DNA from: Sphingorhabdus sp. YGSMI21
Lineage (GTDB): Bacteria; Pseudomonadota; Alphaproteobacteria; Sphingomonadales; Sphingomonadaceae
Assembly (NCBI RefSeq): GCF_002776575.1
Contig: NZ_CP022548.1
Coordinates: forward strand, 2,867,001 to 2,931,000
Direction: 5' to 3'
Length of the DNA: 64,000 nt
The position numbers were made by a program, and so were the translations under genes. Of this stretch, positions 1-64,000 are shown piece by piece (the stretch's first letter is position 1; each line of letters starts with the position of its first letter). A model generated the notes under the pieces. That model worked only from the letters and a program-made list of their open reading frames with translations. It ran no database searches and had not been told where the DNA came from.

Positions 1-1
1 G

Positions 2-496
2 CATCGAATTCCGGTTGAAATTGCAGAAGGCACCGTTCTTTCCTTAAGCGCCGGCATTCATAGCCAGTTGATCAAGGACATTATTGTTTCTTTCGCCCCG
101 CATTTTGCACCAGGAAGTCGGCTTGTATATGCAGGTGATACCGGTGAAAAAATGGGGTATTTTGATTCTGAGCGGTTGGCAAGTTTGGGCGTAACGGTTG
201 ATGAGCATGGAAAAATGCCGGATGTAGTGCTTCACTTTGAGTCTAAAAACTGGTTGATCTTGGCAGAAGCGGTTACCAGTCATGGCCCGGTTGACGGAAA
301 AAGACACGCTGAGCTAATGGAATTATTTGATTGCTCATCAGCTGGACTAGTTTACGTAACTGCGTTCCCCTCTCGCTCGGTCATGGGACGATATCTCTCA
401 GAAATAGCATGGGAAACTGAGGTGTGGGTGGCCGATTCTCCTACTCATCTAATCCATTTTAACGGCGAGCGTTTTCTTGGTCCGTATGTTGATTGA
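2..496 (+). CDS. BsuBI/PstI-family type II restriction endonuclease, 3' part
   Basis: This is the C-terminal part of a type II restriction endonuclease that cleaves DNA in the cytoplasm. The frame is open from base 2 without a stop, so the gene begins before the window. The TTG at 68 is internal. Visible family blocks are GDTGEKMGYFD, then MPDVVLHF, KNWLILAEAVTSHGP and GKRHAEL, and finally the C-terminal WVADSPTHLIHFNGERFLG. The acidic and lysine residues in the PDVV/EAV/K stretch fit a PD-(D/E)XK-type nuclease core. Named members of the family cut CTGCAG, but the specificity here cannot be read from sequence. A cognate DNA methyltransferase would be expected upstream, outside the window. The stretch is visibly AT-richer than lepA downstream, which fits horizontal acquisition. 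The family call is firm; activity is unknown. Confidence 0.9.
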   Translation, partial: HRIPVEIAEGTVLSLSAGIHSQLIKDIIVSFAPHFAPGSRLVYAGDTGEKMGYFDSERLASLGVTVDEHGKMPDVVLHFESKNWLILAEAVTSHGPVDGKRHAELMELFDCSSAGLVYVTAFPSRSVMGRYLSEIAWETEVWVADSPTHLIHFNGERFLGPYVD

Positions 497-1128
497 GTCA
501 ATTTCGAAGTCAGTAACGTTTATATCACACCTTCCCAAGACCGACCGGATCATGAAGGAAATCAATCTGCCGTTCGACTGATTTTCCTCCCTGCCGCGCA
601 GCGGTGGGGAGGGGAACCGTCCGCAGGATGGTGGAGGGGGCGGTTGGGTTTGGTCGTGGCCTTTGGGGGGCGAGATGATTTTCGGAGGGTTTTTGTTGCC
701 GGACGTGTGCCTCCGTCGCGCCTTCGGCACGCCACCTCCCCATTGCTTTGCAACGGGGAGGAAATGGGTGCTCCAAGGTTCTTTCCTACACATGCCTGCC
801 TATGCCATATCCTTGGACGGCTCTTTGACAATCAAATCCTCCTCCGCCCCTATCTGCAAAAGCGGAGTGGGAAGGCTCGCCGCTGCCCGCTGCTTTCCCC
901 CTTCTCACCTCGTTCAGACTCTCTGCTCCAAAACTGAACAAGCGGCTTTTGCGGACCGGCGCTGCTGCCGAAATCCCGCCCGAAAAACCCCGGAAGTTTT
1001 CAAATTCATAACAGTGTAAAGTTTGTAAAGTTCGATTGGCGGCGCGGGATGAAATCGCCGTGAAGATGTCGGACGCGGGGCGGACGTTTCCTGCTGACAA
1101 GGGCTTGCGCCCCTGCTAACGGCTGGCC
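497..1128. other. Intergenic region before lepA
   Basis: No supported gene lies in this 630-base gap between the restriction gene and lepA. The overlapping open frames on both strands have no conserved features and look like GC-driven shadows. The first half holds a palindromic repeat (see 585-770). The second half is pyrimidine-rich and ends in an AT-rich stretch around 1000-1035, which may carry the lepA promoter. I could not pick a convincing -35/-10 pair: TTGACA at 825-830 has only a poor -10 partner. Confidence 0.5.
585..770. repeat. GC-rich palindromic intergenic repeat
   Basis: There are two related hairpins about 120 bases apart: CCTCCCT...GGGGAGG near 587-613 and CCTCCCC...GGGGAGG at 735-761. 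Between them lie G-rich tracts. The two hairpins face each other as imperfect inverted copies, a common form of non-coding repeat in sphingomonad genomes. Copy number elsewhere cannot be assessed here. Confidence 0.5.
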
Positions 1129-2934
<1,806 letters not shown>

Positions 2935-2937
2935 GTC

Positions 2938-2966
2938 ACCGCCCGGACGGGAATCGAACGCCCGAT
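2938..2966 (-). other. tRNA 3'-end-like fragment
   Basis: Read on the minus strand, this stretch resembles the T-arm and acceptor end of a tRNA (GTTCGATTCCCGTCCGGGC). The rest of a tRNA is absent: no anticodon arm or 5' acceptor strand can be found upstream on that strand, and the T-stem pairs poorly because of an extra base. It could be a degraded tRNA or an attachment-site remnant of a past integration event. This is tentative. Confidence 0.25.
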
Positions 2967-3087
2967 TTGTTTCACATTATTTCCCAGTGCAACTATGGTA
3001 AATAGTGTTGAAACTAATTGTAACATCTCATATGTTGCACCTGCGAGACACGCATCAGGGTCGCATCTGATTTGCGGGAAGCACCCA

Positions 3088-3303
3088 ATGTTCGATTTTT
3101 TTGAAACAAGTTATCGTCGGGCGAAAGATGCACGGGAGGTAAAGTCCTATTTCGCCAAATATGGCGAGCAGGCTATTGATATTCTGGCCGAACGGGCGAG
3201 CGACAGGGATCTGTCGAGGCGGGACCGGCGGCATTGGCGGCGGCTGGCGCGGAAGGCGCGGCGGCGGCGGAGCCAACTGGTCACGCAACTGAATACCGGC
3301 TGA
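3088..3303 (+). CDS. Small basic protein of unknown function
   Basis: This 71-residue protein starts MFDFFETSYRRAKDAREV. Its middle is hydrophilic and helical, and its C-terminal part is dense in arginine (SRRDRRHWRRLARKARRRR), suggesting nucleic-acid or ribosome association, though this is only inference. The ATG at 3088 is preceded by TGCGGGAAG, a fair ribosome-binding site. An upstream in-frame start at 2995 would add 31 residues that look non-coding and AT-rich, so it is not used. Its stop is two bases from the stop of the convergent methyltransferase gene. No family is recognised. Confidence 0.6.
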   Translation: MFDFFETSYRRAKDAREVKSYFAKYGEQAIDILAERASDRDLSRRDRRHWRRLARKARRRRSQLVTQLNTG

Positions 3304-3305
3304 GA

Positions 3306-4097
3306 TCAACCGCTGTCCCGCTGATAGGGGCAGGGCGTGATGTCGCCGGGCTTTATGGCAGGCCCCTTGGCCCGGAAACGCGCGAAATAGCCGCCGAGCT
3401 CGGGGCGCTCCATGAAGCCGACCAGTTCGTAGCCGACGGCCTCGAATTCGCAGAACAGCTGCTTCGGCGGTATGCCGTGCTGCGTCACGTCGCGGTTGAC
3501 GTCGACCACGATCACCTCGCCGGCACCATCATCTCTCGCCTTGTCGAGCAGGGCCGGACGCAGGCGCGAGAGGAAGGCATAGGGTTCGCGTACCTCGTGA
3601 TACATGTGGACCAGGAATATCCGGTCGAAACTATTCTCCGGCAGCCGCGGATCGTCCGGCGCGCCGAGCTTGATCGAGACATTGTCCAGGCTCTCCCGGT
3701 TGACGCGCTCGGCCAACCGGTCGATCGCTTCCTCGTCGATGTCCTGCGCCAGTACCCGGCCCGCCGCACCCACTTTCTCGGCCAGCCGCACGGTATAATA
3801 GCCTTCGCCGGCCCCGATATCGGCGACCGTCATGCCCGGCTCCAGCCCCGCGGCCTTCATGATCTCCTCGGCCTCGCCGCGCTTGTCGCGGGCGGTTTCG
3901 GTCGACCATTGATTGCCGGCCAGTTCCGACACCGGCCGTGACGCCGGCGGATAGGCGCGCGCGGTCTCTGCGCGCATCTCATCCTCGTCGGGCAGCCTCT
4001 TGCAGGCGCCGAGCGGCGCGGTCAGCAGCAGCAGGGCAGACAGGCCGGCCATCAGGCGGGCAGGCGGCAGCGCGGTCCGGGCGGTGATATTCATCAT
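3306..4097 (-). CDS. Lipoprotein-type class I SAM-dependent methyltransferase
   Basis: The protein has a class I Rossmann methyltransferase domain. The SAM-binding motif I, VADIGAGEGYYTVRL, is followed by acidic residues of motif II (AQDIDEEAIDRL) and a motif IV-like block, FDRIFLVHMYHEV. The N-terminus from the double ATG (4097/4094) carries a hydrophobic stretch ending LTAPLGAC, a lipobox with the lipidated Cys at about residue 32. The protein is therefore predicted to be exported and anchored in the outer or inner membrane, odd for a SAM enzyme. An in-frame TTG at 4133 would extend it by 12 residues before the signal peptide. The substrate is unknown. The call as a methyltransferase-fold lipoprotein is good; catalytic function is unproven. 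Confidence 0.85.
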   Translation of the reverse strand: MMNITARTALPPARLMAGLSALLLLTAPLGACKRLPDEDEMRAETARAYPPASRPVSELAGNQWSTETARDKRGEAEEIMKAAGLEPGMTVADIGAGEGYYTVRLAEKVGAAGRVLAQDIDEEAIDRLAERVNRESLDNVSIKLGAPDDPRLPENSFDRIFLVHMYHEVREPYAFLSRLRPALLDKARDDGAGEVIVVDVNRDVTQHGIPPKQLFCEFEAVGYELVGFMERPELGGYFARFRAKGPAIKPGDITPCPYQRDSG

Positions 4098-4513
4098 CAC
4101 CGGAAGACTAGGGGAGCGCACCGTCCGGTTCAATCCCTGTTTGCACCCCTCCAGCGGGATGGCATTGTATCAAGCGCTGGCGCTTATGGTCGGTTGAAAT
4201 ATTGACCGGTAATATAAAGCGTAGCGCCCGGTCGAGAAGCACCAGGGTCACACGGATCACACCCCCTAAGGCTGAAACAGATATTGTGTGAATAAAATTA
4301 TATAAGGTATTGATATAGAATTATATATTGAGAAATTATATACTTAGTCGGCGCGGCTGCGCGATCGGTTGGCGATTGTCTTTCAAAAGGTCCGCGGGTC
4401 ATTTCTGCCTCCATTATGGGCAGCAGGATAATGATCCGCAACCATGTAGGAAAGCGGTTTTCGCGTCGTGCCAGCTATCGCCGGTAGGTTCAAACCGCTC
4501 TCCCAAATTATTC
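4098..4513. other. Intergenic region with AT-rich block
   Basis: No gene is supported here. The stretch from about 4280 to 4345 is strikingly AT-rich (runs such as AAATTATATA and GAATTATATATTGA) against a GC-rich background. It lies between the start of the lipoprotein methyltransferase (minus) and the 3' end of the molybdenum enzyme operon (minus). It may contain promoter elements for the methyltransferase gene, but no clear -35/-10 pair was assigned. Confidence 0.4.
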
Positions 4514-6721
4514 CTATTTGTCGGGCAATCCCGCCAGCAGCTTGTCGAGCGTAGCAGGATAGTCCCGCACCCGGATCCCGGTCGCATTATAGATCGCATT
4601 GGTGACCGCGGCGGCAGCACCGCAGATGCCCAGTTCGCCGATTCCCTTGGCCTGGATCGGGCTGGCGAATTCGTCACGCTCCTTGAGCAGGACAACCTCG
4701 ATCTGCGGCACGTCCAGATTGACCGGGATATGATATTCGGCGAGATCGTGGTTGACGATATGGCCGTCGCGCTTGTCGAAGGCCAGCTCTTCGGTCAGCG
4801 CGCTGCCGAGGCCCCAGATCATGCCGCCATAGCATTGCGATGTCGCGGTCTTCTCGTTCAATATCCGCCCCGCGCCAAATACGCCGAGCATCCGCTTTAC
4901 CCGTGTTTCCCCGGTGATCGCATTGACCGCAACTTCGGCAAAATAGGAACCGTAGGTCGCTTGTTGCCAGTCCTCCAGCGTCTTGCCGGGTTCGATATGG
5001 CCAATCGCGGAAATTTCTTCTCCGTCCAATATGTCCGCAAGCGACCGCGCCGAATCTCCCTTTCCGGCCTTGCCGTCTGCAAGATCGAGATCACCTTCAT
5101 CGCTGCGCAGCTTGTCGGCGAGTTTGCGGCGGATTTCCTCGCAGGCCAGAAAGACCGCCGAGCCGGAAGAGGAGGCGCCCCAGGACCCGCCCGAGCCCGG
5201 TCCCGCCGGAAAATCGGTGTCACCAAGCTTCGTTTCAACCTTGTCCGCCGGTAGACCCAGCATGTCGCAGGCAATCTGCGTCAGTATCGCGTAGGTTCCG
5301 GTGCCGATGTCGGTCATGTCGGTTTCGACCACGGCGCTTCCGTCTGCCAGCAATGTGACCTTGGCCTTGGCTTCGGACAGGACATTGATCCGGGCGGCGC
5401 CAGCCATGCCGTGACCGATCAGCCAGTCGCCTTCTCGTGTTGCGCCGGGTTTGCGGTTGCGCTTGTCCCATCCGAACAGTTTTGCGCCCTCGTCGAGCGC
5501 CTCGGTAAACCGGCGCGACGAATAAGGGATATCCTTCTCCGGATGCTGTTCGGGAATATTGCGCTTTCTGAGCTCGACCGGATCGATACCGGCGGCTTCC
5601 GCCAGTTCGTCCATCGCATTTTCCAGCACCTGCATGCCGACCGCTTCGCCCGGCGCGCGGACCGAGCCGCCGCAGGTTCGGTTGAGCCGCGCGACTTCGA
5701 TGCCGAGCTTGCGATTCTTTCCACCGTACAAGAAATGGGTCGCCTGGGTGACCGGTTCGTAAAATTCCTCGCCCGGCAGATTGGAAACCAGACATTCGTG
5801 CCCGAGGCCGGTCAGAACACCGTCCTCGCCGCAGGACAGCCGCACATGCTGCCGGGTTTCGGAGCGGCGCATAGTGGCTTCGAATACCTGCTGGCGCGAC
5901 AGGGTCACACAGACAGGCCGACCGATTTCTTTCGCCGCAATAGCCGCCGCGACCGCTTCCGGTGAAAGACCGAGTTTCGAGCCAAAGCCGCCACCGACAA
6001 AGGGCGAAAGCATACGGATATTATCCGCGCTGATATGCAGCGCGTCGGCCAGTTCGTTGATGTTGAAATTCAGCATCTGGTAGCTGCCGCGCAGGGTCAG
6101 CTTGTCGCCGTCCCAGCTGGCGATAGCGCAATGCGGCTCCATCGCGGCGCTGTTATGGCCGGGCGTGCGATAGACCTGATCCACGGTGAAAGCGGCGTCG
6201 CGCATCGCCTGATCAAGGTCGCCCTGATCCAGCTGGTCATCCTCGGGCTTGTCTGTTTCCGTGTCGGCTGCCTCCGGGTCAAAAGCCGCATTGCCTTCGG
6301 TTTCGTAGCCGATTTTCAGATCGTTCGCGGCATGGCGCGCCTGTTCGAAAGTGTCGCCTACCACCAGTGCGATCGGCTGGCCGAAATAATCGACCTGCTT
6401 CGATCCCTGCGGGGGTGCTTCATTGGCACCGCCTTGCGCCGGTCGCCGCAGCAGGCGATCGTCGGTGATCACGGCGTGTATCGCATCGTCCCCCAGAATC
6501 TCGTCGCTGGCCACATCGGTGACGCGGCCCTTGGAGATCGTCGCGCGCGCCAGAACTCCGTGGACCATGTCCGGGACGTCCCATTCGTGCGCATAGGTTG
6601 CCTGGCCGGAGACCTTGAGCGGGCCGTCGGGGCGGTCCATCGCTGTCCCGACCAGTCCCTGACGCATATCATCCAGACGGTTGCGAGAGTCCGGTTTGTC
6701 CATTTTCCGATGCGCGTTCAT
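4514..6721 (-). CDS. paoC: Molybdopterin-binding subunit of xanthine dehydrogenase-family (PaoC-like) oxidoreductase
   Basis: This is the large Mo-cofactor subunit of an aldehyde-oxidase/xanthine-dehydrogenase-type hydroxylase, 735 residues long and closest in layout to PaoC (YagR) of the heterotrimeric PaoABC aldehyde oxidoreductase. The N-terminal domain starts around [20 protein letters not shown]. Cofactor-binding blocks include [11 protein letters not shown] and [14 protein letters not shown]. The C-terminal [14 protein letters not shown] contains the conserved catalytic Glu. The start ATG overlaps the stop of the FAD subunit by four bases (ATGA), so it is the last gene of a three-gene operon. 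Likely substrates are aldehydes, but the exact one cannot be read. No signal peptide is present. Confidence 0.92.
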
Positions 6722-7707
6722 GATGCGGCTCCTGTCTGTGTCGCTTCTTTCAGGACGGAAATCAGAACGCGTCTGGTCAGCGGTATCTTGAAATCATTGC
6801 TGCCATAGCCCTGCGCTTCGGCGAGCAATTGGTCGGCGGCCTTGCCGAACAGTTCGGCGGAAGGCTGTTGTCCGACCAGCAATTCCTCAACCGCTTCGTC
6901 ACGCCATGGCTTGTGGGCCAGTCCGCCAAAAGCCAGCGCGACGCCGTCTATTGTGTTACCGTCCATCTTTACGATGGCAGCCACTGAACAAAGCGCGAAA
7001 GCGTAAGAGGCGCGATCGCGGACCTTCTGGTAAATCTGTTTGCCCTCGACCCGAGGTGGCAGGATCACCGCGGTGATCAGGTCGCCGGGCTCGAGGATAT
7101 TGTCCTTCTCCGGATGGTCTCCGGGCAGCAGGTGAAATTCCTGCACCGGAACGTGCCGGATATCGCCGGCTTTGTCCTCGATTTCGACCTCGGCGTCCAG
7201 AGCCGTCATCGCCACCGCCATGTCGCCGGGATAGGTGGCTATGCAGGCGTCGCTCGCGCCCAAAATGGCGTGGATACGGTTGAAACCTTCCATCGCTTGA
7301 CAGCCGGAGCCCGGCTCGCGTTTGTTGCAGGGCATCGCGGTATCGTAGAAATAGTAGCAGCGAGTACGCTGGCACAGATTACCCCCGGTGGTTGCCTTGT
7401 TGCGCAGTTGCCCGCTCGCGCCGGCAAGAATGGCGCGCGACAGGACAGGGTAATCATCACGGATGCGCTTATCGGCGGCGCAATCGCTGTTGGTCACCAA
7501 AGCGCCGATCCGCAGACCGCCATCATCGGTCTCGCCGATCTGGGAGAGATCGAGCCGGTTGATATCGACGAGCTTGTCGGGTGCCATCACCTCGAGCTTC
7601 ATCAGGTCGAGCAAATTGGTACCGCCGGCGATGAAGGTCGCATTATTTGCTGCCTGGGCGGTTGCATCGCCGCGCTCGGTGGCTCTCGCATATTCAAAGG
7701 GCTTCAT
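6718..7707 (-). CDS. paoB: FAD-binding subunit of xanthine dehydrogenase-family (PaoB-like) oxidoreductase
   Basis: This 329-residue FAD subunit transfers electrons from the Fe-S subunit in the same complex. FAD-binding blocks [13 protein letters not shown] and [14 protein letters not shown] are present. It carries Cys112, Cys117, Cys127 and Cys136, the cysteine-rich insertion that in PaoB binds an extra [4Fe-4S] cluster and is missing from ordinary xanthine-dehydrogenase FAD subunits. The ATG at 7707 overlaps the end of the upstream gene by ATGA. The longer open frame upstream is only a shadow of that gene. It is the middle gene of the operon. The PaoB-type call is strong because of the cysteine pattern. 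Confidence 0.92.
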
Positions 7708-8213
7708 GACTGTTCTCCGGCGGCCTGACGGATCGCATTGACGATATTGGGATAGGCGGCGCAGCGACAGAGATTGCCACTCATCCGTTCCGATATTTCT
7801 TCGTCGCTCAATTCTGCGGGACCGTCGAGATCGTCGGAAACAAAGCTCGGCCATCCGGCCTTGGCTTCCTCGATCATCGCCGTGGCGGAGCAGATCTGGC
7901 CCGGCGTGCAATAGCCGCACTGGAAACCGTCATGCGCGACAAAGGCCGATTGCAGAGCCGACAGATTGTCCGGCTGGCCTATGCCCTCGATCGTCGTGAT
8001 TTCGTCACCGTCATGCATGCATGCGAGGGTCAGGCAGGAATTGACCCGCCGTCCCTCGACGATGACGGTGCAGGCACCGCACTGGCCATGATCGCAGCCC
8101 TTCTTGGTTCCGGTTAGCCCGAGATGGTTGCGCAGCGCATCGAGCAAAGTAACTCGGCTGTCGGCCTCCAGCTTGTGCGTTTTCCCGTTTACGACAAGTT
8201 CGGTGCTTTCCAT
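7704..8213 (-). CDS. paoA: [2Fe-2S] subunit of xanthine dehydrogenase-family (PaoA-like) oxidoreductase
   Basis: This 169-residue iron-sulfur subunit has two [2Fe-2S] sites. The plant-ferredoxin type site uses Cys40, Cys45, Cys48 and Cys60 ([10 protein letters not shown]...NSC). The second site uses Cys99/Cys102 and Cys149/Cys151 (CGYC...CRC). The start at 8213 is chosen because GGAAGGA lies nine bases upstream and [11 protein letters not shown] aligns with the domain start. The E. coli counterpart PaoA has a Tat signal that exports the complex. Here neither this start nor the longer frame upstream shows a twin-arginine plus hydrophobic segment, so a cytoplasmic enzyme is inferred. It is the first gene of the operon. 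Confidence 0.93.
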
Positions 8214-8454
8214 TTGACGGCGTCCTTCCCAAGAGTGGCGACGTGACATGCGCGAGCTGGCCAGAGACAAGGTCTCGTATCTGTGACGATGGTCAGCTGC
8301 GGGTCGATATCGCGTAGAGTCTGCCTGTCCTACGTTTTGGGCGGGCCATTGGTTCCATTCGGATTGGATTTAGGCGCGGCTTGGGGACGAGGTGTAGCCG
8401 TGGCGTGGGTGCGCGGGTGGTGGTTTCTGGCTTGAAAATTAAGGTTGAACCGTT

Positions 8455-8526
8455 CCGTTCGTGCTGAGCTTGTCGAAGCATGGTGCTCGGATAGACGCGG
8501 TCCTTCGACGGCCTCAGGACGAACGG
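8455..8526. repeat. CCGTTCG-type palindromic repeat
   Basis: The outer arms are CCGTTC at 8455-8460 and GAACGG at 8521-8526. The inner blocks GCTGAGCTTGTCGAAGCA and TCCTTCGACGGCCTCAGGAC are inverted relatives of each other. The same family recurs at 55463-55533, 57474-57544 and 57560-57631 in this window. Confidence 0.8.
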
Positions 8527-8541
8527 GGTGGGGGCATGGTC

Positions 8542-8690
8542 TTGTTCCCCCGCGCAGGCAGGGGGCATCTCGTGTCTTTCCAAGGTTAAAGAATGGAGGG
8601 GAGACAGCGCTCAAGCTGCCGCGCAGCTCGATCTACAACCAATGTTTGCCGGCTGTATTTCTGGAGATGGGCCCCTGCCTGCGCATGGGC
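8542..8690. repeat. Degenerate relative of the CCCGCGAAGGCGGGG repeat family
   Basis: CCCCCGCGCAGGCAGGGGG near 8547-8565 and a block reading GGAGATGGGCCCCTGCCTG near 8662-8682 match the layout of the repeat inside ligA (53440-53522), but with decayed arms and a longer middle. It is probably an eroded copy. Confidence 0.35.
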
Positions 8691-8699
8691 GAAAGCTCC

Positions 8700-9827
8700 C
8701 TAATCCACATCCTCGACATCGACCGCTTCGCCCGTCACCTTCTGTGCGAGCGTCGCGGCGATGAAATCGTCCAGCGCGCCGTCGAGCACATCGCCGGGCG
8801 CGCTGCTCGTGTGGCCGGTGCGCAGGTCCTTGACCATCTGATAGGGTTGCAGGACGTAGGAGCGGATCTGGTGGCCCCAGCCGATTTCAGTCTTGGCTTC
8901 ATATTCGCCCGAGGCTTCGGCTTCGCGGCGCTGCAGTTCGGCCTCGAACAGGCGCGCTTTCAACATGCCCATCGCGGTGGCGCGGTTCTTGTGCTGGCTG
9001 CGGTCATTCTGGCTGGCGACGACTATCCCGGTCGGTTGGTGGGTGATGCGCACGGCACTGTCGGTGGTGTTGACGTGCTGGCCGCCGGAACCGGAGGCGC
9101 GATAGGTATCGATCTTGAGGTCGCTCTCGTTGATCTCGACCTCGAAACTGTCGTCGATCACCGGATAGACCCAGACGGAGGAAAAGCTGGTGTGGCGCTT
9201 GGCGGCGCTGTCATAGGGCGAGATGCGGACCAGCCGGTGCACGCCGCTTTCGGTCTTGGCATAGCCATAGGCATTCTCGCCCTTGACCTCGATCGTTGCG
9301 GATTTGATTCCGGCCTGATCCCCGGCCTGATAATCGACCATGGTGACCTTGTAGCCGCGCGCCTCGGCCCAGCGCTGGTACATGCGCAACAGCATTTCGG
9401 CCCAATCCTGGCTTTCCGTGCCGCCGGCGCCGGCGTGGATTTCGATATAGGTGTCGAGGCCGTCGGCTTCGCCGGAGAGCAAAGCCTTGACCTTGTCACG
9501 GTCGGCGCGGGTCGCGAGCTTTTCCAGCGTGGCGACGCCTTCGTCGGCAAGGCCCGCGTCGCCTTCTTCCTCGGCCATTTCGATAAATTCGAGCGCGTCG
9601 TCGCGTTCCTGCTGGATTTCCTGCGCGGCGCTGATCGATTCATCGAGGCGGCGGCGTTCGGTCATCACCGCCTGGGCCGCGCTCTGGTCGTCCCACAGGG
9701 TCGGATCCTCGACCCGGGCATTGAGCTCGTCGAGACGGCGCAGCGCGACATCCCAGTTGAGGGCGGTCTTGATCAGGGTAAGAGCGGCGTCGATCCGGTC
9801 GACAAAGGCTTGCGCGTCGGCACGCAT
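8700..9827 (-). CDS. prfB: Peptide chain release factor 2
   Basis: RF2 recognises UAA/UGA stop codons and triggers peptide release on the ribosome. The protein has 375 residues, with a coiled N-terminal domain, the codon-recognition domain and the catalytic SGSGGQHVN block holding the universal GGQ. The tripeptide that reads the stop codon, usually SPF, is SPY here (VRISPYDSAAKRHTSF). The frame is uninterrupted, so the programmed +1 frameshift known from many bacterial RF2 genes is absent. The ATG at 9827 has GGAG six bases upstream; an in-frame TTG at 9839 would sit inside that site. It is a single gene, divergent from the Anbu cassette. Confidence 0.98.
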   Translation of the reverse strand: MRADAQAFVDRIDAALTLIKTALNWDVALRRLDELNARVEDPTLWDDQSAAQAVMTERRRLDESISAAQEIQQERDDALEFIEMAEEEGDAGLADEGVATLEKLATRADRDKVKALLSGEADGLDTYIEIHAGAGGTESQDWAEMLLRMYQRWAEARGYKVTMVDYQAGDQAGIKSATIEVKGENAYGYAKTESGVHRLVRISPYDSAAKRHTSFSSVWVYPVIDDSFEVEINESDLKIDTYRASGSGGQHVNTTDSAVRITHQPTGIVVASQNDRSQHKNRATAMGMLKARLFEAELQRREAEASGEYEAKTEIGWGHQIRSYVLQPYQMVKDLRTGHTSSAPGDVLDGALDDFIAATLAQKVTGEAVDVEDVD

Positions 9828-10144
9828 GATATTCTCCAAAACTAGTGGCAGCAGCGATTAGACGATATCGGCGGGAAGTAAAGTATTGTGGGGAGGGCGA
9901 AGGTGGTTTTCCTTCGCATCCTGCGGCGCTGCGAAAGGCCGCCGGGACCGGAAATCCGTCGCTATCAGCTGGACCGCAATGGCGAACGGGTTCCGTAACG
10001 TCCGTCAAGACAGGAGCGGAGCAAGATATTTCGCTCGCCCCTTTCATCCACGGAAGTCCGCTATTTCCTTTGCTATGAGCATCTTGTTGCAGTAGCCTGA
10101 CGGCGGGAGGACAGGTTTACACACTTCGCCTTGGGGGAAATGGC
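9828..10144. other. Divergent promoter region between prfB and the Anbu cassette
   Basis: This 317-base region lies between two divergent transcription units and should hold both promoters. A small hairpin GCGAAGG...CCTTCGC is at 9897-9917, without a T-run. No gene is supported and no confident promoter was assigned. Confidence 0.45.
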
Positions 10145-11554
10145 TTGTTCGATGAAATGCTGGGTAGCGACGGAAACGCTCGCGAGCCCTATATTGCCTA
10201 TAAAAACTGGCTGGACGGTGAAGATACCAAGCGTCTCCATCGCAAATCCGAGGACGCCGAGGCCTTTTTTCGCAGGACCGGCATCACCTTCAATGTCTAT
10301 GGCGAGGACGAGGGCGACGAGCGGCTGATACCCTTCGACGTCATCCCGCGGATATTGTCGGCCGGCGAATGGCGCAAATTGTCGCGCGGCATCGAGCAGC
10401 GGGTCAAGGCGATCAACGCCTTTCTCTATGATATCTATCACCGCCAGGAGATTTTGCGCGCAGGCCGGATACCGGTCGAGCTGATCGCCAATAATATTGC
10501 TTTCCTGCCGCAGATGATCGGCGTCAATCCGCCCGGCGGGATTTACACCCATATCATCGGTACCGATATCGTCCGCACCGGGCCGGGCGAGTTCTATGTG
10601 CTCGAGGACAATGCAAGGACTCCTTCCGGCGTGAGCTATATGCTGGAAAACCGGGAAACGATGCTGCACATGTTCCCGGAACTGTTCGCCAGGATCGGTG
10701 TGCAGGAAGTGAGCAGCTATCCGAACAATCTGCGCCGGTCGCTCGCCGCCTGCGCGCCGCCGCAATGTACGGGCAAGCCGGTGGTTGCTGTTCTGACGCC
10801 AGGCATCCACAACAGCGCCTATTTCGAGCACAGTTTTCTCGCCGACCAGATGGGTGCGGAGCTGGTCGAGGGGCATGATCTGAAGATCGTCGACGGCCGT
10901 GTCGCGATGCGTACGACGCAAGGCTATACGCCGATCGATGTGATCTACCGGCGGATCGACGACGATTATCTCGATCCGCTGAATTTTCTGCCCAACTCGA
11001 TGCTCGGCGTGCCCGGGATCATGGATGTCTACCGGTCCGGCGGGATCACCATCGCCAACGCGCCCGGTACGGGGATTGCCGATGACAAAGCGCTCTATTC
11101 CTACATGCCGGACATTATCGAATTCTACACTGGCCAGAAACCGCTGCTGGAGAATGTCCCGACATGGCGCTGCTCGGAGAAGGACCAGCTGGACTATGTG
11201 CTCGAGCATCTGGCGGAACTGGTGGTCAAGGAAGTGCACGGATCGGGCGGCTATGGCATGCTGGTTGGCCCGGCGGCTTCCAAGAAGGAAGTCGAGGATT
11301 TCCGCGCCAAGCTGATCGGCAATGCGAGTAATTATATTGCCCAGCCGACGCTGGCGCTTTCCACCGTGCCGATCTTTACCGAAAAGGGTCTGTCGCCACG
11401 GCATGTCGATCTGCGGCCGTTCGTGCTCGTGTCACCCGATCGTATCGATATTACACCCGGCGGGCTGACCCGCGTTGCGATGACCGAGGGATCTCTGGTG
11501 GTCAACAGCAGCCAGGGCGGGGGGACCAAGGATACCTGGGTGCTGGAAGAATGA
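10145..11554 (+). CDS. Circularly permuted type 2 ATP-grasp protein (COG2308)
   Basis: This 469-residue protein belongs to the circularly permuted ATP-grasp family (DUF404/DUF407), predicted amide-bond-forming ligases. Typical blocks are GVNPPGGIYTHIIGTDIVR, YVLEDNARTPSGVSYMLENR, VIYRRIDDDYLDPL, NAPGTGIADDKALYSYMPD and VVKEVHGSGGYGM. The start is taken as TTG at 10145 (MFDEMLGSDGN...), with GGGGGAAA just upstream; an ATG at 10157 is the alternative. It heads a four-gene cluster with an alpha-E protein, a transglutaminase-like protein and an Anbu protease. In the literature this cassette is proposed to make and then process a peptide tag. The substrate is unknown. Confidence 0.93.
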   Translation: MFDEMLGSDGNAREPYIAYKNWLDGEDTKRLHRKSEDAEAFFRRTGITFNVYGEDEGDERLIPFDVIPRILSAGEWRKLSRGIEQRVKAINAFLYDIYHRQEILRAGRIPVELIANNIAFLPQMIGVNPPGGIYTHIIGTDIVRTGPGEFYVLEDNARTPSGVSYMLENRETMLHMFPELFARIGVQEVSSYPNNLRRSLAACAPPQCTGKPVVAVLTPGIHNSAYFEHSFLADQMGAELVEGHDLKIVDGRVAMRTTQGYTPIDVIYRRIDDDYLDPLNFLPNSMLGVPGIMDVYRSGGITIANAPGTGIADDKALYSYMPDIIEFYTGQKPLLENVPTWRCSEKDQLDYVLEHLAELVVKEVHGSGGYGMLVGPAASKKEVEDFRAKLIGNASNYIAQPTLALSTVPIFTEKGLSPRHVDLRPFVLVSPDRIDITPGGLTRVAMTEGSLVVNSSQGGGTKDTWVLEE

Positions 11555-11567
11555 GGGGGCAGGGATC

Positions 11568-12518
11568 ATGCTAGGCAAAACCGCCGCCAGTCTGTTCTGG
11601 ATGTCACGTCTGCTCGAGCGGACAGAGAATAGCGCGCGTCTGATCGAGGCCGGCTTTCGCATCGCGCTCACCCACTCCTCGTCTGCTTCCGACGAATGGG
11701 CGTCCATCCTGGCATCGTCAGGCACCAAGAAAAGCTATCTGGCCAAACATGCCGATTATAGCTCGGTCAAGGTGATCGACTATCTTTTGCGCGACAAGGA
11801 TAATCCCGGCAGTGTCATCTCGCTGATCAAACAGGCGCGGGACAGCGCGCGCACCGGGCGAATTGCCCTGACCCGGGAGGTATGGGAAGCCACCAACGAA
11901 GCCTGGATGAACCTGAAGACGGCACTTGCCAATCCGGTGGACGAACGGGACTTGCCGGAGGTGCTGGCCGTCATCCGCAAGCAAAGTTCGCTGGTCCGCG
12001 GTGCCGTACTCGGGACGATGCTGCGCAACGACGGGTTCGATTTTATCCGGCTGGGCACGTTTATCGAGCGAGCCGACAGCACTGCCCGGATTTTGGACGT
12101 GAAATATTATCTGCTGCTGCCATCGATCGCCCAGATCGGCACCGGCGTCGACAATGTGCAGTGGGAAACGATATTGCGATCGGTGTCCGCGCAACGGTCC
12201 TACCGCTGGCTCAACGGTTCGGACATCAGCGCCCTGAGCGTCGCCGAATATCTGATCCTGAATCGCCAGATGCCGCGGTCGCTGGCATTCTGCTACGCCC
12301 AGATATCCGATAATCTCGGATATCTGGAAAGCGAATATGGCAGCGAAGTCACCTCGCACCGGCTCGCCACCGATATTTGCAATCGGCTGCTCGGCCAGCC
12401 GGTCCAGAATATTTTCGAAGGCGGGCTGCACGAGTTCATTGTCGAATTTCTGGCGGCGAACAACAGCCTCGCGGCGCAGATCGAGAGCGACTATAATTTT
12501 CAAGACAGGATTAGCTGA
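11568..12518 (+). CDS. Alpha-E domain protein (DUF403)
   Basis: This 316-residue all-helical protein of the alpha-E family (COG2307) is the regular partner of the circularly permuted ATP-grasp protein. Recognisable parts are MLGKTAASLFWMSRLLERTENSARLI at the N-terminus and GTFIERADSTARILDVKYYLLLPS in the middle. The ATG at 11568 is preceded by GGGGGCAGGGATC. It starts 13 bases after the ATP-grasp stop and ends two bases before the transglutaminase start. Its biochemical role is not established; it is presumed to work with the ligase. Confidence 0.92.
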   Translation: MLGKTAASLFWMSRLLERTENSARLIEAGFRIALTHSSSASDEWASILASSGTKKSYLAKHADYSSVKVIDYLLRDKDNPGSVISLIKQARDSARTGRIALTREVWEATNEAWMNLKTALANPVDERDLPEVLAVIRKQSSLVRGAVLGTMLRNDGFDFIRLGTFIERADSTARILDVKYYLLLPSIAQIGTGVDNVQWETILRSVSAQRSYRWLNGSDISALSVAEYLILNRQMPRSLAFCYAQISDNLGYLESEYGSEVTSHRLATDICNRLLGQPVQNIFEGGLHEFIVEFLAANNSLAAQIESDYNFQDRIS

Positions 12519-12520
12519 AC

Positions 12521-13321
12521 ATGCTGCTGAAAATTGAACACGAGACCCGCTATAATTACGACAAGCCTGTGCAATATGGCCTGCAACAATTGCGCCTCCG
12601 CCCGAAGGAAAGGCCCGGTCAGCGGATCGTCGACTGGAATATCGAGATCGAGGGCGGAGCGCTGGAATTGTCGTTCGAGGACCAGCACTGCAACCATGTC
12701 GATCTGATCAATATCGAGCGCGGGCGCAGCGAGATCATCATCCGCTGCACCGGCGAAGTGGAGAATAGCGACGGCAGCGGGGTCATCGGCAGGCATGCGG
12801 GATTTGCGCCCCTGTGGTATTTCAAGCGGGCAAGCGCGCTTACCAAGCCGGAGGATGAAATCGCCAGACTGGTCGCATCGCTGGATCAGGATTATGAGGA
12901 TGACATAGTCCGGCTGCACGCCCTCTCGGCGGCGGTCACCGACAGGGTTGCCTACGAAACGGGCAAGACCGATGCCGAGACCACTGCGGAGCAGGCGCTC
13001 GCCATCGGCGGCGGCGTCTGCCAGGATCATGCCCATATCTTCTGCGCGGCGGCCCGCTCGCTCGGCTTTCCGGCCCGTTATGTCTCCGGATATCTGATGA
13101 TGAGCGACCGTGTCGACCAGGATGCGACGCACGCCTGGGCGGAAGCCTATGTCGAACATATCGGCTGGGTCGGCTTCGACATATCCAATGGCTATTCGCC
13201 GGACGAGCGCTATGTCCGTATCGCAACGGGCCTGGATTATCGCGACGCATCGCCAATTACCGGATTGCGTTATGGCGCGGGTAGCGAGGATATGATTGTC
13301 AGCCTGCAGGTGCAGCAGTAG
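12521..13321 (+). CDS. Transglutaminase-like cysteine protease family protein
   Basis: This 266-residue protein has an N-terminal bacterial transglutaminase-like domain (MLLKIEHETRYNYDKPVQYGLQQLRLRP) and a papain-like core. The triad is visible as Cys167 (GGGVCQDHAHIF), His204 (DATHAWAEAYV) and Asp220 (GWVGFDISN). Such proteins usually act as peptidases or amidases. In this cassette it is expected to cut or transfer an amide bond made by the ATP-grasp ligase. No signal peptide is seen, so a cytoplasmic location is likely. It sits two bases after the alpha-E gene and 37 bases before Anbu. Confidence 0.93.
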   Translation: MLLKIEHETRYNYDKPVQYGLQQLRLRPKERPGQRIVDWNIEIEGGALELSFEDQHCNHVDLINIERGRSEIIIRCTGEVENSDGSGVIGRHAGFAPLWYFKRASALTKPEDEIARLVASLDQDYEDDIVRLHALSAAVTDRVAYETGKTDAETTAEQALAIGGGVCQDHAHIFCAAARSLGFPARYVSGYLMMSDRVDQDATHAWAEAYVEHIGWVGFDISNGYSPDERYVRIATGLDYRDASPITGLRYGAGSEDMIVSLQVQQ

Positions 13322-13358
13322 AGAGACAGGCAATTCTAATCAGGGACAAACATTACCA

Positions 13359-14096
13359 ATGACCTATTGCGTGGCACTGCGGATGAAACGCGGCCTTGTT
13401 TTCATGTCGGATACGCGCACCAACGCCGGTGTCGATGATATCGCCCAGGTCAAGAAACTGACCAGCTGGGAAGTGCCGGGCGACCGCGTGATCACGTTGC
13501 TTTCGGCGGGCAATCTGGCCACCACCCAGGCGGTCGTGAGCTTGCTGGACGAACGCGGCAAGCATCCGGACGACCGCAATCCGTCGATCCTGCAGGCCCC
13601 GTCGATGTTTCAGGTCGCGACGATTATCGGCGACACCTTGCGCGAAGTAGTCAAAACCTATTCCCGCGAGGGGCAGGAGGCCAAGTCGCCCTTTGGCGCC
13701 ACGCTGATCGTCGGGGGCCAGATCCACGGCAGCGATCCGCGGCTATTCATGATCTATCCGGCTGGCAATTTCATTGAAGCGAGCGATGACAGCCCGTTTT
13801 TCCAGAGCGGCGAAACCAAATACGGCCGGCCGATATTGGTTCGCGGCTTCGATCCCGGAATGTCTTTCGAAAATGCCGTGAAACTGTTGCTGGTCTCTTT
13901 CGATTCAACGATAAGAGCCAATCTGGCGGTGGATTTGCCGCTCGATATGCAGGTCTATGAAGCCGACAGCTTTGCGATAACACACCAGCAACGGGTCGAA
14001 AAAGACGATCCCTATTTCCAGACTATCTCCGAAGGATGGGGCGATGCACTGAGAAGCGCATTCCAATCGTTGCCCGACTTCAGCTTCGAAGACTAG
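13359..14096 (+). CDS. Anbu, proteasome-type peptidase (bacterial proteasome homologue)
   Basis: Anbu (ancestral beta subunit) is an Ntn-hydrolase related to the 20S proteasome and HslV. The protein has 245 residues. Thr2 follows the initiator Met (MTYCVALRMKRGLVF), placing the nucleophile at the mature N-terminus. The block FMSDTRTNAGVDDIAQVKKL carries the Asp and Lys positions of the proteasome-type active site. The start at 13359 is preferred over the upstream frame because it exposes Thr2. It is the last gene of the cassette. Its TAG stop overlaps the stop of the convergent GMC oxidoreductase at a shared CTAG. The peptide substrates are unknown. Confidence 0.94.
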   Translation: MTYCVALRMKRGLVFMSDTRTNAGVDDIAQVKKLTSWEVPGDRVITLLSAGNLATTQAVVSLLDERGKHPDDRNPSILQAPSMFQVATIIGDTLREVVKTYSREGQEAKSPFGATLIVGGQIHGSDPRLFMIYPAGNFIEASDDSPFFQSGETKYGRPILVRGFDPGMSFENAVKLLLVSFDSTIRANLAVDLPLDMQVYEADSFAITHQQRVEKDDPYFQTISEGWGDALRSAFQSLPDFSFED

Positions 14097-16114
14097 CCGA
14101 AGCGTCTTTTCCCCGCCATCGCCCTGTGCGCCATCGCCATCGTGGTGAGTTGCGCGTTGACGCGGATGCAGCTCGGCATCACGCTGGCATCCGCGACATA
14201 GCAATTGGTTGTGTTGTGAACCCGCTGGTTGAGATCGACGACGCCCTTGTGCGGATCTTCGTTGATCGCATTGCCGCCGTGAGGATGGGAACTGGAAAGC
14301 ACGACATCATCCGGCTCGACGATTGCCTTATCGAAAAAGGCGTCGATCTCGTCATGGCTCATGTCGCTGGTCAGAGTCTGGCCGCGCAGCAGGGCAGGGT
14401 AGACCTCGACTGCGCCGTTGAGGAAATGGACTTTGGTCATCGTCGCCAGTGCGCGGCGCAACAGGGCCAGCTCTTTCTCGCCGATTTTCAGCTTGAGCTT
14501 GCCATGGTCCATGTACCCAAGCCGGTCGGCCGGAAACAGGACGCCCGCCGACACCAGCCGGTTATAGTTTCTCATCCGTTCATAATGGTCCTCGAACCAG
14601 CCGGGCACCAGCATCGCCATGCTCATCGGCGGCTGGAAATGGCTCTCGATCAGATAGTCACCGCGATCGATATAGGTCGCCATCTGGTCTTCGTTCCATG
14701 CGTTGACCTGTGTGCCTTCGGGCATCAGCGCAACCACCGGGCAGGCGATGTTGAGCGAGATATTGCTGCCTGACTGCAAAATCCCGCTGTTGTAGAGCAA
14801 ATTGCTGGAAGCCAGCGCGCCCGCGGCTACCACCACGCCCTTGCGGGCTCGAATGACGCGCTTGCCGCCATTTTTCAGTCTGACTTCGACGGCGTCGGCA
14901 ACCCGCTTGCCATTGGCCCCCTCGCGCCACAGGATTTCTGTTGCTTCGGCGCGGTCCAGTATCCGGGCCGGCTTTTTGCGCGCATCGCTGGTCGCATGGG
15001 CCAGATAGCTTTCCGGCATCGCTTTTTTCCGGCCGTACGGACAGCCGGTGTTGCAATAGCCGCAATAGATACACTCGCTTTCTGGCGTCGGGGGGCCATA
15101 GTTTTTGCGGAACCATGCGGTAATGGCGGTACGATCTTTCGGGTCAGCCGACTGTGCGGCATATTTGTTCCAGCCGTCGATCAAATGTGGACCGTTATTG
15201 CGACCGGTGATCGCGTCGATCTGGGTGACATCCAGCGCCTGCTCGACCGCATCATAGCTCGCAGCCAGACTGGCTTCGCTTATCGGCGCGCCCAGTCCGG
15301 CCCAGGTTTCGAATACATCCTCGGCCTCCGGGTGGACCAGGCCTTCCTGTTTCATCCGAAGGCAGATGCCGTTGTTGATGACGGTCGAACCGCCAACCAC
15401 ACGGCCCTGAAACACGATGATATCGCGGTCGGCTGTCGTCTGTAGCCCGCCATCCTTGAACAGGCGCGCGGTCATCCGGGCTTCTTCGTGGGTCAGGCGC
15501 GACGACGGATAATGGCTGCCGGCCTCTATGATCAACACTCGATGGCCCTCGTCGGCAACGGCTGCCGCAGCCACAGCCCCGCCCGCACCCGATCCGATCA
15601 CGATCACGTCTGCTTCTTCCGGAACGGCGCCATGGCCGACAAATATTTTTGCTGTCAGATCGCGGCGGGTGTCGCGGCGGACCGGGCGCTCGCCCGGCGC
15701 AGAGCGGTCACGCTGCGCCGGCAGTTCGAAATCGAGATCGGCAAAGATCGGATTGTCGAAATTCTCCTCTTCATCGCCGTGCTCCCAGTGGCCGTAATAG
15801 CCGGCTAGTATGACACCCTTGGTGCGAGCAATGTCCTGGAGGAAATCGATCCGTGATTTTTGCAGCCGCCTGCTGATCAGCTTCGATCGTATTCGGGGAG
15901 AAGCGACGAGAAAGAACGGACCACCCAGAACGACCAGCAACCCGTAGAGCGCCATGCGGATTTCATCCGGTTTCTTGCCCTCGATATTGGTAAAATGCTC
16001 CTGTAGATTTTCGACCACCTGATCGGCAGAGATCGCCATCTTCCGGTTATGGAACAACGCTTCTGCCATCGCCTTTATCATCAGCGCCTGCAGTCGGTTA
16101 AACGGCTTTTTCAA
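14093..16114 (-). CDS. GMC-family FAD oxidoreductase, long-chain-alcohol-oxidase-like
   Basis: This 673-residue flavoprotein has an N-terminal extension of about 165 residues. The ADP-binding motif follows (VIVIGSGAGGAVAAAAVAD...VLIIEAG), then the GMC block GRVVGGSTVINNGIC and a C-terminal SSHPHGGNAI...ADASVMPSCIRVN region with the catalytic His. A cysteine cluster, CIYCGYCNTGCPYG, sits near residue 350; its spacing resembles an iron-sulfur or metal site and is typical of the fatty-alcohol-oxidase-like subgroup. The start is TTG at 16114, backed by GGGAG seven bases upstream. The substrate is probably a hydrophobic alcohol or sterol (inference). Confidence 0.88.
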   Translation of the reverse strand: MKKPFNRLQALMIKAMAEALFHNRKMAISADQVVENLQEHFTNIEGKKPDEIRMALYGLLVVLGGPFFLVASPRIRSKLISRRLQKSRIDFLQDIARTKGVILAGYYGHWEHGDEEENFDNPIFADLDFELPAQRDRSAPGERPVRRDTRRDLTAKIFVGHGAVPEEADVIVIGSGAGGAVAAAAVADEGHRVLIIEAGSHYPSSRLTHEEARMTARLFKDGGLQTTADRDIIVFQGRVVGGSTVINNGICLRMKQEGLVHPEAEDVFETWAGLGAPISEASLAASYDAVEQALDVTQIDAITGRNNGPHLIDGWNKYAAQSADPKDRTAITAWFRKNYGPPTPESECIYCGYCNTGCPYGRKKAMPESYLAHATSDARKKPARILDRAEATEILWREGANGKRVADAVEVRLKNGGKRVIRARKGVVVAAGALASSNLLYNSGILQSGSNISLNIACPVVALMPEGTQVNAWNEDQMATYIDRGDYLIESHFQPPMSMAMLVPGWFEDHYERMRNYNRLVSAGVLFPADRLGYMDHGKLKLKIGEKELALLRRALATMTKVHFLNGAVEVYPALLRGQTLTSDMSHDEIDAFFDKAIVEPDDVVLSSSHPHGGNAINEDPHKGVVDLNQRVHNTTNCYVADASVMPSCIRVNAQLTTMAMAHRAMAGKRRFG

Positions 16115-16156
16115 CTTTCATCTCCCAAGGCGCGACCCGGGGTATATTCATTTGAT

Positions 16157-17185
16157 CTAGTCTGGTGCTGCTTCACTTGCCGGGGCGATGCCCAGCCCAT
16201 CCCCGTCATCTCCGGCCTCGAAGCGCCGAATGACCTCGCCGGCGGCAAGATCGACTTCGGCGATCGTATCAGGACCGGTTTCCGCGACATAGAGTTTTTT
16301 GCCATCCGGCGAAAAGAGAATAGTGACCTGCTGGGAACCGGCTTCCCCGCTGACACCGATCGAGCCGGTCGCCTTGCGCGTCGCAACATCGTACAGGCCG
16401 AGCGCGCCGTCACCGAGATTGGAGGTGATGGCCGTGGTGCCATCGGGGCTGATTGCCACGCGGATCGGAAATTTTCCGGTCTCGATGGCGGCGAGTTCCT
16501 TAAGGCTGCGCGCATCGAAGACGCGCAGGACATCGCCCCGGCGATCGGCGACCCAGACGCTTGCGCCGTCGGGGGTGATCGCCAGTCCTTCCGGTTCGGT
16601 TCCGGCTGGCAGATCTGCAATTTTCTTGCCTGCCAGCAGATCCAGCACGCTCACCGTGCCCGACTGCATATTGGAGACAAAGGCGCGCGACTTGTCCGGT
16701 GTCACGACCAGCATATGGCTGCCTTTCTGCCCGGTCGATATCGTTGAAATCTCGCGTTTTTGGATTTCCCCGTCCGGCGGAGAGACGATGGTGATATTGT
16801 CGCTACCCTCGGTCGTGGCGATGATCCGGCCGTCGTCGAGCCATAAAATGCCGTGCGGTCGCTGGCTTGGCGCGAGGGACACGGTTTCGATCCGCTCGCT
16901 TGCCGCTATGTCGAAAATGTCGATTGTGTCGCCGCCATAGGAGACTACCGCGGCGAGCCGGCCGTCGGGGGATATCGCGATCTCGTGCGGCTGGTGTCCG
17001 GTATCCCGCCGCGCGATTTCACTGCCGCTTGCCAGATCGATGAAGCTCAGGCTGTCCTCCGCCTTGTTGCCGACCAGCAATGTTCCGGAGGTGGCCCCCG
17101 CTTCGGCGGCGAGCTGTTCGTCGCATCCCGCAGCGACGGCGAGGAGGAATATCGCCGAACAGAAACGTGCAATTTTCTTCGCCAT
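16157..17185 (-). CDS. YVTN-type beta-propeller lipoprotein
   Basis: This 342-residue exported protein has a lipobox LAVAAGC (lipidated Cys21) followed by repeated blades. Recurring blocks are HEIAISPDGRLAAVVSYGGDTIDIFD, EGLAITPDGASVWVADRRGDVLRVFD, RVAISPDGTTAITSNLGDG and ILFSPDGKKLYVAETGPDTIAEVD. These are YVTN/NHL-like propeller repeats, about seven in all. Such proteins bind partners or ligands at the cell surface or in the periplasm. It lies 42 bases downstream of the GMC oxidoreductase start in the same direction, so the two may be co-transcribed. The specific role is unknown. Confidence 0.85.
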   Translation of the reverse strand: MAKKIARFCSAIFLLAVAAGCDEQLAAEAGATSGTLLVGNKAEDSLSFIDLASGSEIARRDTGHQPHEIAISPDGRLAAVVSYGGDTIDIFDIAASERIETVSLAPSQRPHGILWLDDGRIIATTEGSDNITIVSPPDGEIQKREISTISTGQKGSHMLVVTPDKSRAFVSNMQSGTVSVLDLLAGKKIADLPAGTEPEGLAITPDGASVWVADRRGDVLRVFDARSLKELAAIETGKFPIRVAISPDGTTAITSNLGDGALGLYDVATRKATGSIGVSGEAGSQQVTILFSPDGKKLYVAETGPDTIAEVDLAAGEVIRRFEAGDDGDGLGIAPASEAAPD

Positions 17186-17331
17186 TGTCCAACCTGTCCT
17201 ATTTTTTCATGCAGGATAACAGGATATTACGCTTTTTCTATCCCTGTTTTCGAAGCAGATGTGATGAAGGCCACTGCGGGTGAAAGCAGAGATGGTAGAA
17301 TATATATTCTGATAGCCATCGAGGGTTTGTC

Positions 17332-17910
17332 ATGCGTGTACAAAATCACCGTTTCGCTTCCCCACTTGTGTCCGCGACTGTGGTCACGGCTCTGGTCGTT
17401 GCTTCGCCCGCTTCGGCGCAATTCGGCGGGCTGTTCAAAAAGCCGCCGGCCACCAGCGGAACTCCGGATACCAAGGCCGGGGGTGATGATTGTGCCAGCA
17501 ATCCGAAAAGCGCCATCGGCAGATCGATACTGGGCAATATGATCGGCGATTTCACGCGGCGGGCCACGCAGAATATGGGGGTTGCCGGCACCTATATCCC
17601 GCGGGCGGAAGTGGCGGATACGCTGACCAATTCGATCGCCTGCCGACTCGACCCTGACGAGCAGCTGCAGGCCGCGGAAGCGACGCGCAGCGTGACCCGC
17701 TCGGGCGAACCCGGCGCCAGCGCGCAGTGGACCAGCGAAACCCGCCCCGGCGTCTCGGGCAGTTCCACCGCGACAGCGAAAACCGAGACGGCGGACGGTA
17801 CAAGTTGCATGACGATCACAGATATTGCTATTGTCGATGGCGAAGAAACCCGTGTGTCCAAGCGGATGTGCAAAGCTCCCGGAGAATCACGATATATAGT
17901 CGTGGCATGA
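17332..17910 (+). CDS. Exported protein resembling 17-kDa-type surface antigens
   Basis: This 192-residue protein has a cleavable signal peptide ending near ASPASAQF. The mature part contains SAIGRSILGNMIGDFTRRATQN, then LDPDEQLQAAEATRSVTRSG and a C-terminal GTSCMTITDIAIVDGEETRVSKRMCK with paired cysteines. The second half resembles the surface-antigen domain of rickettsial 17-kDa-type proteins, a moderate match by eye. Its stop overlaps the start of the next gene (ATGA at 17907-17910), so the two form an operon. Envelope location is well supported; function is unknown. Confidence 0.7.
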   Translation: MRVQNHRFASPLVSATVVTALVVASPASAQFGGLFKKPPATSGTPDTKAGGDDCASNPKSAIGRSILGNMIGDFTRRATQNMGVAGTYIPRAEVADTLTNSIACRLDPDEQLQAAEATRSVTRSGEPGASAQWTSETRPGVSGSSTATAKTETADGTSCMTITDIAIVDGEETRVSKRMCKAPGESRYIVVA

Positions 17911-18629
17911 ACATGAAAAAAACGATCAAAACCGCCATCGTCATCGCTTCGCTTTTCACCTTGGGCGCTACCGATGTGAAACCCGGCATGGACCCCGAAA
18001 ATCCGACCTGCCCGATCGCGCCGAACTGGTCGACCAACGAGAAGATGGAACTGACCCCGAAAATGATCGGCGGCACCAAGGTCTTGCTCGCCGAAGGAGC
18101 CGTCGATACGGGCCTGCCCGAACGGATGCGCAAGATGCTGGCCGACAATCCCGACATTTCCGAAATCTGGCTGCGGTCTTCCGGCGGCAATGCGAGAGCC
18201 GGCAATGAAACCGGTCGGGTGATCCGGCAATCCGATGCCCTGATCATTACCCGAATTCCCCAGGGCTGGACCTGTTTCAGCGCCTGCAATTTTGTTTTCA
18301 TGGGGGGCAGGGCCCGGATCGTCGAGCCCGGCGGCCATTTCATGGTCCATATGTTCACCATGACGGGCGACCGCAACGCGATCAATTACAGCATCGAAAT
18401 GGGCACGGACTCGACGGTCGGCCTGATCGGCGAAGTCGAGCAGCAGAGCGCGCTGCTGGCGACCGAGGATAATGATTTCCTGATCCGCATGGGCGTGTCG
18501 CGGAAATTGCTGTCCGAGATCATGTACCGGACCAATGCGGTGAAAACCGAGGATGGCGACGGATCCACCCGCCGCTGCCTGACCAACGAGGAAGCGCTGC
18601 GCTACAATGTCGCCAATGTCGGCGGCTAG
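17907..18629 (+). CDS. Exported ClpP-like (COG3904-type) protein
   Basis: This 240-residue protein has a hydrophobic N-terminus (MKKTIKTAIVIASLFTLG). Its core reads like the ClpP/crotonase fold. EIWLRSSGGNARAG forms an oxyanion-type loop, WTCFSACNFVFMGG offers Ser125 as a nucleophile, and PGGHFMVHMF offers His144 or His148. It resembles predicted periplasmic ClpP-like proteins. The start ATG at 17907 overlaps the stop of the surface-antigen-like gene; an ATG six bases later is the alternative. Protease activity is inferred from motifs only. Confidence 0.75.
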   Translation: MNMKKTIKTAIVIASLFTLGATDVKPGMDPENPTCPIAPNWSTNEKMELTPKMIGGTKVLLAEGAVDTGLPERMRKMLADNPDISEIWLRSSGGNARAGNETGRVIRQSDALIITRIPQGWTCFSACNFVFMGGRARIVEPGGHFMVHMFTMTGDRNAINYSIEMGTDSTVGLIGEVEQQSALLATEDNDFLIRMGVSRKLLSEIMYRTNAVKTEDGDGSTRRCLTNEEALRYNVANVGG

Positions 18630-18749
18630 GCTCCGCCCCGCAATATTCCGGCCTCGCGAAAATGACAGCCGCCTTTTGCTTTTCTTTTGAAATTATGGCG
18701 TTAGCATGAGCTCCAGCTAATCGGGCCAGCGAATGGGGAAGGCAAGACT

Positions 18750-20054
18750 ATGCGTCATATTGCGATCATCGGATCGGGACCTGCGGGCTATTATTCGGCG
18801 GAAGCCGCGCAGAAGAAATTCGGTGACGATGTCGCGGTCGACATTATCGACCGCTTGCCCGTTCCCTTCGGCCTGATCCGCACCGGCGTTGCACCCGACC
18901 ATCAATCGATCAAGGCGGTGTCGCGGCGCTACGAGAAAACCAATCTCGGCGAAAATGTCCGCTTCGTTGGCAATGTCACCGTCGGCGAGGATGTCAGCGT
19001 CGCGGAGCTGCAGGACCTGTACGATGCCGTCGTACTGGCGACCGGCGCCCCGAATGACCGGGTTCTCGACATCGCGGGCAGCGAACTGGACGGGGTCATC
19101 GGCAGCGCCGCCTTCGTCGGCTGGTATAATGGCCATCCCGATTTCAAGGATCTCGATCCGCCGCTCGACGCCCGGTCGGTCGCGGTCATCGGCAACGGCA
19201 ATGTCGCGCTCGATGTCGCGCGCATCTTGGCCAAGACAGAAGCGGAATTCGCCGGCAGCGATATCGTCGGCCATGCGCTTGACGGCCTGAAGGAGAGCAA
19301 GGTCGAAAAGATTATCTTTCTCGGACGCCGCGGACCGCACCAGATTGCGATGACTCCCAAGGAACTGGCCGAGCTGGGGCAGCTCGAACGGGCCAGGCCA
19401 CTGGTCGAAGCAGACGACTTTCCCGCGTTGGACGAGGATGAAACGCTCGATCCGGGACTGCGCAAGTCGGTTACCCATCTGCGCAATTTCCAGATTGTCG
19501 AAGAGGATGCGCAGCACAAGCCGATCGATATTGTCTTCGACTTTTTCGCGATGCCGGTCGAAATCCGGGGCGATGGCAAGGTCGAGCGGCTGGTTGTCGA
19601 GAAGACCGCACTGGACAAGGACCTGCGATCCGTCGGCACCGGCGAGCGCTACGAGATCGAATGCCAGATGGTGATCAGCTGTATCGGTTATCGCACCCCG
19701 CCGATCGAGGGCGTGCCCTATGAAGAGGGTCGCGGCCGCTTCGCCAATGTCGATGGCCGCATATTGCCGGGGCTTTATTGCGTCGGCTGGGCACGGCGCG
19801 GGCCATCGGGCACCATCGGCACCAACAAGCCCGACGGCTTCGCGATCATCGACGCCATTGCCGAAGATATCGGCGACGGCGAAGACAAACAGGGCCGCGC
19901 CGGGCTGGACCGGCTGTTTGCAGAGCGCGGCGTCGAGGCCGTCACCTTCCGCGACTGGAAGAAGATCGAGGAAGCCGAAATCGCCCGCGCAAGAGAAGGC
20001 TCGCCGCGCGAGAAATTCACCGATATCGCCGACATGATCGCGGCGCGGGATTAA
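18750..20054 (+). CDS. fprA: Ferredoxin/adrenodoxin-type NADP+ reductase
   Basis: This FAD- and NADP-binding oxidoreductase of the adrenodoxin-reductase/FprA family moves electrons between NADPH and ferredoxin-type partners. Its 434 residues include the FAD motif IAIIGSGPAGYYSAEAA at the N-terminus, the family signature LPVPFGLIRTGVAPDH, the NADP motif SVAVIGNGNVALDVARIL and the C-terminal GWARRGPSGTIGTNKPDG. No ferredoxin or P450 gene lies next to it, so the partner is unknown. Its TAA stop overlaps the stop of the convergent hydrolase gene at TTAA. Confidence 0.92.
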   Translation: MRHIAIIGSGPAGYYSAEAAQKKFGDDVAVDIIDRLPVPFGLIRTGVAPDHQSIKAVSRRYEKTNLGENVRFVGNVTVGEDVSVAELQDLYDAVVLATGAPNDRVLDIAGSELDGVIGSAAFVGWYNGHPDFKDLDPPLDARSVAVIGNGNVALDVARILAKTEAEFAGSDIVGHALDGLKESKVEKIIFLGRRGPHQIAMTPKELAELGQLERARPLVEADDFPALDEDETLDPGLRKSVTHLRNFQIVEEDAQHKPIDIVFDFFAMPVEIRGDGKVERLVVEKTALDKDLRSVGTGERYEIECQMVISCIGYRTPPIEGVPYEEGRGRFANVDGRILPGLYCVGWARRGPSGTIGTNKPDGFAIIDAIAEDIGDGEDKQGRAGLDRLFAERGVEAVTFRDWKKIEEAEIARAREGSPREKFTDIADMIAARD

Positions 20055-20941
20055 GCCGACAACCACTCCCGCAAAATCGCGTTCACCTTTTTCGGGGCTT
20101 CCTGTTGCACCCAGTGCGATACGCCGGGCAGACGGTGCAGTTCCAGATCGGGTACCCACTCTCCGGTGCCGTCGGTGCAGCGGATGTCGATGGCGGTATC
20201 TTCCTCACCCCAGATCATCAGGGTGGGAATGGTCACCATGCCGTCGCCGATATCGCGCGCGTCCTTGGTGCGGAGCAGGGCGCGGTAATAGTTGATCATC
20301 GAGCGTAGCGCGCCGGGGCGGCTGGCGGCGTCGGCGTAGACCTGCAACTCGCTGTCGGGGAAACGGCTTTTGTCGACGGCCATTTTCGAGAAGGCCTCTT
20401 TAATCGGCTGGGCCCGCTTTCTGCCGAGCATTTTTTCGGGCAGCCACGGCAGCTGGAAGAAGAAAATATACCAGCTTTTCTTCAGCTGATGCCAATGTCT
20501 GATCTCCCGCTGCGCGCATTTGGGATGCGGCACGTTCATGATCACCAGTCTGGTGAGTGGCCGGATTTTCTGGATCGCGAACTGCCACGCTATGATCGCG
20601 CCCCAGTCATGGGCGATCAGGGTGACCTCTTCCGCGCCGCTGGCATCGATCAGCGCAGCGACATCCTGGACGAGAGCGTGCAGACGGTAAGATTCTATAC
20701 CGTCCGGTTTGGTCGAACCGCCATAGCCGCGCAAATTAGGGGCCCAGACGGTATAGCCCAGTTCCACCAGCACCGGAATCTGGTGCCGCCATGAGTAATT
20801 CAGTTCGGGGAAGCCGTGCAGGCACAGCGCGAGCTTCTTACCATGACCGGCCTGCGCGACTTCGAACCTCTGGCCATTGGCTTCGACAAAGGTGATGGAA
20901 ATTCCTGCGGCTGGATCTGGAATCCAGGAAAACTGGGACAT
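20051..20941 (-). CDS. Alpha/beta hydrolase, epoxide-hydrolase-like
   Basis: This 296-residue enzyme has the oxyanion HGFP motif (CLHGFPELNYSW), Asp112 as nucleophile (IAHDWGAIIAW), RGYGGSTKP, and the catalytic His in GVSHWVQQEAP. An Asp nucleophile with HGxP suggests an epoxide hydrolase or haloalkane-dehalogenase-like enzyme rather than a serine esterase. The cap contains several tyrosines as expected for epoxide hydrolases. The ATG at 20941 has GGAG seven bases upstream, so the longer open frame is not used. The substrate is unknown. Confidence 0.88.
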   Translation of the reverse strand: MSQFSWIPDPAAGISITFVEANGQRFEVAQAGHGKKLALCLHGFPELNYSWRHQIPVLVELGYTVWAPNLRGYGGSTKPDGIESYRLHALVQDVAALIDASGAEEVTLIAHDWGAIIAWQFAIQKIRPLTRLVIMNVPHPKCAQREIRHWHQLKKSWYIFFFQLPWLPEKMLGRKRAQPIKEAFSKMAVDKSRFPDSELQVYADAASRPGALRSMINYYRALLRTKDARDIGDGMVTIPTLMIWGEEDTAIDIRCTDGTGEWVPDLELHRLPGVSHWVQQEAPKKVNAILREWLSA

Positions 20942-21069
20942 TCTGTTTCTCCGATTTTCCAAAGCTGCGAAAAGCATCTGCCGCCTGGAAAAATAATATG
21001 CAACTCTAGCAAAGATTTGTAAGCCGTGTTGATGTTTGTCGACGGTCAAATCTTCAAAAGGACGATGGA

Positions 21070-21732
21070 ATGGCGGAGTTTCAAGTTGACGGGGTCGAAA
21101 TTCTGCTCCGGCGGTCCAGATTGCTGGTATATCTGCTGATAGCCGGTCTGGTGGCGACGGCCATGTTTTTCCTGTTCGAACTGTCTGAAATTACCGGTTT
21201 CTGGGTGGTCGACGTGAATGATCCGTTCAATTCTCCATTGGGTATCATATATGGCATTACCGGGCTGATGCATTCGCTTATCTATTTTGTCACCGTCATT
21301 GTCTTCAGCATGTGGATACATCGCGCCGCTCATAATATCGTGACTGCGGATATTGACGGCTTTTCTTATACCCCCGGCTGGGCAGTGGGCTGGTTTTTCA
21401 TCCCATTTGCGAACCTCTTCAAGCCATTTCAGGCCATGCGACAGATCTGGAACGCGAGCCACGGCGCAAGCGGTTTTCTGAACGAAGGATCCCAGACAGT
21501 GACCATCTGGTGGAGCGCCTGGCTGGTGGTAACGATCTCGGGAAACATATCGCTACGTCTGACGGTTGCGGCAACGGATGCCGAACAGTTGATGTGGGCC
21601 ACCCAGATCGGCGCAATCAGTTCCGTAGCATCGTTCCTGCTGTTTCCAGCTGCGATCCGATTGGTGAGAGATATCACCCGGGCACAGACTGAATATCTGC
21701 AGATCAATGCTCTTGCCGAGCAGTTCGCTTGA
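21070..21732 (+). CDS. DUF4328 membrane protein
   Basis: This 220-residue integral membrane protein has about four to five hydrophobic segments (near residues 18-40, 55-82, 100-115, 142-165 and 180-200). It contains the block FSYTPGWAVGWFFIPFANLF followed by KPFQAMRQIWNAS, which is characteristic of DUF4328 proteins. The start is preceded by AAGGACG. It stands between a divergent hydrolase and a co-directional amidohydrolase 64 bases downstream. No function is known for the family. Confidence 0.85.
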   Translation: MAEFQVDGVEILLRRSRLLVYLLIAGLVATAMFFLFELSEITGFWVVDVNDPFNSPLGIIYGITGLMHSLIYFVTVIVFSMWIHRAAHNIVTADIDGFSYTPGWAVGWFFIPFANLFKPFQAMRQIWNASHGASGFLNEGSQTVTIWWSAWLVVTISGNISLRLTVAATDAEQLMWATQIGAISSVASFLLFPAAIRLVRDITRAQTEYLQINALAEQFA

Positions 21733-21796
21733 AACTGGAACTTTAACCATCCAGTTAAATCTGTTAAGGCTTCTCCAAATAATAAGGAGAGAGTCG

Positions 21797-23539
21797 ATGC
21801 ATGATCTGGTAATTCGTGGTGGTACGGTGGTTGATGGCACAGGCGGTGCGCCTTTCGTGGCCGATGTGGCGATTGATGGGGATCGCGTTTCGCTGGTCGG
21901 AACAGTGGCCGCAAAAGGTCGCGAAGAGATTGATGCATCGGGAAAATTCGTCACGCCGGGCTTTGTCGACGTGCACACCCATTATGACGGGCAGGCGACC
22001 TGGGACGATGAAATGGCGCCGTCGAGCTGGCACGGCATCACCACAGTCGTGATGGGCAATTGCGGCGTCGGTTTTGCCCCCGCTCGGCCCGACCGGCACG
22101 AATGGCTGATCAACCTGATGGAAGGCGTCGAGGATATTCCCGGTACCGCTTTGGCCGAAGGGATGAGCTGGAACTGGGAGACATTCCCCGAATATCTCGA
22201 CGAGCTGGAAAGAATGCCACGCACGGTCGATGTCGCAACCCATGTGCCGCATGGTGCGGTTCGTGCCTATGTGCTGGGTGACAGAGAGAAGCCCGGCGCC
22301 GTTCCTACCGAAGACGAAATCGAGCAGATGTCGAAGATCGTCGAGGATGGCCTGAAAGCCGGCGCTCTCGGATTCTCGACCTCGCGGACAATCCTGCACC
22401 GCAGCATCGACGGCGAGCTGGTTCCCGGCACGACCGCGACCAAGGAAGAATTGATCGGTATCGGCCGCGCGATGGGCCGGGTCGGTTATGGCGTGTTCGA
22501 AATGGCGAGCGATCTCAACAAGGAATGGGACGAATTTGGCTGGATGGGCGACCTCAGCCGCGAAACCGGCATGCCGGTGACCTTTGCGGCGCTGCAGTCG
22601 ATCGCCAAGGAGCAGTCGCTCGATGAACAGATCGCCAATATGCGGGCGGAAAATGACAATGGCGCCAATATCGTTGCGCAGATCGCGCTGCGCGGGAACG
22701 GCATCGTCATGGCCTGGCAGGGCACGGTCCATCCCTTTGTCCGCCACCCGAGCTGGATGGCGATGGAAGAGCTGAGCTGGGACGAGAAATATGCGAAACT
22801 CAAGGATCCGGCGTTCAAGGCACAATTGCTGAGCGAGACTGCCGAGATGCCGGAGCAGGTCGATATGGTGCCGGTCTTCATGGTGATCACACAAGGCTGG
22901 GCTGCGCAGTTCGAAATGGACGAGGATTTCGACTATGAACCGCAGGCCGACGAAAGCATTGCCGCGCGCGCCGAAGCCGCCGGCAAATCCGGCGCGGAAT
23001 ATGCCTATGACCTGATGATGGGAGATGACGGCAAGGGGTTTATCTATCTGCCGCTGCTCAACTATATGGATGGCAATCTCGATTTCCTCGAGACATTGCA
23101 GCAGGCGGATGACACGGTGAACAGCCTGTCCGACGGCGGCGCGCATTGCGGCACAATTTGCGACGCGGCCAGCCCGACTTTCATGCTCGAACATTGGGTG
23201 AAGAACCGCAAGCGCGGCACGATCAGCATTGAGAACGCGATCAAGCGGCAATGTCTGGATACCGCGCGCCTTTATGGCTTGAACGATCGGGGTGTGCTGA
23301 AGCCCGGCTATCTGGCAGACGTCAACGTGATCGACATGGAGCGGATCAAGCTTGGCAAGCCATGGCTTGCCTTTGACCTGCCGGCGGGCGGCAAGCGCCT
23401 GCTGCAAAAGGCTGACGGTTATGACTATACGATCAAGTCGGGGCAAGTGACCTTCAAGGGCGGTGTCGTGACCGAGAAACGCCCCGGTGGTCTGATCCGC
23501 GGACCGCAAATGGTCGAAATGCTCGAAGCGGCGGAATAA
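21797..23539 (+). CDS. N-acyl-D-amino-acid deacylase-type amidohydrolase
   Basis: This 580-residue metal-dependent amidohydrolase resembles D-aminoacylases. The N-terminal beta-sandwich part has [21 protein letters not shown]. The metal-binding HTHYDG is in [15 protein letters not shown]. The middle holds [10 protein letters not shown], and the C-terminal half has [20 protein letters not shown] with the catalytic Asp/His region and [13 protein letters not shown]. The start is set at 21797 because AAGGAGAGA lies just upstream; the longer frame adds non-conserved residues. The exact substrate (N-acyl-D-amino acid, hydantoin-like or other) cannot be decided. Confidence 0.9.
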
Positions 23540-23560
23540 CCACGCGAAACTGGAAAGAAC

Positions 23561-23645
23561 TGTGCTCCGCGCATCGACGCGGAGCCCTGGGCGGCTTGAA
23601 GCTGATTGCCTCCAGGGCTCCGCATCAAGTGCGAAGCACATTTTT
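23561..23645 (+). repeat. Palindromic repeat (GTGCTCCG type), possible terminator
   Basis: The arms at 23561-23590 and 23612-23640 pair with few mismatches (TGTGCTCCGC...GGAGCCCTGG against CCAGGGCTCCGC...AGCACA). A TTTTT run follows at 23641-23645. It lies between two convergent genes and could end transcription of the amidohydrolase. A second member of the same family is at 59255-59331, also between convergent genes. Confidence 0.7.
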
Positions 23646-23647
23646 GT

Positions 23648-24733
23648 CTAAAACGCCTTCTGCCAGCCGACGGTCAGCATCCAGTCGCCGGTCATCTGGG
23701 GACCGTTGACATTCTGGTAGACCGGCGCGCCGATCTCGATGCCGAGCCGGTGTCCTGCCAGCGGACCGTGGGTGGCGACGAAATTGACACCGCCGAGCAG
23801 GTCGACCCGCTCTCCACCGGAAAAGTCTGGATTTGCGGTCTGCACCGGTCCCATCACATTGGGGTTGAGGCCGTCGATCTTGCCAGCGGATTGTGCACGG
23901 ACGCGGCCCGAGAGGCTGATCCATTGCGCCGGCAAATAGCTGGCCCATAGGGAGCCCTCATGGACATCCCCGAGCCGATAGCCATTATCATTGGTGCCGG
24001 TGCGGATGGTTCCCGCATATTGGGCGCCAAAGCTCCATCTGCCCGCCCATTGCTTGAGTGTCAGCGCCGGCTTCAGGTCCCAGGTGCCTGACCCGCTCTG
24101 CATGCCATAGGGCATGGTCATGGTCATTTGCATGTTCATCGGAGACAGCGTCTGGGCGGTTTCATCGGTCGAGCCAGTTGGCATGCCGACTACGGCGCGC
24201 AGGTTCAGTTCCGTCCCGGTATCGCTGGTCGCTGGCTTCTGCCCGAGCAGCGGGAAGATCGCGCCGGCGCTGATATCGCCAATGCCTTTGGGATTGGTCT
24301 GAAAGTCTCCCAGCACCGTCGTCCCGGTTGGCCCCGCATAGGTCGTGATGATTGATTCCCGCTCGCTATAGGGCAGCATGGCGACCAGGGTGATCCAGTC
24401 TGCGGGCGAATACATGGCGCCCAGCATCACCATGTCCTTCGACATCGATTGAGGTACCAGCCGCAAGGTTGGTGGCTGCATCGGCATGCCGGCAAAGCGG
24501 TTCGGGATGGTGGTCACGATGGCATCATTGCTGATGCTATCGGTGCCGATCTGGTTGCCGCTCATCTCCATATGCATGTAGCGCAGCGAGAACATGATCT
24601 CGCCTTTCTTGTGCGTATGGTCGGCCGATACGCCGATGGGCGCATGGTCGTCGGCCCGCACATCATGGGCAAGTGCCGGAGAGGCGAGGGTGCAGGACGC
24701 GATCATCGCGCCTGCAAAAGCGAATTTCTTCAT
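23648..24733 (-). CDS. Met/His-rich outer-membrane protein, transporter-like
   Basis: This 361-residue exported protein has a signal peptide ending ASPALAHD and alternating beta-strand segments ending in an aromatic (GWQKAF), consistent with an outer-membrane barrel of the MetA-pathway/transporter-like group. The region after the signal is rich in His and Met (HDVRADDHAP, ADHTHKKGEIMF, RYMHMEMSG). A central MNMQMTMTMPYGMQSG stretch is also Met-rich, a feature often linked to copper binding. The ATG has AGGAAA upstream. It lies 65 bases downstream of a DUF2946 gene in the same direction. A role in metal handling is inferred. Confidence 0.75.
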   Translation of the reverse strand: MKKFAFAGAMIASCTLASPALAHDVRADDHAPIGVSADHTHKKGEIMFSLRYMHMEMSGNQIGTDSISNDAIVTTIPNRFAGMPMQPPTLRLVPQSMSKDMVMLGAMYSPADWITLVAMLPYSERESIITTYAGPTGTTVLGDFQTNPKGIGDISAGAIFPLLGQKPATSDTGTELNLRAVVGMPTGSTDETAQTLSPMNMQMTMTMPYGMQSGSGTWDLKPALTLKQWAGRWSFGAQYAGTIRTGTNDNGYRLGDVHEGSLWASYLPAQWISLSGRVRAQSAGKIDGLNPNVMGPVQTANPDFSGGERVDLLGGVNFVATHGPLAGHRLGIEIGAPVYQNVNGPQMTGDWMLTVGWQKAF

Positions 24734-24798
24734 GAAAATTTCCTGTAAATATCTGAACGCAGCGGCCGCATCAGGGTGCGCTGCAAAAAAGGTGGGGT

Positions 24799-25236
24799 TC
24801 AGACGGTCGCAGGCGGTCCGGTCGCAGGCGGGATATTGATCCGGTTGCGCAGCGCAAAGCGGCGCGGTTCGGATGGTTCGTGCGTGGCGGGAGCCAACGT
24901 AGAGATTGCGATCTCTGGTGCGGACGAAGCCAGTCCAAAGGCCGTGCCGCCGGCAAAAGCGCAGGCGGGCGTTGATGGGTCCTGTTCGGGTTCGGGCGCG
25001 GACTCGTCCTGCTGACCATAGATCAGCGTCAGCAGGTCATAGTCGGGATTGTCCCGGGTGATCACCAGCTTGCTGTCGGGATGGCCGGAGCAGAGTTTTA
25101 TCGCAAAACCGCCGGCGCTGTGCGTGGGCATGAAACCCTGCGGTGCCAGTGTGCCTGAGAGCAGCGCGATCAGGGCAAGCAGCGCAGCGGCAATCGCTCC
25201 GGAGAAACGCGGGAATGAGGCGGGCTTTACGGTCAT
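24799..25236 (-). CDS. DUF2946 family protein
   Basis: This 145-residue protein has an N-terminal hydrophobic segment (AIAAALLALIALLSGTLAP), the block QGFMPTHSAGGFAIKLCSGH, and a later conserved cysteine (DPSTPACAFAGG). This is the layout of DUF2946, small membrane or periplasmic proteins often found near copper genes. The pairing with the Met/His-rich outer-membrane protein downstream supports a common metal-related role, by inference only. It is probably the first gene of this two-gene unit; its promoter should lie in 25237-25536. Confidence 0.8.
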   Translation of the reverse strand: MTVKPASFPRFSGAIAAALLALIALLSGTLAPQGFMPTHSAGGFAIKLCSGHPDSKLVITRDNPDYDLLTLIYGQQDESAPEPEQDPSTPACAFAGGTAFGLASSAPEIAISTLAPATHEPSEPRRFALRNRINIPPATGPPATV

Positions 25237-25536
25237 CGTTCTTGGCAGGGGCTATAATTTTGCCGGTCCAGAAAGACCAGCGAAGATTTGTGATAATCTT
25301 GACGTGAAATCTGGAGCAAGGGGCAGCGACCGCGAGTTGTGTTGCCGAACGTTGCGGAAGTGACGGAGACCGGAGTCGGCGATTCCGGCCGCCGATAATA
25401 ATGGTGCGCTGGCCGAAATTACCGGTTGAGTTTGCCGCGGCAATTCCTCTACCTAGTTCCAATAAGAGATCATCTTCCTACCATGGCCCAGCAGCGGCTT
25501 CTGGAGGATTTTGTTTGATAAACTCCGGGGGCGGTG
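25237..25536. other. Divergent promoter region
   Basis: This region of about 300 bases lies between the DUF2946 unit (minus) and the exported TPR-like gene (plus). It must hold two promoters. No gene, strong hairpin or clear -35/-10 pair was recognised. Confidence 0.4.
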
Positions 25537-27156
25537 ATGAAAAAGCGTTTGTTCAAGGTTGGTCTGGTTGCATTTGCACTATGCAGTCCGTCCGTCGGTT
25601 ATGCCGGAGTAAGTCAGGATTTCGCGGGTTGCGATGGCCTGAAAAAACCAAAGAAGAAAGATGACGGTATGCGAGGGGTCGCCGTCATAGAGGGCTATTC
25701 TGCTTTCGGGGGATATAATAGCCCGGCTGCACAACGGACGATCAACAGCTGTGATCGCGCCCTCAGCAGTGACAAGTTGCGCCCGACCCAGACGATGCGT
25801 CGGGCCCATCTGCTGCGCGCTCGGGCGGCGGCCAAGCTCGAACTGGGGCTGACCGAGGAAGCATTGGCCGATATTGACGAGGCTATGCTGGAAGTCGCGG
25901 ATGAGAACGATAGCATATTCTTCCGGCGGAGTATGGGAGTATCGCTGCGCTTGCTCCGCGCGATTGCCCAGTTCAGCTTCGGGCAGCGGCAGGAAGCAGT
26001 GGCTCTGGCGGAAGAGGCCTCGGCATTGCGGCCTTATGCGCTGCAGGTCCAGATGGTCTCGGCGATGATCCGGCATCGGGGGCGACCGGTCGGTGAACAA
26101 TCAGCATCACCATGGGCGGATCTGCTCAAGCTTGCTCCGAGCTGGGGCAATCGCTTGCTGGCTCAAGAAGCCGAAATAGGCAATTTTGCGGCCGTGTCGG
26201 AAATAGCCGATAGCAGTGCGATTGAATGGCCCGAGGGACCAATTAGCGCCTTTACTTTTTTGCAGAGGCAAGGGCCCGGCCTGGCGCTTACCGGAGCGCT
26301 TCTCAGCAGCCTGCACATCGCCTACGCCCATTCCATCGACGGCGATACTATTGCTGCACGGTCACAACTGGACCTGATTGGCGAAAAGCTTGCCACACTG
26401 GATAACGGTTCAGAAGAGAACATGGGCATAATGAAAATATTGTCTGAGCGCATTGTCGATCCTTATGCCCGTCTGGTCGAAGCCCGAATGGCCCTTTCGG
26501 AAGGGCGGGTGGAAGACGCCCGCGCCAAAATTGGCAGCGGACAAATTGTTGCAAATGCGGCGACGCTGGAATTTCTGCAGGCAGCCGAGGAAGCAAGCCA
26601 GGACAATGCTCCGATCGAAATTGCCGGCACCGAGGGATTGAAGGACAAGCTCGAAAAAAGCCGGAACAAAGGCCTGGGCGGTCTGGCAAGCGTCCTATTG
26701 ATCGCTCCGGAGTCGGATCGCGTGGTGATCGACTATGAAAAATCACGACCGAATATCATAGGAGCGCTGGTCGGTGGAATATTCTCGATGGGTACCAGTC
26801 TGCTCGGCGGCATAGACCGTACGGCGGGCTTTCGATCGAAAGACAATGCGGATGGTACGACGACGGTAGAATATACCGGCGTTACGACTTCCGGTCCGCT
26901 GGTGCAGGAAATGACCTTGTTACGTGCTGCGGAGCTGGCTCAGGAATCCCAGAAACCGCGCTTCGCAATCGTGAGCCGCAATGATTATACCCGGTTCCAG
27001 ACTATGAGGCAGCATAATATCGAAATCAGTCGCACGCCGATCGGTTATAAAAGCGAATTGACCATTCGCTTTCTCGATGGCGAGGCAGAGGCGGCAGGTA
27101 CGTTCGATACACTGAAGATCATCGACGACCTGGGGCCGCTCTACTACGGGAACTAG
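25537..27156 (+). CDS. Exported TPR-like protein of unknown function
   Basis: This protein of about 539 residues has a signal peptide (MKKRLFKVGLVAFALCSPSVGYAG). It has alpha-helical repeat-like segments, for example RAHLLRARAAAKLELGLTEEALADIDEA and LRLLRAIAQFSFGQRQEAVALAEEA, that resemble tetratricopeptide repeats. The C-terminal 150 residues differ and include a Gly-rich hydrophobic stretch, NIIGALVGGIFSMGTSLLGG. A GTG three bases upstream of the chosen ATG is an alternative start. It stands alone, convergent with dnaN. No known family could be named; a periplasmic scaffold role is a guess. Confidence 0.7.
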   Translation: MKKRLFKVGLVAFALCSPSVGYAGVSQDFAGCDGLKKPKKKDDGMRGVAVIEGYSAFGGYNSPAAQRTINSCDRALSSDKLRPTQTMRRAHLLRARAAAKLELGLTEEALADIDEAMLEVADENDSIFFRRSMGVSLRLLRAIAQFSFGQRQEAVALAEEASALRPYALQVQMVSAMIRHRGRPVGEQSASPWADLLKLAPSWGNRLLAQEAEIGNFAAVSEIADSSAIEWPEGPISAFTFLQRQGPGLALTGALLSSLHIAYAHSIDGDTIAARSQLDLIGEKLATLDNGSEENMGIMKILSERIVDPYARLVEARMALSEGRVEDARAKIGSGQIVANAATLEFLQAAEEASQDNAPIEIAGTEGLKDKLEKSRNKGLGGLASVLLIAPESDRVVIDYEKSRPNIIGALVGGIFSMGTSLLGGIDRTAGFRSKDNADGTTTVEYTGVTTSGPLVQEMTLLRAAELAQESQKPRFAIVSRNDYTRFQTMRQHNIEISRTPIGYKSELTIRFLDGEAEAAGTFDTLKIIDDLGPLYYGN

Positions 27157-27215
27157 TCGACCAGACGATATCTGGCTCGGCGAAAGTTTCCAGGACCTGA
27201 AACGAAGTGAAGCCG

Positions 27216-28331
27216 CTAAACCCGCATCGGCATCAGCACATAGAGCGCCGTCGACTTGTCATTTTCGCGGATCAGCGTCGGGGCGCTGGCGTCGGCGAGA
27301 TGCAGTTCCACGGTGTCGCCTTCGATCTCGCCGAGAATATCCATCAGATATTTCGAGTTGAAACCGATTTCGAACGTGTCGTCGCTGTAGGAGCCTGGAA
27401 CTTCTTCCTCGGCCTTGCCATTTTCCGGCGAGGTGACGGAGAGCGTGATCTTGTCATCGCCGAGCGCCATCTTGACGGCCCGGGTTTTCTCGGTGGCGAT
27501 GGTCGAGACGCGGTCGACGCCCTGGGCGAAGCTCTTTGCGTCGATCTTGAGCAGCTTGTCATTGCCGGTTGGGATGACGCGGGTGTAATCGGGGAAAGTG
27601 CCGTCGATCAGCTTGCTGGTCAGAATCGCTGTGCCCAGTGTGAAGCGGATCTTGCTCGCCGACAGGTCGACCTGAACCGATGATTCAGCATTCTCGTCGA
27701 GAAGCTTGCGCAGTTCGTTGACGCATTTGCGGGGAACGATCACGTCGGGCATGCCTTCCGCGCCGGCAGGGCGGGGCAGGGTAACGCGGGCGAGGCGGTG
27801 GCCATCGGTCGCGGCGGCCTTGAGCACGGGCGTTTCTTCATCCTGCACGTGCAGGAAGATGCCGTTGAGATAATAGCGGGTCTCTTCGGTCGAGATCGCG
27901 AAACGCGTCTTGTCGATGATCTGGATCAACGAAGAGGCGGGCAGTTCGAAGCTGGTCGGCAGTTCGCCTTCGGCAATGACCGGGAAATCGTCGCGGGGAA
28001 GCGTCTGCAGATTGAAGCGGGCGCGACCGGCATTGACCTTCATCTTGCCGTCCGCTGCATCCAGTTGCACTTGCGAACCGTCGGGCAGCTTGCGGGCAAT
28101 GTCGAACAATGTGTGTGCCGAAACGGTGGTCGAACCGGCGGTATCGACCTGGGCTTCCACCGTTTCGACGACCTGGAGATCGAGATCGGTGGCCATCAGC
28201 TTGATGCTGCCGTCGGCGCTGGCTTCGATCAGCACGTTGGAGAGAATGGGGATGGTGTTGCGCCGCTCAACCACGGACTGGACATGCCCCAGGCTCTTTA
28301 GCAATGCCGCGCGTTCAATGGTCGCTTTCAT
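27216..28331 (-). CDS. dnaN: DNA polymerase III beta subunit (sliding clamp)
   Basis: The beta clamp tethers DNA polymerase III to DNA and recruits other repair and replication proteins. At 371 residues it has the usual three-domain length. The N-terminus MKATIERAALLKSLGHVQSVVERRNTIPILSN is diagnostic, and the C-terminus ends LYVLMPMRV, as is typical of clamps. The start is 28331; the longer frame adds unrelated residues. It is a single gene, not next to dnaA or recF in this window. Confidence 0.98.
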   Translation of the reverse strand: MKATIERAALLKSLGHVQSVVERRNTIPILSNVLIEASADGSIKLMATDLDLQVVETVEAQVDTAGSTTVSAHTLFDIARKLPDGSQVQLDAADGKMKVNAGRARFNLQTLPRDDFPVIAEGELPTSFELPASSLIQIIDKTRFAISTEETRYYLNGIFLHVQDEETPVLKAAATDGHRLARVTLPRPAGAEGMPDVIVPRKCVNELRKLLDENAESSVQVDLSASKIRFTLGTAILTSKLIDGTFPDYTRVIPTGNDKLLKIDAKSFAQGVDRVSTIATEKTRAVKMALGDDKITLSVTSPENGKAEEEVPGSYSDDTFEIGFNSKYLMDILGEIEGDTVELHLADASAPTLIRENDKSTALYVLMPMRV

Positions 28332-28559
28332 AAACCGTCCTTCTTGTTCCCGATCGTCCGTGAAAAATGCAGTGGAAAAGACTCTCCACAGGTTCACGGA
28401 TAGTTCATGGCTTCATTAACAATAAAGTGCCGCAGGGCAAGCCTGATCGCCTTTAGCGCCCGATAATGCCGTGAAAAACTGTGGAAAAAAGCAACAAGGC
28501 GGCTAAAGCCGCAGGGACAGGGGATGGATTTGGCTATTTCCGGACAGAACAGGGTTAAT

Positions 28560-29204
28560 ATGAGCGGCATTGATACCAAGGGAAAACGACTGTTTATCGC
28601 GCGGCATGGCGAGACAATCTTCAATCTGGCCGGCCGGCTCCAGGGCGATCACGTCCATACGCCGCTGACCCGAACCGGATTTGCCCAGGCCGACGAGATG
28701 GGCAAGGCGCTGGCACGCCATCTGGCAACAGAGCAGCCCGAACTTGATTTGATTGCGTCGAACACCGACCGGGCGTTGCAGACGCTTTCGGTAGTAGCCG
28801 AACATGTCGGTGCGGACTGGCACCAGGCGCGCAGCGACGAGCGTCTGCGCGAAATCGATATGGGCGAGTGGGGCGGTGCCTGGTATCGCGATCTGGCCGG
28901 CCAGCTGGAAATCGACGAGACCGAAAGGCTGTTTGTGACCGTCGCGCCGGGTGGCGAAGATTATCGTGCCATCGCGAGGCGGCTCGAACATTGGCTGGCA
29001 GAACAGGAATTTGCCCGCGATGCGGTGCTGATCAGCCATGGCATGACCAGCCGGGTGTTGCGCGGCCTGCTGGTTGGTGCCGATCCGCACCCGCGCTTTG
29101 ACGCGCCTATTGCCGAAGGCTTGCCGCAGGGCTCCATCGTCCAGATCAGGGATGGTGTCGAGGATGTGATTCATATCGGCGGAGGGGAAGGGGAGAAGGC
29201 TTGA
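28560..29204 (+). CDS. Histidine phosphatase (phosphoglycerate-mutase-like) family protein
   Basis: The catalytic RHGET motif (LFIARHGETIFNLAGRLQGD) opens the domain. The second catalytic region LISHGMTSRVLRGLL follows, with an Arg/Glu-rich middle (LREIDMGEWGG). The length is about 214 residues. It probably acts on a small phosphorylated metabolite; cofactor-dependent mutase activity is less likely. The start is uncertain: an ATG at 28524 has an equally good AGGGACAGGGG site and would add 12 residues. The stop overlaps the next gene's start (TTGA). Confidence 0.88.
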   Translation: MSGIDTKGKRLFIARHGETIFNLAGRLQGDHVHTPLTRTGFAQADEMGKALARHLATEQPELDLIASNTDRALQTLSVVAEHVGADWHQARSDERLREIDMGEWGGAWYRDLAGQLEIDETERLFVTVAPGGEDYRAIARRLEHWLAEQEFARDAVLISHGMTSRVLRGLLVGADPHPRFDAPIAEGLPQGSIVQIRDGVEDVIHIGGGEGEKA

Positions 29205-29695
29205 AAAAGCAGTATATTCTCCTGGGACTGGCGGTGTCGCTTCTCTCGATTCCGGCGATGGCCAAGGATTCTCTGGGCATATTCAACAGCTGGGGCGCGT
29301 TCCGCGATCCCGAAATCCCGCGCTGCTATGCGATTGCGGAGTCAGAGGAAATTACTGGCAAGGCGGAACGAAAATCCTTTGTCACCGTCGGCTTTTGGCC
29401 CAATCGCAAGATCCGGCGGCAATTTCATGTACGATTGAGCCGGGACCGGTCCACCAACAGCCGGCTGATGGTCAGTATCGCTGGTCGTCGCTTCCAGTTG
29501 ACCGCTACCCGTTCGGATGGCTGGTCGCAGGACAAGCGTATGGATGCCGCAATCATCGCCGCGATCCGTTCGTCCACCAGCATGACCGTGGAAAGCGTCG
29601 GGCGCGACGGCAAGCCGATCGTCGATGCCTACCGGTTGCGCGGCGCGGCAACGGCGATTGACGCGGCATCTTTGGGATGTTCGCGGTTGCGGTAG
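29201..29695 (+). CDS. Exported protein of unknown function, IalB-like by eye
   Basis: This 164-residue protein has a signal peptide (MKKQYILLGLAVSLLSIPAMAKDS). The mature part begins LGIFNSWGAFRDPEIPRCYAIAE and ends GAATAIDAASLGC, with two cysteines that could pair. The layout is reminiscent of invasion-associated-locus-B-like proteins, but this is a weak resemblance. The start codon is TTG at 29201, overlapping the stop of the phosphatase gene, so the two are likely translationally coupled. Confidence 0.65.
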   Translation: MKKQYILLGLAVSLLSIPAMAKDSLGIFNSWGAFRDPEIPRCYAIAESEEITGKAERKSFVTVGFWPNRKIRRQFHVRLSRDRSTNSRLMVSIAGRRFQLTATRSDGWSQDKRMDAAIIAAIRSSTSMTVESVGRDGKPIVDAYRLRGAATAIDAASLGCSRLR

Positions 29696-29728
29696 ATTTT
29701 CCCCGGGACTCGCACTATATGCGCTCCC

Positions 29729-30976
29729 ATGCAGATTCCCGGCCATATTGATCCCGTTCCCTTGCCCGCCAAGGTCACCCCGCGTGCTGACGGTCGCGTC
29801 GACCTGATAGGTCTCAGCGTCACGGAAATCCGCGATGTGCTGATCGCTGCTGGTCTGGAGGAAAAGCAGGGAAAATTAAGGTCCAAACAGTTGTTCCACT
29901 GGATGTACCATCGCGGCATCAGCGACTTTGCGGTGATGACCGACATGAGCAAGACGCTGCGGCCCTGGCTGGCGGAACGCTTCGTGATCGGTCGTCCGGA
30001 AGTGGTCGAGGCGCATCTGTCGGAAGACGGTACGCGCAAATGGTTGCTGCGGTCTGCCGATGCGCAAGATTATGAGATGGTCTTCATTCCCGACGAGGAT
30101 CGCGGAACGCTTTGCATTTCGAGCCAGGTTGGCTGCACGCTCAATTGCCGTTTCTGCCATACCGGCACGATGCGGCTGGTGCGCAATCTGACTCCCGGCG
30201 AGATTGTCGGCCAGGTGATGCTAGCGCGCGACGCGCTGGGTGAATGGCCCAAGGGCGTGATGGATTTTGCCGACGATGAGGACGCGGAAAATACCAAAGT
30301 CTATAATCAGGCCTATAAATCCGACGGCCGGTTGCTCACCAATATCGTGCTGATGGGCATGGGCGAGCCCTTGTACAATTTCGACAATGTCCGCGATGCG
30401 ATGAAGATCGTGATGGATGGTGACGGGCTCGCGCTTTCCCGTCGGCGGATCACGCTGTCGACCAGCGGTGTCGTGCCCATGATTGCGCGGGCGGGAGCCG
30501 AGATCAACGTCAATCTGGCTATTTCGCTGCACGCGGTGAACAAGGAAACCCGGGACGAGATCGTCCCGCTCAACCGCAAATATTCGATCGAGGAACTGCT
30601 GCAGGCCTGCGCCGATTATCCGGGTGCCAACAACGCCCGCAGGATCACCTTTGAATATGTGATGCTCAAGGACAAGAATGACAGCGATCAGGATGCCCGC
30701 GAACTGGTCAATCTGCTGCGCAACTATGATCTGCCCGCCAAGGTCAATCTGATCCCGTTCAACCCCTGGCCCGGCTCGGATTATGAATGCTCGACGCCGG
30801 AACGGATCAAATCCTTCTCGAAAATCATTTTCGATGCCGGGATCAGCGCCCCGATCCGGACTCCCCGCGGCCGGGACATCATGGCGGCCTGTGGCCAGCT
30901 TAAATCGGCCAGCGAAAAGAAAAGTCGTGCTGAACTCGACCGGCTTGCGGAAGAGAAACAGGCTGCGCTCGGCTAG
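29729..30976 (+). CDS. rlmN: 23S rRNA/tRNA A2503/A37 C2-methyltransferase RlmN
   Basis: RlmN is a radical-SAM enzyme that methylates C2 of adenosine 2503 in 23S rRNA and A37 in some tRNAs. Its 415 residues include the [4Fe-4S] motif CTLNCRFC with Cys136, Cys140 and Cys143, the block [14 protein letters not shown], and the catalytic C-terminal Cys in IMAACGQL. The ATG at 29729 gives the usual length. The stop shares CTAG with the convergent RidA gene. Confidence 0.97.
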
Positions 30977-31362
30977 ACCGTCGCGATCACGTCGATTTCG
31001 ACCATCAGGTCCGGCAAGGCCAGTGCCTTGACCTCCAGCGTTGTATCTGCGGGGTAGGGGGATTCGAAATAGATTTTGCGCGCCTGGACGATCTTGGCAA
31101 AATTTTCCATGTCGGTCAGATAGATGGTGACCTTGACAATCCGGTCACGGCTGCTGCCGGCGGCATGCAGAACGCGGTCCATATTGATGAAAACCTGACG
31201 CAACTGGGCGTCGAAATCGGCAATGCCGACAACCTGTCCCTGTTCGTCGATCGCCGCCTGGCCGGAAAGAAACAGCAGATCGCCCACACGCCATGCCGGT
31301 GATATTGCATAAGGGGCAAGCGGGTCCGGATCCAGATTGATGACCTGTGTCTTGACGCTCAT
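30973..31362 (-). CDS. RidA/YjgF family protein
   Basis: This 129-residue protein of the RidA superfamily deaminates reactive enamine/imine intermediates or related compounds. Family blocks are [46 protein letters not shown] and [14 protein letters not shown]. The Arg that marks canonical RidA before the C-terminal VEI block is replaced (ALPDLMVEI), so it may belong to another subgroup. The start at 31362 ([11 protein letters not shown]) is chosen over an upstream frame extension. Confidence 0.88.
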
Positions 31363-31422
31363 GATATTGTCTCTCCGCTTTTGTGCCACGGCAGATTAGA
31401 GGCTGGGCAGCGCGGATGCCAT

Positions 31423-31452
31423 AAAAAAGGGGCGGGCATCGCTGCCCGCCCC
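31423..31452 (-). terminator. Rho-independent terminator of the porin gene
   Basis: There is a perfect 10-bp stem, GGGGCGGGCA/TGCCCGCCCC, with a four-base loop, followed on the minus strand by six T residues (AAAAAA at 31423-31428 on the plus strand). It lies 25 bases past the stop of the outer-membrane protein gene. Confidence 0.93.
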
Positions 31453-31476
31453 GTCATCGTCATCAATCCGTCTGGA

Positions 31477-32016
31477 TTAGAATTTCATGCCGAGGCTGAC
31501 CAGGCCCTGGTTACGGGAAACGCCAGCTTCGTAGTTGCTGTAACGATATTCGCCGCGCGCAAACATATTGTCGCTCAGCTGATATTCGATACCGGCACCA
31601 ACACGAACGCCGTCGCCATTGTCGCCACCGAGACCGGGCGAGGAAAGGCGAGCATTGGTGTAGCCTGCCTTGGCGTAGAGCAGAGCGGCGTCACCAACAA
31701 CGAAACCCAGTCGGCCACCGGCGTACAAATCACGACCCGCCTCGACACGTCCGCCTGCAATGGTGGTATTGCCGGTGGATTCGGTTGCTTCCAACTCGAC
31801 GCCATAGACAACGTTACCGGACTGGATGTCATAGCCAAGTGTAGCGCCGTAAAGGAAGCCGTCGACATTATCGATGCCGGCGATGTCGAGATCAATATTA
31901 TCATATCCAGCGATTGCTGTAGCTTTTACGCCGGAAAAATCACCTTTTTCCTGAGCCATTGCGGGGGATGCAAGCACAGATGCTGCAATAGCGGCTGCTA
32001 TTGTTACATTTTTCAT
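31477..32016 (-). CDS. Small outer-membrane beta-barrel (porin-family) protein
   Basis: This 179-residue protein has a signal peptide ending ASPAMAQE and alternating amphipathic strands (FLYGATLGYDIQSGNVVYGVELEATES, DLYAGGRLGFVVGDAALLYAKAGYTNARL). The C-terminal strand LVSLGMKF ends in Phe, the barrel-insertion signal. It belongs to the opacity/OmpW-like eight-strand group. A strong terminator follows. The upstream region 32017-32242 is AT-rich and should carry its promoter and that of the divergent cytochrome gene. Confidence 0.88.
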   Translation of the reverse strand: MKNVTIAAAIAASVLASPAMAQEKGDFSGVKATAIAGYDNIDLDIAGIDNVDGFLYGATLGYDIQSGNVVYGVELEATESTGNTTIAGGRVEAGRDLYAGGRLGFVVGDAALLYAKAGYTNARLSSPGLGGDNGDGVRVGAGIEYQLSDNMFARGEYRYSNYEAGVSRNQGLVSLGMKF

Positions 32017-32242
32017 TTTTTTTGGTTCCTTGGTTTTGCGATTAAATGACCACTAACTTTTTCAACTTAGATTATTCTTTCGCGGTCGTTTATGCATATA
32101 AGTTTACAAACCTGAACGACAACTGCATGATCCAATTAAATTTGTCACAAATGACATTCTGCCGCACTGTGTTGTGAATATGCAACAGCGGCGGTTGTAA
32201 CGTGAGGCTTGGCAAGGCCGAACCAGCGGCTAGAGTATAGAT

Positions 32243-33052
32243 ATGCCGGAGCACCCCATCATGCCTGTTCGAGCCCGCCATCAGCTGACGACCCGGATCT
32301 GGCACTGGACCAACGCGCTGTGCCTGTTGATTTTGCTGATGAGCGGCCTGACCATTTTCAATGCCCATCCACGGCTCTACTGGGGCGAATATGGTGCCAA
32401 TGACGATTATGCCTGGATGGCGGTTGGTTCGTCCCCGACGCAGGCCTATCTGAGATTGGGCGATATGCGTATCGATACCACCGGTGTTCTGGGCAATTGG
32501 CAGGATAGCGAGGGTAGGACGCAGACTTGGGCCTTCCCCGGCTGGGCAACCATACCGTCCACATACAGCCTGGCGGACGGTCGACGCTGGCATTTCTTTT
32601 TCGCCTGGATATTCAGTACCGGCTTGACGCTGTTCATGATCCGGTCGCTGTGGAACCGGCATATCCAGAAAGATCTGCATATGCGCCGGGAAGAGTGGCG
32701 ACCTTCACATATCTGGCGATCTCTTCGGGATCACGGCAGCTTGGCGGCGATCCGGCAGTCGGCCACGCACCCGTATAACGTCGTCCAGAAGCTGAGCTAT
32801 ATCGGCGTGATATTCATTCTGTTGCCGCTGATGATATTTACCGGTCTCGCCATGTCCCCGGCCATGGATGCGAACTGGCCGTTTCTGACCGACCTGTTCG
32901 GAGGCCGCCAGTCGGCGCGCTCGGCGCATTTTATCACGGCTTTCCTGCTGGTGCTGTTTTTTCTGGTCCATATCCTGATGGTCCTGCTCTCAGGACCGAT
33001 AAGCCAGATCAAGGCGATGCTGACCGGCGGGCAGGACAGGAGGGTATTGTAA
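32243..33052 (+). CDS. Cytochrome b561-type membrane subunit
   Basis: This 269-residue membrane protein has four main hydrophobic helices. Candidate heme-ligand His residues are in TTRIWHWTNALCLL, DGRRWHFFFAWIF, ARSAHFITAFLL and FFLVHILMVLLSG. It belongs to the cytochrome b/b6-type family that passes electrons between quinones and molybdoenzymes. Its TAA stop overlaps the ATG of the Tat-exported molybdoenzyme gene (TAATG), so the two clearly work together. An ATG at 32261 is an alternative start. Confidence 0.88.
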   Translation: MPEHPIMPVRARHQLTTRIWHWTNALCLLILLMSGLTIFNAHPRLYWGEYGANDDYAWMAVGSSPTQAYLRLGDMRIDTTGVLGNWQDSEGRTQTWAFPGWATIPSTYSLADGRRWHFFFAWIFSTGLTLFMIRSLWNRHIQKDLHMRREEWRPSHIWRSLRDHGSLAAIRQSATHPYNVVQKLSYIGVIFILLPLMIFTGLAMSPAMDANWPFLTDLFGGRQSARSAHFITAFLLVLFFLVHILMVLLSGPISQIKAMLTGGQDRRVL

Positions 33053-33810
33053 TGACCATCATCACCCGACGAAAACTGATCACTGGCGCGGCAATCGGTG
33101 CAGGAGGGCTGTTATCCGGCTGCGATGCCCTGAACCGCAATCCGCTTTTTCAGGATATTTTGGCCAGCGGGGAAACAGCCAATTTTGCGGTGCAGCGGAC
33201 GCTCGGGGACCGGATGGAACTGGCCAGCGAATATCGCATGGCCGATCTGTCGCCAACCTTCCGGGCCAATGGTACCCGCGATCCGGCAAGTCCGGAATAT
33301 AGCTCCAGCGCGGCTCAGAATTTTGCTGACTGGCGGCTGCGGCTGACCGGCCTGTTTCGCAAGCCCCAGCAGTTCAGTCTGTCGGCGCTGCAATCACTGC
33401 CTCAGCGGACCCAGATCACCCGTCATGACTGTGTCGAAGGCTGGAGCGCGATTGGCCAGTGGACCGGTGTGCCGCTGAAAATCCTTCTCGACCTGGGGCA
33501 GCTGCAGGACAAGGCTCGCTTTCTGGTTTTTCATTGTGCCGACAGGCTGGGCGGCCGGCCATATTATGAAAGCATCGACCTGCTCGACGGCTTTCATCCG
33601 CAGACCATATTGGCCCATCGGCTGAACGGATCGCCCTTGCCGGTCGCGAACGGAGCACCGCTCCGGCTCAGGGTAGAACGCCAGCTGGGCTACAAACATG
33701 CCAAATATGTGACCGGGATCGAAGCGGTGGCTTCCCTGGCCGGCATTGGCGAGGGAAAAGGCGGCTATTGGCAGGATGTTGCCGGCTATGAATGGTATGC
33801 GGGTATCTGA
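33052..33810 (+). CDS. Tat-exported molybdopterin oxidoreductase (sulfite-oxidase fold)
   Basis: This 252-residue protein has a twin-arginine signal (TRRKLITGAAIGAGGLLSGC) that may also be a lipobox. The sulfite-oxidase/MsrP-type core carries Cys127 as the molybdenum ligand (TRHDCVEGWSAIGQW), followed by FHCADRLGGRPYYESIDL and the C-terminal RVERQLGYKHAKYVTGIE. It is predicted to act in the periplasm with the membrane cytochrome b encoded just upstream. The substrate (sulfite, sulfoxide or other) cannot be decided from the sequence. Confidence 0.9.
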   Translation: MTIITRRKLITGAAIGAGGLLSGCDALNRNPLFQDILASGETANFAVQRTLGDRMELASEYRMADLSPTFRANGTRDPASPEYSSSAAQNFADWRLRLTGLFRKPQQFSLSALQSLPQRTQITRHDCVEGWSAIGQWTGVPLKILLDLGQLQDKARFLVFHCADRLGGRPYYESIDLLDGFHPQTILAHRLNGSPLPVANGAPLRLRVERQLGYKHAKYVTGIEAVASLAGIGEGKGGYWQDVAGYEWYAGI

Positions 33811-33845
33811 ACCATCAATTTTTGCTGAATGTCAGGAGTGAATCT

Positions 33846-35096
33846 ATGTCGATATTGGGCCGGTTTCTGAAGAGTGTTGTCGAAAAAGGCTCTATTACCG
33901 TCACCCATCCGGATGGTGAAACCGAGGCGTTCGGAACGCCCACCGCCGGCTATCCCGACGTCGGCATCCGGCTGGCGGACAAGAATGTGGTCCGGCAAAT
34001 CCTGCTCGATCCGCGCCTCGGAGCGGCCGAGACGTTCATGGATGGTCGCCTCGTCGTGGAAAAGGGTGATATCATGCAATTGGTACAACTGTTGCGCGCC
34101 AACAAACCCTTCGAGCGCGGCGGCAAGCTCAAGGATCCGGGCGTTTTGAAGAAAATGCGGGACCATATGGCTGGCAGTCTGGACCGGATCAACCTGCTGG
34201 GCCGGTCGAAAAGCAATGTCGCGCACCATTATGATATCGGCAATGATCTCTACGAACTGTTTCTCGACGAGGACCTGCAATATAGCTGTGCCTATTGGGA
34301 TTTTGACAAACATGGCCCGGACATGTCGCTGGAGCAGGCGCAGGAAGACAAAAAGGCGCATATCGCCGCCAAACTCGACCTGAAAGCCGGGCAACGGGTG
34401 CTCGACATCGGCTGCGGCTGGGGTGGTATGGCGCTCTATCTGCACCGCAAGACCGGGGTCGAGGTACTGGGAATCACGCTGAGCGAAGAACAGCTGAAAA
34501 AAGCGCGGGAGCGGGCCGAAAAGGAAGGCGTTGCGGACAAGGTGAAGTTCGAGCTGATCGACTATCGCGACCTCGCCCGGCGCGAGGCCGGAGCCTTTGA
34601 CCGGATCGTATCGGTCGGCATGTTCGAACATGTCGGTACGCCCCAGTTTCGCACCTTTTTCCGCTCTTGCGCCAATCTGATGACCGACGACGGCGTGATG
34701 CTGCTGCACACGATTGGCCGGATGGGCGGACCGGGCACGACCGATGCCTTCACCCGCAAATATATCTTCCCGGGCGGCTATATCCCGGCGCTGAGCGAAA
34801 CAGTGGAGGCGAGCGAACCGTACCGGCTGATCGCGACCGACGTAGAGAACCTGCGGTTGCATTATGCCTTTACCTTGCGCGAATGGTACAAGCGAACGGT
34901 TCAGAACCGGGAGAAGATCGTCGTACTCTATGACGAGCGGTTCTACCGGATGTGGATATTCTATCTGGCCGGCGCGACGGCCGCGTTTGAAAATGGCGGC
35001 ATGTGCAATTACCAGATCCAGTACAGCCGCAGCAAGCGGACCTTGCCGCTGACGCGGGGCTATATCGGCGAGACAGAGAAGAATCTGGCGGGCTGA
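33846..35096 (+). CDS. cfa: Cyclopropane-fatty-acyl-phospholipid synthase
   Basis: This SAM-dependent enzyme adds a methylene group across double bonds in membrane phospholipid acyl chains. It has 416 residues: an N-terminal domain (about 1-115), then AHHYDIGNDLYELFLDEDLQYSCAYW, the SAM motif VLDIGCGWGGMALYL, and the C-terminal region ENLRLHYAFTLREWYKR with the catalytic-site residues. The start at 33846 follows CAGGAGTG; the longer frame upstream is not used. It is a single gene, 36 bases after the molybdoenzyme. Confidence 0.95.
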   Translation: MSILGRFLKSVVEKGSITVTHPDGETEAFGTPTAGYPDVGIRLADKNVVRQILLDPRLGAAETFMDGRLVVEKGDIMQLVQLLRANKPFERGGKLKDPGVLKKMRDHMAGSLDRINLLGRSKSNVAHHYDIGNDLYELFLDEDLQYSCAYWDFDKHGPDMSLEQAQEDKKAHIAAKLDLKAGQRVLDIGCGWGGMALYLHRKTGVEVLGITLSEEQLKKARERAEKEGVADKVKFELIDYRDLARREAGAFDRIVSVGMFEHVGTPQFRTFFRSCANLMTDDGVMLLHTIGRMGGPGTTDAFTRKYIFPGGYIPALSETVEASEPYRLIATDVENLRLHYAFTLREWYKRTVQNREKIVVLYDERFYRMWIFYLAGATAAFENGGMCNYQIQYSRSKRTLPLTRGYIGETEKNLAG

Positions 35097-35152
35097 TATC
35101 CAGATCGGGCGTCAATTTTCCCGTTGATGTTGCTCAGTCCGGACATCCGCGA

Positions 35153-35596
35153 CTATTGCGGATATCGTTCGTTCATCAGCTCCCAATTATTGCGTATCAG
35201 CGTTTCAAGCACGCTCATATCGATCTGCTCCAGCCGGTTGATATAGAGGCAGGACTTGCCGACGCTGTGTTTGCCGAGGAGACTCAGTTGCCGGTTCTGC
35301 TCGGCTTGGGCCTCGGGGGTGCAATAGGCACCCATCAGATAGAGGCTTATCTTTGCCTTTCGCGGCGAGAAGCCGGTGCGGAGCGATGTGCCTTGCCGCC
35401 CGCTGTCATATTTATAATCATAGCTTCCGAAGCCAATGATGCTCGGACCCCACATTTTCGGTTCTTCGCCCGTAATTCGCCGAAACATTGAGATCAGCGC
35501 GCGGGCCTCGTCTTTTCGCCGTTCCGGTTCGGCTTTGCCGATGAAGGCATCGACGTCTTCATCCGTCTGCCCGGTTTTGTTTGTTGCTTTTGCCAT
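35153..35596 (-). CDS. DUF1801 domain protein
   Basis: This 147-residue protein has [50 protein letters not shown] at its start, the usual DUF1801 (YdhG-like) pattern, followed by [10 protein letters not shown] and [13 protein letters not shown]. Function is unknown; these are small soluble proteins. The start at 35596 (MAKATNKTG) is preferred over a frame extension of ten residues. It is divergent from argG. Confidence 0.88.
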
Positions 35597-35696
35597 GCAT
35601 AACCCCGCTTTCCTCCGATATATCATATTGCGCCGAAAATTGGAGCCTGTTAGGCGGCCAAGCTCAACAGGGCTTCATTCTTTGAAAGACGATAAA

Positions 35697-36914
35697 ATGA
35701 GCGATTCCGTAAAACGCGTAGTGCTGGCCTTCTCCGGAGGCCTCGATACCAGCGTTATTCTGAAATGGTTGCAGCAGGAATATCAGTGCGAAGTGGTGAC
35801 CTTCACCGCCGATCTGGGGCAGGGCGAAGAGCTCGGCCCTGCGCGCCGCGTAGCCGAGACGCTCGGGGTCAAGCCGGAGCATATTTTTATCGACGATCTT
35901 CGCGAGGAATTCGTCAGCGACTTTGTTTTCCCGATGATGCGCGCCAACGCGTTGTACGAGGGTCTCTATCTGCTCGGCACCTCGATCGCGCGGCCGCTTA
36001 TTTCCAAGCGCCAGATCGAAATCGCCAAGCTGACCGGTGCCGATGCTGTCGCCCATGGCGCGACAGGCAAGGGCAATGACCAGATCCGCTTCGAACTCGG
36101 CTATTATGGCCTTAATCCCGATGTAAAAGTCATTGCGCCCTGGCGCGAATGGGACCTGACCAGCCGGACCCGACTGATCGAATTTGCCGAAAAGCACCAG
36201 ATTCCGATTCCCAAGGACAAGCGTGGAGAATCGCCGTTCTCCTGTGACGCCAACATGCTCCACACGTCTTCCGAGGGCAAGGTGCTCGAGGATCCGTGGG
36301 AAGAAGTACCCGACTATGTCTATTCGCGGACAAACAATCCCGAGGATGCGCCCGATACGCCAGAATATATCACGGTCGATTTCGAGCGCGGCGACGGCGT
36401 CGCGATCAACGGCGAGGCGATGAGTCCTGCGACCTTGCTGGAAAAGCTCAACGAATACGGTCGCGAGCATGGCATTGGCCGTCTGGATCTCGTTGAAAAC
36501 CGTTATATCGGAATGAAATCGCGCGGCATGTACGAAACCCCTGGCGGGACTATCTATCATGCTGCCCATCGCGGGATCGAGCAACTTACACTGGATCGCG
36601 GCGCGGCCCATCTGAAGGACGAACTGGCGCCGCGTTACGCGGAACTGGTCTACAACGGTTTCTGGTTCTCTCCGGAACGCGAGATGCTGCAGGCGGCGAT
36701 TGATCATAGTCAGGCGCGCGTCAACGGCACGGTCCGGCTTAAGCTCTACAAGGGTTCGGTCGATGTCGTGGGACGGAAATCGCCCGACAGCCTCTACAGC
36801 GAGAAAGTCGTTACATTCGAGGATGATGCCGGTGCTTATGACCAGAAAGACGCAGAAGGCTTCATCAAGCTCAATGCGCTGCGCCTGAAATTGCTCGGCA
36901 AGCGCAATGGCTAG
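35697..36914 (+). CDS. argG: Argininosuccinate synthase
   Basis: This enzyme makes argininosuccinate from citrulline and aspartate with ATP, the penultimate step of arginine biosynthesis. Its 405 residues match the family. The PP-motif [10 protein letters not shown] starts at residue 11, followed by [13 protein letters not shown] and the [15 protein letters not shown] region. The start ATG at 35697 gives the conserved N-terminus [15 protein letters not shown]. No other arginine gene is nearby. Confidence 0.98.
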
Positions 36915-36965
36915 GATATGCACGGCTCCGCGCCGATCGCGGAGCTGCCGGGCTGTCGAGGCGCA

Positions 36966-37979
36966 ATGTTTCGGCGGCTGTGCACCATGTGCTGTGACAC
37001 CGTCGTGCTGATACCGCTGCTTGTTCTGGCTGCCGGATTCGTCATTCTCATCGTCGGCGGCGAGTTGCTCGTGCGCGGCGCTGTCCGGGTCGCCGAGCGG
37101 GCAGGAATGTCGGAGCTACTCATCGGTCTGACGATCGTGGGTTTCGGCACTTCTGCGCCGGAACTTGTGGCCAGCGTAGAAGCGGCGCGGGCCGGATCGC
37201 CCGGCATCGCCTGGGGAAATATAGTCGGTTCCAATCTGGCGAACAGCCTGCTGATTCTCGGTGCGGCCTCCCTGATCCTGCCAATGGTGGTGCCGCGTGG
37301 TCCCCTGTGGCGCGACGGCGGGCTGGCGCTGGCGATGACGATTGTTCTCTGGCTGGTCGCCAGCACGACCGGTATTACCGTCGCCATCGGTGTTTTTTTT
37401 CTAATGCTGCTGACAGGTTATCTCGGCTATGCCTATTGGGCGGAGCGGACACAACCGCCCGGAGCGAGCGCTCTGCACGAAAAAGCCGAAGCTCTGGAAA
37501 TCTCGGACACGCACCTGCATGATATTCAACCGCTTTGGCGGTCGATACTGGTCTTGCTGGTCGGGATTATCCTGATCGTCACGGGAGGCCGGTGGCTCGT
37601 CGAAGGTGCGGTCGATCTGGCGCGTCTGGTCGGCATGAGCGAAGCGGTGATCGGGTTGACGGTAATCGCGATTGGCACATCACTGCCCGAACTCGTGACC
37701 TCGGTTGTCGCCGCCTACAAGGGCGCCAGCGCGGTTGCTCTGGGCAATGTGCTGGGTTCCAATATTTTCAACCTGCTATTGATCGGCGGCGTCACTGCGG
37801 TGATCGCTCCCGGCACAATCCCTGGTGAAATCAGCAATTTCGGACTGCCGGTGCTTATCGCCGCTTCCGTCCTGTTGCTGATATTCGCGGCAACCGGGCG
37901 AAAGATAACGCGCTGGGAAGGCGCAATATTGCTCATCGTCTACCTGGTCATGCTGGTCTATAATATCACCGCCGTTTGA
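36966..37979 (+). CDS. CaCA-family calcium/sodium antiporter
   Basis: This inner-membrane cation exchanger has two inverted repeats. The alpha-repeats read TIVGFGTSAPELVAS with GNIVGSNLANSLL, and VIAIGTSLPELVTS with GNVLGSNIFNLLL. About ten hydrophobic segments are present. The start is uncertain: ATG at 36966 follows GAGG at a good distance, while ATG at 36918, almost at the end of argG, has a poorly spaced site and would add 16 residues. It may be transcribed with argG. Confidence 0.9.
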   Translation: MFRRLCTMCCDTVVLIPLLVLAAGFVILIVGGELLVRGAVRVAERAGMSELLIGLTIVGFGTSAPELVASVEAARAGSPGIAWGNIVGSNLANSLLILGAASLILPMVVPRGPLWRDGGLALAMTIVLWLVASTTGITVAIGVFFLMLLTGYLGYAYWAERTQPPGASALHEKAEALEISDTHLHDIQPLWRSILVLLVGIILIVTGGRWLVEGAVDLARLVGMSEAVIGLTVIAIGTSLPELVTSVVAAYKGASAVALGNVLGSNIFNLLLIGGVTAVIAPGTIPGEISNFGLPVLIAASVLLLIFAATGRKITRWEGAILLIVYLVMLVYNITAV

Positions 37980-37987
37980 ATCAGGCG

Positions 37988-38016
37988 TTGCAATCTTAAG
38001 AATCTGCCCCTAAATA
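37988..38016 (+). promoter_or_regulatory. Candidate sigma-70 promoter of the rimP-nusA-infB operon
   Basis: TTGCAA at 37988-37993 and TAAATA at 38011-38016 are separated by 17 bases, close to the housekeeping consensus. It is placed about 90 bases before the rimP start. The predicted transcript would have a leader of about 80 bases. Not tested. Confidence 0.4.
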
Positions 38017-38105
38017 GCAGTCATCCCGACATTGTGAGATTTTGAGGGGCTGGCGCCGAGGGGCCGGTAGCAAATTCGCATTGTAACTAGAATTGAGGAC
38101 CTGGA

Positions 38106-38663
38106 TTGACCGATATTGCCGCACTGACAGATTTGATTAAACCGGAAGCTGACGCTTTGGGCTTTGATCTGGTGCGTGTGCAATTCGTGTCCGGAGCAGA
38201 AGAGCCCACTTTACAGGTGATGGCGGAGCGTCCGGAGACCGGACAGCTCGGCATTGACGACTGCGCCGCCTTGTCGCGCCGGATCTCGGCAAAATTCGAT
38301 GCCCTGGAAGAAGATGGCCGCGACCCGATTGACTATGCCTATCGGCTGGAAATCAGTTCGCCGGGCATTGACCGGCCGTTAACACGCGCAAAAGATTTCG
38401 AAAACTGGGCTGGTCACGAAGCGCGGATCAACCTGGTCGATGCTGTAGCGGGCAAGAAACAGCTGCGCGGACTGCTCGAAGGTATCGAGGGTGATATAAT
38501 AAAGATTGACGATCGTAAGGCGGGAAGTCAGGAGACGCCTCTTACGAATGTCCATAGCGCAAAATTGATTCTGACCGACGCCCTGATCGCTGCGACCGTT
38601 CCGGTTTCAACGGAAGGTGCGGACGAAATCGAAGAACAGACTTTAGAAGAACAGGAAGACTAA
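38106..38663 (+). CDS. rimP: Ribosome maturation factor RimP
   Basis: RimP assists 30S subunit maturation. Its 185 residues include LIKPEADALGFDLVRVQFVSG at the N-terminus and LEISSPGIDRPLTRAKDFENW, the family signature, in the middle. The C-terminal tail is acidic. The start is TTG at 38106 with GAGGACC just upstream. It is the first gene of the operon leading into nusA, two bases before the nusA start. Confidence 0.95.
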   Translation: MTDIAALTDLIKPEADALGFDLVRVQFVSGAEEPTLQVMAERPETGQLGIDDCAALSRRISAKFDALEEDGRDPIDYAYRLEISSPGIDRPLTRAKDFENWAGHEARINLVDAVAGKKQLRGLLEGIEGDIIKIDDRKAGSQETPLTNVHSAKLILTDALIAATVPVSTEGADEIEEQTLEEQED

Positions 38664-38665
38664 TC

Positions 38666-40294
38666 ATGGGCAGTGCTATTTCAGCCAATAAAGCCGAGTT
38701 GCTTGCGATCGCGACCGCCGTTGCGACGGAAAAAATGATCGACAAGGCGATTGTGATCGAGGCGCTGGAGGAGGCTATCCAGAAAGCTGCTCGCGCTCGT
38801 TACGGTGCAGAGAATGACATTCGCGCGAAATTCGACATCAACACCGGCGACCTGCGTTTGTGGCGGGTTGTCGAAGTGGTCGAGGAAGTCGAAGACTATT
38901 TCAAACAGGTCGATATCAAGCAGGCTGAAAAGCTCGAACCCGGTTCCAAGGTCGGCGATTTCATCGTCGATCCTCTGCCGGAAGTCGATCTGGGCCGCAT
39001 TGATGCGCAGTCGGCCAAGCAGGTAATCTTCCAGAAGGTCCGCGATGCTGAACGCGAGCGGCAGTTTGAAGAATTCAAGGACCGCAGCGGAGAGATCATC
39101 ACCGGTGTCGTGAAATCGGTCGAATTCGGACATGTCGTTGTCGACCTGGGTCGCGCCGAAGGCGTGATCCGCCGTGACCAGCAAATCCCGCGCGAAGCCG
39201 CACGAGTTGGCGACCGTGTCCGTTCGCTGATCCTGGACGTGCGCCGCGAAAACCGCGGGCCGCAGATTTTCCTTTCCCGCGCCCATCCGGATTTCATGAA
39301 GCATCTTTTCGCACAGGAAGTGCCGGAAATTTATGACGGCATCATCGAAATAAAGGCCGCTGCCCGCGACCCGGGTTCCCGTGCCAAGATAGGCGTGATC
39401 AGCCACGATAGCTCGATCGATCCGGTCGGCGCCTGTGTCGGCATGAAGGGTAGCCGCGTACAGGCCGTCGTGCAGGAAATGCAGGGCGAGAAAATCGACA
39501 TCATTCCATGGTCGGAAGATATTGCGACCTTCGTGGTCAATGCTTTGCAGCCCGCTACCGTGAGCCGTGTGGTGATTGACGAGGAAGAGGGCCGTATCGA
39601 GGTTGTCGTTCCTGACGATCAGTTGAGCCTGGCAATCGGTCGTCGTGGCCAGAATGTCCGTCTGGCGTCGCAGCTGACCGGCCTCGCCATTGATATCATG
39701 ACCGAAGCGGACTCGAGCGAGAAGCGTCAGGCCGAATTTGCGGCGCGGACCGAGATGTTCCAGGAAGATCTCGATGTCGACGAAACGTTGTCGCAATTGC
39801 TGGTTGCCGAAGGTTTCAGCGAACTCGAAGAAGTTGCCTATGTTGCGCCGGAAGAGATTTCGAGCATCGAAGGCTTTGACGACGAACTGGCTGCCGAATT
39901 GCAGAACCGTGCTCTCGAAGCGCTGGAACGGCGGGAAGCGGCAGCGCGCGAGAAGCGGACCGAACTGGGTGTCGAGGACGCGATTGCCGAATTGCCGCAT
40001 CTGACCGAAGCCATGCTGGTGACGCTGGGTGAGGCGGGCCTCAAAACGCTGGACGATGTTGCCGATCTGGCGACCGACGAGCTTGTTCTGAAGCGCAAAT
40101 CCGAACCGCGCCGCCGCAATGACAACCGCAAGCCCGAGCCCGACGGCGTATTGGCCAAATATGGCCTGACCGAAGAGCAGGGCAACGAAATCATCATGGC
40201 CGCGCGTGCGCACTGGTTCGAGGATGAAGACGAGCCGGCGGCTGCGGCCAGCGAAGAAACCGGGGAGGACGCAGATGCGGAATCTCCCCAATGA
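38666..40294 (+). CDS. nusA: Transcription termination/antitermination factor NusA
   Basis: NusA binds RNA polymerase and nascent RNA and modulates pausing, termination and antitermination. Its 542 residues comprise the N-terminal polymerase-binding domain, an S1 domain around GEIITGVVKSVEFGHVVVDLG, KH domains with AKIGVISHDSSIDPVGACVGMKGSR and LAIGRRGQNVRLAS, and C-terminal helix-hairpin-helix acidic repeats (LLVAEGFSELEEVAYV). The tail is acidic. It sits between rimP and ylxR and overlaps the ylxR start by 20 bases. Confidence 0.97.
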   Translation: MGSAISANKAELLAIATAVATEKMIDKAIVIEALEEAIQKAARARYGAENDIRAKFDINTGDLRLWRVVEVVEEVEDYFKQVDIKQAEKLEPGSKVGDFIVDPLPEVDLGRIDAQSAKQVIFQKVRDAERERQFEEFKDRSGEIITGVVKSVEFGHVVVDLGRAEGVIRRDQQIPREAARVGDRVRSLILDVRRENRGPQIFLSRAHPDFMKHLFAQEVPEIYDGIIEIKAAARDPGSRAKIGVISHDSSIDPVGACVGMKGSRVQAVVQEMQGEKIDIIPWSEDIATFVVNALQPATVSRVVIDEEEGRIEVVVPDDQLSLAIGRRGQNVRLASQLTGLAIDIMTEADSSEKRQAEFAARTEMFQEDLDVDETLSQLLVAEGFSELEEVAYVAPEEISSIEGFDDELAAELQNRALEALERREAAAREKRTELGVEDAIAELPHLTEAMLVTLGEAGLKTLDDVADLATDELVLKRKSEPRRRNDNRKPEPDGVLAKYGLTEEQGNEIIMAARAHWFEDEDEPAAAASEETGEDADAESPQ

Positions 40295-40958
40295 GACGCG
40301 GTCTAAACCTCTAGATCAAGCGCCATATCGTAAATGCATTCTGACTGGGGAAAGCCTTCCCCAGGAGGAGCTGATGCGTCTTGCGATGGGGCCTGACGGG
40401 CAGATTGCCCCCGATGTCCGCGCGAAAGCGCCCGGGCGCGGCGCCTGGATCGGCGTCGATCGCGCCACGCTGGAAACGGCGCAGGCCAAGGGGCAGCTGA
40501 AGGGTGCGCTGGCTCGGGCATTCAAAACCGGCCAACTCGATATTCCCGGGAATCTTGCGGAATTGCTTGAAACGGCGCTCGAGCGCTCCACATTGGACCG
40601 GCTGGGTCTGGAGGCGCGGGGCGGAACGCTGCTCACCGGTTCGGAGAAAATCGAAACCGCCGCGCGTCAGGGCGATCTCAATATGCTGCTCCACGCGGCC
40701 GACGCCGGACGTGACGGTTGCGCCAAACTGGATCAGGCCTGGCGGGTCGGCAGCGACCGGGAAGGCGAAAATGTTCGCGGCCTGATATTGCCGGTGGACC
40801 GGCAGGGGCTTTCTGTGGCATTGGGCCGCCAGAATGTGGTGCATATCGGGATAACCGACAAGCGCGCAGCGGGGCGGGTTTCGCACAGCCTGAAGAGATG
40901 GCTTCACTTTATCGGCTCTGATAAAGTCGATGATGATGCCGAAAAGAAAGTTGCGTAG
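40275..40958 (+). CDS. ylxR: YlxR-L7Ae fusion RNA-binding protein
   Basis: This 227-residue protein fuses two small RNA-binding domains. The N-terminal YlxR (DUF448) part has RKCILTGESLPQEELMRLAMGPDGQIAPD and PGRGAWIGVDR. The C-terminal half, with DRQGLSVALGRQNVVHIGITDKRAAGRV, resembles an L7Ae/YbxF-like domain. This fusion is usual in alphaproteobacteria between nusA and infB. The start at 40275 has GGGGAGGACG upstream and lies within the nusA 3' end. Confidence 0.9.
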   Translation: MRNLPNETRSKPLDQAPYRKCILTGESLPQEELMRLAMGPDGQIAPDVRAKAPGRGAWIGVDRATLETAQAKGQLKGALARAFKTGQLDIPGNLAELLETALERSTLDRLGLEARGGTLLTGSEKIETAARQGDLNMLLHAADAGRDGCAKLDQAWRVGSDREGENVRGLILPVDRQGLSVALGRQNVVHIGITDKRAAGRVSHSLKRWLHFIGSDKVDDDAEKKVA

Positions 40959-41021
40959 TCCGGTCGGAAAAACTGGATAAGATATTGCAGTAATTACTAT
41001 TTTAAGGATTAAGTCTGTTCG

Positions 41022-43586
41022 ATGAGTGAAGATACAAAAGATACGCCAAAACCTGCACGCAAACCCCTGGGGTTGAAGCGTTCGGTTGAGCCTGGCGAAG
41101 TCAAACAGACGTTCAGCCACGGACGCACCAACAAGGTTGTGGTCGAAGTCAAACGCAAGAAGCTGGTCGGCAAGCCCGGCGCACAGGAAGCGGCGAAGGA
41201 AATCGTCAAGGAAACCCCTGCGCCCGCTCCGGTGGCTACTCCCGCGCCGAAGCCTGTCGCGAAGAAGCAGCCCGCCGCGCCGAAAGCGGATGATGGTCTG
41301 ACCCGTCAGGAGAAACAGGCGAAACTGCTACGCGAGGCGGAAGAAGCGCGTCTCGAAGCGATGCAGGAAGCGCGCAAGCGCGATGCTCGCGAGAAGAAAG
41401 AGCAGACGGCGGAAGAGAAGAAGCGCGCGGAAGAAAAGCGCAAGGCCGAAGAAGAGCAGGCGCGCAAGGCTCAGGAAGAGATTGCTGCTGCAGAGAAAGC
41501 CGCAGCTGAAGCGCCTGCCGGAGACACTGCCGAACCTGCTGCTGCGGATACCGGCTCAACCGCGACTCCCGCCGCTGCGGGTGCCGCGCGGCCACCAGCC
41601 CGCAAATTCACGCCAGTGGAAACACCGAAGCGGGCAAAGCCGGAAAAGGAAAAGCAGAAAGCCGGACGCGACGACCGCAACGATCGTCGCCAGTCGGGCA
41701 AGCTCACCGTCAACCGCGCCTTGCGCGGCGAAGATGGTGCTGCGCGGGCGCGTTCGCTCGCAGCACTGAAACGTGCGCGCGAAAAGGAAAAGCGGGCCCA
41801 GCGGTCCGGTCGTCCAAGCGAACCGCGCGAAAAGCAGATCCGCGACGTCATCGTGCCGGAAGCCATCACCGTTCAGGAACTGGCGAAACGTATGGGTGAA
41901 AAAGGCGCGGATCTCGTCAAATCCCTGTTCAACATGGGTTCTATGGTCACCGTCAACCAGACAATCGACCAGGATACCGCAGAATTGCTGGTCGAGGAAT
42001 TCGGCCACAATATCCAGCGCGTTTCCGAAGCCGATGTCGAAATCAACACCCAGGCCGATGTCGATCCGGAAGAAACGCTGAAGCCACGCGCACCGGTTGT
42101 GACGATCATGGGCCATGTCGATCACGGCAAGACCTCGCTGCTCGACGCTTTGCGCGGAACCGACGTGGTTGCCGGCGAGGCCGGTGGCATCACCCAGCAT
42201 ATCGGCGCCTATCAGGTGACGATGAAGAACGGCGACAAGGTCACGTTCCTCGATACGCCGGGCCATGAAGCCTTTACCGAAATGCGGATGCGCGGTGCCA
42301 ATGTCACGGATATCGTGATCCTGGTCGTGGCTGCCGATGACGGCCTGATGCCGCAGACGATCGAGGCGATCAACCACACCAAGGCCGCTGGCGTGCCGAT
42401 GATTGTGGCAATCAACAAGATCGACAAGGAAGGCGCCGACCCGACAACGGTCCGCACCCGTCTGCTCGAACATGAAGTGATCGTGGAAGAAATGTCGGGT
42501 GACGTACTCGACGCGGAAGTTTCAGCGCTCAAGAAAATCGGCCTTGATGAACTGATGGACAAGATCCACGTCCAGGCGGAACTGCTCGAACTCAAGGCGC
42601 GTCCAGACCGTCCGGCCGAAGGTGCGGTGGTCGAAGCGAAGCTGGATATCGGTCGCGGACCGGTTGCTACGGTTTTGATCGAACGCGGCACGTTGAAACG
42701 CGGCGATGTCTTCGTCGTCGGTTCGCAGACCGGTAAGGTCCGGGCGATGATCGATGACAAGGGTAAGCAGGTTAAGGAAGCTGGCCCGTCCACACCGGTT
42801 GAAGTGCTGGGTATCTCCGGCGTTCCATCAGCTGGCGACAAGCTGACCGTGGTCGAAAATGAAGCACGGGCCCGCGAAGTTGCCGCCTATCGCGCGGAGC
42901 AGGAGAAGCTGAAGCGCACCACGCAGGCGCCGACGAGTCTCGAAAATATGTTCTCTGCAGCAGCGAACAGCGCCGTCGAATTCCCGCTATTGGTCAAGGC
43001 CGACGTTCAGGGCTCGACCGAAGCCATCGTGCAGGCGCTGAACAAGATTTCGAATGACGACATCAAGGTGCGCATTTTGCACAGCGGTGTTGGCGCGATC
43101 ACGGAATCGGACGTGACCCTGGCCGGAGCCAGCAAGGCTCCGATCATCGGTTTCAACGTGCGTCCCAATGCCAAGGCGCGTGAAATCGCCAAACGCGACG
43201 GGGTCCGGTTCAAATATTTCGATATCATCTATGATCTGACCGACGATATCCGCGCCGAAATGGCCGGCGAACTCGGCCCGGAGAAGATCGAGAATGTTGT
43301 CGGCCGTGCGGAAGTCAAGGACGTGTTCAAGTCCGGCAAGAAAGACAAGGCAGCCGGCTTGCTGGTTACCGAAGGGTCTTTGCGCAAGGGCCTGTTCGCC
43401 CGTCTTACCCGCGACGATGTCATCGTCAGCGCAACGACCATCGCGTCGCTGCGGCGGTTCAAGGACGATGTCGAGGAAGTCCGCGCCGGCATGGAATGTG
43501 GTGCGGTTCTGGAAGATACCAACGATATCAAGCCAGGCGATATGCTCGAGGTCTTCCAGGTCACGGAGAAAGAACGGGTTCTTTGA
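41022..43586 (+). CDS. infB: Translation initiation factor IF-2
   Basis: IF-2 is the GTPase that brings initiator tRNA to the 30S subunit. Of its 854 residues, the first 340 or so are charged and low-complexity (Lys/Glu/Ala runs), as is usual for alphaproteobacterial IF-2. The GTPase domain has GHVDHGKTS near residue 362, DTPGHEAF and [10 protein letters not shown]-terminal domains follow, with [16 protein letters not shown] and the tRNA-binding end. The N-terminal region keeps [23 protein letters not shown]. It is 63 bases after ylxR in the same operon. Confidence 0.98.
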
Positions 43587-43591
43587 TAATA

Positions 43592-43683
43592 TCGTCATCC
43601 CGGACCTGATCCGGGATCCGGATCGGGCTGTCACGCTATCTGTGCCAGTCGCTCTGGATGCTGAACCCAGTTCAGCATGACGA
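43592..43683. repeat. Mosaic TCGTCATCC-type palindromic repeat
   Basis: The outer ends TCGTCATCC (43592-43600) and GCATGACGA (43675-43683) are inverted relatives. The two inner hairpins differ in sequence: CCCGGACCTGATCCGGG on the left and TGCTGAACCCAGTTCAGCA on the right. The copy looks like two halves from different subfamilies joined together. It lies between infB and rbfA. Confidence 0.7.
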
Positions 43684-43701
43684 ATTTGAGGCTTTATTAT
43701 T

Positions 43702-44103
43702 GTGGCAAAATATAACGACACATCTCCCGAAGGCCGTTCGGTCCGCCTGCTGCGCGTCGGCGAGCAGGTTCGGCATATCCTTTCGGAACTGCTGATGCGC
43801 GGCGAGGTGCATGATGCGGTGCTGACTTCGCATAGCGTCAGCGTCACAGAAGTGCGCATGTCGCCGGACTTGCGCCACGCGACGGTGTTTGTGAAACCGC
43901 TGCTTGGTGCGAACGAGGCGGATGTCCTCAAGGCGCTGAAAACCAACACCGCCTTCTTCCAGAAGGAAGTCGCGAAGCGGGTGAAGATGAAATATGCGGC
44001 CAAGCTGAAATTTCTTGCCGACGAGAGCTTTGATACCGCCGAGCATATCGAGAGCCTGCTGAACAATCCCAAGGTTGCGCAGGATTTGGGCGACACGGAC
44101 TGA
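43702..44103 (+). CDS. rbfA: Ribosome-binding factor A
   Basis: RbfA helps 16S rRNA 5'-end maturation in 30S assembly. It has 133 residues with [26 protein letters not shown], then [20 protein letters not shown] and [24 protein letters not shown]. The KH-like fold of the family is consistent with this. The start is GTG at 43702. It lies just after a palindromic repeat and before another; the gene after it is tdk rather than the usual truB. Confidence 0.96.
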
Positions 44104-44117
44104 GCGATTAACCCTTG

Positions 44118-44177
44118 TCGTCATCCTGAACTTGTTTCAGGACCTTCAGAGATCCTGAAACAAGTTCAGGATGACGA
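44118..44177. repeat. 60-bp perfect palindromic repeat (intergenic copy)
   Basis: Two perfectly complementary 25-base arms at 44118-44142 and 44153-44177 (beginning TCGTCATCCTGAACTTGTTT) surround a ten-base loop. The arms are identical to those of the copy inside truB (46513-46572), while the loop differs. It lies in the 86-base gap between rbfA and tdk. It may also act as a transcription or RNA-processing barrier. Confidence 0.92.
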
Positions 44178-44189
44178 GCGACAGGACAG

Positions 44190-44768
44190 ATGGCCAAACT
44201 CTATTTCTATTATGCGTCGATGAACGCCGGCAAGTCGAGCAATCTGCTGCAGGCGGCGTTCAACTATGGCGAGCGCGGCATGAAGGTCATGCTGTGGACC
44301 GCAGCGATCGACAATCGGGCGAGCTTCGGCGCCATTGCATCCCGGATAGGCCTGCACGCCGATGCGCATCGCTTTGGCGAGGACACGGATCTTTTTTCCG
44401 CGGTTAGCAAAGAACAGGAAGATGGAGATCTGGCCTGCGTGATGATCGACGAGGCGCAGTTTCTGACCGAGGGTCAGGTCTGGCAATGCGCGAGACTGGC
44501 CGACGAACTGGGCGTGCCGGTGCTTTGCTATGGTCTGCGGACGGATTTTCAGGGCAATCTATTCCCGGGATCGGCCAAGCTTCTGGGGCTGGCCGACAGT
44601 CTGGTGGAATTGAAAGCCGTGTGCGAATGCGGGCGCAAGGCGACAATGAACTTGCGGATTGATGATACGGGCAAGGCCATCGCCGCCGGCGCGCAGACGG
44701 AGATCGGCGGCAATGAAAGCTATATCGCGCTGTGCCGGAAACATTTCCGGGAACGGCTCAATGGCTGA
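44190..44768 (+). CDS. tdk: Thymidine kinase
   Basis: This type II thymidine kinase is a salvage enzyme that phosphorylates thymidine with ATP. Its 192 residues include the P-loop FYYASMNAGKSSNLLQAA, the DEAQFLT motif, YGLRTDFQGNLFPGS, and a zinc-type cysteine region (AVCECGRKATMNLR...CRKHF). It lies after a palindromic repeat within the rbfA-truB interval and overlaps the next gene by eight bases. Confidence 0.96.
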   Translation: MAKLYFYYASMNAGKSSNLLQAAFNYGERGMKVMLWTAAIDNRASFGAIASRIGLHADAHRFGEDTDLFSAVSKEQEDGDLACVMIDEAQFLTEGQVWQCARLADELGVPVLCYGLRTDFQGNLFPGSAKLLGLADSLVELKAVCECGRKATMNLRIDDTGKAIAAGAQTEIGGNESYIALCRKHFRERLNG

Positions 44769-45303
44769 ACTATCGGCAACGCTGGAGCAGGAGCCCGTGC
44801 GGCTCGAACCGTTGGTCGAGCACCATCTCGAGCCATTGCGCGTGGCTTGTGTCCAAGATCAGGAGATCTGGGACATCTATCCGGTGTCGATGCTGGACGA
44901 GAATTTCGACAAGGCGATCGAGGCCTTTCACGATACCACCAACTGGGTTCGTTTCGCGGTGATCAACGGTGAGACCGACAAGGTGGTCGGCATGACCAAT
45001 TTTATCAATCCCGACAAGTTCGGTGTGGTGGAGATCGGCGGGACCTATATCGAACCGTCTGTGCGGGGCAGCGGCTTCAACGACGTCATGAAAAAGCTGA
45101 TGATCGATCAGGCTTTTGCCTGCGGCTTCACCCGCATCGAATTCCGCGTCGATACCCGCAACAAACGGTCGATGGCCGCCGTGTTGAAACTCGGCGCGAA
45201 ACATGAGGGAACGTTGCGCAAGAACCGGATTACCTGGACGGGCTATGTAAGGGATACGGCGGTTTTTGGGTTGCTGAAAGAGGAATGGACGGAACGGTCA
45301 TGA
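44761..45303 (+). CDS. GNAT-family N-acetyltransferase
   Basis: This 180-residue acetyltransferase of the RimJ/RimL-like group has LEPLVEHHLEPLRVACVQDQEIW at the start. The acetyl-CoA region is GTYIEPSVRGSGFNDVMKKLMID, followed by FRVDTRNKRSMAAVLKLGAKHEGTLRKNRI, a typical GNAT C-terminal motif. The start at 44761 overlaps the tdk stop by eight bases. The acceptor is unknown; protein N-termini or small molecules are possible. Confidence 0.9.
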   Translation: MAELSATLEQEPVRLEPLVEHHLEPLRVACVQDQEIWDIYPVSMLDENFDKAIEAFHDTTNWVRFAVINGETDKVVGMTNFINPDKFGVVEIGGTYIEPSVRGSGFNDVMKKLMIDQAFACGFTRIEFRVDTRNKRSMAAVLKLGAKHEGTLRKNRITWTGYVRDTAVFGLLKEEWTERS

Positions 45304-46010
45304 CTGGTGACATAAATGGCTGGGCCAGGTCCGCTGAAGCTTGGATTGCCTCTATCGGCGAGGCTGGAGACTGGACCCGTCGCACCCTGCTTGATCAGGT
45401 CATGCTGGAAAGGGTAGCGCGACATAGCGGGACGGCTCTTGATATTGGGTGTGGGGAAGGGCGGTTCGTCCGGATGCTGAAGGAACAGGGCTGGAGCGCG
45501 GTCGGAATTGATCCGGTGGAACGCCTGATTGCCGAGGCCGGGAAGCACGACCCCGATGGAGACTATAAAATAGGTTTCGGCGAAGACCTCGCCTTTGAAG
45601 ACGAGAGTTTTGATCTGGTGGTCAGCTATTTGTCGCTGATCGATATCGAGGATTTTCGCGTCGCGATCAGGGAAATGACCCGCGTGACAAAGCCTGGCGG
45701 TTCGTTGTTGATCGCCAATCTGACCGGATATTTTACCGCGGGCAAATGGGTGCGCGGGCTTGACGGCCAACATAAAAGATTTGTAATTGACAATTACCAT
45801 CAGGAACGCGCGTCCCGGGAACAATGGTTGGGTATCGATATCCTGAACTGGCACCGCCCGTTGAGCGCCTATCTGCAGGAATTTCTGGCGAATGGTTTGA
45901 TCCTGCGCCATTTCGACGAACCCACTCCGCCGGATCAAAACGACCCGAAAAGTGATCGTTACAGCCGCGTTCCGGGCTTCGTCGTCATGGAATGGGAGAA
46001 GCCGGCGTGA
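45300..46010 (+). CDS. Class I SAM-dependent methyltransferase
   Basis: This 236-residue methyltransferase of the UbiE/type-11 kind has the SAM motif GTALDIGCGEGRFVRML, the acidic motif II VGIDPVERLIAEA, the motif IV-like FDLVVSYLSLIDIEDF and TKPGGSLLIANLTG. The ATG at 45300 overlaps the stop of the GNAT gene (ATGA). The C-terminus overlaps the truB start (GTGA). The substrate is unknown. It belongs to the inserted three-gene block between rbfA and truB. Confidence 0.88.
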   Translation: MTGDINGWARSAEAWIASIGEAGDWTRRTLLDQVMLERVARHSGTALDIGCGEGRFVRMLKEQGWSAVGIDPVERLIAEAGKHDPDGDYKIGFGEDLAFEDESFDLVVSYLSLIDIEDFRVAIREMTRVTKPGGSLLIANLTGYFTAGKWVRGLDGQHKRFVIDNYHQERASREQWLGIDILNWHRPLSAYLQEFLANGLILRHFDEPTPPDQNDPKSDRYSRVPGFVVMEWEKPA

Positions 46011-46999
46011 GGCCACATGGCTGGATCATATTGGATAAACCGCTGGAGCTTGGTTCGACGCAAGCGGTCGGGGCGGTTAAGCGGAATTTGCGAGAGGCCG
46101 GCTTGCTCGGGAAAGGCAAGAACAAGCTGAAGGTCGGGCATGGCGGGACGCTGGATCCGCTGGCGACCGGGGTCCTGCCGATTGCGCTGGGCGAAGCGAC
46201 CAAGCTGTGCGGACGGATGCTCGATGCGTCGAAGATTTATGAATTTACAATCGGCTTCGGGACGGAGACCGAGACGCTGGATGTCGAGGGGGCTGTGACG
46301 GAGACTTCTGGCCACCGGCCAACTTTGGCCGAAGTCGAAGCGATATTGCCGCAGTTCAGCGGGGCGATCGAGCAGATACCACCGAAATATTCGGCGCTGA
46401 AGATCGACGGCCAGCGCGCCTATGATCTGGCGCGGGCAGGGGTGGATGTGGAGATGAAGCTGCGGGGGGTGACGATATATGCTCTCGGCATTCGTGGTGT
46501 TGATAGTTCCATTCGTCATCCTGAACTTGTTTCAGGATCTCCGGAGGTCCTGAAACAAGTTCAGGATGACGAGCCACTGACAGAAATCACCCTCACGGCC
46601 AACGTCTCCAAAGGCACCTATATCCGCTCGCTTGCCCGCGACATCGCGCGGGCTCTGGGCACTTTCGGTCATGTCACCATGTTGCGCCGGACCAAGGCCG
46701 GGCCATTCACCCTGAAACAGGCGATTTCGCTGGACAAACTCAACGAAATTGGTAAGGGCGCGGACATTAAAGAATACCTCTTGCCGCTTGAGGCGGGGCT
46801 GGACGACATCCCGGCTTTCGACCTCGACCCTGATCAGGCAAGAATGCTTCGGCAAGGCTTGACGCTGGACGAGCAGGATTTGATCGGGAACCCCGCAGTC
46901 AACGGGCTTTTTCTAGCGACAGAGAATGAAGGTTCTCCGGTCGCTCTGGCAGAGATTGTTGATGGCACCGTCAAGGTGGTCCGCGGGTTCAATATGTAA
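46007..46999 (+). CDS. truB: tRNA pseudouridine(55) synthase TruB, with repeat-derived insertion
   Basis: TruB makes pseudouridine 55 in the tRNA T-loop. The catalytic Asp50 lies in VGHGGTLDPLATGVLPI; KYSALKIDGQRAYDLARAG and SKGTYIRSLARDIA are further family blocks, and the C-terminal domain follows. The start is GTG at 46007 (VRPHGWIILDKP), overlapping the previous stop; ATG at 45992 is the alternative. Residues about 169-189 (RHPELVSGSPEVLKQVQDDE) are encoded by a palindromic repeat and have no counterpart in normal TruB, yet the frame stays open and the remaining domain is intact. The gene is probably functional. Confidence 0.95.
   Translation: MRPHGWIILDKPLELGSTQAVGAVKRNLREAGLLGKGKNKLKVGHGGTLDPLATGVLPIALGEATKLCGRMLDASKIYEFTIGFGTETETLDVEGAVTETSGHRPTLAEVEAILPQFSGAIEQIPPKYSALKIDGQRAYDLARAGVDVEMKLRGVTIYALGIRGVDSSIRHPELVSGSPEVLKQVQDDEPLTEITLTANVSKGTYIRSLARDIARALGTFGHVTMLRRTKAGPFTLKQAISLDKLNEIGKGADIKEYLLPLEAGLDDIPAFDLDPDQARMLRQGLTLDEQDLIGNPAVNGLFLATENEGSPVALAEIVDGTVKVVRGFNM
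46513..46572. repeat. 60-bp perfect palindromic repeat inside truB, in frame
   Basis: The 25-base arms at 46513-46537 and 46548-46572 are perfectly complementary and identical to those of the copy at 44118-44177; the ten-base loops differ. Its length is exactly 20 codons. Of the three forward frames only the one used by truB is open through the element; the other two meet TGA. Confidence 0.95.
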
Positions 47000-47023
47000 A
47001 AGATGTTCGAAGGAATGAAATAA

Positions 47024-47293
47024 ATGACGATTACCGCAGAAAAAAAGCAGGAACTGATCCAGAAATTCGGCCAGACAAAGGGCGATACCGGTTCCCCGGA
47101 AGTTCAGGTTGCTGTGCTCACCGAGCGCATTGTGAACCTGACCGAACATTTCAAAGGTCACCACAAGGATAACCACTCCCGTCGCGGATTGCTGATGATG
47201 GTGAACAAGCGGCGCAGCCTGCTGGACTATCTTCGCAAGAAGGACGTCGAGCGTTACGCCAAGCTGATCAAGGACCTCGGTCTCCGGAAGTAA
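47024..47293 (+). CDS. rpsO: Small ribosomal subunit protein uS15
   Basis: Ribosomal protein S15 binds 16S rRNA early in 30S assembly. It has 89 residues; blocks [56 protein letters not shown] and [13 protein letters not shown] are near-universal. It is 24 bases after truB and followed by a strong terminator, then pnp. Confidence 0.99.
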
Positions 47294-47305
47294 GAGTTTT
47301 GAAAG

Positions 47306-47330
47306 CGGCTCCCAGACGGGGGCCGTTTTT
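47306..47330 (+). terminator. Rho-independent terminator after rpsO
   Basis: An eight-base-pair stem (CGGCTCCC with GGGGGCCG, one G-T pair) with loop AGAC is followed directly by TTTTT. It lies 13 bases past the rpsO stop. Confidence 0.88.
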
Positions 47331-47376
47331 GCATTGGGTATCGCGGCAATAAGGCGGCGATGCCCTTCGAACGGGG

Positions 47377-47416
47377 TATAATGACCCCGAACCGCTGTCC
47401 AGCCGGATTGCTGGAC
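47377..47416 (+). promoter_or_regulatory. Candidate pnp -10 box and leader hairpin
   Basis: A perfect TATAAT is at 47377-47382, without a convincing -35 at the normal distance. A seven-base-pair hairpin, GTCCAGC...GCTGGAC, at 47397-47416 lies in the predicted leader. In enterobacteria the pnp leader folds into an RNase III-cut structure used for autoregulation; whether this hairpin does the same is unknown. Confidence 0.35.
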
Positions 47417-47467
47417 ACAAGAAAGCCCCCGCACTGCATAGGGCAGGCGGGACAAAGGAAAATACGA

Positions 47468-49747
47468 ATGTTTGATGTAAAGAAAGTTGAAATGGAGTGG
47501 GGCGGACAGACCCTCACCCTCGAAACGGGCCGTATTGCCCGTCAGGCTGACGGCGCGGTACTCGCGACCCTCGGCGAAACGGTTGTACTGTGCGCAGTTA
47601 CCGCTGCCAAATCGGTGCGCGAAGGGCAGGATTTCTTCCCGCTGACCGTTCACTATCAGGAAAAATTCTCTGCCGCCGGTCGTATCCCGGGTGGCTTCTT
47701 CAAGCGCGAAGGCCGTGCGACGGAAAAAGAAACGCTGACATCGCGTTTGATTGACCGTCCTTGCCGTCCGCTGTTCCCAGAAGGTTTCTACAACGAAATC
47801 AACGTCATCTGTCAGGTGATGAGCTATGACGGCGTCAATGAGCCCGACATTCTCGCGATGGTTGCAGCCTCTGCTGCGCTGACCATCTCCGGTGTGCCTT
47901 TCATGGGCCCAATCGGTGCGGCACGCGTCGGTTATAAAGAAGGCGAATATCAGCTGAACCCGAGCATGGAAGAAGTCGCCGAAGGCGAACTCGACCTGGT
48001 GGTTGCAGCGACGCATGGCGCGGTGATGATGGTTGAATCGGAAGCACAGGAGCTTTCTGAAGAAGTCATGCTCGGCGCTGTACAGTTCGCACATGAAGCG
48101 TCCAAACAGGTTGCCGGCCTGATCATCGATCTGGCCGAACAGGCTGCGAAAGAGCCATGGAAGCTCGACGCCGGTGATGACAATAGCGAAATCAAGGAAG
48201 ATCTGCGCAAGCTGGTCGGAAAAGATATTGCTGCGGCTTACAAGAAAACCGACAAGTCAGAGCGTAGTGACGCGCTGAACGCGGTTCGCGAAAAAGCCAA
48301 GGAAAAATACGCCGACGCAGACGGCCAGACGCAAATGACCGCCGGCAAGATGGTCAAGAAGCTGGAAGCTGAAATCGTTCGCGGTGCCATCATCAAGGAC
48401 GGCACCCGTATCGACGGCCGCAAGCTCGATCAGGTTCGCCCGATCGAAGCCATGGTCGGCTTGCTGCCACGGACCCACGGTTCGGCACTGTTCACCCGCG
48501 GTGAAACGCAGGCGATCGTGACTACGACCCTGGGCACGAAGGACGCGGAGCAGATGATCGACGGTCTCGACGGTCTGAGCTACACCAACTTCATGCTGCA
48601 CTATAACTTCCCGCCTTATTCGGTTGGTGAAGTGGGCCGTTTCGGATTTACCAGCCGCCGCGAAACCGGTCACGGCAAGCTCGCATTCCGCGCGCTTCGT
48701 CCGGTATTGCCGACAGTGGAAGAATTTCCCTACACGATCCGCGTTCTGTCGGACATTACCGAGTCCAACGGTTCCTCCTCGATGGCGACCGTTTGTGGCG
48801 GTTCGCTGGCGATGATGGATGCCGGTGTGCCTCTGGCGCGTCCTGTTTCCGGCATTGCCATGGGCCTGATCCTCGAAGGCGAAGAATTTGCGGTTCTTTC
48901 CGACATCCTCGGCGACGAAGATCATCTCGGCGACATGGACTTCAAGGTTGCGGGCACCGAAAAGGGTATCACCTCCTTGCAGATGGACATCAAGGTAGCC
49001 GGCATCACGCAGGAAATCATGAAGTCTGCTCTGGAACAGGCCAGCGGCGGCCGCGCGCATATCCTCGGTGAAATGAGCAAGGCGCTGTCTTCGGTTCGTA
49101 CCGAAATGTCCGAACATGCTCCGCGCATCGAAACATTGCAGATCAACAAGGAAAAGATCCGCGACGTTATCGGTACCGGCGGCAAGGTCATTCGCGAAAT
49201 CGTTGCCGAAACCGGCGCGAAGGTCGACATCGACGACGAAGGCCTGATCAAGGTTTCTTCCTCCGACAAATCGCAGATCGATGCGGCCATCGCATGGATC
49301 AAGGGCATTGTTGAAGAAGCCGAAGTCGGCAAAGTCTATGACGGCAAGGTTGTGAACCTGGTCGACTTTGGCGCATTCGTGAATTTCATGGGCGGCAAGG
49401 ACGGTCTCGTCCACGTCTCCGAAATCAAGAACGAGCGCGTCGAGAAGGTCTCTGACGAACTGAGCGAAGGCCAGGAAGTCAAGGTCAAGGTTCTCGAAAT
49501 CGACCAGCGCGGCAAGGTTCGCCTGTCGATGCGGGTTGTTGACCAGGAAACCGGCGAAGAGCTGGAGGACACCCGTCCGCCACGCGAAAGCAAGCCACGC
49601 GGCCCGCGTCGTGATGGCGGTGGCGGTCGTGGACGTGATGGTGGCGGACGTGGCCGTGACGGCGGCGGACGTGGCCGGAACAATGACGGTCCGAAGAACG
49701 AAGGCGGCGGCGATATTCCATTGCCGTCCTCGATCACCGAAGACTAG
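47468..49747 (+). CDS. pnp: Polynucleotide phosphorylase
   Basis: PNPase is a 3'-5' phosphorolytic exoribonuclease and part of RNA-degradation complexes. Its 759 residues comprise two RNase PH-like domains ([21 protein letters not shown]..., [18 protein letters not shown]), a KH domain with [13 protein letters not shown], and an S1 domain with [17 protein letters not shown]. After about residue 690 a Gly/Arg/Asp-rich tail follows, with repeated [12 protein letters not shown] units. The start is the ATG at 47468 ([13 protein letters not shown]); the longer frame upstream runs through the leader. Confidence 0.98.
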
Positions 49748-49772
49748 ATTTTCGGAAAACGGAACAGCAAGA

Positions 49773-49799
49773 GGGCCCGGAGCAATTCGGGCCCTTTTT
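49773..49799 (+). terminator. Rho-independent terminator after pnp
   Basis: A seven-base-pair GC stem, GGGCCCG/CGGGCCC, with an eight-base loop is followed by TTTTT. It lies 26 bases past the pnp stop. Confidence 0.9.
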
Positions 49800-49940
49800 C
49801 TTGCGCGGAATATTTGCCGCAAGCGGGCCGGATTAATCTCTGGTAAAGCTGCAACCGAACAGGGAGTGTCACTCCGCTCCAGCGGCTTTTTTTGCTTTAT
49901 TCTTGGCTGGATCAAAACAAGCGGTTAAGAGGTCTGCCAT

Positions 49941-50726
49941 ATGACAAAACACATTTTCAAATGGGCCGTAATAGGTCTCTCCGCCACGGCGCTTTCCGGT
50001 TGTGCAATGTTTGGTGGCAGTGGTGGCGGTCGCGGTACCGATACACGTTACGTCGCTCGCGATGTCGACACGCTCTACAATGCTGCGAAATCGCGGTTGG
50101 ACCGCGGTGAATACAAGATTGCGGCGGCGCTGTTTGACGAAGTCGAGCGCCAGCATCCCTATTCCCCCTGGGCCCGCCGCGCGCAGCAGATGAGCGCGTT
50201 CAGCTATTATCTGTCGGGTGACTATAGCAAGGCGACGGAATCGGCGCGCCGGTTCCTGTCGATCCATCCGGGCAACAAGGATGCGCCTTATGCCTATTAT
50301 CTGATTGCGCTCTGCTATTATGAGCAGATCGGCGATGTCACCCGCGACCAGAAGATTACCGAACAGGCTCTGGCCACGCTCGGCGAGGTTGCGCGCCGCT
50401 ATCCCAATTCGCGCTATGCCGCCGATGCCAAGCTGAAAATCGATCTGGTCAACGACCATCTGGCTGGCAAGGAAATGGAAATCGGCCGCTTTTACCAGCG
50501 TCGCGGCAAGTGGCTGGCGGCGACGATCCGTTTCCGCACGGTGATCGAGAAATATGAGACCACCACCCACGCGCCGGAAGCGCTGATGCGGCTGACCGAA
50601 TCCTATCTTGCTCTGGGCGTTCCGGTGGAAGCCAAGAAAACCGCCGCTGTGCTGGGCGCAAACTATCCCGGCAGCAAATGGTACGAGCGGGCTTACGAGC
50701 TGGTCAACAAACATGGTGCAACTTAA
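49941..50726 (+). CDS. bamD: Outer-membrane assembly lipoprotein BamD
   Basis: BamD is the essential lipoprotein of the BAM complex that inserts beta-barrel proteins. It has 261 residues: a signal peptide with lipobox LSGC (lipidated Cys21), then TPR motifs (ALFDEVERQHPYSPWARRAQQMSAF, RFLSIHPGNKDAPYAYYLIALCYYEQI, ALATLGEVARRYPNSRYAADAKLKID). The block DQKITEQAL is conserved. AAGAGG lies upstream of the ATG. recN follows 57 bases downstream, the usual alphaproteobacterial order. Confidence 0.96.
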   Translation: MTKHIFKWAVIGLSATALSGCAMFGGSGGGRGTDTRYVARDVDTLYNAAKSRLDRGEYKIAAALFDEVERQHPYSPWARRAQQMSAFSYYLSGDYSKATESARRFLSIHPGNKDAPYAYYLIALCYYEQIGDVTRDQKITEQALATLGEVARRYPNSRYAADAKLKIDLVNDHLAGKEMEIGRFYQRRGKWLAATIRFRTVIEKYETTTHAPEALMRLTESYLALGVPVEAKKTAAVLGANYPGSKWYERAYELVNKHGAT

Positions 50727-50783
50727 GAGCCTGTGGCGCTGCAATGCGTTGCAGCTAGGCTGAACCTGTTTTAAGAGGGACCT

Positions 50784-52447
50784 GTGCTGCAGTCCCTTTC
50801 CATTCGCGATATCGTATTGATTGAGGCGCTCGATCTGGAGTTCGGATCTGGCCTCACCGTGCTGACCGGCGAAACCGGCGCGGGCAAGTCGATATTGCTC
50901 GACAGTCTCGGCTTGGCGCTCGGCAATCGGGCGGACAGCGGACTGGTCCGCCAGGGCACGGAAAAAGCCCAGGTTACCGCCAGTTTTGAACCACCAGCCG
51001 CGGGCAGCAGACTGGCCGCGACGCTGGCTGAAAATGATATCGACATCGAGCCCGGCGAACCGCTGATCATCAAGCGGTCGGTCAAGGCCGACGGCGGCAG
51101 CCGCGCCTTCATCAATGACCAGCCCTGCTCGGCTGCCCTTCTGCGTGCGGTGGGCGGGCAGTTGATCGAAATCCATGGCCAGCATGATGGCCGCGGCCTG
51201 ATCAATCCCAAGGGACACCGGGCTTTGCTCGATATTTTTGCCGGCGTCGAAGGCGTTGCGGTCCGCGAAGCGTTTGACGACTGGCAGGCCGCGAAGTCGG
51301 CGCTGGAGCAAGCGAAGCAGGAGCAGGAAGCGGCGGAAAACGACCGTGATTATCTCGAGCATAGCGTGGCCGAACTGTCGAAATTTGCGCCGCAGCCGGG
51401 TGAGGAGCAGGAGCTTGCGCTGGAACGGGCGACGATGATGAAGGGTGAGAAGCTGACCGGCGATCTCGAGGCGATTCGCGCCGCTTTTGACGGCTCCAAC
51501 GGCGGGCTGGCCTCGCTGCGATCGGCGGCGCGGCGGCTTGACATGATTGCCGAAGATCATGCCTTGCTTAAAGAGGCGCTGGAGTCGCTCGACCGGGCGA
51601 TCATCGACGCGACCGACGCCGAGGACAAGCTCAACGCAGCGGCCGATGCGCTGAGTTTCGACCCGCAGCGACTCGACGATATGGAGACCCGCCTATTCGA
51701 TCTGAGGGGACTGGCGCGCAAGCATCGGGTGGAACCGGACAAGCTTTCGGACCTGCTCCAAGATCTCCAGAAAAGGCTGGCAGCGATCAGCGATGGCGGC
51801 AGGACATTGGAAGACTTGGAAGTATCTTTGGCCGGTGCCAGAAAATCCTACATTGCAGCGGCAGAAAGCCTGCGGGCGAAACGAAGCAAGGCGGCAAAGG
51901 CGCTGGATAAAGCTGTCGCTGGCGAATTGGCGCCGCTCAAGCTGGATGCCGCCAGATTTGAGACTTTGCTTGAAGAAATGCCCGAAGACCATTGGAATAA
52001 AAGTGGAATGGACCGGATCGAGTTTCTGATCTCGACCAATCCGGGGGCGCCGCTCGCGCCTCTGGGAAAAATTGCGTCAGGCGGTGAACTTTCGCGGTTC
52101 ATTTTGGCGCTGAAGGTCGCTTTGGCAGAGGAATATGGCCTGAAAACCATCATTTTCGACGAAGTCGACCGCGGCGTCGGCGGCGCGGTGGCCTCGGCGA
52201 TCGGCGACCGCCTGTCGCGCCTGTCGCGCGGCGCGCAACTGCTGGTCGTGACCCACAGCCCGCAGGTCGCGTCCAAGGGCGACGCCCATATGCTGATCAA
52301 CAAGTCGCGCAGCGGCACGGTGTCGCGCACCGATGTCAGCGCGCTCGACAATGAAGGCCGGCGGCAGGAAATTGCGCGGATGCTGTCGGGTGCGGATGTG
52401 ACGGATGAGGCGAGAGCGCAAGCGGATCGGCTGCTGGAGGGGGTTTG

Positions 52448-52448
<1 letters not shown>
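50784..52448 (+). CDS. recN: DNA repair protein RecN
   Basis: RecN is an SMC-like ATPase for double-strand-break repair. It has 554 residues: the N-terminal Walker A GETGAGKSILLDSL, a central coiled coil, and the C-terminal signature ASGGELSRFILALK, with Walker B TIIFDEVDRGVGG and VTHSPQVAS. The start is GTG at 50784 with AGAGGGA upstream. The stop TGA overlaps the next gene's ATG by one base. Confidence 0.97.
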
Positions 52449-55244
<2,796 letters not shown>

Positions 55245-55278
55245 AGCGGCTTGCCTCGATAAGAACTAGCTGGCTTAT

Positions 55279-55308
55279 GCATCCTGCTCCCGTGCGGGAG
55301 AAGGATGC
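55279..55308. repeat. CTCCCG..CGGGAG palindrome, first copy
   Basis: GCATCCTGCTCCCG pairs with GGGAGAAGGATGC (one mismatch) around a short loop. It belongs to the same family as 55424-55447. Confidence 0.7.
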
Positions 55309-55423
55309 GAAGACTTGGCAGCTTGACTGCCTAGTCGTAGCTGGATGAGGGCGTACTGGGCTTTAGAGAGCAGAACAGCCTCATCCAACGCCGCCTAGCT
55401 TCGTTCCTCAGCAAGGCTCTGTA

Positions 55424-55447
55424 CCCTTCTCCCGCACGGGAGAAGGG
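55424..55447. repeat. CTTCTCCCG..CGGGAGAAG palindrome, second copy
   Basis: Perfect 11-bp arms CCCTTCTCCCG/CGGGAGAAGGG flank a two-base CA spacer. The sequence between this and the copy at 55279 may be one longer composite element. Confidence 0.75.
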
Positions 55448-55462
55448 GCAATCCGGCCAAGG

Positions 55463-55533
55463 CCGTTCGTCCTGAGCTTGTCGAAGGACAGTGTTCGGTC
55501 GAGAGGCGCACTTCGACAGGCTCAGTGCGAACG
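55463..55533. repeat. CCGTTCG-type palindromic repeat
   Basis: It runs from CCGTTCGTCCTGAGCTTGTC at the left end to AGTGCGAACG at the right end, with inner CTTCGACAGGCTCA inverted to the left half. It is the same family as 8455, 57474 and 57560. Confidence 0.85.
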
Positions 55534-55565
55534 CTATTCTCTCAATAGCTGTCGGATGTGCCACC

Positions 55566-55646
55566 GTCATTGCGAGGAGCGAAAGCGACGTGGCAATCCA
55601 GAGCGGCGAGCGACGCTCTGGATTGCTTCGCTTCGCTCGCAATGAC
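55566..55646. repeat. GTCATTGCGAG-type palindromic repeat
   Basis: GTCATTGCGAGGAGCGAAAG...CAATCCAGAGC at the left is the inverted relative of GCTCTGGATTGCTTCGCTTC...GCAATGAC at the right. It ends six bases before the stop codon of the sterol-desaturase gene on the minus strand. Confidence 0.85.
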
Positions 55647-55651
55647 GCAAG

Positions 55652-56509
55652 TTAGACCTTTGCAGTCGCTTCCACCGCCGCCAGTTCCTTCACCCCATGG
55701 CCGCCTTCCTTATTCTCCGGAAAGATCGGCCAGGCGAGTTGCTGACCCAAAGTGGCTGGCGCGAGATTTTCCACGCCATAGCTCTCGGGATAGCGGCGCG
55801 TGATATGGGCGGTGCCGAACAGCACGTCCCAGAAGAATAGCAGGTTCCCGAAATTGCCCTTATAATGGGTCACGCCGTCGCTTTTGTGGCGGCCGTGATG
55901 GGCATGGTGCGTGGCCGGGGTCGAGATGGTGCGTTCGACCAGCCACATGACCGGTGACAGCCATTTGATCTTGTAGAGCGGCGCGTCCCAGGCGACATCG
56001 CTGTGCGCGCCGACGATCACCGCCATTTTGACGATGATATAACCGACATAGACCCAGCCGAGACCGAGATAGATCAGCGCACCGGAAAACCAGATGCTCG
56101 GCATGGTCAGATAATAGAAGATATTGTTCCGGTAGACGAGGCGGACGCTCATATAGCGCGCATTATGGTGCGAGCGGTGCAGATTGTAGAGAAAGGGCAC
56201 GCTGTGCGACAGCCGGTGCCAGAAATATTGCATCATGTCGTCGAAGACCAAGAACAGGGCAATGGCGGCGATCAGAGGGATGCCGGCCAGAGCGCCTTGC
56301 CATTGCGGCGCGACATTGCCGAGGATGAACTGGGCTGCGAGAATGATCCCGGGCTGGGTGATGACCAGCAGCACGAACGAGCCGATGATCTCGACCAGCG
56401 CGTCGTCGCGGGTCTGGTCGGGCTTGCTGAACAGCCGGGTGCGGAAAAATTCCAGCAGTCCGAAGACGAGGAATATGCCGGTGATTGCCAATAGTTCGGG
56501 CCGCATCAT
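55652..56509 (-). CDS. Sterol desaturase/fatty acid hydroxylase family protein
   Basis: This 285-residue integral membrane di-iron hydroxylase has several transmembrane helices. The His-box set is HRLSH, HRSHHNARY and THHAHHGRH, as in the fatty acid hydroxylase superfamily. In sphingomonads such enzymes can hydroxylate lipids or carotenoids; the substrate here is unknown. The ATG at 56509 has GGGAGA upstream. It is divergent from the Crp/Fnr regulator gene, 88 bases away. Confidence 0.93.
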   Translation of the reverse strand: MMRPELLAITGIFLVFGLLEFFRTRLFSKPDQTRDDALVEIIGSFVLLVITQPGIILAAQFILGNVAPQWQGALAGIPLIAAIALFLVFDDMMQYFWHRLSHSVPFLYNLHRSHHNARYMSVRLVYRNNIFYYLTMPSIWFSGALIYLGLGWVYVGYIIVKMAVIVGAHSDVAWDAPLYKIKWLSPVMWLVERTISTPATHHAHHGRHKSDGVTHYKGNFGNLLFFWDVLFGTAHITRRYPESYGVENLAPATLGQQLAWPIFPENKEGGHGVKELAAVEATAKV

Positions 56510-56597
56510 GTCTCTCCCTGGAGGATGGCTTGCAGATTTTCTTTAGCCGCTGTACATCTCCTGAAATGCAAACTTTTTGTCATTCTTGGGAATTTTC

Positions 56598-57263
56598 ATG
56601 AACGCGCCTGCTCCGGTTGCCGGGACCGGCTTTGTGCAGGGACTTCCCGAGCGGATACGCCTGGATTTGCTGGCCCGCGGACAGGAGCGGGCCTTTGCCC
56701 GCGGCCAGATCATCCAGCAACGCGGCGACGAGGCGAAGGAATTCTGGTATATCGAGAGCGGATCGGTACAGGTCGGCCGCTATGGCCTCGACGGGCGGCT
56801 GACGCTGTTTGCGCTGCTCGGCGCCGGTGAAACATTTGGCGAACTGGCGTTCATGGGCGAATTTCCGAGGACGGTCGACGCGATTGCCGGCAGCGATTGC
56901 CGCCTGATCCGGATCGGAAAAAGCGAGTTCCGGAGCCTGATGGATGCCGATCCGGCGGTGACCGGCCTGCTGCTCAAGACGATGGCGCTGACGGTGCAGG
57001 ATGCGTTCGATCTGGTCGAATTCAGCCGCAGCCTGTCGGTGCCGCAAAGGCTGGCGCTGGCGCTGTCCCAGCTTTGCGGCGATCAGGGGAACGGTGCGCG
57101 GCTCACCGTCACCCAGCAGGAACTGGCCGACTTGGTCGGCGTGTCGCGGGTGTCGCTCGGCAAGGCCCTGACCCGGCTGCAGGGCGGCGGACTCATCGAG
57201 CCGGGCTATGGTTTCGTGACGATAAAGGACGGCGCGGGGTTGCGCGATCTGGCGGGTGGCTAG
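56598..57263 (+). CDS. Crp/Fnr-family transcriptional regulator
   Basis: This 221-residue regulator has an N-terminal cyclic-nucleotide-binding-type domain (FWYIESGSVQVGRYGLDGRLTLFALLGAGETFGELAFMGEFPRTV) and a C-terminal winged helix-turn-helix, with LTVTQQELADLVGVSRVSLGKALTRLQGGGLIEPGYG as the DNA-reading part. No N-terminal Cys cluster of Fnr is present. The start is set at 56598 (MNAPAPVAG) rather than an upstream TTG. The adjacent divergent desaturase is a plausible target (inference). Confidence 0.92.
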   Translation: MNAPAPVAGTGFVQGLPERIRLDLLARGQERAFARGQIIQQRGDEAKEFWYIESGSVQVGRYGLDGRLTLFALLGAGETFGELAFMGEFPRTVDAIAGSDCRLIRIGKSEFRSLMDADPAVTGLLLKTMALTVQDAFDLVEFSRSLSVPQRLALALSQLCGDQGNGARLTVTQQELADLVGVSRVSLGKALTRLQGGGLIEPGYGFVTIKDGAGLRDLAGG

Positions 57264-57316
57264 ACTATGGACCGTTCGCTCTGCGCTGGTCGCAGGGCTG
57301 TGATCAGACGACCGGC

Positions 57317-57343
57317 GTGGTTCGACAGGCTCACCACGAACGG
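57317..57343. repeat. Half-copy of the CCGTTCG-type palindrome
   Basis: GTGGTTCGACAGGCTCACCA followed by CGAACGG matches the right half of the full copies at 57474 and 57560, without a recognisable left half. Confidence 0.65.
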
Positions 57344-57431
57344 TTTTGCTGCTGTCGGGCAGGGGATTAGGCTCTTCAGTGAAAAAGCAAGCGAGCTGTC
57401 ATAAAATTGGCGACGATTTTCGACGGGAGAA

Positions 57432-57453
57432 ACCACCCCAACCCCTCCTTTGA
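57432..57453. repeat. CCCCTCCT hairpin
   Basis: CCCCTCCT (57432-57439) and AGGAGGGG (57446-57453) pair perfectly around a six-base loop. It has the look of the short CTCCCC repeat family also found at 585-770; it has no T-run. Confidence 0.6.
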
Positions 57454-57473
57454 AAAGGAGGGGCTTGATAATC

Positions 57474-57544
57474 CCGTTCGTCCTGAGCTTGTCGAAGGAC
57501 CGTCGCGACCGGGAGTCGTGGTTCGACAGGTTCACCATGAACGG
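57474..57544. repeat. CCGTTCG-type palindromic repeat
   Basis: The left half CCGTTCGTCCTGAGCTTGTC and the right half ending TTCACCATGAACGG are inverted relatives with a variable centre. Length is 71 bases. Confidence 0.87.
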
Positions 57545-57559
57545 AATTCTCGCCGCCCT

Positions 57560-57631
57560 CCGTTCGTCCTGAGCCTGTCGAAGGACCATGGCGAGTAGAT
57601 AGCCGCACTTCGACAAGCTCAGTGCGAACGG
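57560..57631. repeat. CCGTTCG-type palindromic repeat overlapping a gene end
   Basis: It runs from CCGTTCGTCCTGAGCCTGTC at the left to CTCAGTGCGAACGG at the right, 72 bases. The last 13 bases (57619-57631) encode the final codons and stop of the DUF2459 gene on the minus strand. Confidence 0.88.
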
Positions 57632-58320
57632 TTCACTCTGCTATTTCCGGGAACCCAGCGCATCACTCCGCCCTGGAAGGGTGTCCAGCGCCCGGTGCGA
57701 ATACCAGCCTGTTGCAGAATGTCGCTGGTCCAGTTGTTGCAGGTGTAGAAGGCGCTGTAATGGCCGTTCGCCTGGTAGAACAGGTCATCCTGGCCATAGC
57801 CCGGGGACGGTTGGGAGCGATACTGATCGTCGAGGGCGAAGCGCGCTTCGATCGCACTGGCGATTTTGCGATATTCCGCTTCGCTGACTTTCAGGGGGCG
57901 GCGGTAATAGGGATAAGCCTGTGGATATTTCAGGTGGTAGACGTGGACAAGTACATCGTCGCTGCCAAATATCGCGCTGATCGCGTCGTTTGCGCGCAAA
58001 TCGCGCCATTGCCGGGTGTTGCGATAGACGCCTTCATGGCCCCAGCCGACCAAAATGTGGCTGCCATAATATGACGGGTCGGCGAGATGCTCGGGCCGGA
58101 CCAAGGGCGTCCAGTCATGGACATCGCTCCAGATCGGCATGACGATGCCGCTGTGCAGGCCGTTGGTTTCGATGAACAGTTCGATGCCGTCTTCGGGGCT
58201 TTGCCAGTGCTGATTGGCGGGCAGCAGGCTGCCGGCCAGCGCCGCCAGCAGATAGGCGCAAAGGATCGCGCCCGATGCAACCACCATGCGTTTCAACCAT
58301 TTAAGCGCTGTAGTTGCCAT
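57619..58320 (-). CDS. DUF2459 (TIGR02117) family protein
   Basis: This 233-residue protein has an N-terminal membrane anchor (MVVASGAILCAYLLAALAGSLLP). The soluble part contains IELFIETNGLHSGIVMPIWSDVHDW, ILVGWGHEGVYRNTRQWRDL, HVYHLKYPQAYPYYRRPLKVSEAEYRK and FYTCNNWTSDILQQAGIRTG. These blocks, with conserved His and Cys, mark TIGR02117, a family of unknown function. The final residues NRSH and the stop codon come from a palindromic repeat. The start is 58320, divergent from phhA by 29 bases. Confidence 0.9.
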   Translation of the reverse strand: MATTALKWLKRMVVASGAILCAYLLAALAGSLLPANQHWQSPEDGIELFIETNGLHSGIVMPIWSDVHDWTPLVRPEHLADPSYYGSHILVGWGHEGVYRNTRQWRDLRANDAISAIFGSDDVLVHVYHLKYPQAYPYYRRPLKVSEAEYRKIASAIEARFALDDQYRSQPSPGYGQDDLFYQANGHYSAFYTCNNWTSDILQQAGIRTGRWTPFQGGVMRWVPGNSRVNRSH

Positions 58321-58349
58321 CGAAACCTTTTCTGCTGTAGGATGCGGCC

Positions 58350-59246
58350 ATGCTCGATACCCCCGAAACCGAAACCCATGTCTATGACAAGCCGCCAGCG
58401 CACGCAAATGCCGACTGGACGATTGACCAGGACTGGCAACGCTATTCGGCGGAAGACCACGAGACTTGGGATATTCTCTTCGCCCGCCAGCAGAAAATGC
58501 TGCCGGGCCGGGCGGCGCAGGCGTTTCTCGACGGCATCGACATTTTGAAACTGTCACGGCCCGGTATCCCCGATTTCGAGGAGCTCAACCGGATATTGAT
58601 GGATGCCACGGGCTGGCAGGTTGTCGCGGTTCCCGGTCTGGTGCCCGATGACGTGTTTTTCGACCATCTTGCCAACCGGCGTTTCGTCTCGGGCAATTTC
58701 ATCCGGCGGCGGGACCAGCTCGACTATCTGCAGGAACCGGATATTTTCCACGATGTCTTCGGTCATGTGCCGATGCTCGCGGATAAACGGTTCGGCGACT
58801 ATATGGCGGCCTATGGCCGCGGCGGGCTCAGGGCGCTGAAATTCGGCACGCTGAAACAGCTGGCGCGGCTTTACTGGTATACCGTGGAATTCGGCCTGAT
58901 CCAGGAGGCCGAGGGTCTGCGCATCTATGGCGCGGGCATTGTCTCCAGCTATGGCGAGAGCGTCTTTGCGCTCGATGATCCCAGCCCCAACCGGATCCTG
59001 TTCGATCTCGAACGGGTCTTGCGGACCGAGTATAGAATCGACGATTACCAGCAGAATTATTTCGTCATTCCCAGCCTCGACGAGCTGCTGCGGGTGACGG
59101 TGGAGACGGATTTCAAGCCGCTATACGACAAGATTGCCGGTCTGCCGGACATCAGGATTGCCGAGATTGTCGAGGGTGATGTGGTGCTGACCGAAGGGAC
59201 GCAGGATTATGCGCGGTCGCAGGCGGGTGAGGCTACGGTCGTTTGA
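58350..59246 (+). CDS. phhA: Phenylalanine 4-monooxygenase
   Basis: This iron- and pterin-dependent enzyme converts phenylalanine to tyrosine. It has 298 residues, a bacterial single-domain form. Iron ligands are visible as His134 and His139 (PDIFHDVFGHVP) and Glu180 (YWYTVEFGL). Other blocks are RRFVSGNFIRRRDQLDYLQEPD and AGIVSSYGESVFAL. The ATG at 58350 follows AGGAT. No pterin-recycling gene is adjacent. Confidence 0.97.
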   Translation: MLDTPETETHVYDKPPAHANADWTIDQDWQRYSAEDHETWDILFARQQKMLPGRAAQAFLDGIDILKLSRPGIPDFEELNRILMDATGWQVVAVPGLVPDDVFFDHLANRRFVSGNFIRRRDQLDYLQEPDIFHDVFGHVPMLADKRFGDYMAAYGRGGLRALKFGTLKQLARLYWYTVEFGLIQEAEGLRIYGAGIVSSYGESVFALDDPSPNRILFDLERVLRTEYRIDDYQQNYFVIPSLDELLRVTVETDFKPLYDKIAGLPDIRIAEIVEGDVVLTEGTQDYARSQAGEATVV

Positions 59247-59254
59247 TTATGCGT

Positions 59255-59331
59255 GTGCTCCGTACTTGATACGGAGCCCGGCCCGCGTGATGGTGAGGTG
59301 CCGACAGAGCTCCGCATCAGGTGCGGAGCAC
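59255..59331. repeat. Palindromic repeat (GTGCTCCG type)
   Basis: GTGCTCCGTACTTGATACGG (59255-59274) and the block ending TCAGGTGCGGAGCAC (to 59331) are inverted relatives. It is the same family as 23561-23645 and again lies between two convergent genes. Its last base is part of the prmA stop codon. Confidence 0.8.
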
Positions 59332-60314
59332 TAGCATTCCCCGAAATAATCCGATGCCAGCGGCGACTTTTTGCGGTGAGGCTTGCGGGTCCAGCCATAT
59401 TTTTTCGCCTTGACCAGAGTCAGGCAGGGCCATTCGTTTTCCAGCCGGGAATGTTTTAGGCGAAATCCTTCGCGGATATAGGCGCGGACCACTTCGGCCT
59501 TTTGCCGGCTTAGCAGGCCGGCGAGCAGCAGCACCGTCCCGGCGCCTGATGCGGCAGCGATTTGCGGGGCGAGGGCGACCAGTGGACCGGCGAGAATATT
59601 GGCGATGATCAGGTCGAACGGTGCGCGCTGCCTGAGCGCGGGATGATCGAGACCGTTGCTCTGGACCAGCCGGATCTGGCTGCGGCCATTGCCCAGCGGG
59701 ATATCATTCAACCGCGCATTTTCGCCGGTGACCGTGACTGCGACCGGATCGATATCGCTGGCAATGATTTTCGCGTCGCGCCAGAGATGGTGCGCGGCAA
59801 AGGCGAGCAGGCCGGTGCCGGTGCCCACATCGGCGATATTGCGGAACCGGTGGCCGGTTTTCTTGAGCCGGTCGAGACTTTGCAGGCAGCCCATGGTGGT
59901 TTCATGATGGCCGGTGCCAAAGGCCTGCCCGGCATCGATGCAGATATTGGTCAGCTTGGGATTGCCGGATGGCTGGTCGCTTGAGGTGTGCACGTGAAAA
60001 CGTCCGGCGCGCAGCGGTTCGAGGCCCTGCTGGCTCAGCGTGACCCAGTCCTCATCCCCCAGCTGAGTGACAATCGGCTGAAATCCGGCGGCTTCCGCCG
60101 AAGGCGACAGCTGCAAGAGATTCTCGACCATCTCGGGATCGGGCATTTCCTCGCAATAGACGTCGATCATCCATTCGTCCGGCCGCTTGGCGTCGACTTC
60201 GCTGGCGACGATGGTCGGCGTCGAATCGCTGGAAGAAATGAACAGATTGTCCGCCGCCAGCGTTCGTGCTTCGGCGCGGGTGCAGGGGATCGAGACCTTC
60301 CAGGTGCCGCTCAA
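59331..60314 (-). CDS. prmA: Ribosomal protein L11 methyltransferase
   Basis: PrmA trimethylates ribosomal protein uL11. It has 327 residues: an N-terminal substrate-binding part, then DAGQAFGTGHHETTMGCLQSLD, the SAM motif IADVGTGTGLLAFAA, SDIDPVAVTVTGENARLN and the NPPY-like motif as IIANILAGPLVAL. The start is a TTG at 60314 with only a weak binding site upstream; no better ATG is available in frame. The stop abuts a palindromic repeat. Confidence 0.94.
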   Translation of the reverse strand: MSGTWKVSIPCTRAEARTLAADNLFISSSDSTPTIVASEVDAKRPDEWMIDVYCEEMPDPEMVENLLQLSPSAEAAGFQPIVTQLGDEDWVTLSQQGLEPLRAGRFHVHTSSDQPSGNPKLTNICIDAGQAFGTGHHETTMGCLQSLDRLKKTGHRFRNIADVGTGTGLLAFAAHHLWRDAKIIASDIDPVAVTVTGENARLNDIPLGNGRSQIRLVQSNGLDHPALRQRAPFDLIIANILAGPLVALAPQIAAASGAGTVLLLAGLLSRQKAEVVRAYIREGFRLKHSRLENEWPCLTLVKAKKYGWTRKPHRKKSPLASDYFGEC

Positions 60315-60341
60315 CGGACTATCCAGTCAGAGATGTGCCGC

Positions 60342-62222
60342 TCAGGCATTGACATTTTCCTGTTCCAGTCGGTCGCTGGCTTCCATCCACCGGGCTTCGG
60401 CCTTGTCGAGCCTGTCCTGGTGTTCGGCGCGCAGCTTCATCAATTCGGTCATCGAGAGGTCGGCATGTTTCGCCGCCGCGCTGGCCGGATCGAACATGGC
60501 GCGGTCGATGGCCGAGATTTCCTCCGCCAGGACCTTCATTTCCTTTTCGGCTGCCGAGACGGTCTTGCGCAACTCCCCTTGCTGCTTGCGCCGTTCGGCG
60601 GCGGCGCGGCGTTCTTCCTTGCGGTTGCCGCTGCCGGACTTGCCACCCGAGGAGCCGGGCTGGTTCTTGCCGAGAACGAAATCGGTATAATCCTTGAGCG
60701 TGCCGGCAAATTCCTCGGCCTTGCCGCTGTCGACCATCACCAGCCGGTCAGCCGTGAGCTCGAGCATATGACGGTCATGGCTGACGAGAATGACGGCGCC
60801 ACTATATTCGTTGAGCGCGTGCACGAGGGCTTCGCGCGCGTCGACGTCGAGATGGTTTGTCGGCTCATCGAGGATCAGCAGATGCGGCGCGTCGCGGGTG
60901 ATCATCGCCAGCGCCAGACGGGCGCGTTCCCCGCCGGACAGCTTGCCGACCTTGATCGTCGCCTTGTCGCCGGAAAAGCCGAAGCGGCCGAGCTGTGCGC
61001 GCACGGCGCCCGGCTTGGCGTCTTTCATCAGGCGGGTCATATGTTCCAGCGGCGTGTCCGACGTGTCCAGTTCCTCGACCTGATATTGGGTGAAATAGCC
61101 AACGGTCAGCTTGCCGGATTTGTTGATCGCGCCCTTTTTCGGCTCCAGCTGGCTGGCGAGCAGCCGGGCGAGCGTGGTCTTGCCGTTGCCGTTGCGGCCC
61201 AGCAAGGCCGTCCGGTCGTCGGGATCCAGCCGCATATTGAGGCCGGAGAGAATGATATTGTCACCATAGCCGACGGCAGCATCATCGAGCGTGATCAGCG
61301 GCGGTTTCAGTTCCGCGGGACTCGGAAAATGGAAGCTCAGCGAGGGATCGTCGATTGCGGCGGCAATTGGCTCCATGCGGGCCAGCGCCTTGACCCGGCT
61401 CTGCGCCTGTTTCGCGCTATGCGCCTTGGCACCCCATCGGGAGACGAAGGATTCCAGCTTTTCGCGCTGGGCGATCTGCTTTTCACGCGCGGAGGCCTGC
61501 TGCGCCTGCCGTTCCGCCCGCTGCTTCTCAAACGCGTCATAGCCGCCGGGATAGAGGGTGGTGGTGCCATGCTGCAGATGCAGGATATGGTCGACAACAT
61601 TGTTGAGCAGATCGCGCTCGTGGCTGATCACCAGGATTGTCGCCTGATAGCTGGTCAGGAAATTCTCCAGCCACATGGTCGCTTCGAGATCGAGGTGGTT
61701 CGACGGTTCGTCGAGCAGCAGCAGTTCCGGTTGCGAGAAGAGCAGGGCGGCGAGCGCCACGCGCATCCTCCAGCCACCGGAAAAACTGTCCATCGGCTGT
61801 TGCTGCGCCGCTTCGTCAAAGCCGAGTCCGATCAGGATTTTTGCCGCGCGCGCCGGGGCGCTGTGCGCGTCGATCATGTTCATCCGCTCGTGAATCTCGC
61901 CGATCCGGTGCGGGTCGGTCGCGGTCTCGGATTCTTCGAGCAGTGCCGCGCGTTCGGTATCGGCGGCCAGCACAGTATCAAGCGGACTGTCCTGTCCGGC
62001 GGGCGCTTCCTGGGCGATATAGCCCATGCGCGCGTCCTTGGGCATGTCGACGCTGCCGTCATCGGGCTCGAGCATGCCCGCGATCACCTTCATCAGGGTC
62101 GACTTGCCCGCGCCATTGCGGCCAATCATGCCGACCCGTGCGCCGGGGGGCAGGGCTGCGGTCGCGCCGTCGAGGATCACGGTGCCGCCGAGGCGCACGG
62201 TTATATTGTTGAAATTAAGCAT
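60342..62222 (-). CDS. ABC-F family ATPase (YheS-like)
   Basis: This cytoplasmic protein of 626 residues has two ABC ATPase domains and no membrane part. The first domain has Walker A MIGRNGAGKST, signature FSGGWRMRVALA and Walker B LLLLDEPSNHLDLEA. The second has LLGRNGNGKTT, LSGGERARLALA and LLILDEPTNHLDVDA. The linker and a long charged, coiled C-terminal extension (GNRKEERRAAAERRKQQGELRK) are typical. ABC-F proteins act on the ribosome to release stalls. The subgroup (YheS/Uup) is likely but not certain. Confidence 0.94.
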   Translation of the reverse strand: MLNFNNITVRLGGTVILDGATAALPPGARVGMIGRNGAGKSTLMKVIAGMLEPDDGSVDMPKDARMGYIAQEAPAGQDSPLDTVLAADTERAALLEESETATDPHRIGEIHERMNMIDAHSAPARAAKILIGLGFDEAAQQQPMDSFSGGWRMRVALAALLFSQPELLLLDEPSNHLDLEATMWLENFLTSYQATILVISHERDLLNNVVDHILHLQHGTTTLYPGGYDAFEKQRAERQAQQASAREKQIAQREKLESFVSRWGAKAHSAKQAQSRVKALARMEPIAAAIDDPSLSFHFPSPAELKPPLITLDDAAVGYGDNIILSGLNMRLDPDDRTALLGRNGNGKTTLARLLASQLEPKKGAINKSGKLTVGYFTQYQVEELDTSDTPLEHMTRLMKDAKPGAVRAQLGRFGFSGDKATIKVGKLSGGERARLALAMITRDAPHLLILDEPTNHLDVDAREALVHALNEYSGAVILVSHDRHMLELTADRLVMVDSGKAEEFAGTLKDYTDFVLGKNQPGSSGGKSGSGNRKEERRAAAERRKQQGELRKTVSAAEKEMKVLAEEISAIDRAMFDPASAAAKHADLSMTELMKLRAEHQDRLDKAEARWMEASDRLEQENVNA

Positions 62223-62440
62223 GGGCAGCCGTTAGCCGAGCTTGCCGCTCAATGCCAGCGCCGTGAGAGGGTAAAAGCGTCACGGCGCATATTTCTCGAC
62301 TGGACCGCGCAACGGTGTCTGCAGGGCGATCTGCCCACTTCCTACGGGTAATTACGCATGGGCAAATGCCGGGCCGGCTTTCACTAAGGCTGGATGATGA
62401 TGACAAGATCCGGATTTCACCGCGGGACGATGCCCTTGCC

Positions 62441-63733
62441 ATGCTGACGGAATTCTCCGGCGAATGGCTTATTTATCGCGACCTTGCGATCGCGCTGGCG
62501 GCGGGCCTGCTGATCGGTGTCGAGCGCGGATGGACGATGCGCGACGAGAACAAGGGCGCACGGGTCGCCGGGATTCGCACTTTCGGCCTGATCGCCGGGC
62601 TCGGCGGTCTGGTCGCGCTGATCTCGCAAAGCCTGAATCTGGTCATCGCCGCCATCCTGCTGACCGGCGTGGTGGCGATGTTGTCGATCAGCCATTTCAA
62701 GACCATCCACGAGCCGGACGGGCGCAGCATCACCAATTTCGTGGTCTCGCTGCTGACGCTCTGTCTCGGTCTGGTGGCGGGGAGCGGCTATCCGGCGCTG
62801 GCGATGGCCGGGGCGGCAATCGTCACCGGCCTGCTGTCGATGCGGTCGGAACTGCACGGACTTATGCGCAGGCTGGGGCCGACCGACATCAATGTGATGA
62901 TCCGCTTTGCCCTGATCGCGCTCGCCGTCCTGCCGTTTCTGCCGGACCGCGATTTCGGACCTTATGAGGCCTTCAATCTGCAGCAATTATGGTTTGTCGT
63001 CATATTGGTGACGGGTCTTTCCTTTGCCGGCTATGTCGCCAACCGGATATTCGGCGCCGCTCATGGCACGGTGGTCACCGCCGTCATTGGCGGTGCCTAT
63101 AGTTCCACCGCAGTGACCGCGTCGCTGGCGCAACGATTGCGCGGGGAAGAGACGGCAGGTCGCACCCTGTCGGCGGGCATCGCGCTGGCGTCCTCGGTCA
63201 TGTATATCCGGGTGCTGTTGCTGACTTTCCTGCTCGCGCGCTTTGCCTTCGTGCCGCTGGCGATGATTCTCGCCCCTGCGGCGCTGGTGGCCGCCATCAT
63301 CGGCTTGCTCCTGCTGCGCCGGAGCGGGGCTGCCCGGTCGGATGAGAGCGTGGAAACACGCAACCCCATCCGCCTGCTGCCGGCGTTCTTCTTTGCGCTG
63401 ACCGTCGCGGCAATGTCGCTGGCGGCGCGCTGGGCCGAGGCAAAATACGGAAGCAGCGGGATTGCCTATCTGGTGCTGATAGTGGGATCATTCGACGTCG
63501 ATGCCGCGATCATCACTTTGGGGGCGCTGCCTGAGGAAACGATAATGTCGGATCTGGCCGGCTTTGTGCTGGCAATGACGGTACTGGCGAATATGCTGTT
63601 CAAGACCGGCGTGGCCGGCTTTACCGCAGGCTGGAAAAAGGGGCGCGCGGCGGTGGCGGCGCTGGCGGCAAGCAGCCTGGTGCTGGCAATCGCCGGTCTG
63701 GTAAGCTTTGTCGCGTTTGATATTCGCTTCTAG
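62441..63733 (+). CDS. MgtC/DUF4010 family membrane protein
   Basis: This integral membrane protein of about 430 residues has at least ten hydrophobic segments. The N-terminal MgtC-like part has LAIALAAGLLIGVERGW and GARVAGIRTFGLIAGLGGL. The C-terminal DUF4010 part has FGAAHGTVVTAVIGGAYSSTAVTASLA and LIVGSFDVDAAIITLGALPEE. Function is unknown; MgtC homologues are linked to magnesium stress. The start is a guess between 62441 and an upstream in-frame ATG at 62366. It ends seven bases before the convergent partial gene. Confidence 0.88.
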   Translation: MLTEFSGEWLIYRDLAIALAAGLLIGVERGWTMRDENKGARVAGIRTFGLIAGLGGLVALISQSLNLVIAAILLTGVVAMLSISHFKTIHEPDGRSITNFVVSLLTLCLGLVAGSGYPALAMAGAAIVTGLLSMRSELHGLMRRLGPTDINVMIRFALIALAVLPFLPDRDFGPYEAFNLQQLWFVVILVTGLSFAGYVANRIFGAAHGTVVTAVIGGAYSSTAVTASLAQRLRGEETAGRTLSAGIALASSVMYIRVLLLTFLLARFAFVPLAMILAPAALVAAIIGLLLLRRSGAARSDESVETRNPIRLLPAFFFALTVAAMSLAARWAEAKYGSSGIAYLVLIVGSFDVDAAIITLGALPEETIMSDLAGFVLAMTVLANMLFKTGVAGFTAGWKKGRAAVAALAASSLVLAIAGLVSFVAFDIRF

Positions 63734-63740
63734 ATCGCCC

Positions 63741-63998
63741 CTAGCGATTTGCTGCCAGCCAGATCGTATGTTTTGCGCCCTTGCCATTGCTGCGGGCGGA
63801 GACGGTTTTAACCTCGACGGCGAAACCGGATTTTTTCAGGCGCGCTGTAAACCGGTTGTCGCCTTCGCTCGACCAGACCGCCAATATGCCATTGGAGCGC
63901 AAGGCCTTTTTCGCCGTGGCCAGGCCCGCCATGCTGTAGAGCCGGTCATTGGCGTCATGGGTCAGCCCGTCCGGACCATTGTCGACATCGAGCAAAAT
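63741..63998 (-). CDS. Spermidine-synthase-like protein, 3' part
   Basis: This is the C-terminal 86 or so residues of a gene that continues past the window end; the frame is open to the last full codon at 63996-63998. The visible part reads LLDVDNGPDGLTHDANDRLYS, then GLATAKKALRSNGILAVWSSEGDNRF and GKGAKHTIWLAANR. This matches the end of spermidine-synthase-fold proteins, in which an acidic loop and a Rossmann strand precede a 'GG-LAVW' strand. Whether it makes polyamines is unknown. Confidence 0.8.
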   Translation of the reverse strand: MLLDVDNGPDGLTHDANDRLYSMAGLATAKKALRSNGILAVWSSEGDNRFTARLKKSGFAVEVKTVSARSNGKGAKHTIWLAANR

Positions 63999-64000
63999 CG

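Follow-up and report, generated by a model that had tools for sequence, protein, structure and literature searches.

The window, as we call the whole stretch of 64,000 nucleotides from Sphingorhabdus sp. YGSMI21 that was analysed, contains the gene for tRNA pseudouridine synthase B (truB) with a short palindromic element inside its coding sequence and related elements upstream of it (families F1, F2 and so on are defined below):

45992..46999, + strand: truB (tRNA pseudouridine synthase B), 335 aa; open reading frame with the Pfam domains TruB_N and TruB_C_2, best fold match E. coli TruB (1k8w)
46513..46572, + strand: inverted (head-to-head) CGTC-REP dimer of 60 bp, in frame in truB, recognised by arm pairing and DNA fold
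46513..46537, + strand: left arm, composed of T, the CGTC tag and the hairpin ATCCTGAA-CTTGT-TTCAGGA; an 8-bp stem is closed by the T that follows
46548..46572, - strand: right arm, which is the left arm in reverse complement; the base that follows leaves the outermost pair unclosed, giving a 7-bp stem
46493..46512, + strand: candidate degenerate half unit 5' of the element, proposed by eye; CGTCATCCTGAA-like half units lie there in L031-L033
44118..44177, + strand: intergenic 60-bp dimer copy with the same arms, between rbfA and a thymidine-kinase-like ORF
43594..43679, + strand: mixed REP pair of one F2-like and one F1-like arm, between infB and rbfA

For the neighbours of the two intergenic elements, infB, rbfA and thymidine-kinase-like ORF are the gene names that we presume to apply. 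ORF 45992-46999 reads straight through positions 46513-46572, which amount to 20 codons, and its predicted translation across the element is RHPELVSGSPEVLKQVQDDE, 20 residues. Only one of the three forward frames over the element is free of stops, namely the frame used by truB, and the reverse strand likewise has one. A first-pass annotation of this DNA had described both the in-frame position and the single open forward frame correctly, as well as the identity of the arms in the intergenic copy at 44118-44177 with those in truB. Its term "60-bp perfect palindrome" is accurate for the 25-base arms, in which 25 of 25 bases pair, but not for the full 60 bp, where 29 of 30 pairs are formed. The DNA of the element folds with -30.5 kcal/mol compared to a mean of -6.3 for shuffled sequences (z -12.7; 0 of 200 shuffles reached as low a value), and a 23-base arm pattern has four occurrences in the window and none in 100 shuffles. 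In the left-arm hairpin, the stems ATCCTGAA and TTCAGGAT enclose the loop CTTGT, which results in an 8-bp stem starting with AT and a 5-base loop, and the unpaired tail after the left stem is CTC in the window copy and several others and CCA in L007. Three arms of another family, F6 (CTGAGC.TGTCGAAGG), are located elsewhere in the window, at 55472, 57483 and 57569.

The repeat is dispersed over the whole genome of this strain (G000). With up to two mismatches, a 19-base core of the arm gave 52 matches (24 + 28) in 4.06 Mb and the reversed control gave none. In 21 element loci inspected in G000, which leave 17 of the 52 arms in other elements, 19 were inverted dimers, four of them 60 bp and the rest 76-90 bp long, and arm spacings revealed no further 60-bp pairs genome-wide. 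Two of the four 60-bp copies reside in Pfam-supported genes, truB and glyS, and other ORFs overlying elements in G000 had no Pfam match. The glyS copy (L019; G000:C1 about 3315944-3316003, minus strand) is also in frame and has a half unit in front of it (TRHPESD TRHPELVSG...), an arrangement also seen in L032 truB. The number of arm-core matches, which puts the arm well beyond the window, and the in-frame copies agree with the earlier view of a mobile or spreading element caught in a coding gene. In sister genomes, long ORFs over the element at candidate coding copies (L261-L266) were judged by inspection to be shadow ORFs or 5' extensions, L266 excepted; L264 also includes the truB of G001.

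In the portion of Di Nocera et al. 2013 that is accessible (PMC3733652), CGTC REPs have a CGTC tag that is unpaired at one end, an 8-bp stem beginning with AT, a 5-base loop and a short unpaired tail, mostly CCA, and they mostly form inverted dimers. The window element shares the tag, the 8-bp AT stem, the 5-base loop and the dispersed inverted dimers, and is closest to CGTC-2. According to the same portion of the report (PMC3733652), the likeness extends to occurrence in alphaproteobacteria, intragenic copies encoding 20-30 aa, truB and tRNA synthetase genes as hosts and the lack of a flanking transposase, here at the Y1-transposase loci examined; it names no dedicated transposase for CGTC REPs. 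The first-pass annotation had assigned the element to a sphingomonad type different from that of Rickettsia, which has to be revised, as it instead fits the alphaproteobacterial CGTC REP super-family, of which R. conorii RPE-4 and RPE-6 are given as members in the accessible text (PMC3733652).

Filling of the TruB loop across the Sphingomonadaceae

For comparison among relatives, the TruB loop slice was defined as the residues bounded by the conserved Leu that follows R.VTI and by SKGTYIR. TruB sequences came from 80 named Sphingomonadales loci and from an even sample of genomes across the order (matches in 154 of 157), of which all 95 other Sphingomonadaceae and 14 of the 58 matching genomes of other families were covered (L122-L230). 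The slice comprised 16-21 residues in all 14 outgroup TruBs inspected (of the 58 matching) and 14 to 174 residues in Sphingomonadaceae. In the 93 parsed of 96 Sphingomonadaceae (even sample including G000), 31 slices contained elements, 34 were short, 26 had an Erythrobacter-type extension and two were classified as other. L179 was outside the parsed set but readable and has an F5-type insert, so that 32 of 94 readable genomes have elements; L190, cut by a contig end, and L195, with a damaged truB assembly, are outside these 94. The many short loops indicate that the segment is not one that all related TruB proteins carry.

Eight families of palindromes were distinguished in the TruB loop: F1 (CATNCTGAACTTGTTTCAG), to which the window element belongs, F2 (CATNCCGGACTTGATCCGG), F3 (GCGAAGGC hairpins), F4 (GGGGAGGGGGACC...GGTGGAGGGG), F5 (CCCCTCCCCTTCAGGGGAGGGG), F6 (CTGAGCTTGTCGAAGG), F7 (TCCTCTCCCCTTGAGGGAGAGGA) and F8 (GTTCGTGTCGAGC..., a single locus). 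By eye, these fall into about four unrelated groups, the CGTC-like F1-F3, F4, F5/F7 and F6/F8. At this turn, Erythrobacter-like TruBs (for example L067, L084 and L123) have an extension that is conserved but not palindromic, SAFATTAGRPDPYDPSAPLELAD, which is possibly an old domesticated insert, and elements of F3, F4 and F6 are located 5' of such an extension in L192, L194, L198 and L196. The longest slices measured 174 aa (L183) and 119 aa (L052), and the L183 loop contains tandem 21-bp units (RHPEATH repeats) made from the REP head.

In 167 TruBs, 139 arms of F1-F7 were inside the loop and none in the rest of the coding stretch examined, which comprised about 480 nt 5' and 370 nt 3' of the loop. 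Insertions in TruB_N did not exceed six residues net in 142 of 142 Pseudomonadota outside the Sphingomonadaceae, with matches spanning to the profile end; this set derives from a sample of 150 genomes, 149 with TruB_N, minus six Sphingomonadaceae and the degenerate G290. The restriction to Sphingomonadaceae is not absolute, because elements in truB of S. maltophilia and R. conorii are reported in the accessible text of PMC3733652. Around truB, 81 loci contained 150 arms: the truB loop accounts for 80, another 28 fall in ORFs, and 42 lie outside any accepted ORF. By inspection, two of these 28 belong to the truB loop of L060 and the remaining 26 fall within shadow ORFs or close to the end of an ORF, and no other sense gene with an interior arm was recognised in the 81 loci, a 163-aa ORF (L074 754-1243) being uncertain.

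The content of the loop has changed frequently. On a quick TruB tree calculated with the loop excluded and without a mixture model, 60 changes among 13 loop states were counted, with 67 of 178 inner branches open; changes forced by the starred branches alone numbered at least eight for F4, seven for F1, five for F3 and five for F6. Before this analysis, L050 and L079 were relabelled from F1 to short (weak match) and L142, L156 and L162 from other to the Erythrobacter type, "+Ery" suffixes were dropped, and five loci were unparsed in the loop labelling (L060, L179, L190, L195, L222). Of 136 pairs whose flanks are at least 85% identical, many of them sharing rows, 54 differed in state. The sister TruBs of L138 (F5) and L187 (F4) are 95.5% identical in the flanks, and the window TruB (F1) and L042 (F4) 91.7%. 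In the truB loop of L035, an F4 element is reversed relative to its sister TruBs and the frame is still open: compared with L034, 109 of 125 columns match as reverse complement and 97 of 132 when both are read in one direction, and the flanks have 93.5% and 90% identity. The reversal may have come from inversion at the site or from a separate insertion.

Whole-genome repeat counts were made in 80 of the 96 genomes, which we picked (32 with and 48 without an insert), for all families except F5, F7 and F8. For the window's family and four others, the family in the loop is a dispersed repeat of its own genome. Counting the truB copy itself, F1 had 25-70 copies where it sits in truB (5 genomes) and a median of 1 elsewhere, F4 had 1-129 (12 genomes) and a median of 0 elsewhere, and host genomes contained 25-60 copies of F2 (3 genomes), 3-40 of F3 (5) and 2-134 of F6 (4). 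The family of the loop reached at least five copies in 26 of the 29 host genomes where it was counted; by the strict patterns used, G053 (1), G153 (2) and G111 (3) were the low-copy exceptions. In a label permutation over these 29 genomes, 0 of 20,000 permutations reached the observed fit between family labels and the genome's own repeats. The total repeat load had a median of 75 in the 32 genomes with an insert versus 8 in the 48 without (p 3e-10, with kinship kept in the comparison).

Loop structure, other host proteins and mobilisation

The AlphaFold2 model, based on 38 sequences (mean pLDDT 85), matches the fold of E. coli TruB with RNA (1k8w). Residues 171-188 have pLDDT values below 50 and fall between the strands 158-167 and 198-205; this predicts that the insert lengthens a beta-hairpin turn by a disordered stretch.

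GlyS offers a second set of such sites. A search of 46 genomes located glyS in 44, and 29 of the 30 loci taken were readable. Arms at the NILKK site were detected by pattern in 10 of the 29, from the families F1, F3, F4, F6, F8 and F9 (GCTCCGCACTTGATGCGGAGC), and L240 and L260 have palindromes at this site outside the pattern matches. Further arm clusters were located near residues 208, 293-322 and 372-410. The F4 match among the ten, in glyS of L233, appears to be a chance match to GEEDP codons. For F6, which has 45 arms in G000, 30 loci were inspected and nine ORFs tested against Pfam. An Lhr-type helicase (L278 / P0002) contains two F6 palindromes in frame in its DEAD domain, between APTGAGKT and SPLKALAVD, and a PolIII-alpha protein (L289 / P0004), which we read as DnaE2-like, contains one in frame in the HHH region; the other seven F6-bearing ORFs of G000 had no Pfam match. 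Loops of this kind are thus not confined to TruB, and this speaks for tolerance rather than for a function specific to truB.

E. coli can do without truB, and for this reason "essential gene", as used by the first-pass annotation in likening the element to Rickettsia palindromic elements, suits glyS better than truB. The other part of that comparison, in-frame insertion, holds for the predicted translations of both truB and glyS. Rickettsia palindromic elements are described, in the parts of the sources available, as palindromic in-frame insertions in housekeeping genes, among them R. conorii truB (PMC10969869, PMC3733652), but also as being about 150 bp long and confined to one genus (PMC10969869), compared to the 60 bp here; the likeness is one of description.

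No F1 arms were present beside Y1 transposases at the ten loci examined of 14 PF01797 hits, which came from 8 of 15 genomes scanned, the own genome included, and a RAYT link for F1 was rejected on these grounds. G000 has four Y1_Tnp hits, and the two longer ones, which we take to be IS200-like from a motif, have no F1 arm nearby; one F6 arm was found near the PF01797 locus L117. With no F1 arms beside these transposases, no mobilising enzyme can be named. REPINs resemble the window element in that two inverted REPs form a hairpin, are dispersed and were proposed to move as a unit, but they are described as extragenic and tied to a neighbouring RAYT in the accessible text of Bertels and Rainey 2011 (PMC3116915). 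Their tag is of the GTAG type according to the accessible part of PMC3733652, whereas it is CGTC here, and the RAYT flanked by the same REP has no counterpart at the Y1 loci examined.

Origin and meaning of the insertions

What began as an observation on a single copy is part of a larger fact: several families have colonised this one loop time and again. We consider it highly probable that a REP dimer was copied into a tolerant turn of TruB, which eight families have entered repeatedly, and that the insert is a passenger loop, predicted to be disordered. An HUH-type transposase, working in trans on hairpins of single-stranded DNA, would have copied the CGTC-type, REPIN-like dimer into the beta-hairpin turn that links strands 158-167 and 198-205. 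Insertions would arise genome-wide, and their survival in a gene would require a length divisible by three, an absence of stops in the frame that is met and a loop that tolerates extra residues. The tolerance of the TruB turn would permit repeated entry by the palindrome families of repeat-rich Sphingomonadaceae, with replacement and, at least once, in the opposite orientation. The ribosome would unwind the hairpin in the mRNA, and the inserted peptide would be a passenger under weak or no constraint at the protein level, such that the reading frame may be the main filter on the palindromes sampled by the disordered loop.

A target in the truB turn that is recognised by the elements or their mobiliser would instead make the turn a true hotspot. 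The left junctions indeed cluster, in that 50 of 74 located heads (from 77 element-bearing loops) begin 3-8 nt past the conserved Leu codon and 31 exactly 6 nt after it, shared ancestry included; the clustered heads span F1, F2, F3 and F7, and no arms were found elsewhere in the TruB coding stretch examined. This clustering is more than permissiveness alone demands and would be compatible with target choice. However, the same spot is used by families with different heads (CCTCCCC, CGTTCG, TCCTCTCC and CGTC), several glyS loops of other sequence are used as well, the turn comprises only about seven residues, so that the tolerant window would be narrow anyway, and the counts are inflated by shared ancestry; we therefore regard sequence-directed insertion as unlikely. 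A microhomology of GTCACCCTC in native truB with the REP head was dropped, as GTCACCCTC, judged by eye, does not adjoin the junction.

It seems still less credible that the insert is kept by selection for a function, with the mRNA hairpin or the loop peptide regulating TruB, for example by stem-loop autoregulation. TruB binds RNA stem-loops (title of 1k8w), and REPs in several pseudouridine synthase genes were remarked on in the accessible part of PMC3733652. Moreover, synonymous divergence is lowered in the inserts, where pS was below that of the flanks in all five clades (e.g. 0.10 vs 0.38), which suggests that the inserted DNA is younger, homogenised or constrained and not simply neutral, a point that also weighs against the passenger reading. 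Against a function, family, length (up to the 174-aa slice), orientation and peptide vary between relatives, the loop is short in 34 of the 93 parsed Sphingomonadaceae, and the insert has a several-fold higher pN/pS, at 0.46-1.28 in four clades and 4.8 in a two-row clade where changes are few, than the flanks, at 0.04-0.24. One ancestral insertion that was inherited and diverged is refuted in our judgement: some clades share an element by descent, such as F7 in L044-L049 and L051, but the main groups have no common sequence, several of the 60 label changes are forced by starred branches, and the family in a loop accords with the repeats of its host genome. We judge an artefact of assembly or a non-coding ORF to be refuted as well, since TruB and both of its Pfam domains continue through the insert and inserts also occur in isolates and MAGs of relatives, even if the assembly of truB is damaged at the site in L195 and cut by a contig end in L190.

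REPs in truB are already known. They are reported for S. maltophilia, E. litoralis and S. alaskensis, together with RPE-1 in R. conorii truB, and host genes include truB, tRNA synthetase and DnaE2 genes (PMC3733652, as far as its text is accessible). The accessible text of that study concerns single species and different sites within a functional category, save for recB in two Xanthomonas (PMC3733652), and one loop filled by many families across a whole bacterial family, as in Sphingomonadaceae TruB, is absent from it as far as covered. We found no paper describing entry of one TruB loop by many families in the open-licence literature, largely at the level of titles and abstracts, and what appears to be new is the filling of the same turn by eight families across the Sphingomonadaceae.

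As a warning for the use of databases, hypervariable TruB and GlyS loops can be repeat-derived. With one loop, dozens of label changes and eight donor families, the TruB turn represents a replicated natural experiment on the conversion of selfish DNA into protein, in which short-loop relatives and closely related sisters make it possible to test insertion, frame filtering, turnover and tolerance to a degree out of reach for isolated RPE or REP cases. Tentatively, and as a possibility that we rate below even chances, the TruB turn and several GlyS loops may be family-wide sinks for selfish DNA, filled repeatedly from non-coding palindromes that are replaced and flipped among close species, and the persisting families would tend to be readable in frame in either orientation. 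If this reading is true, the loops would preserve a record, lineage by lineage, of the repeat families that were active.
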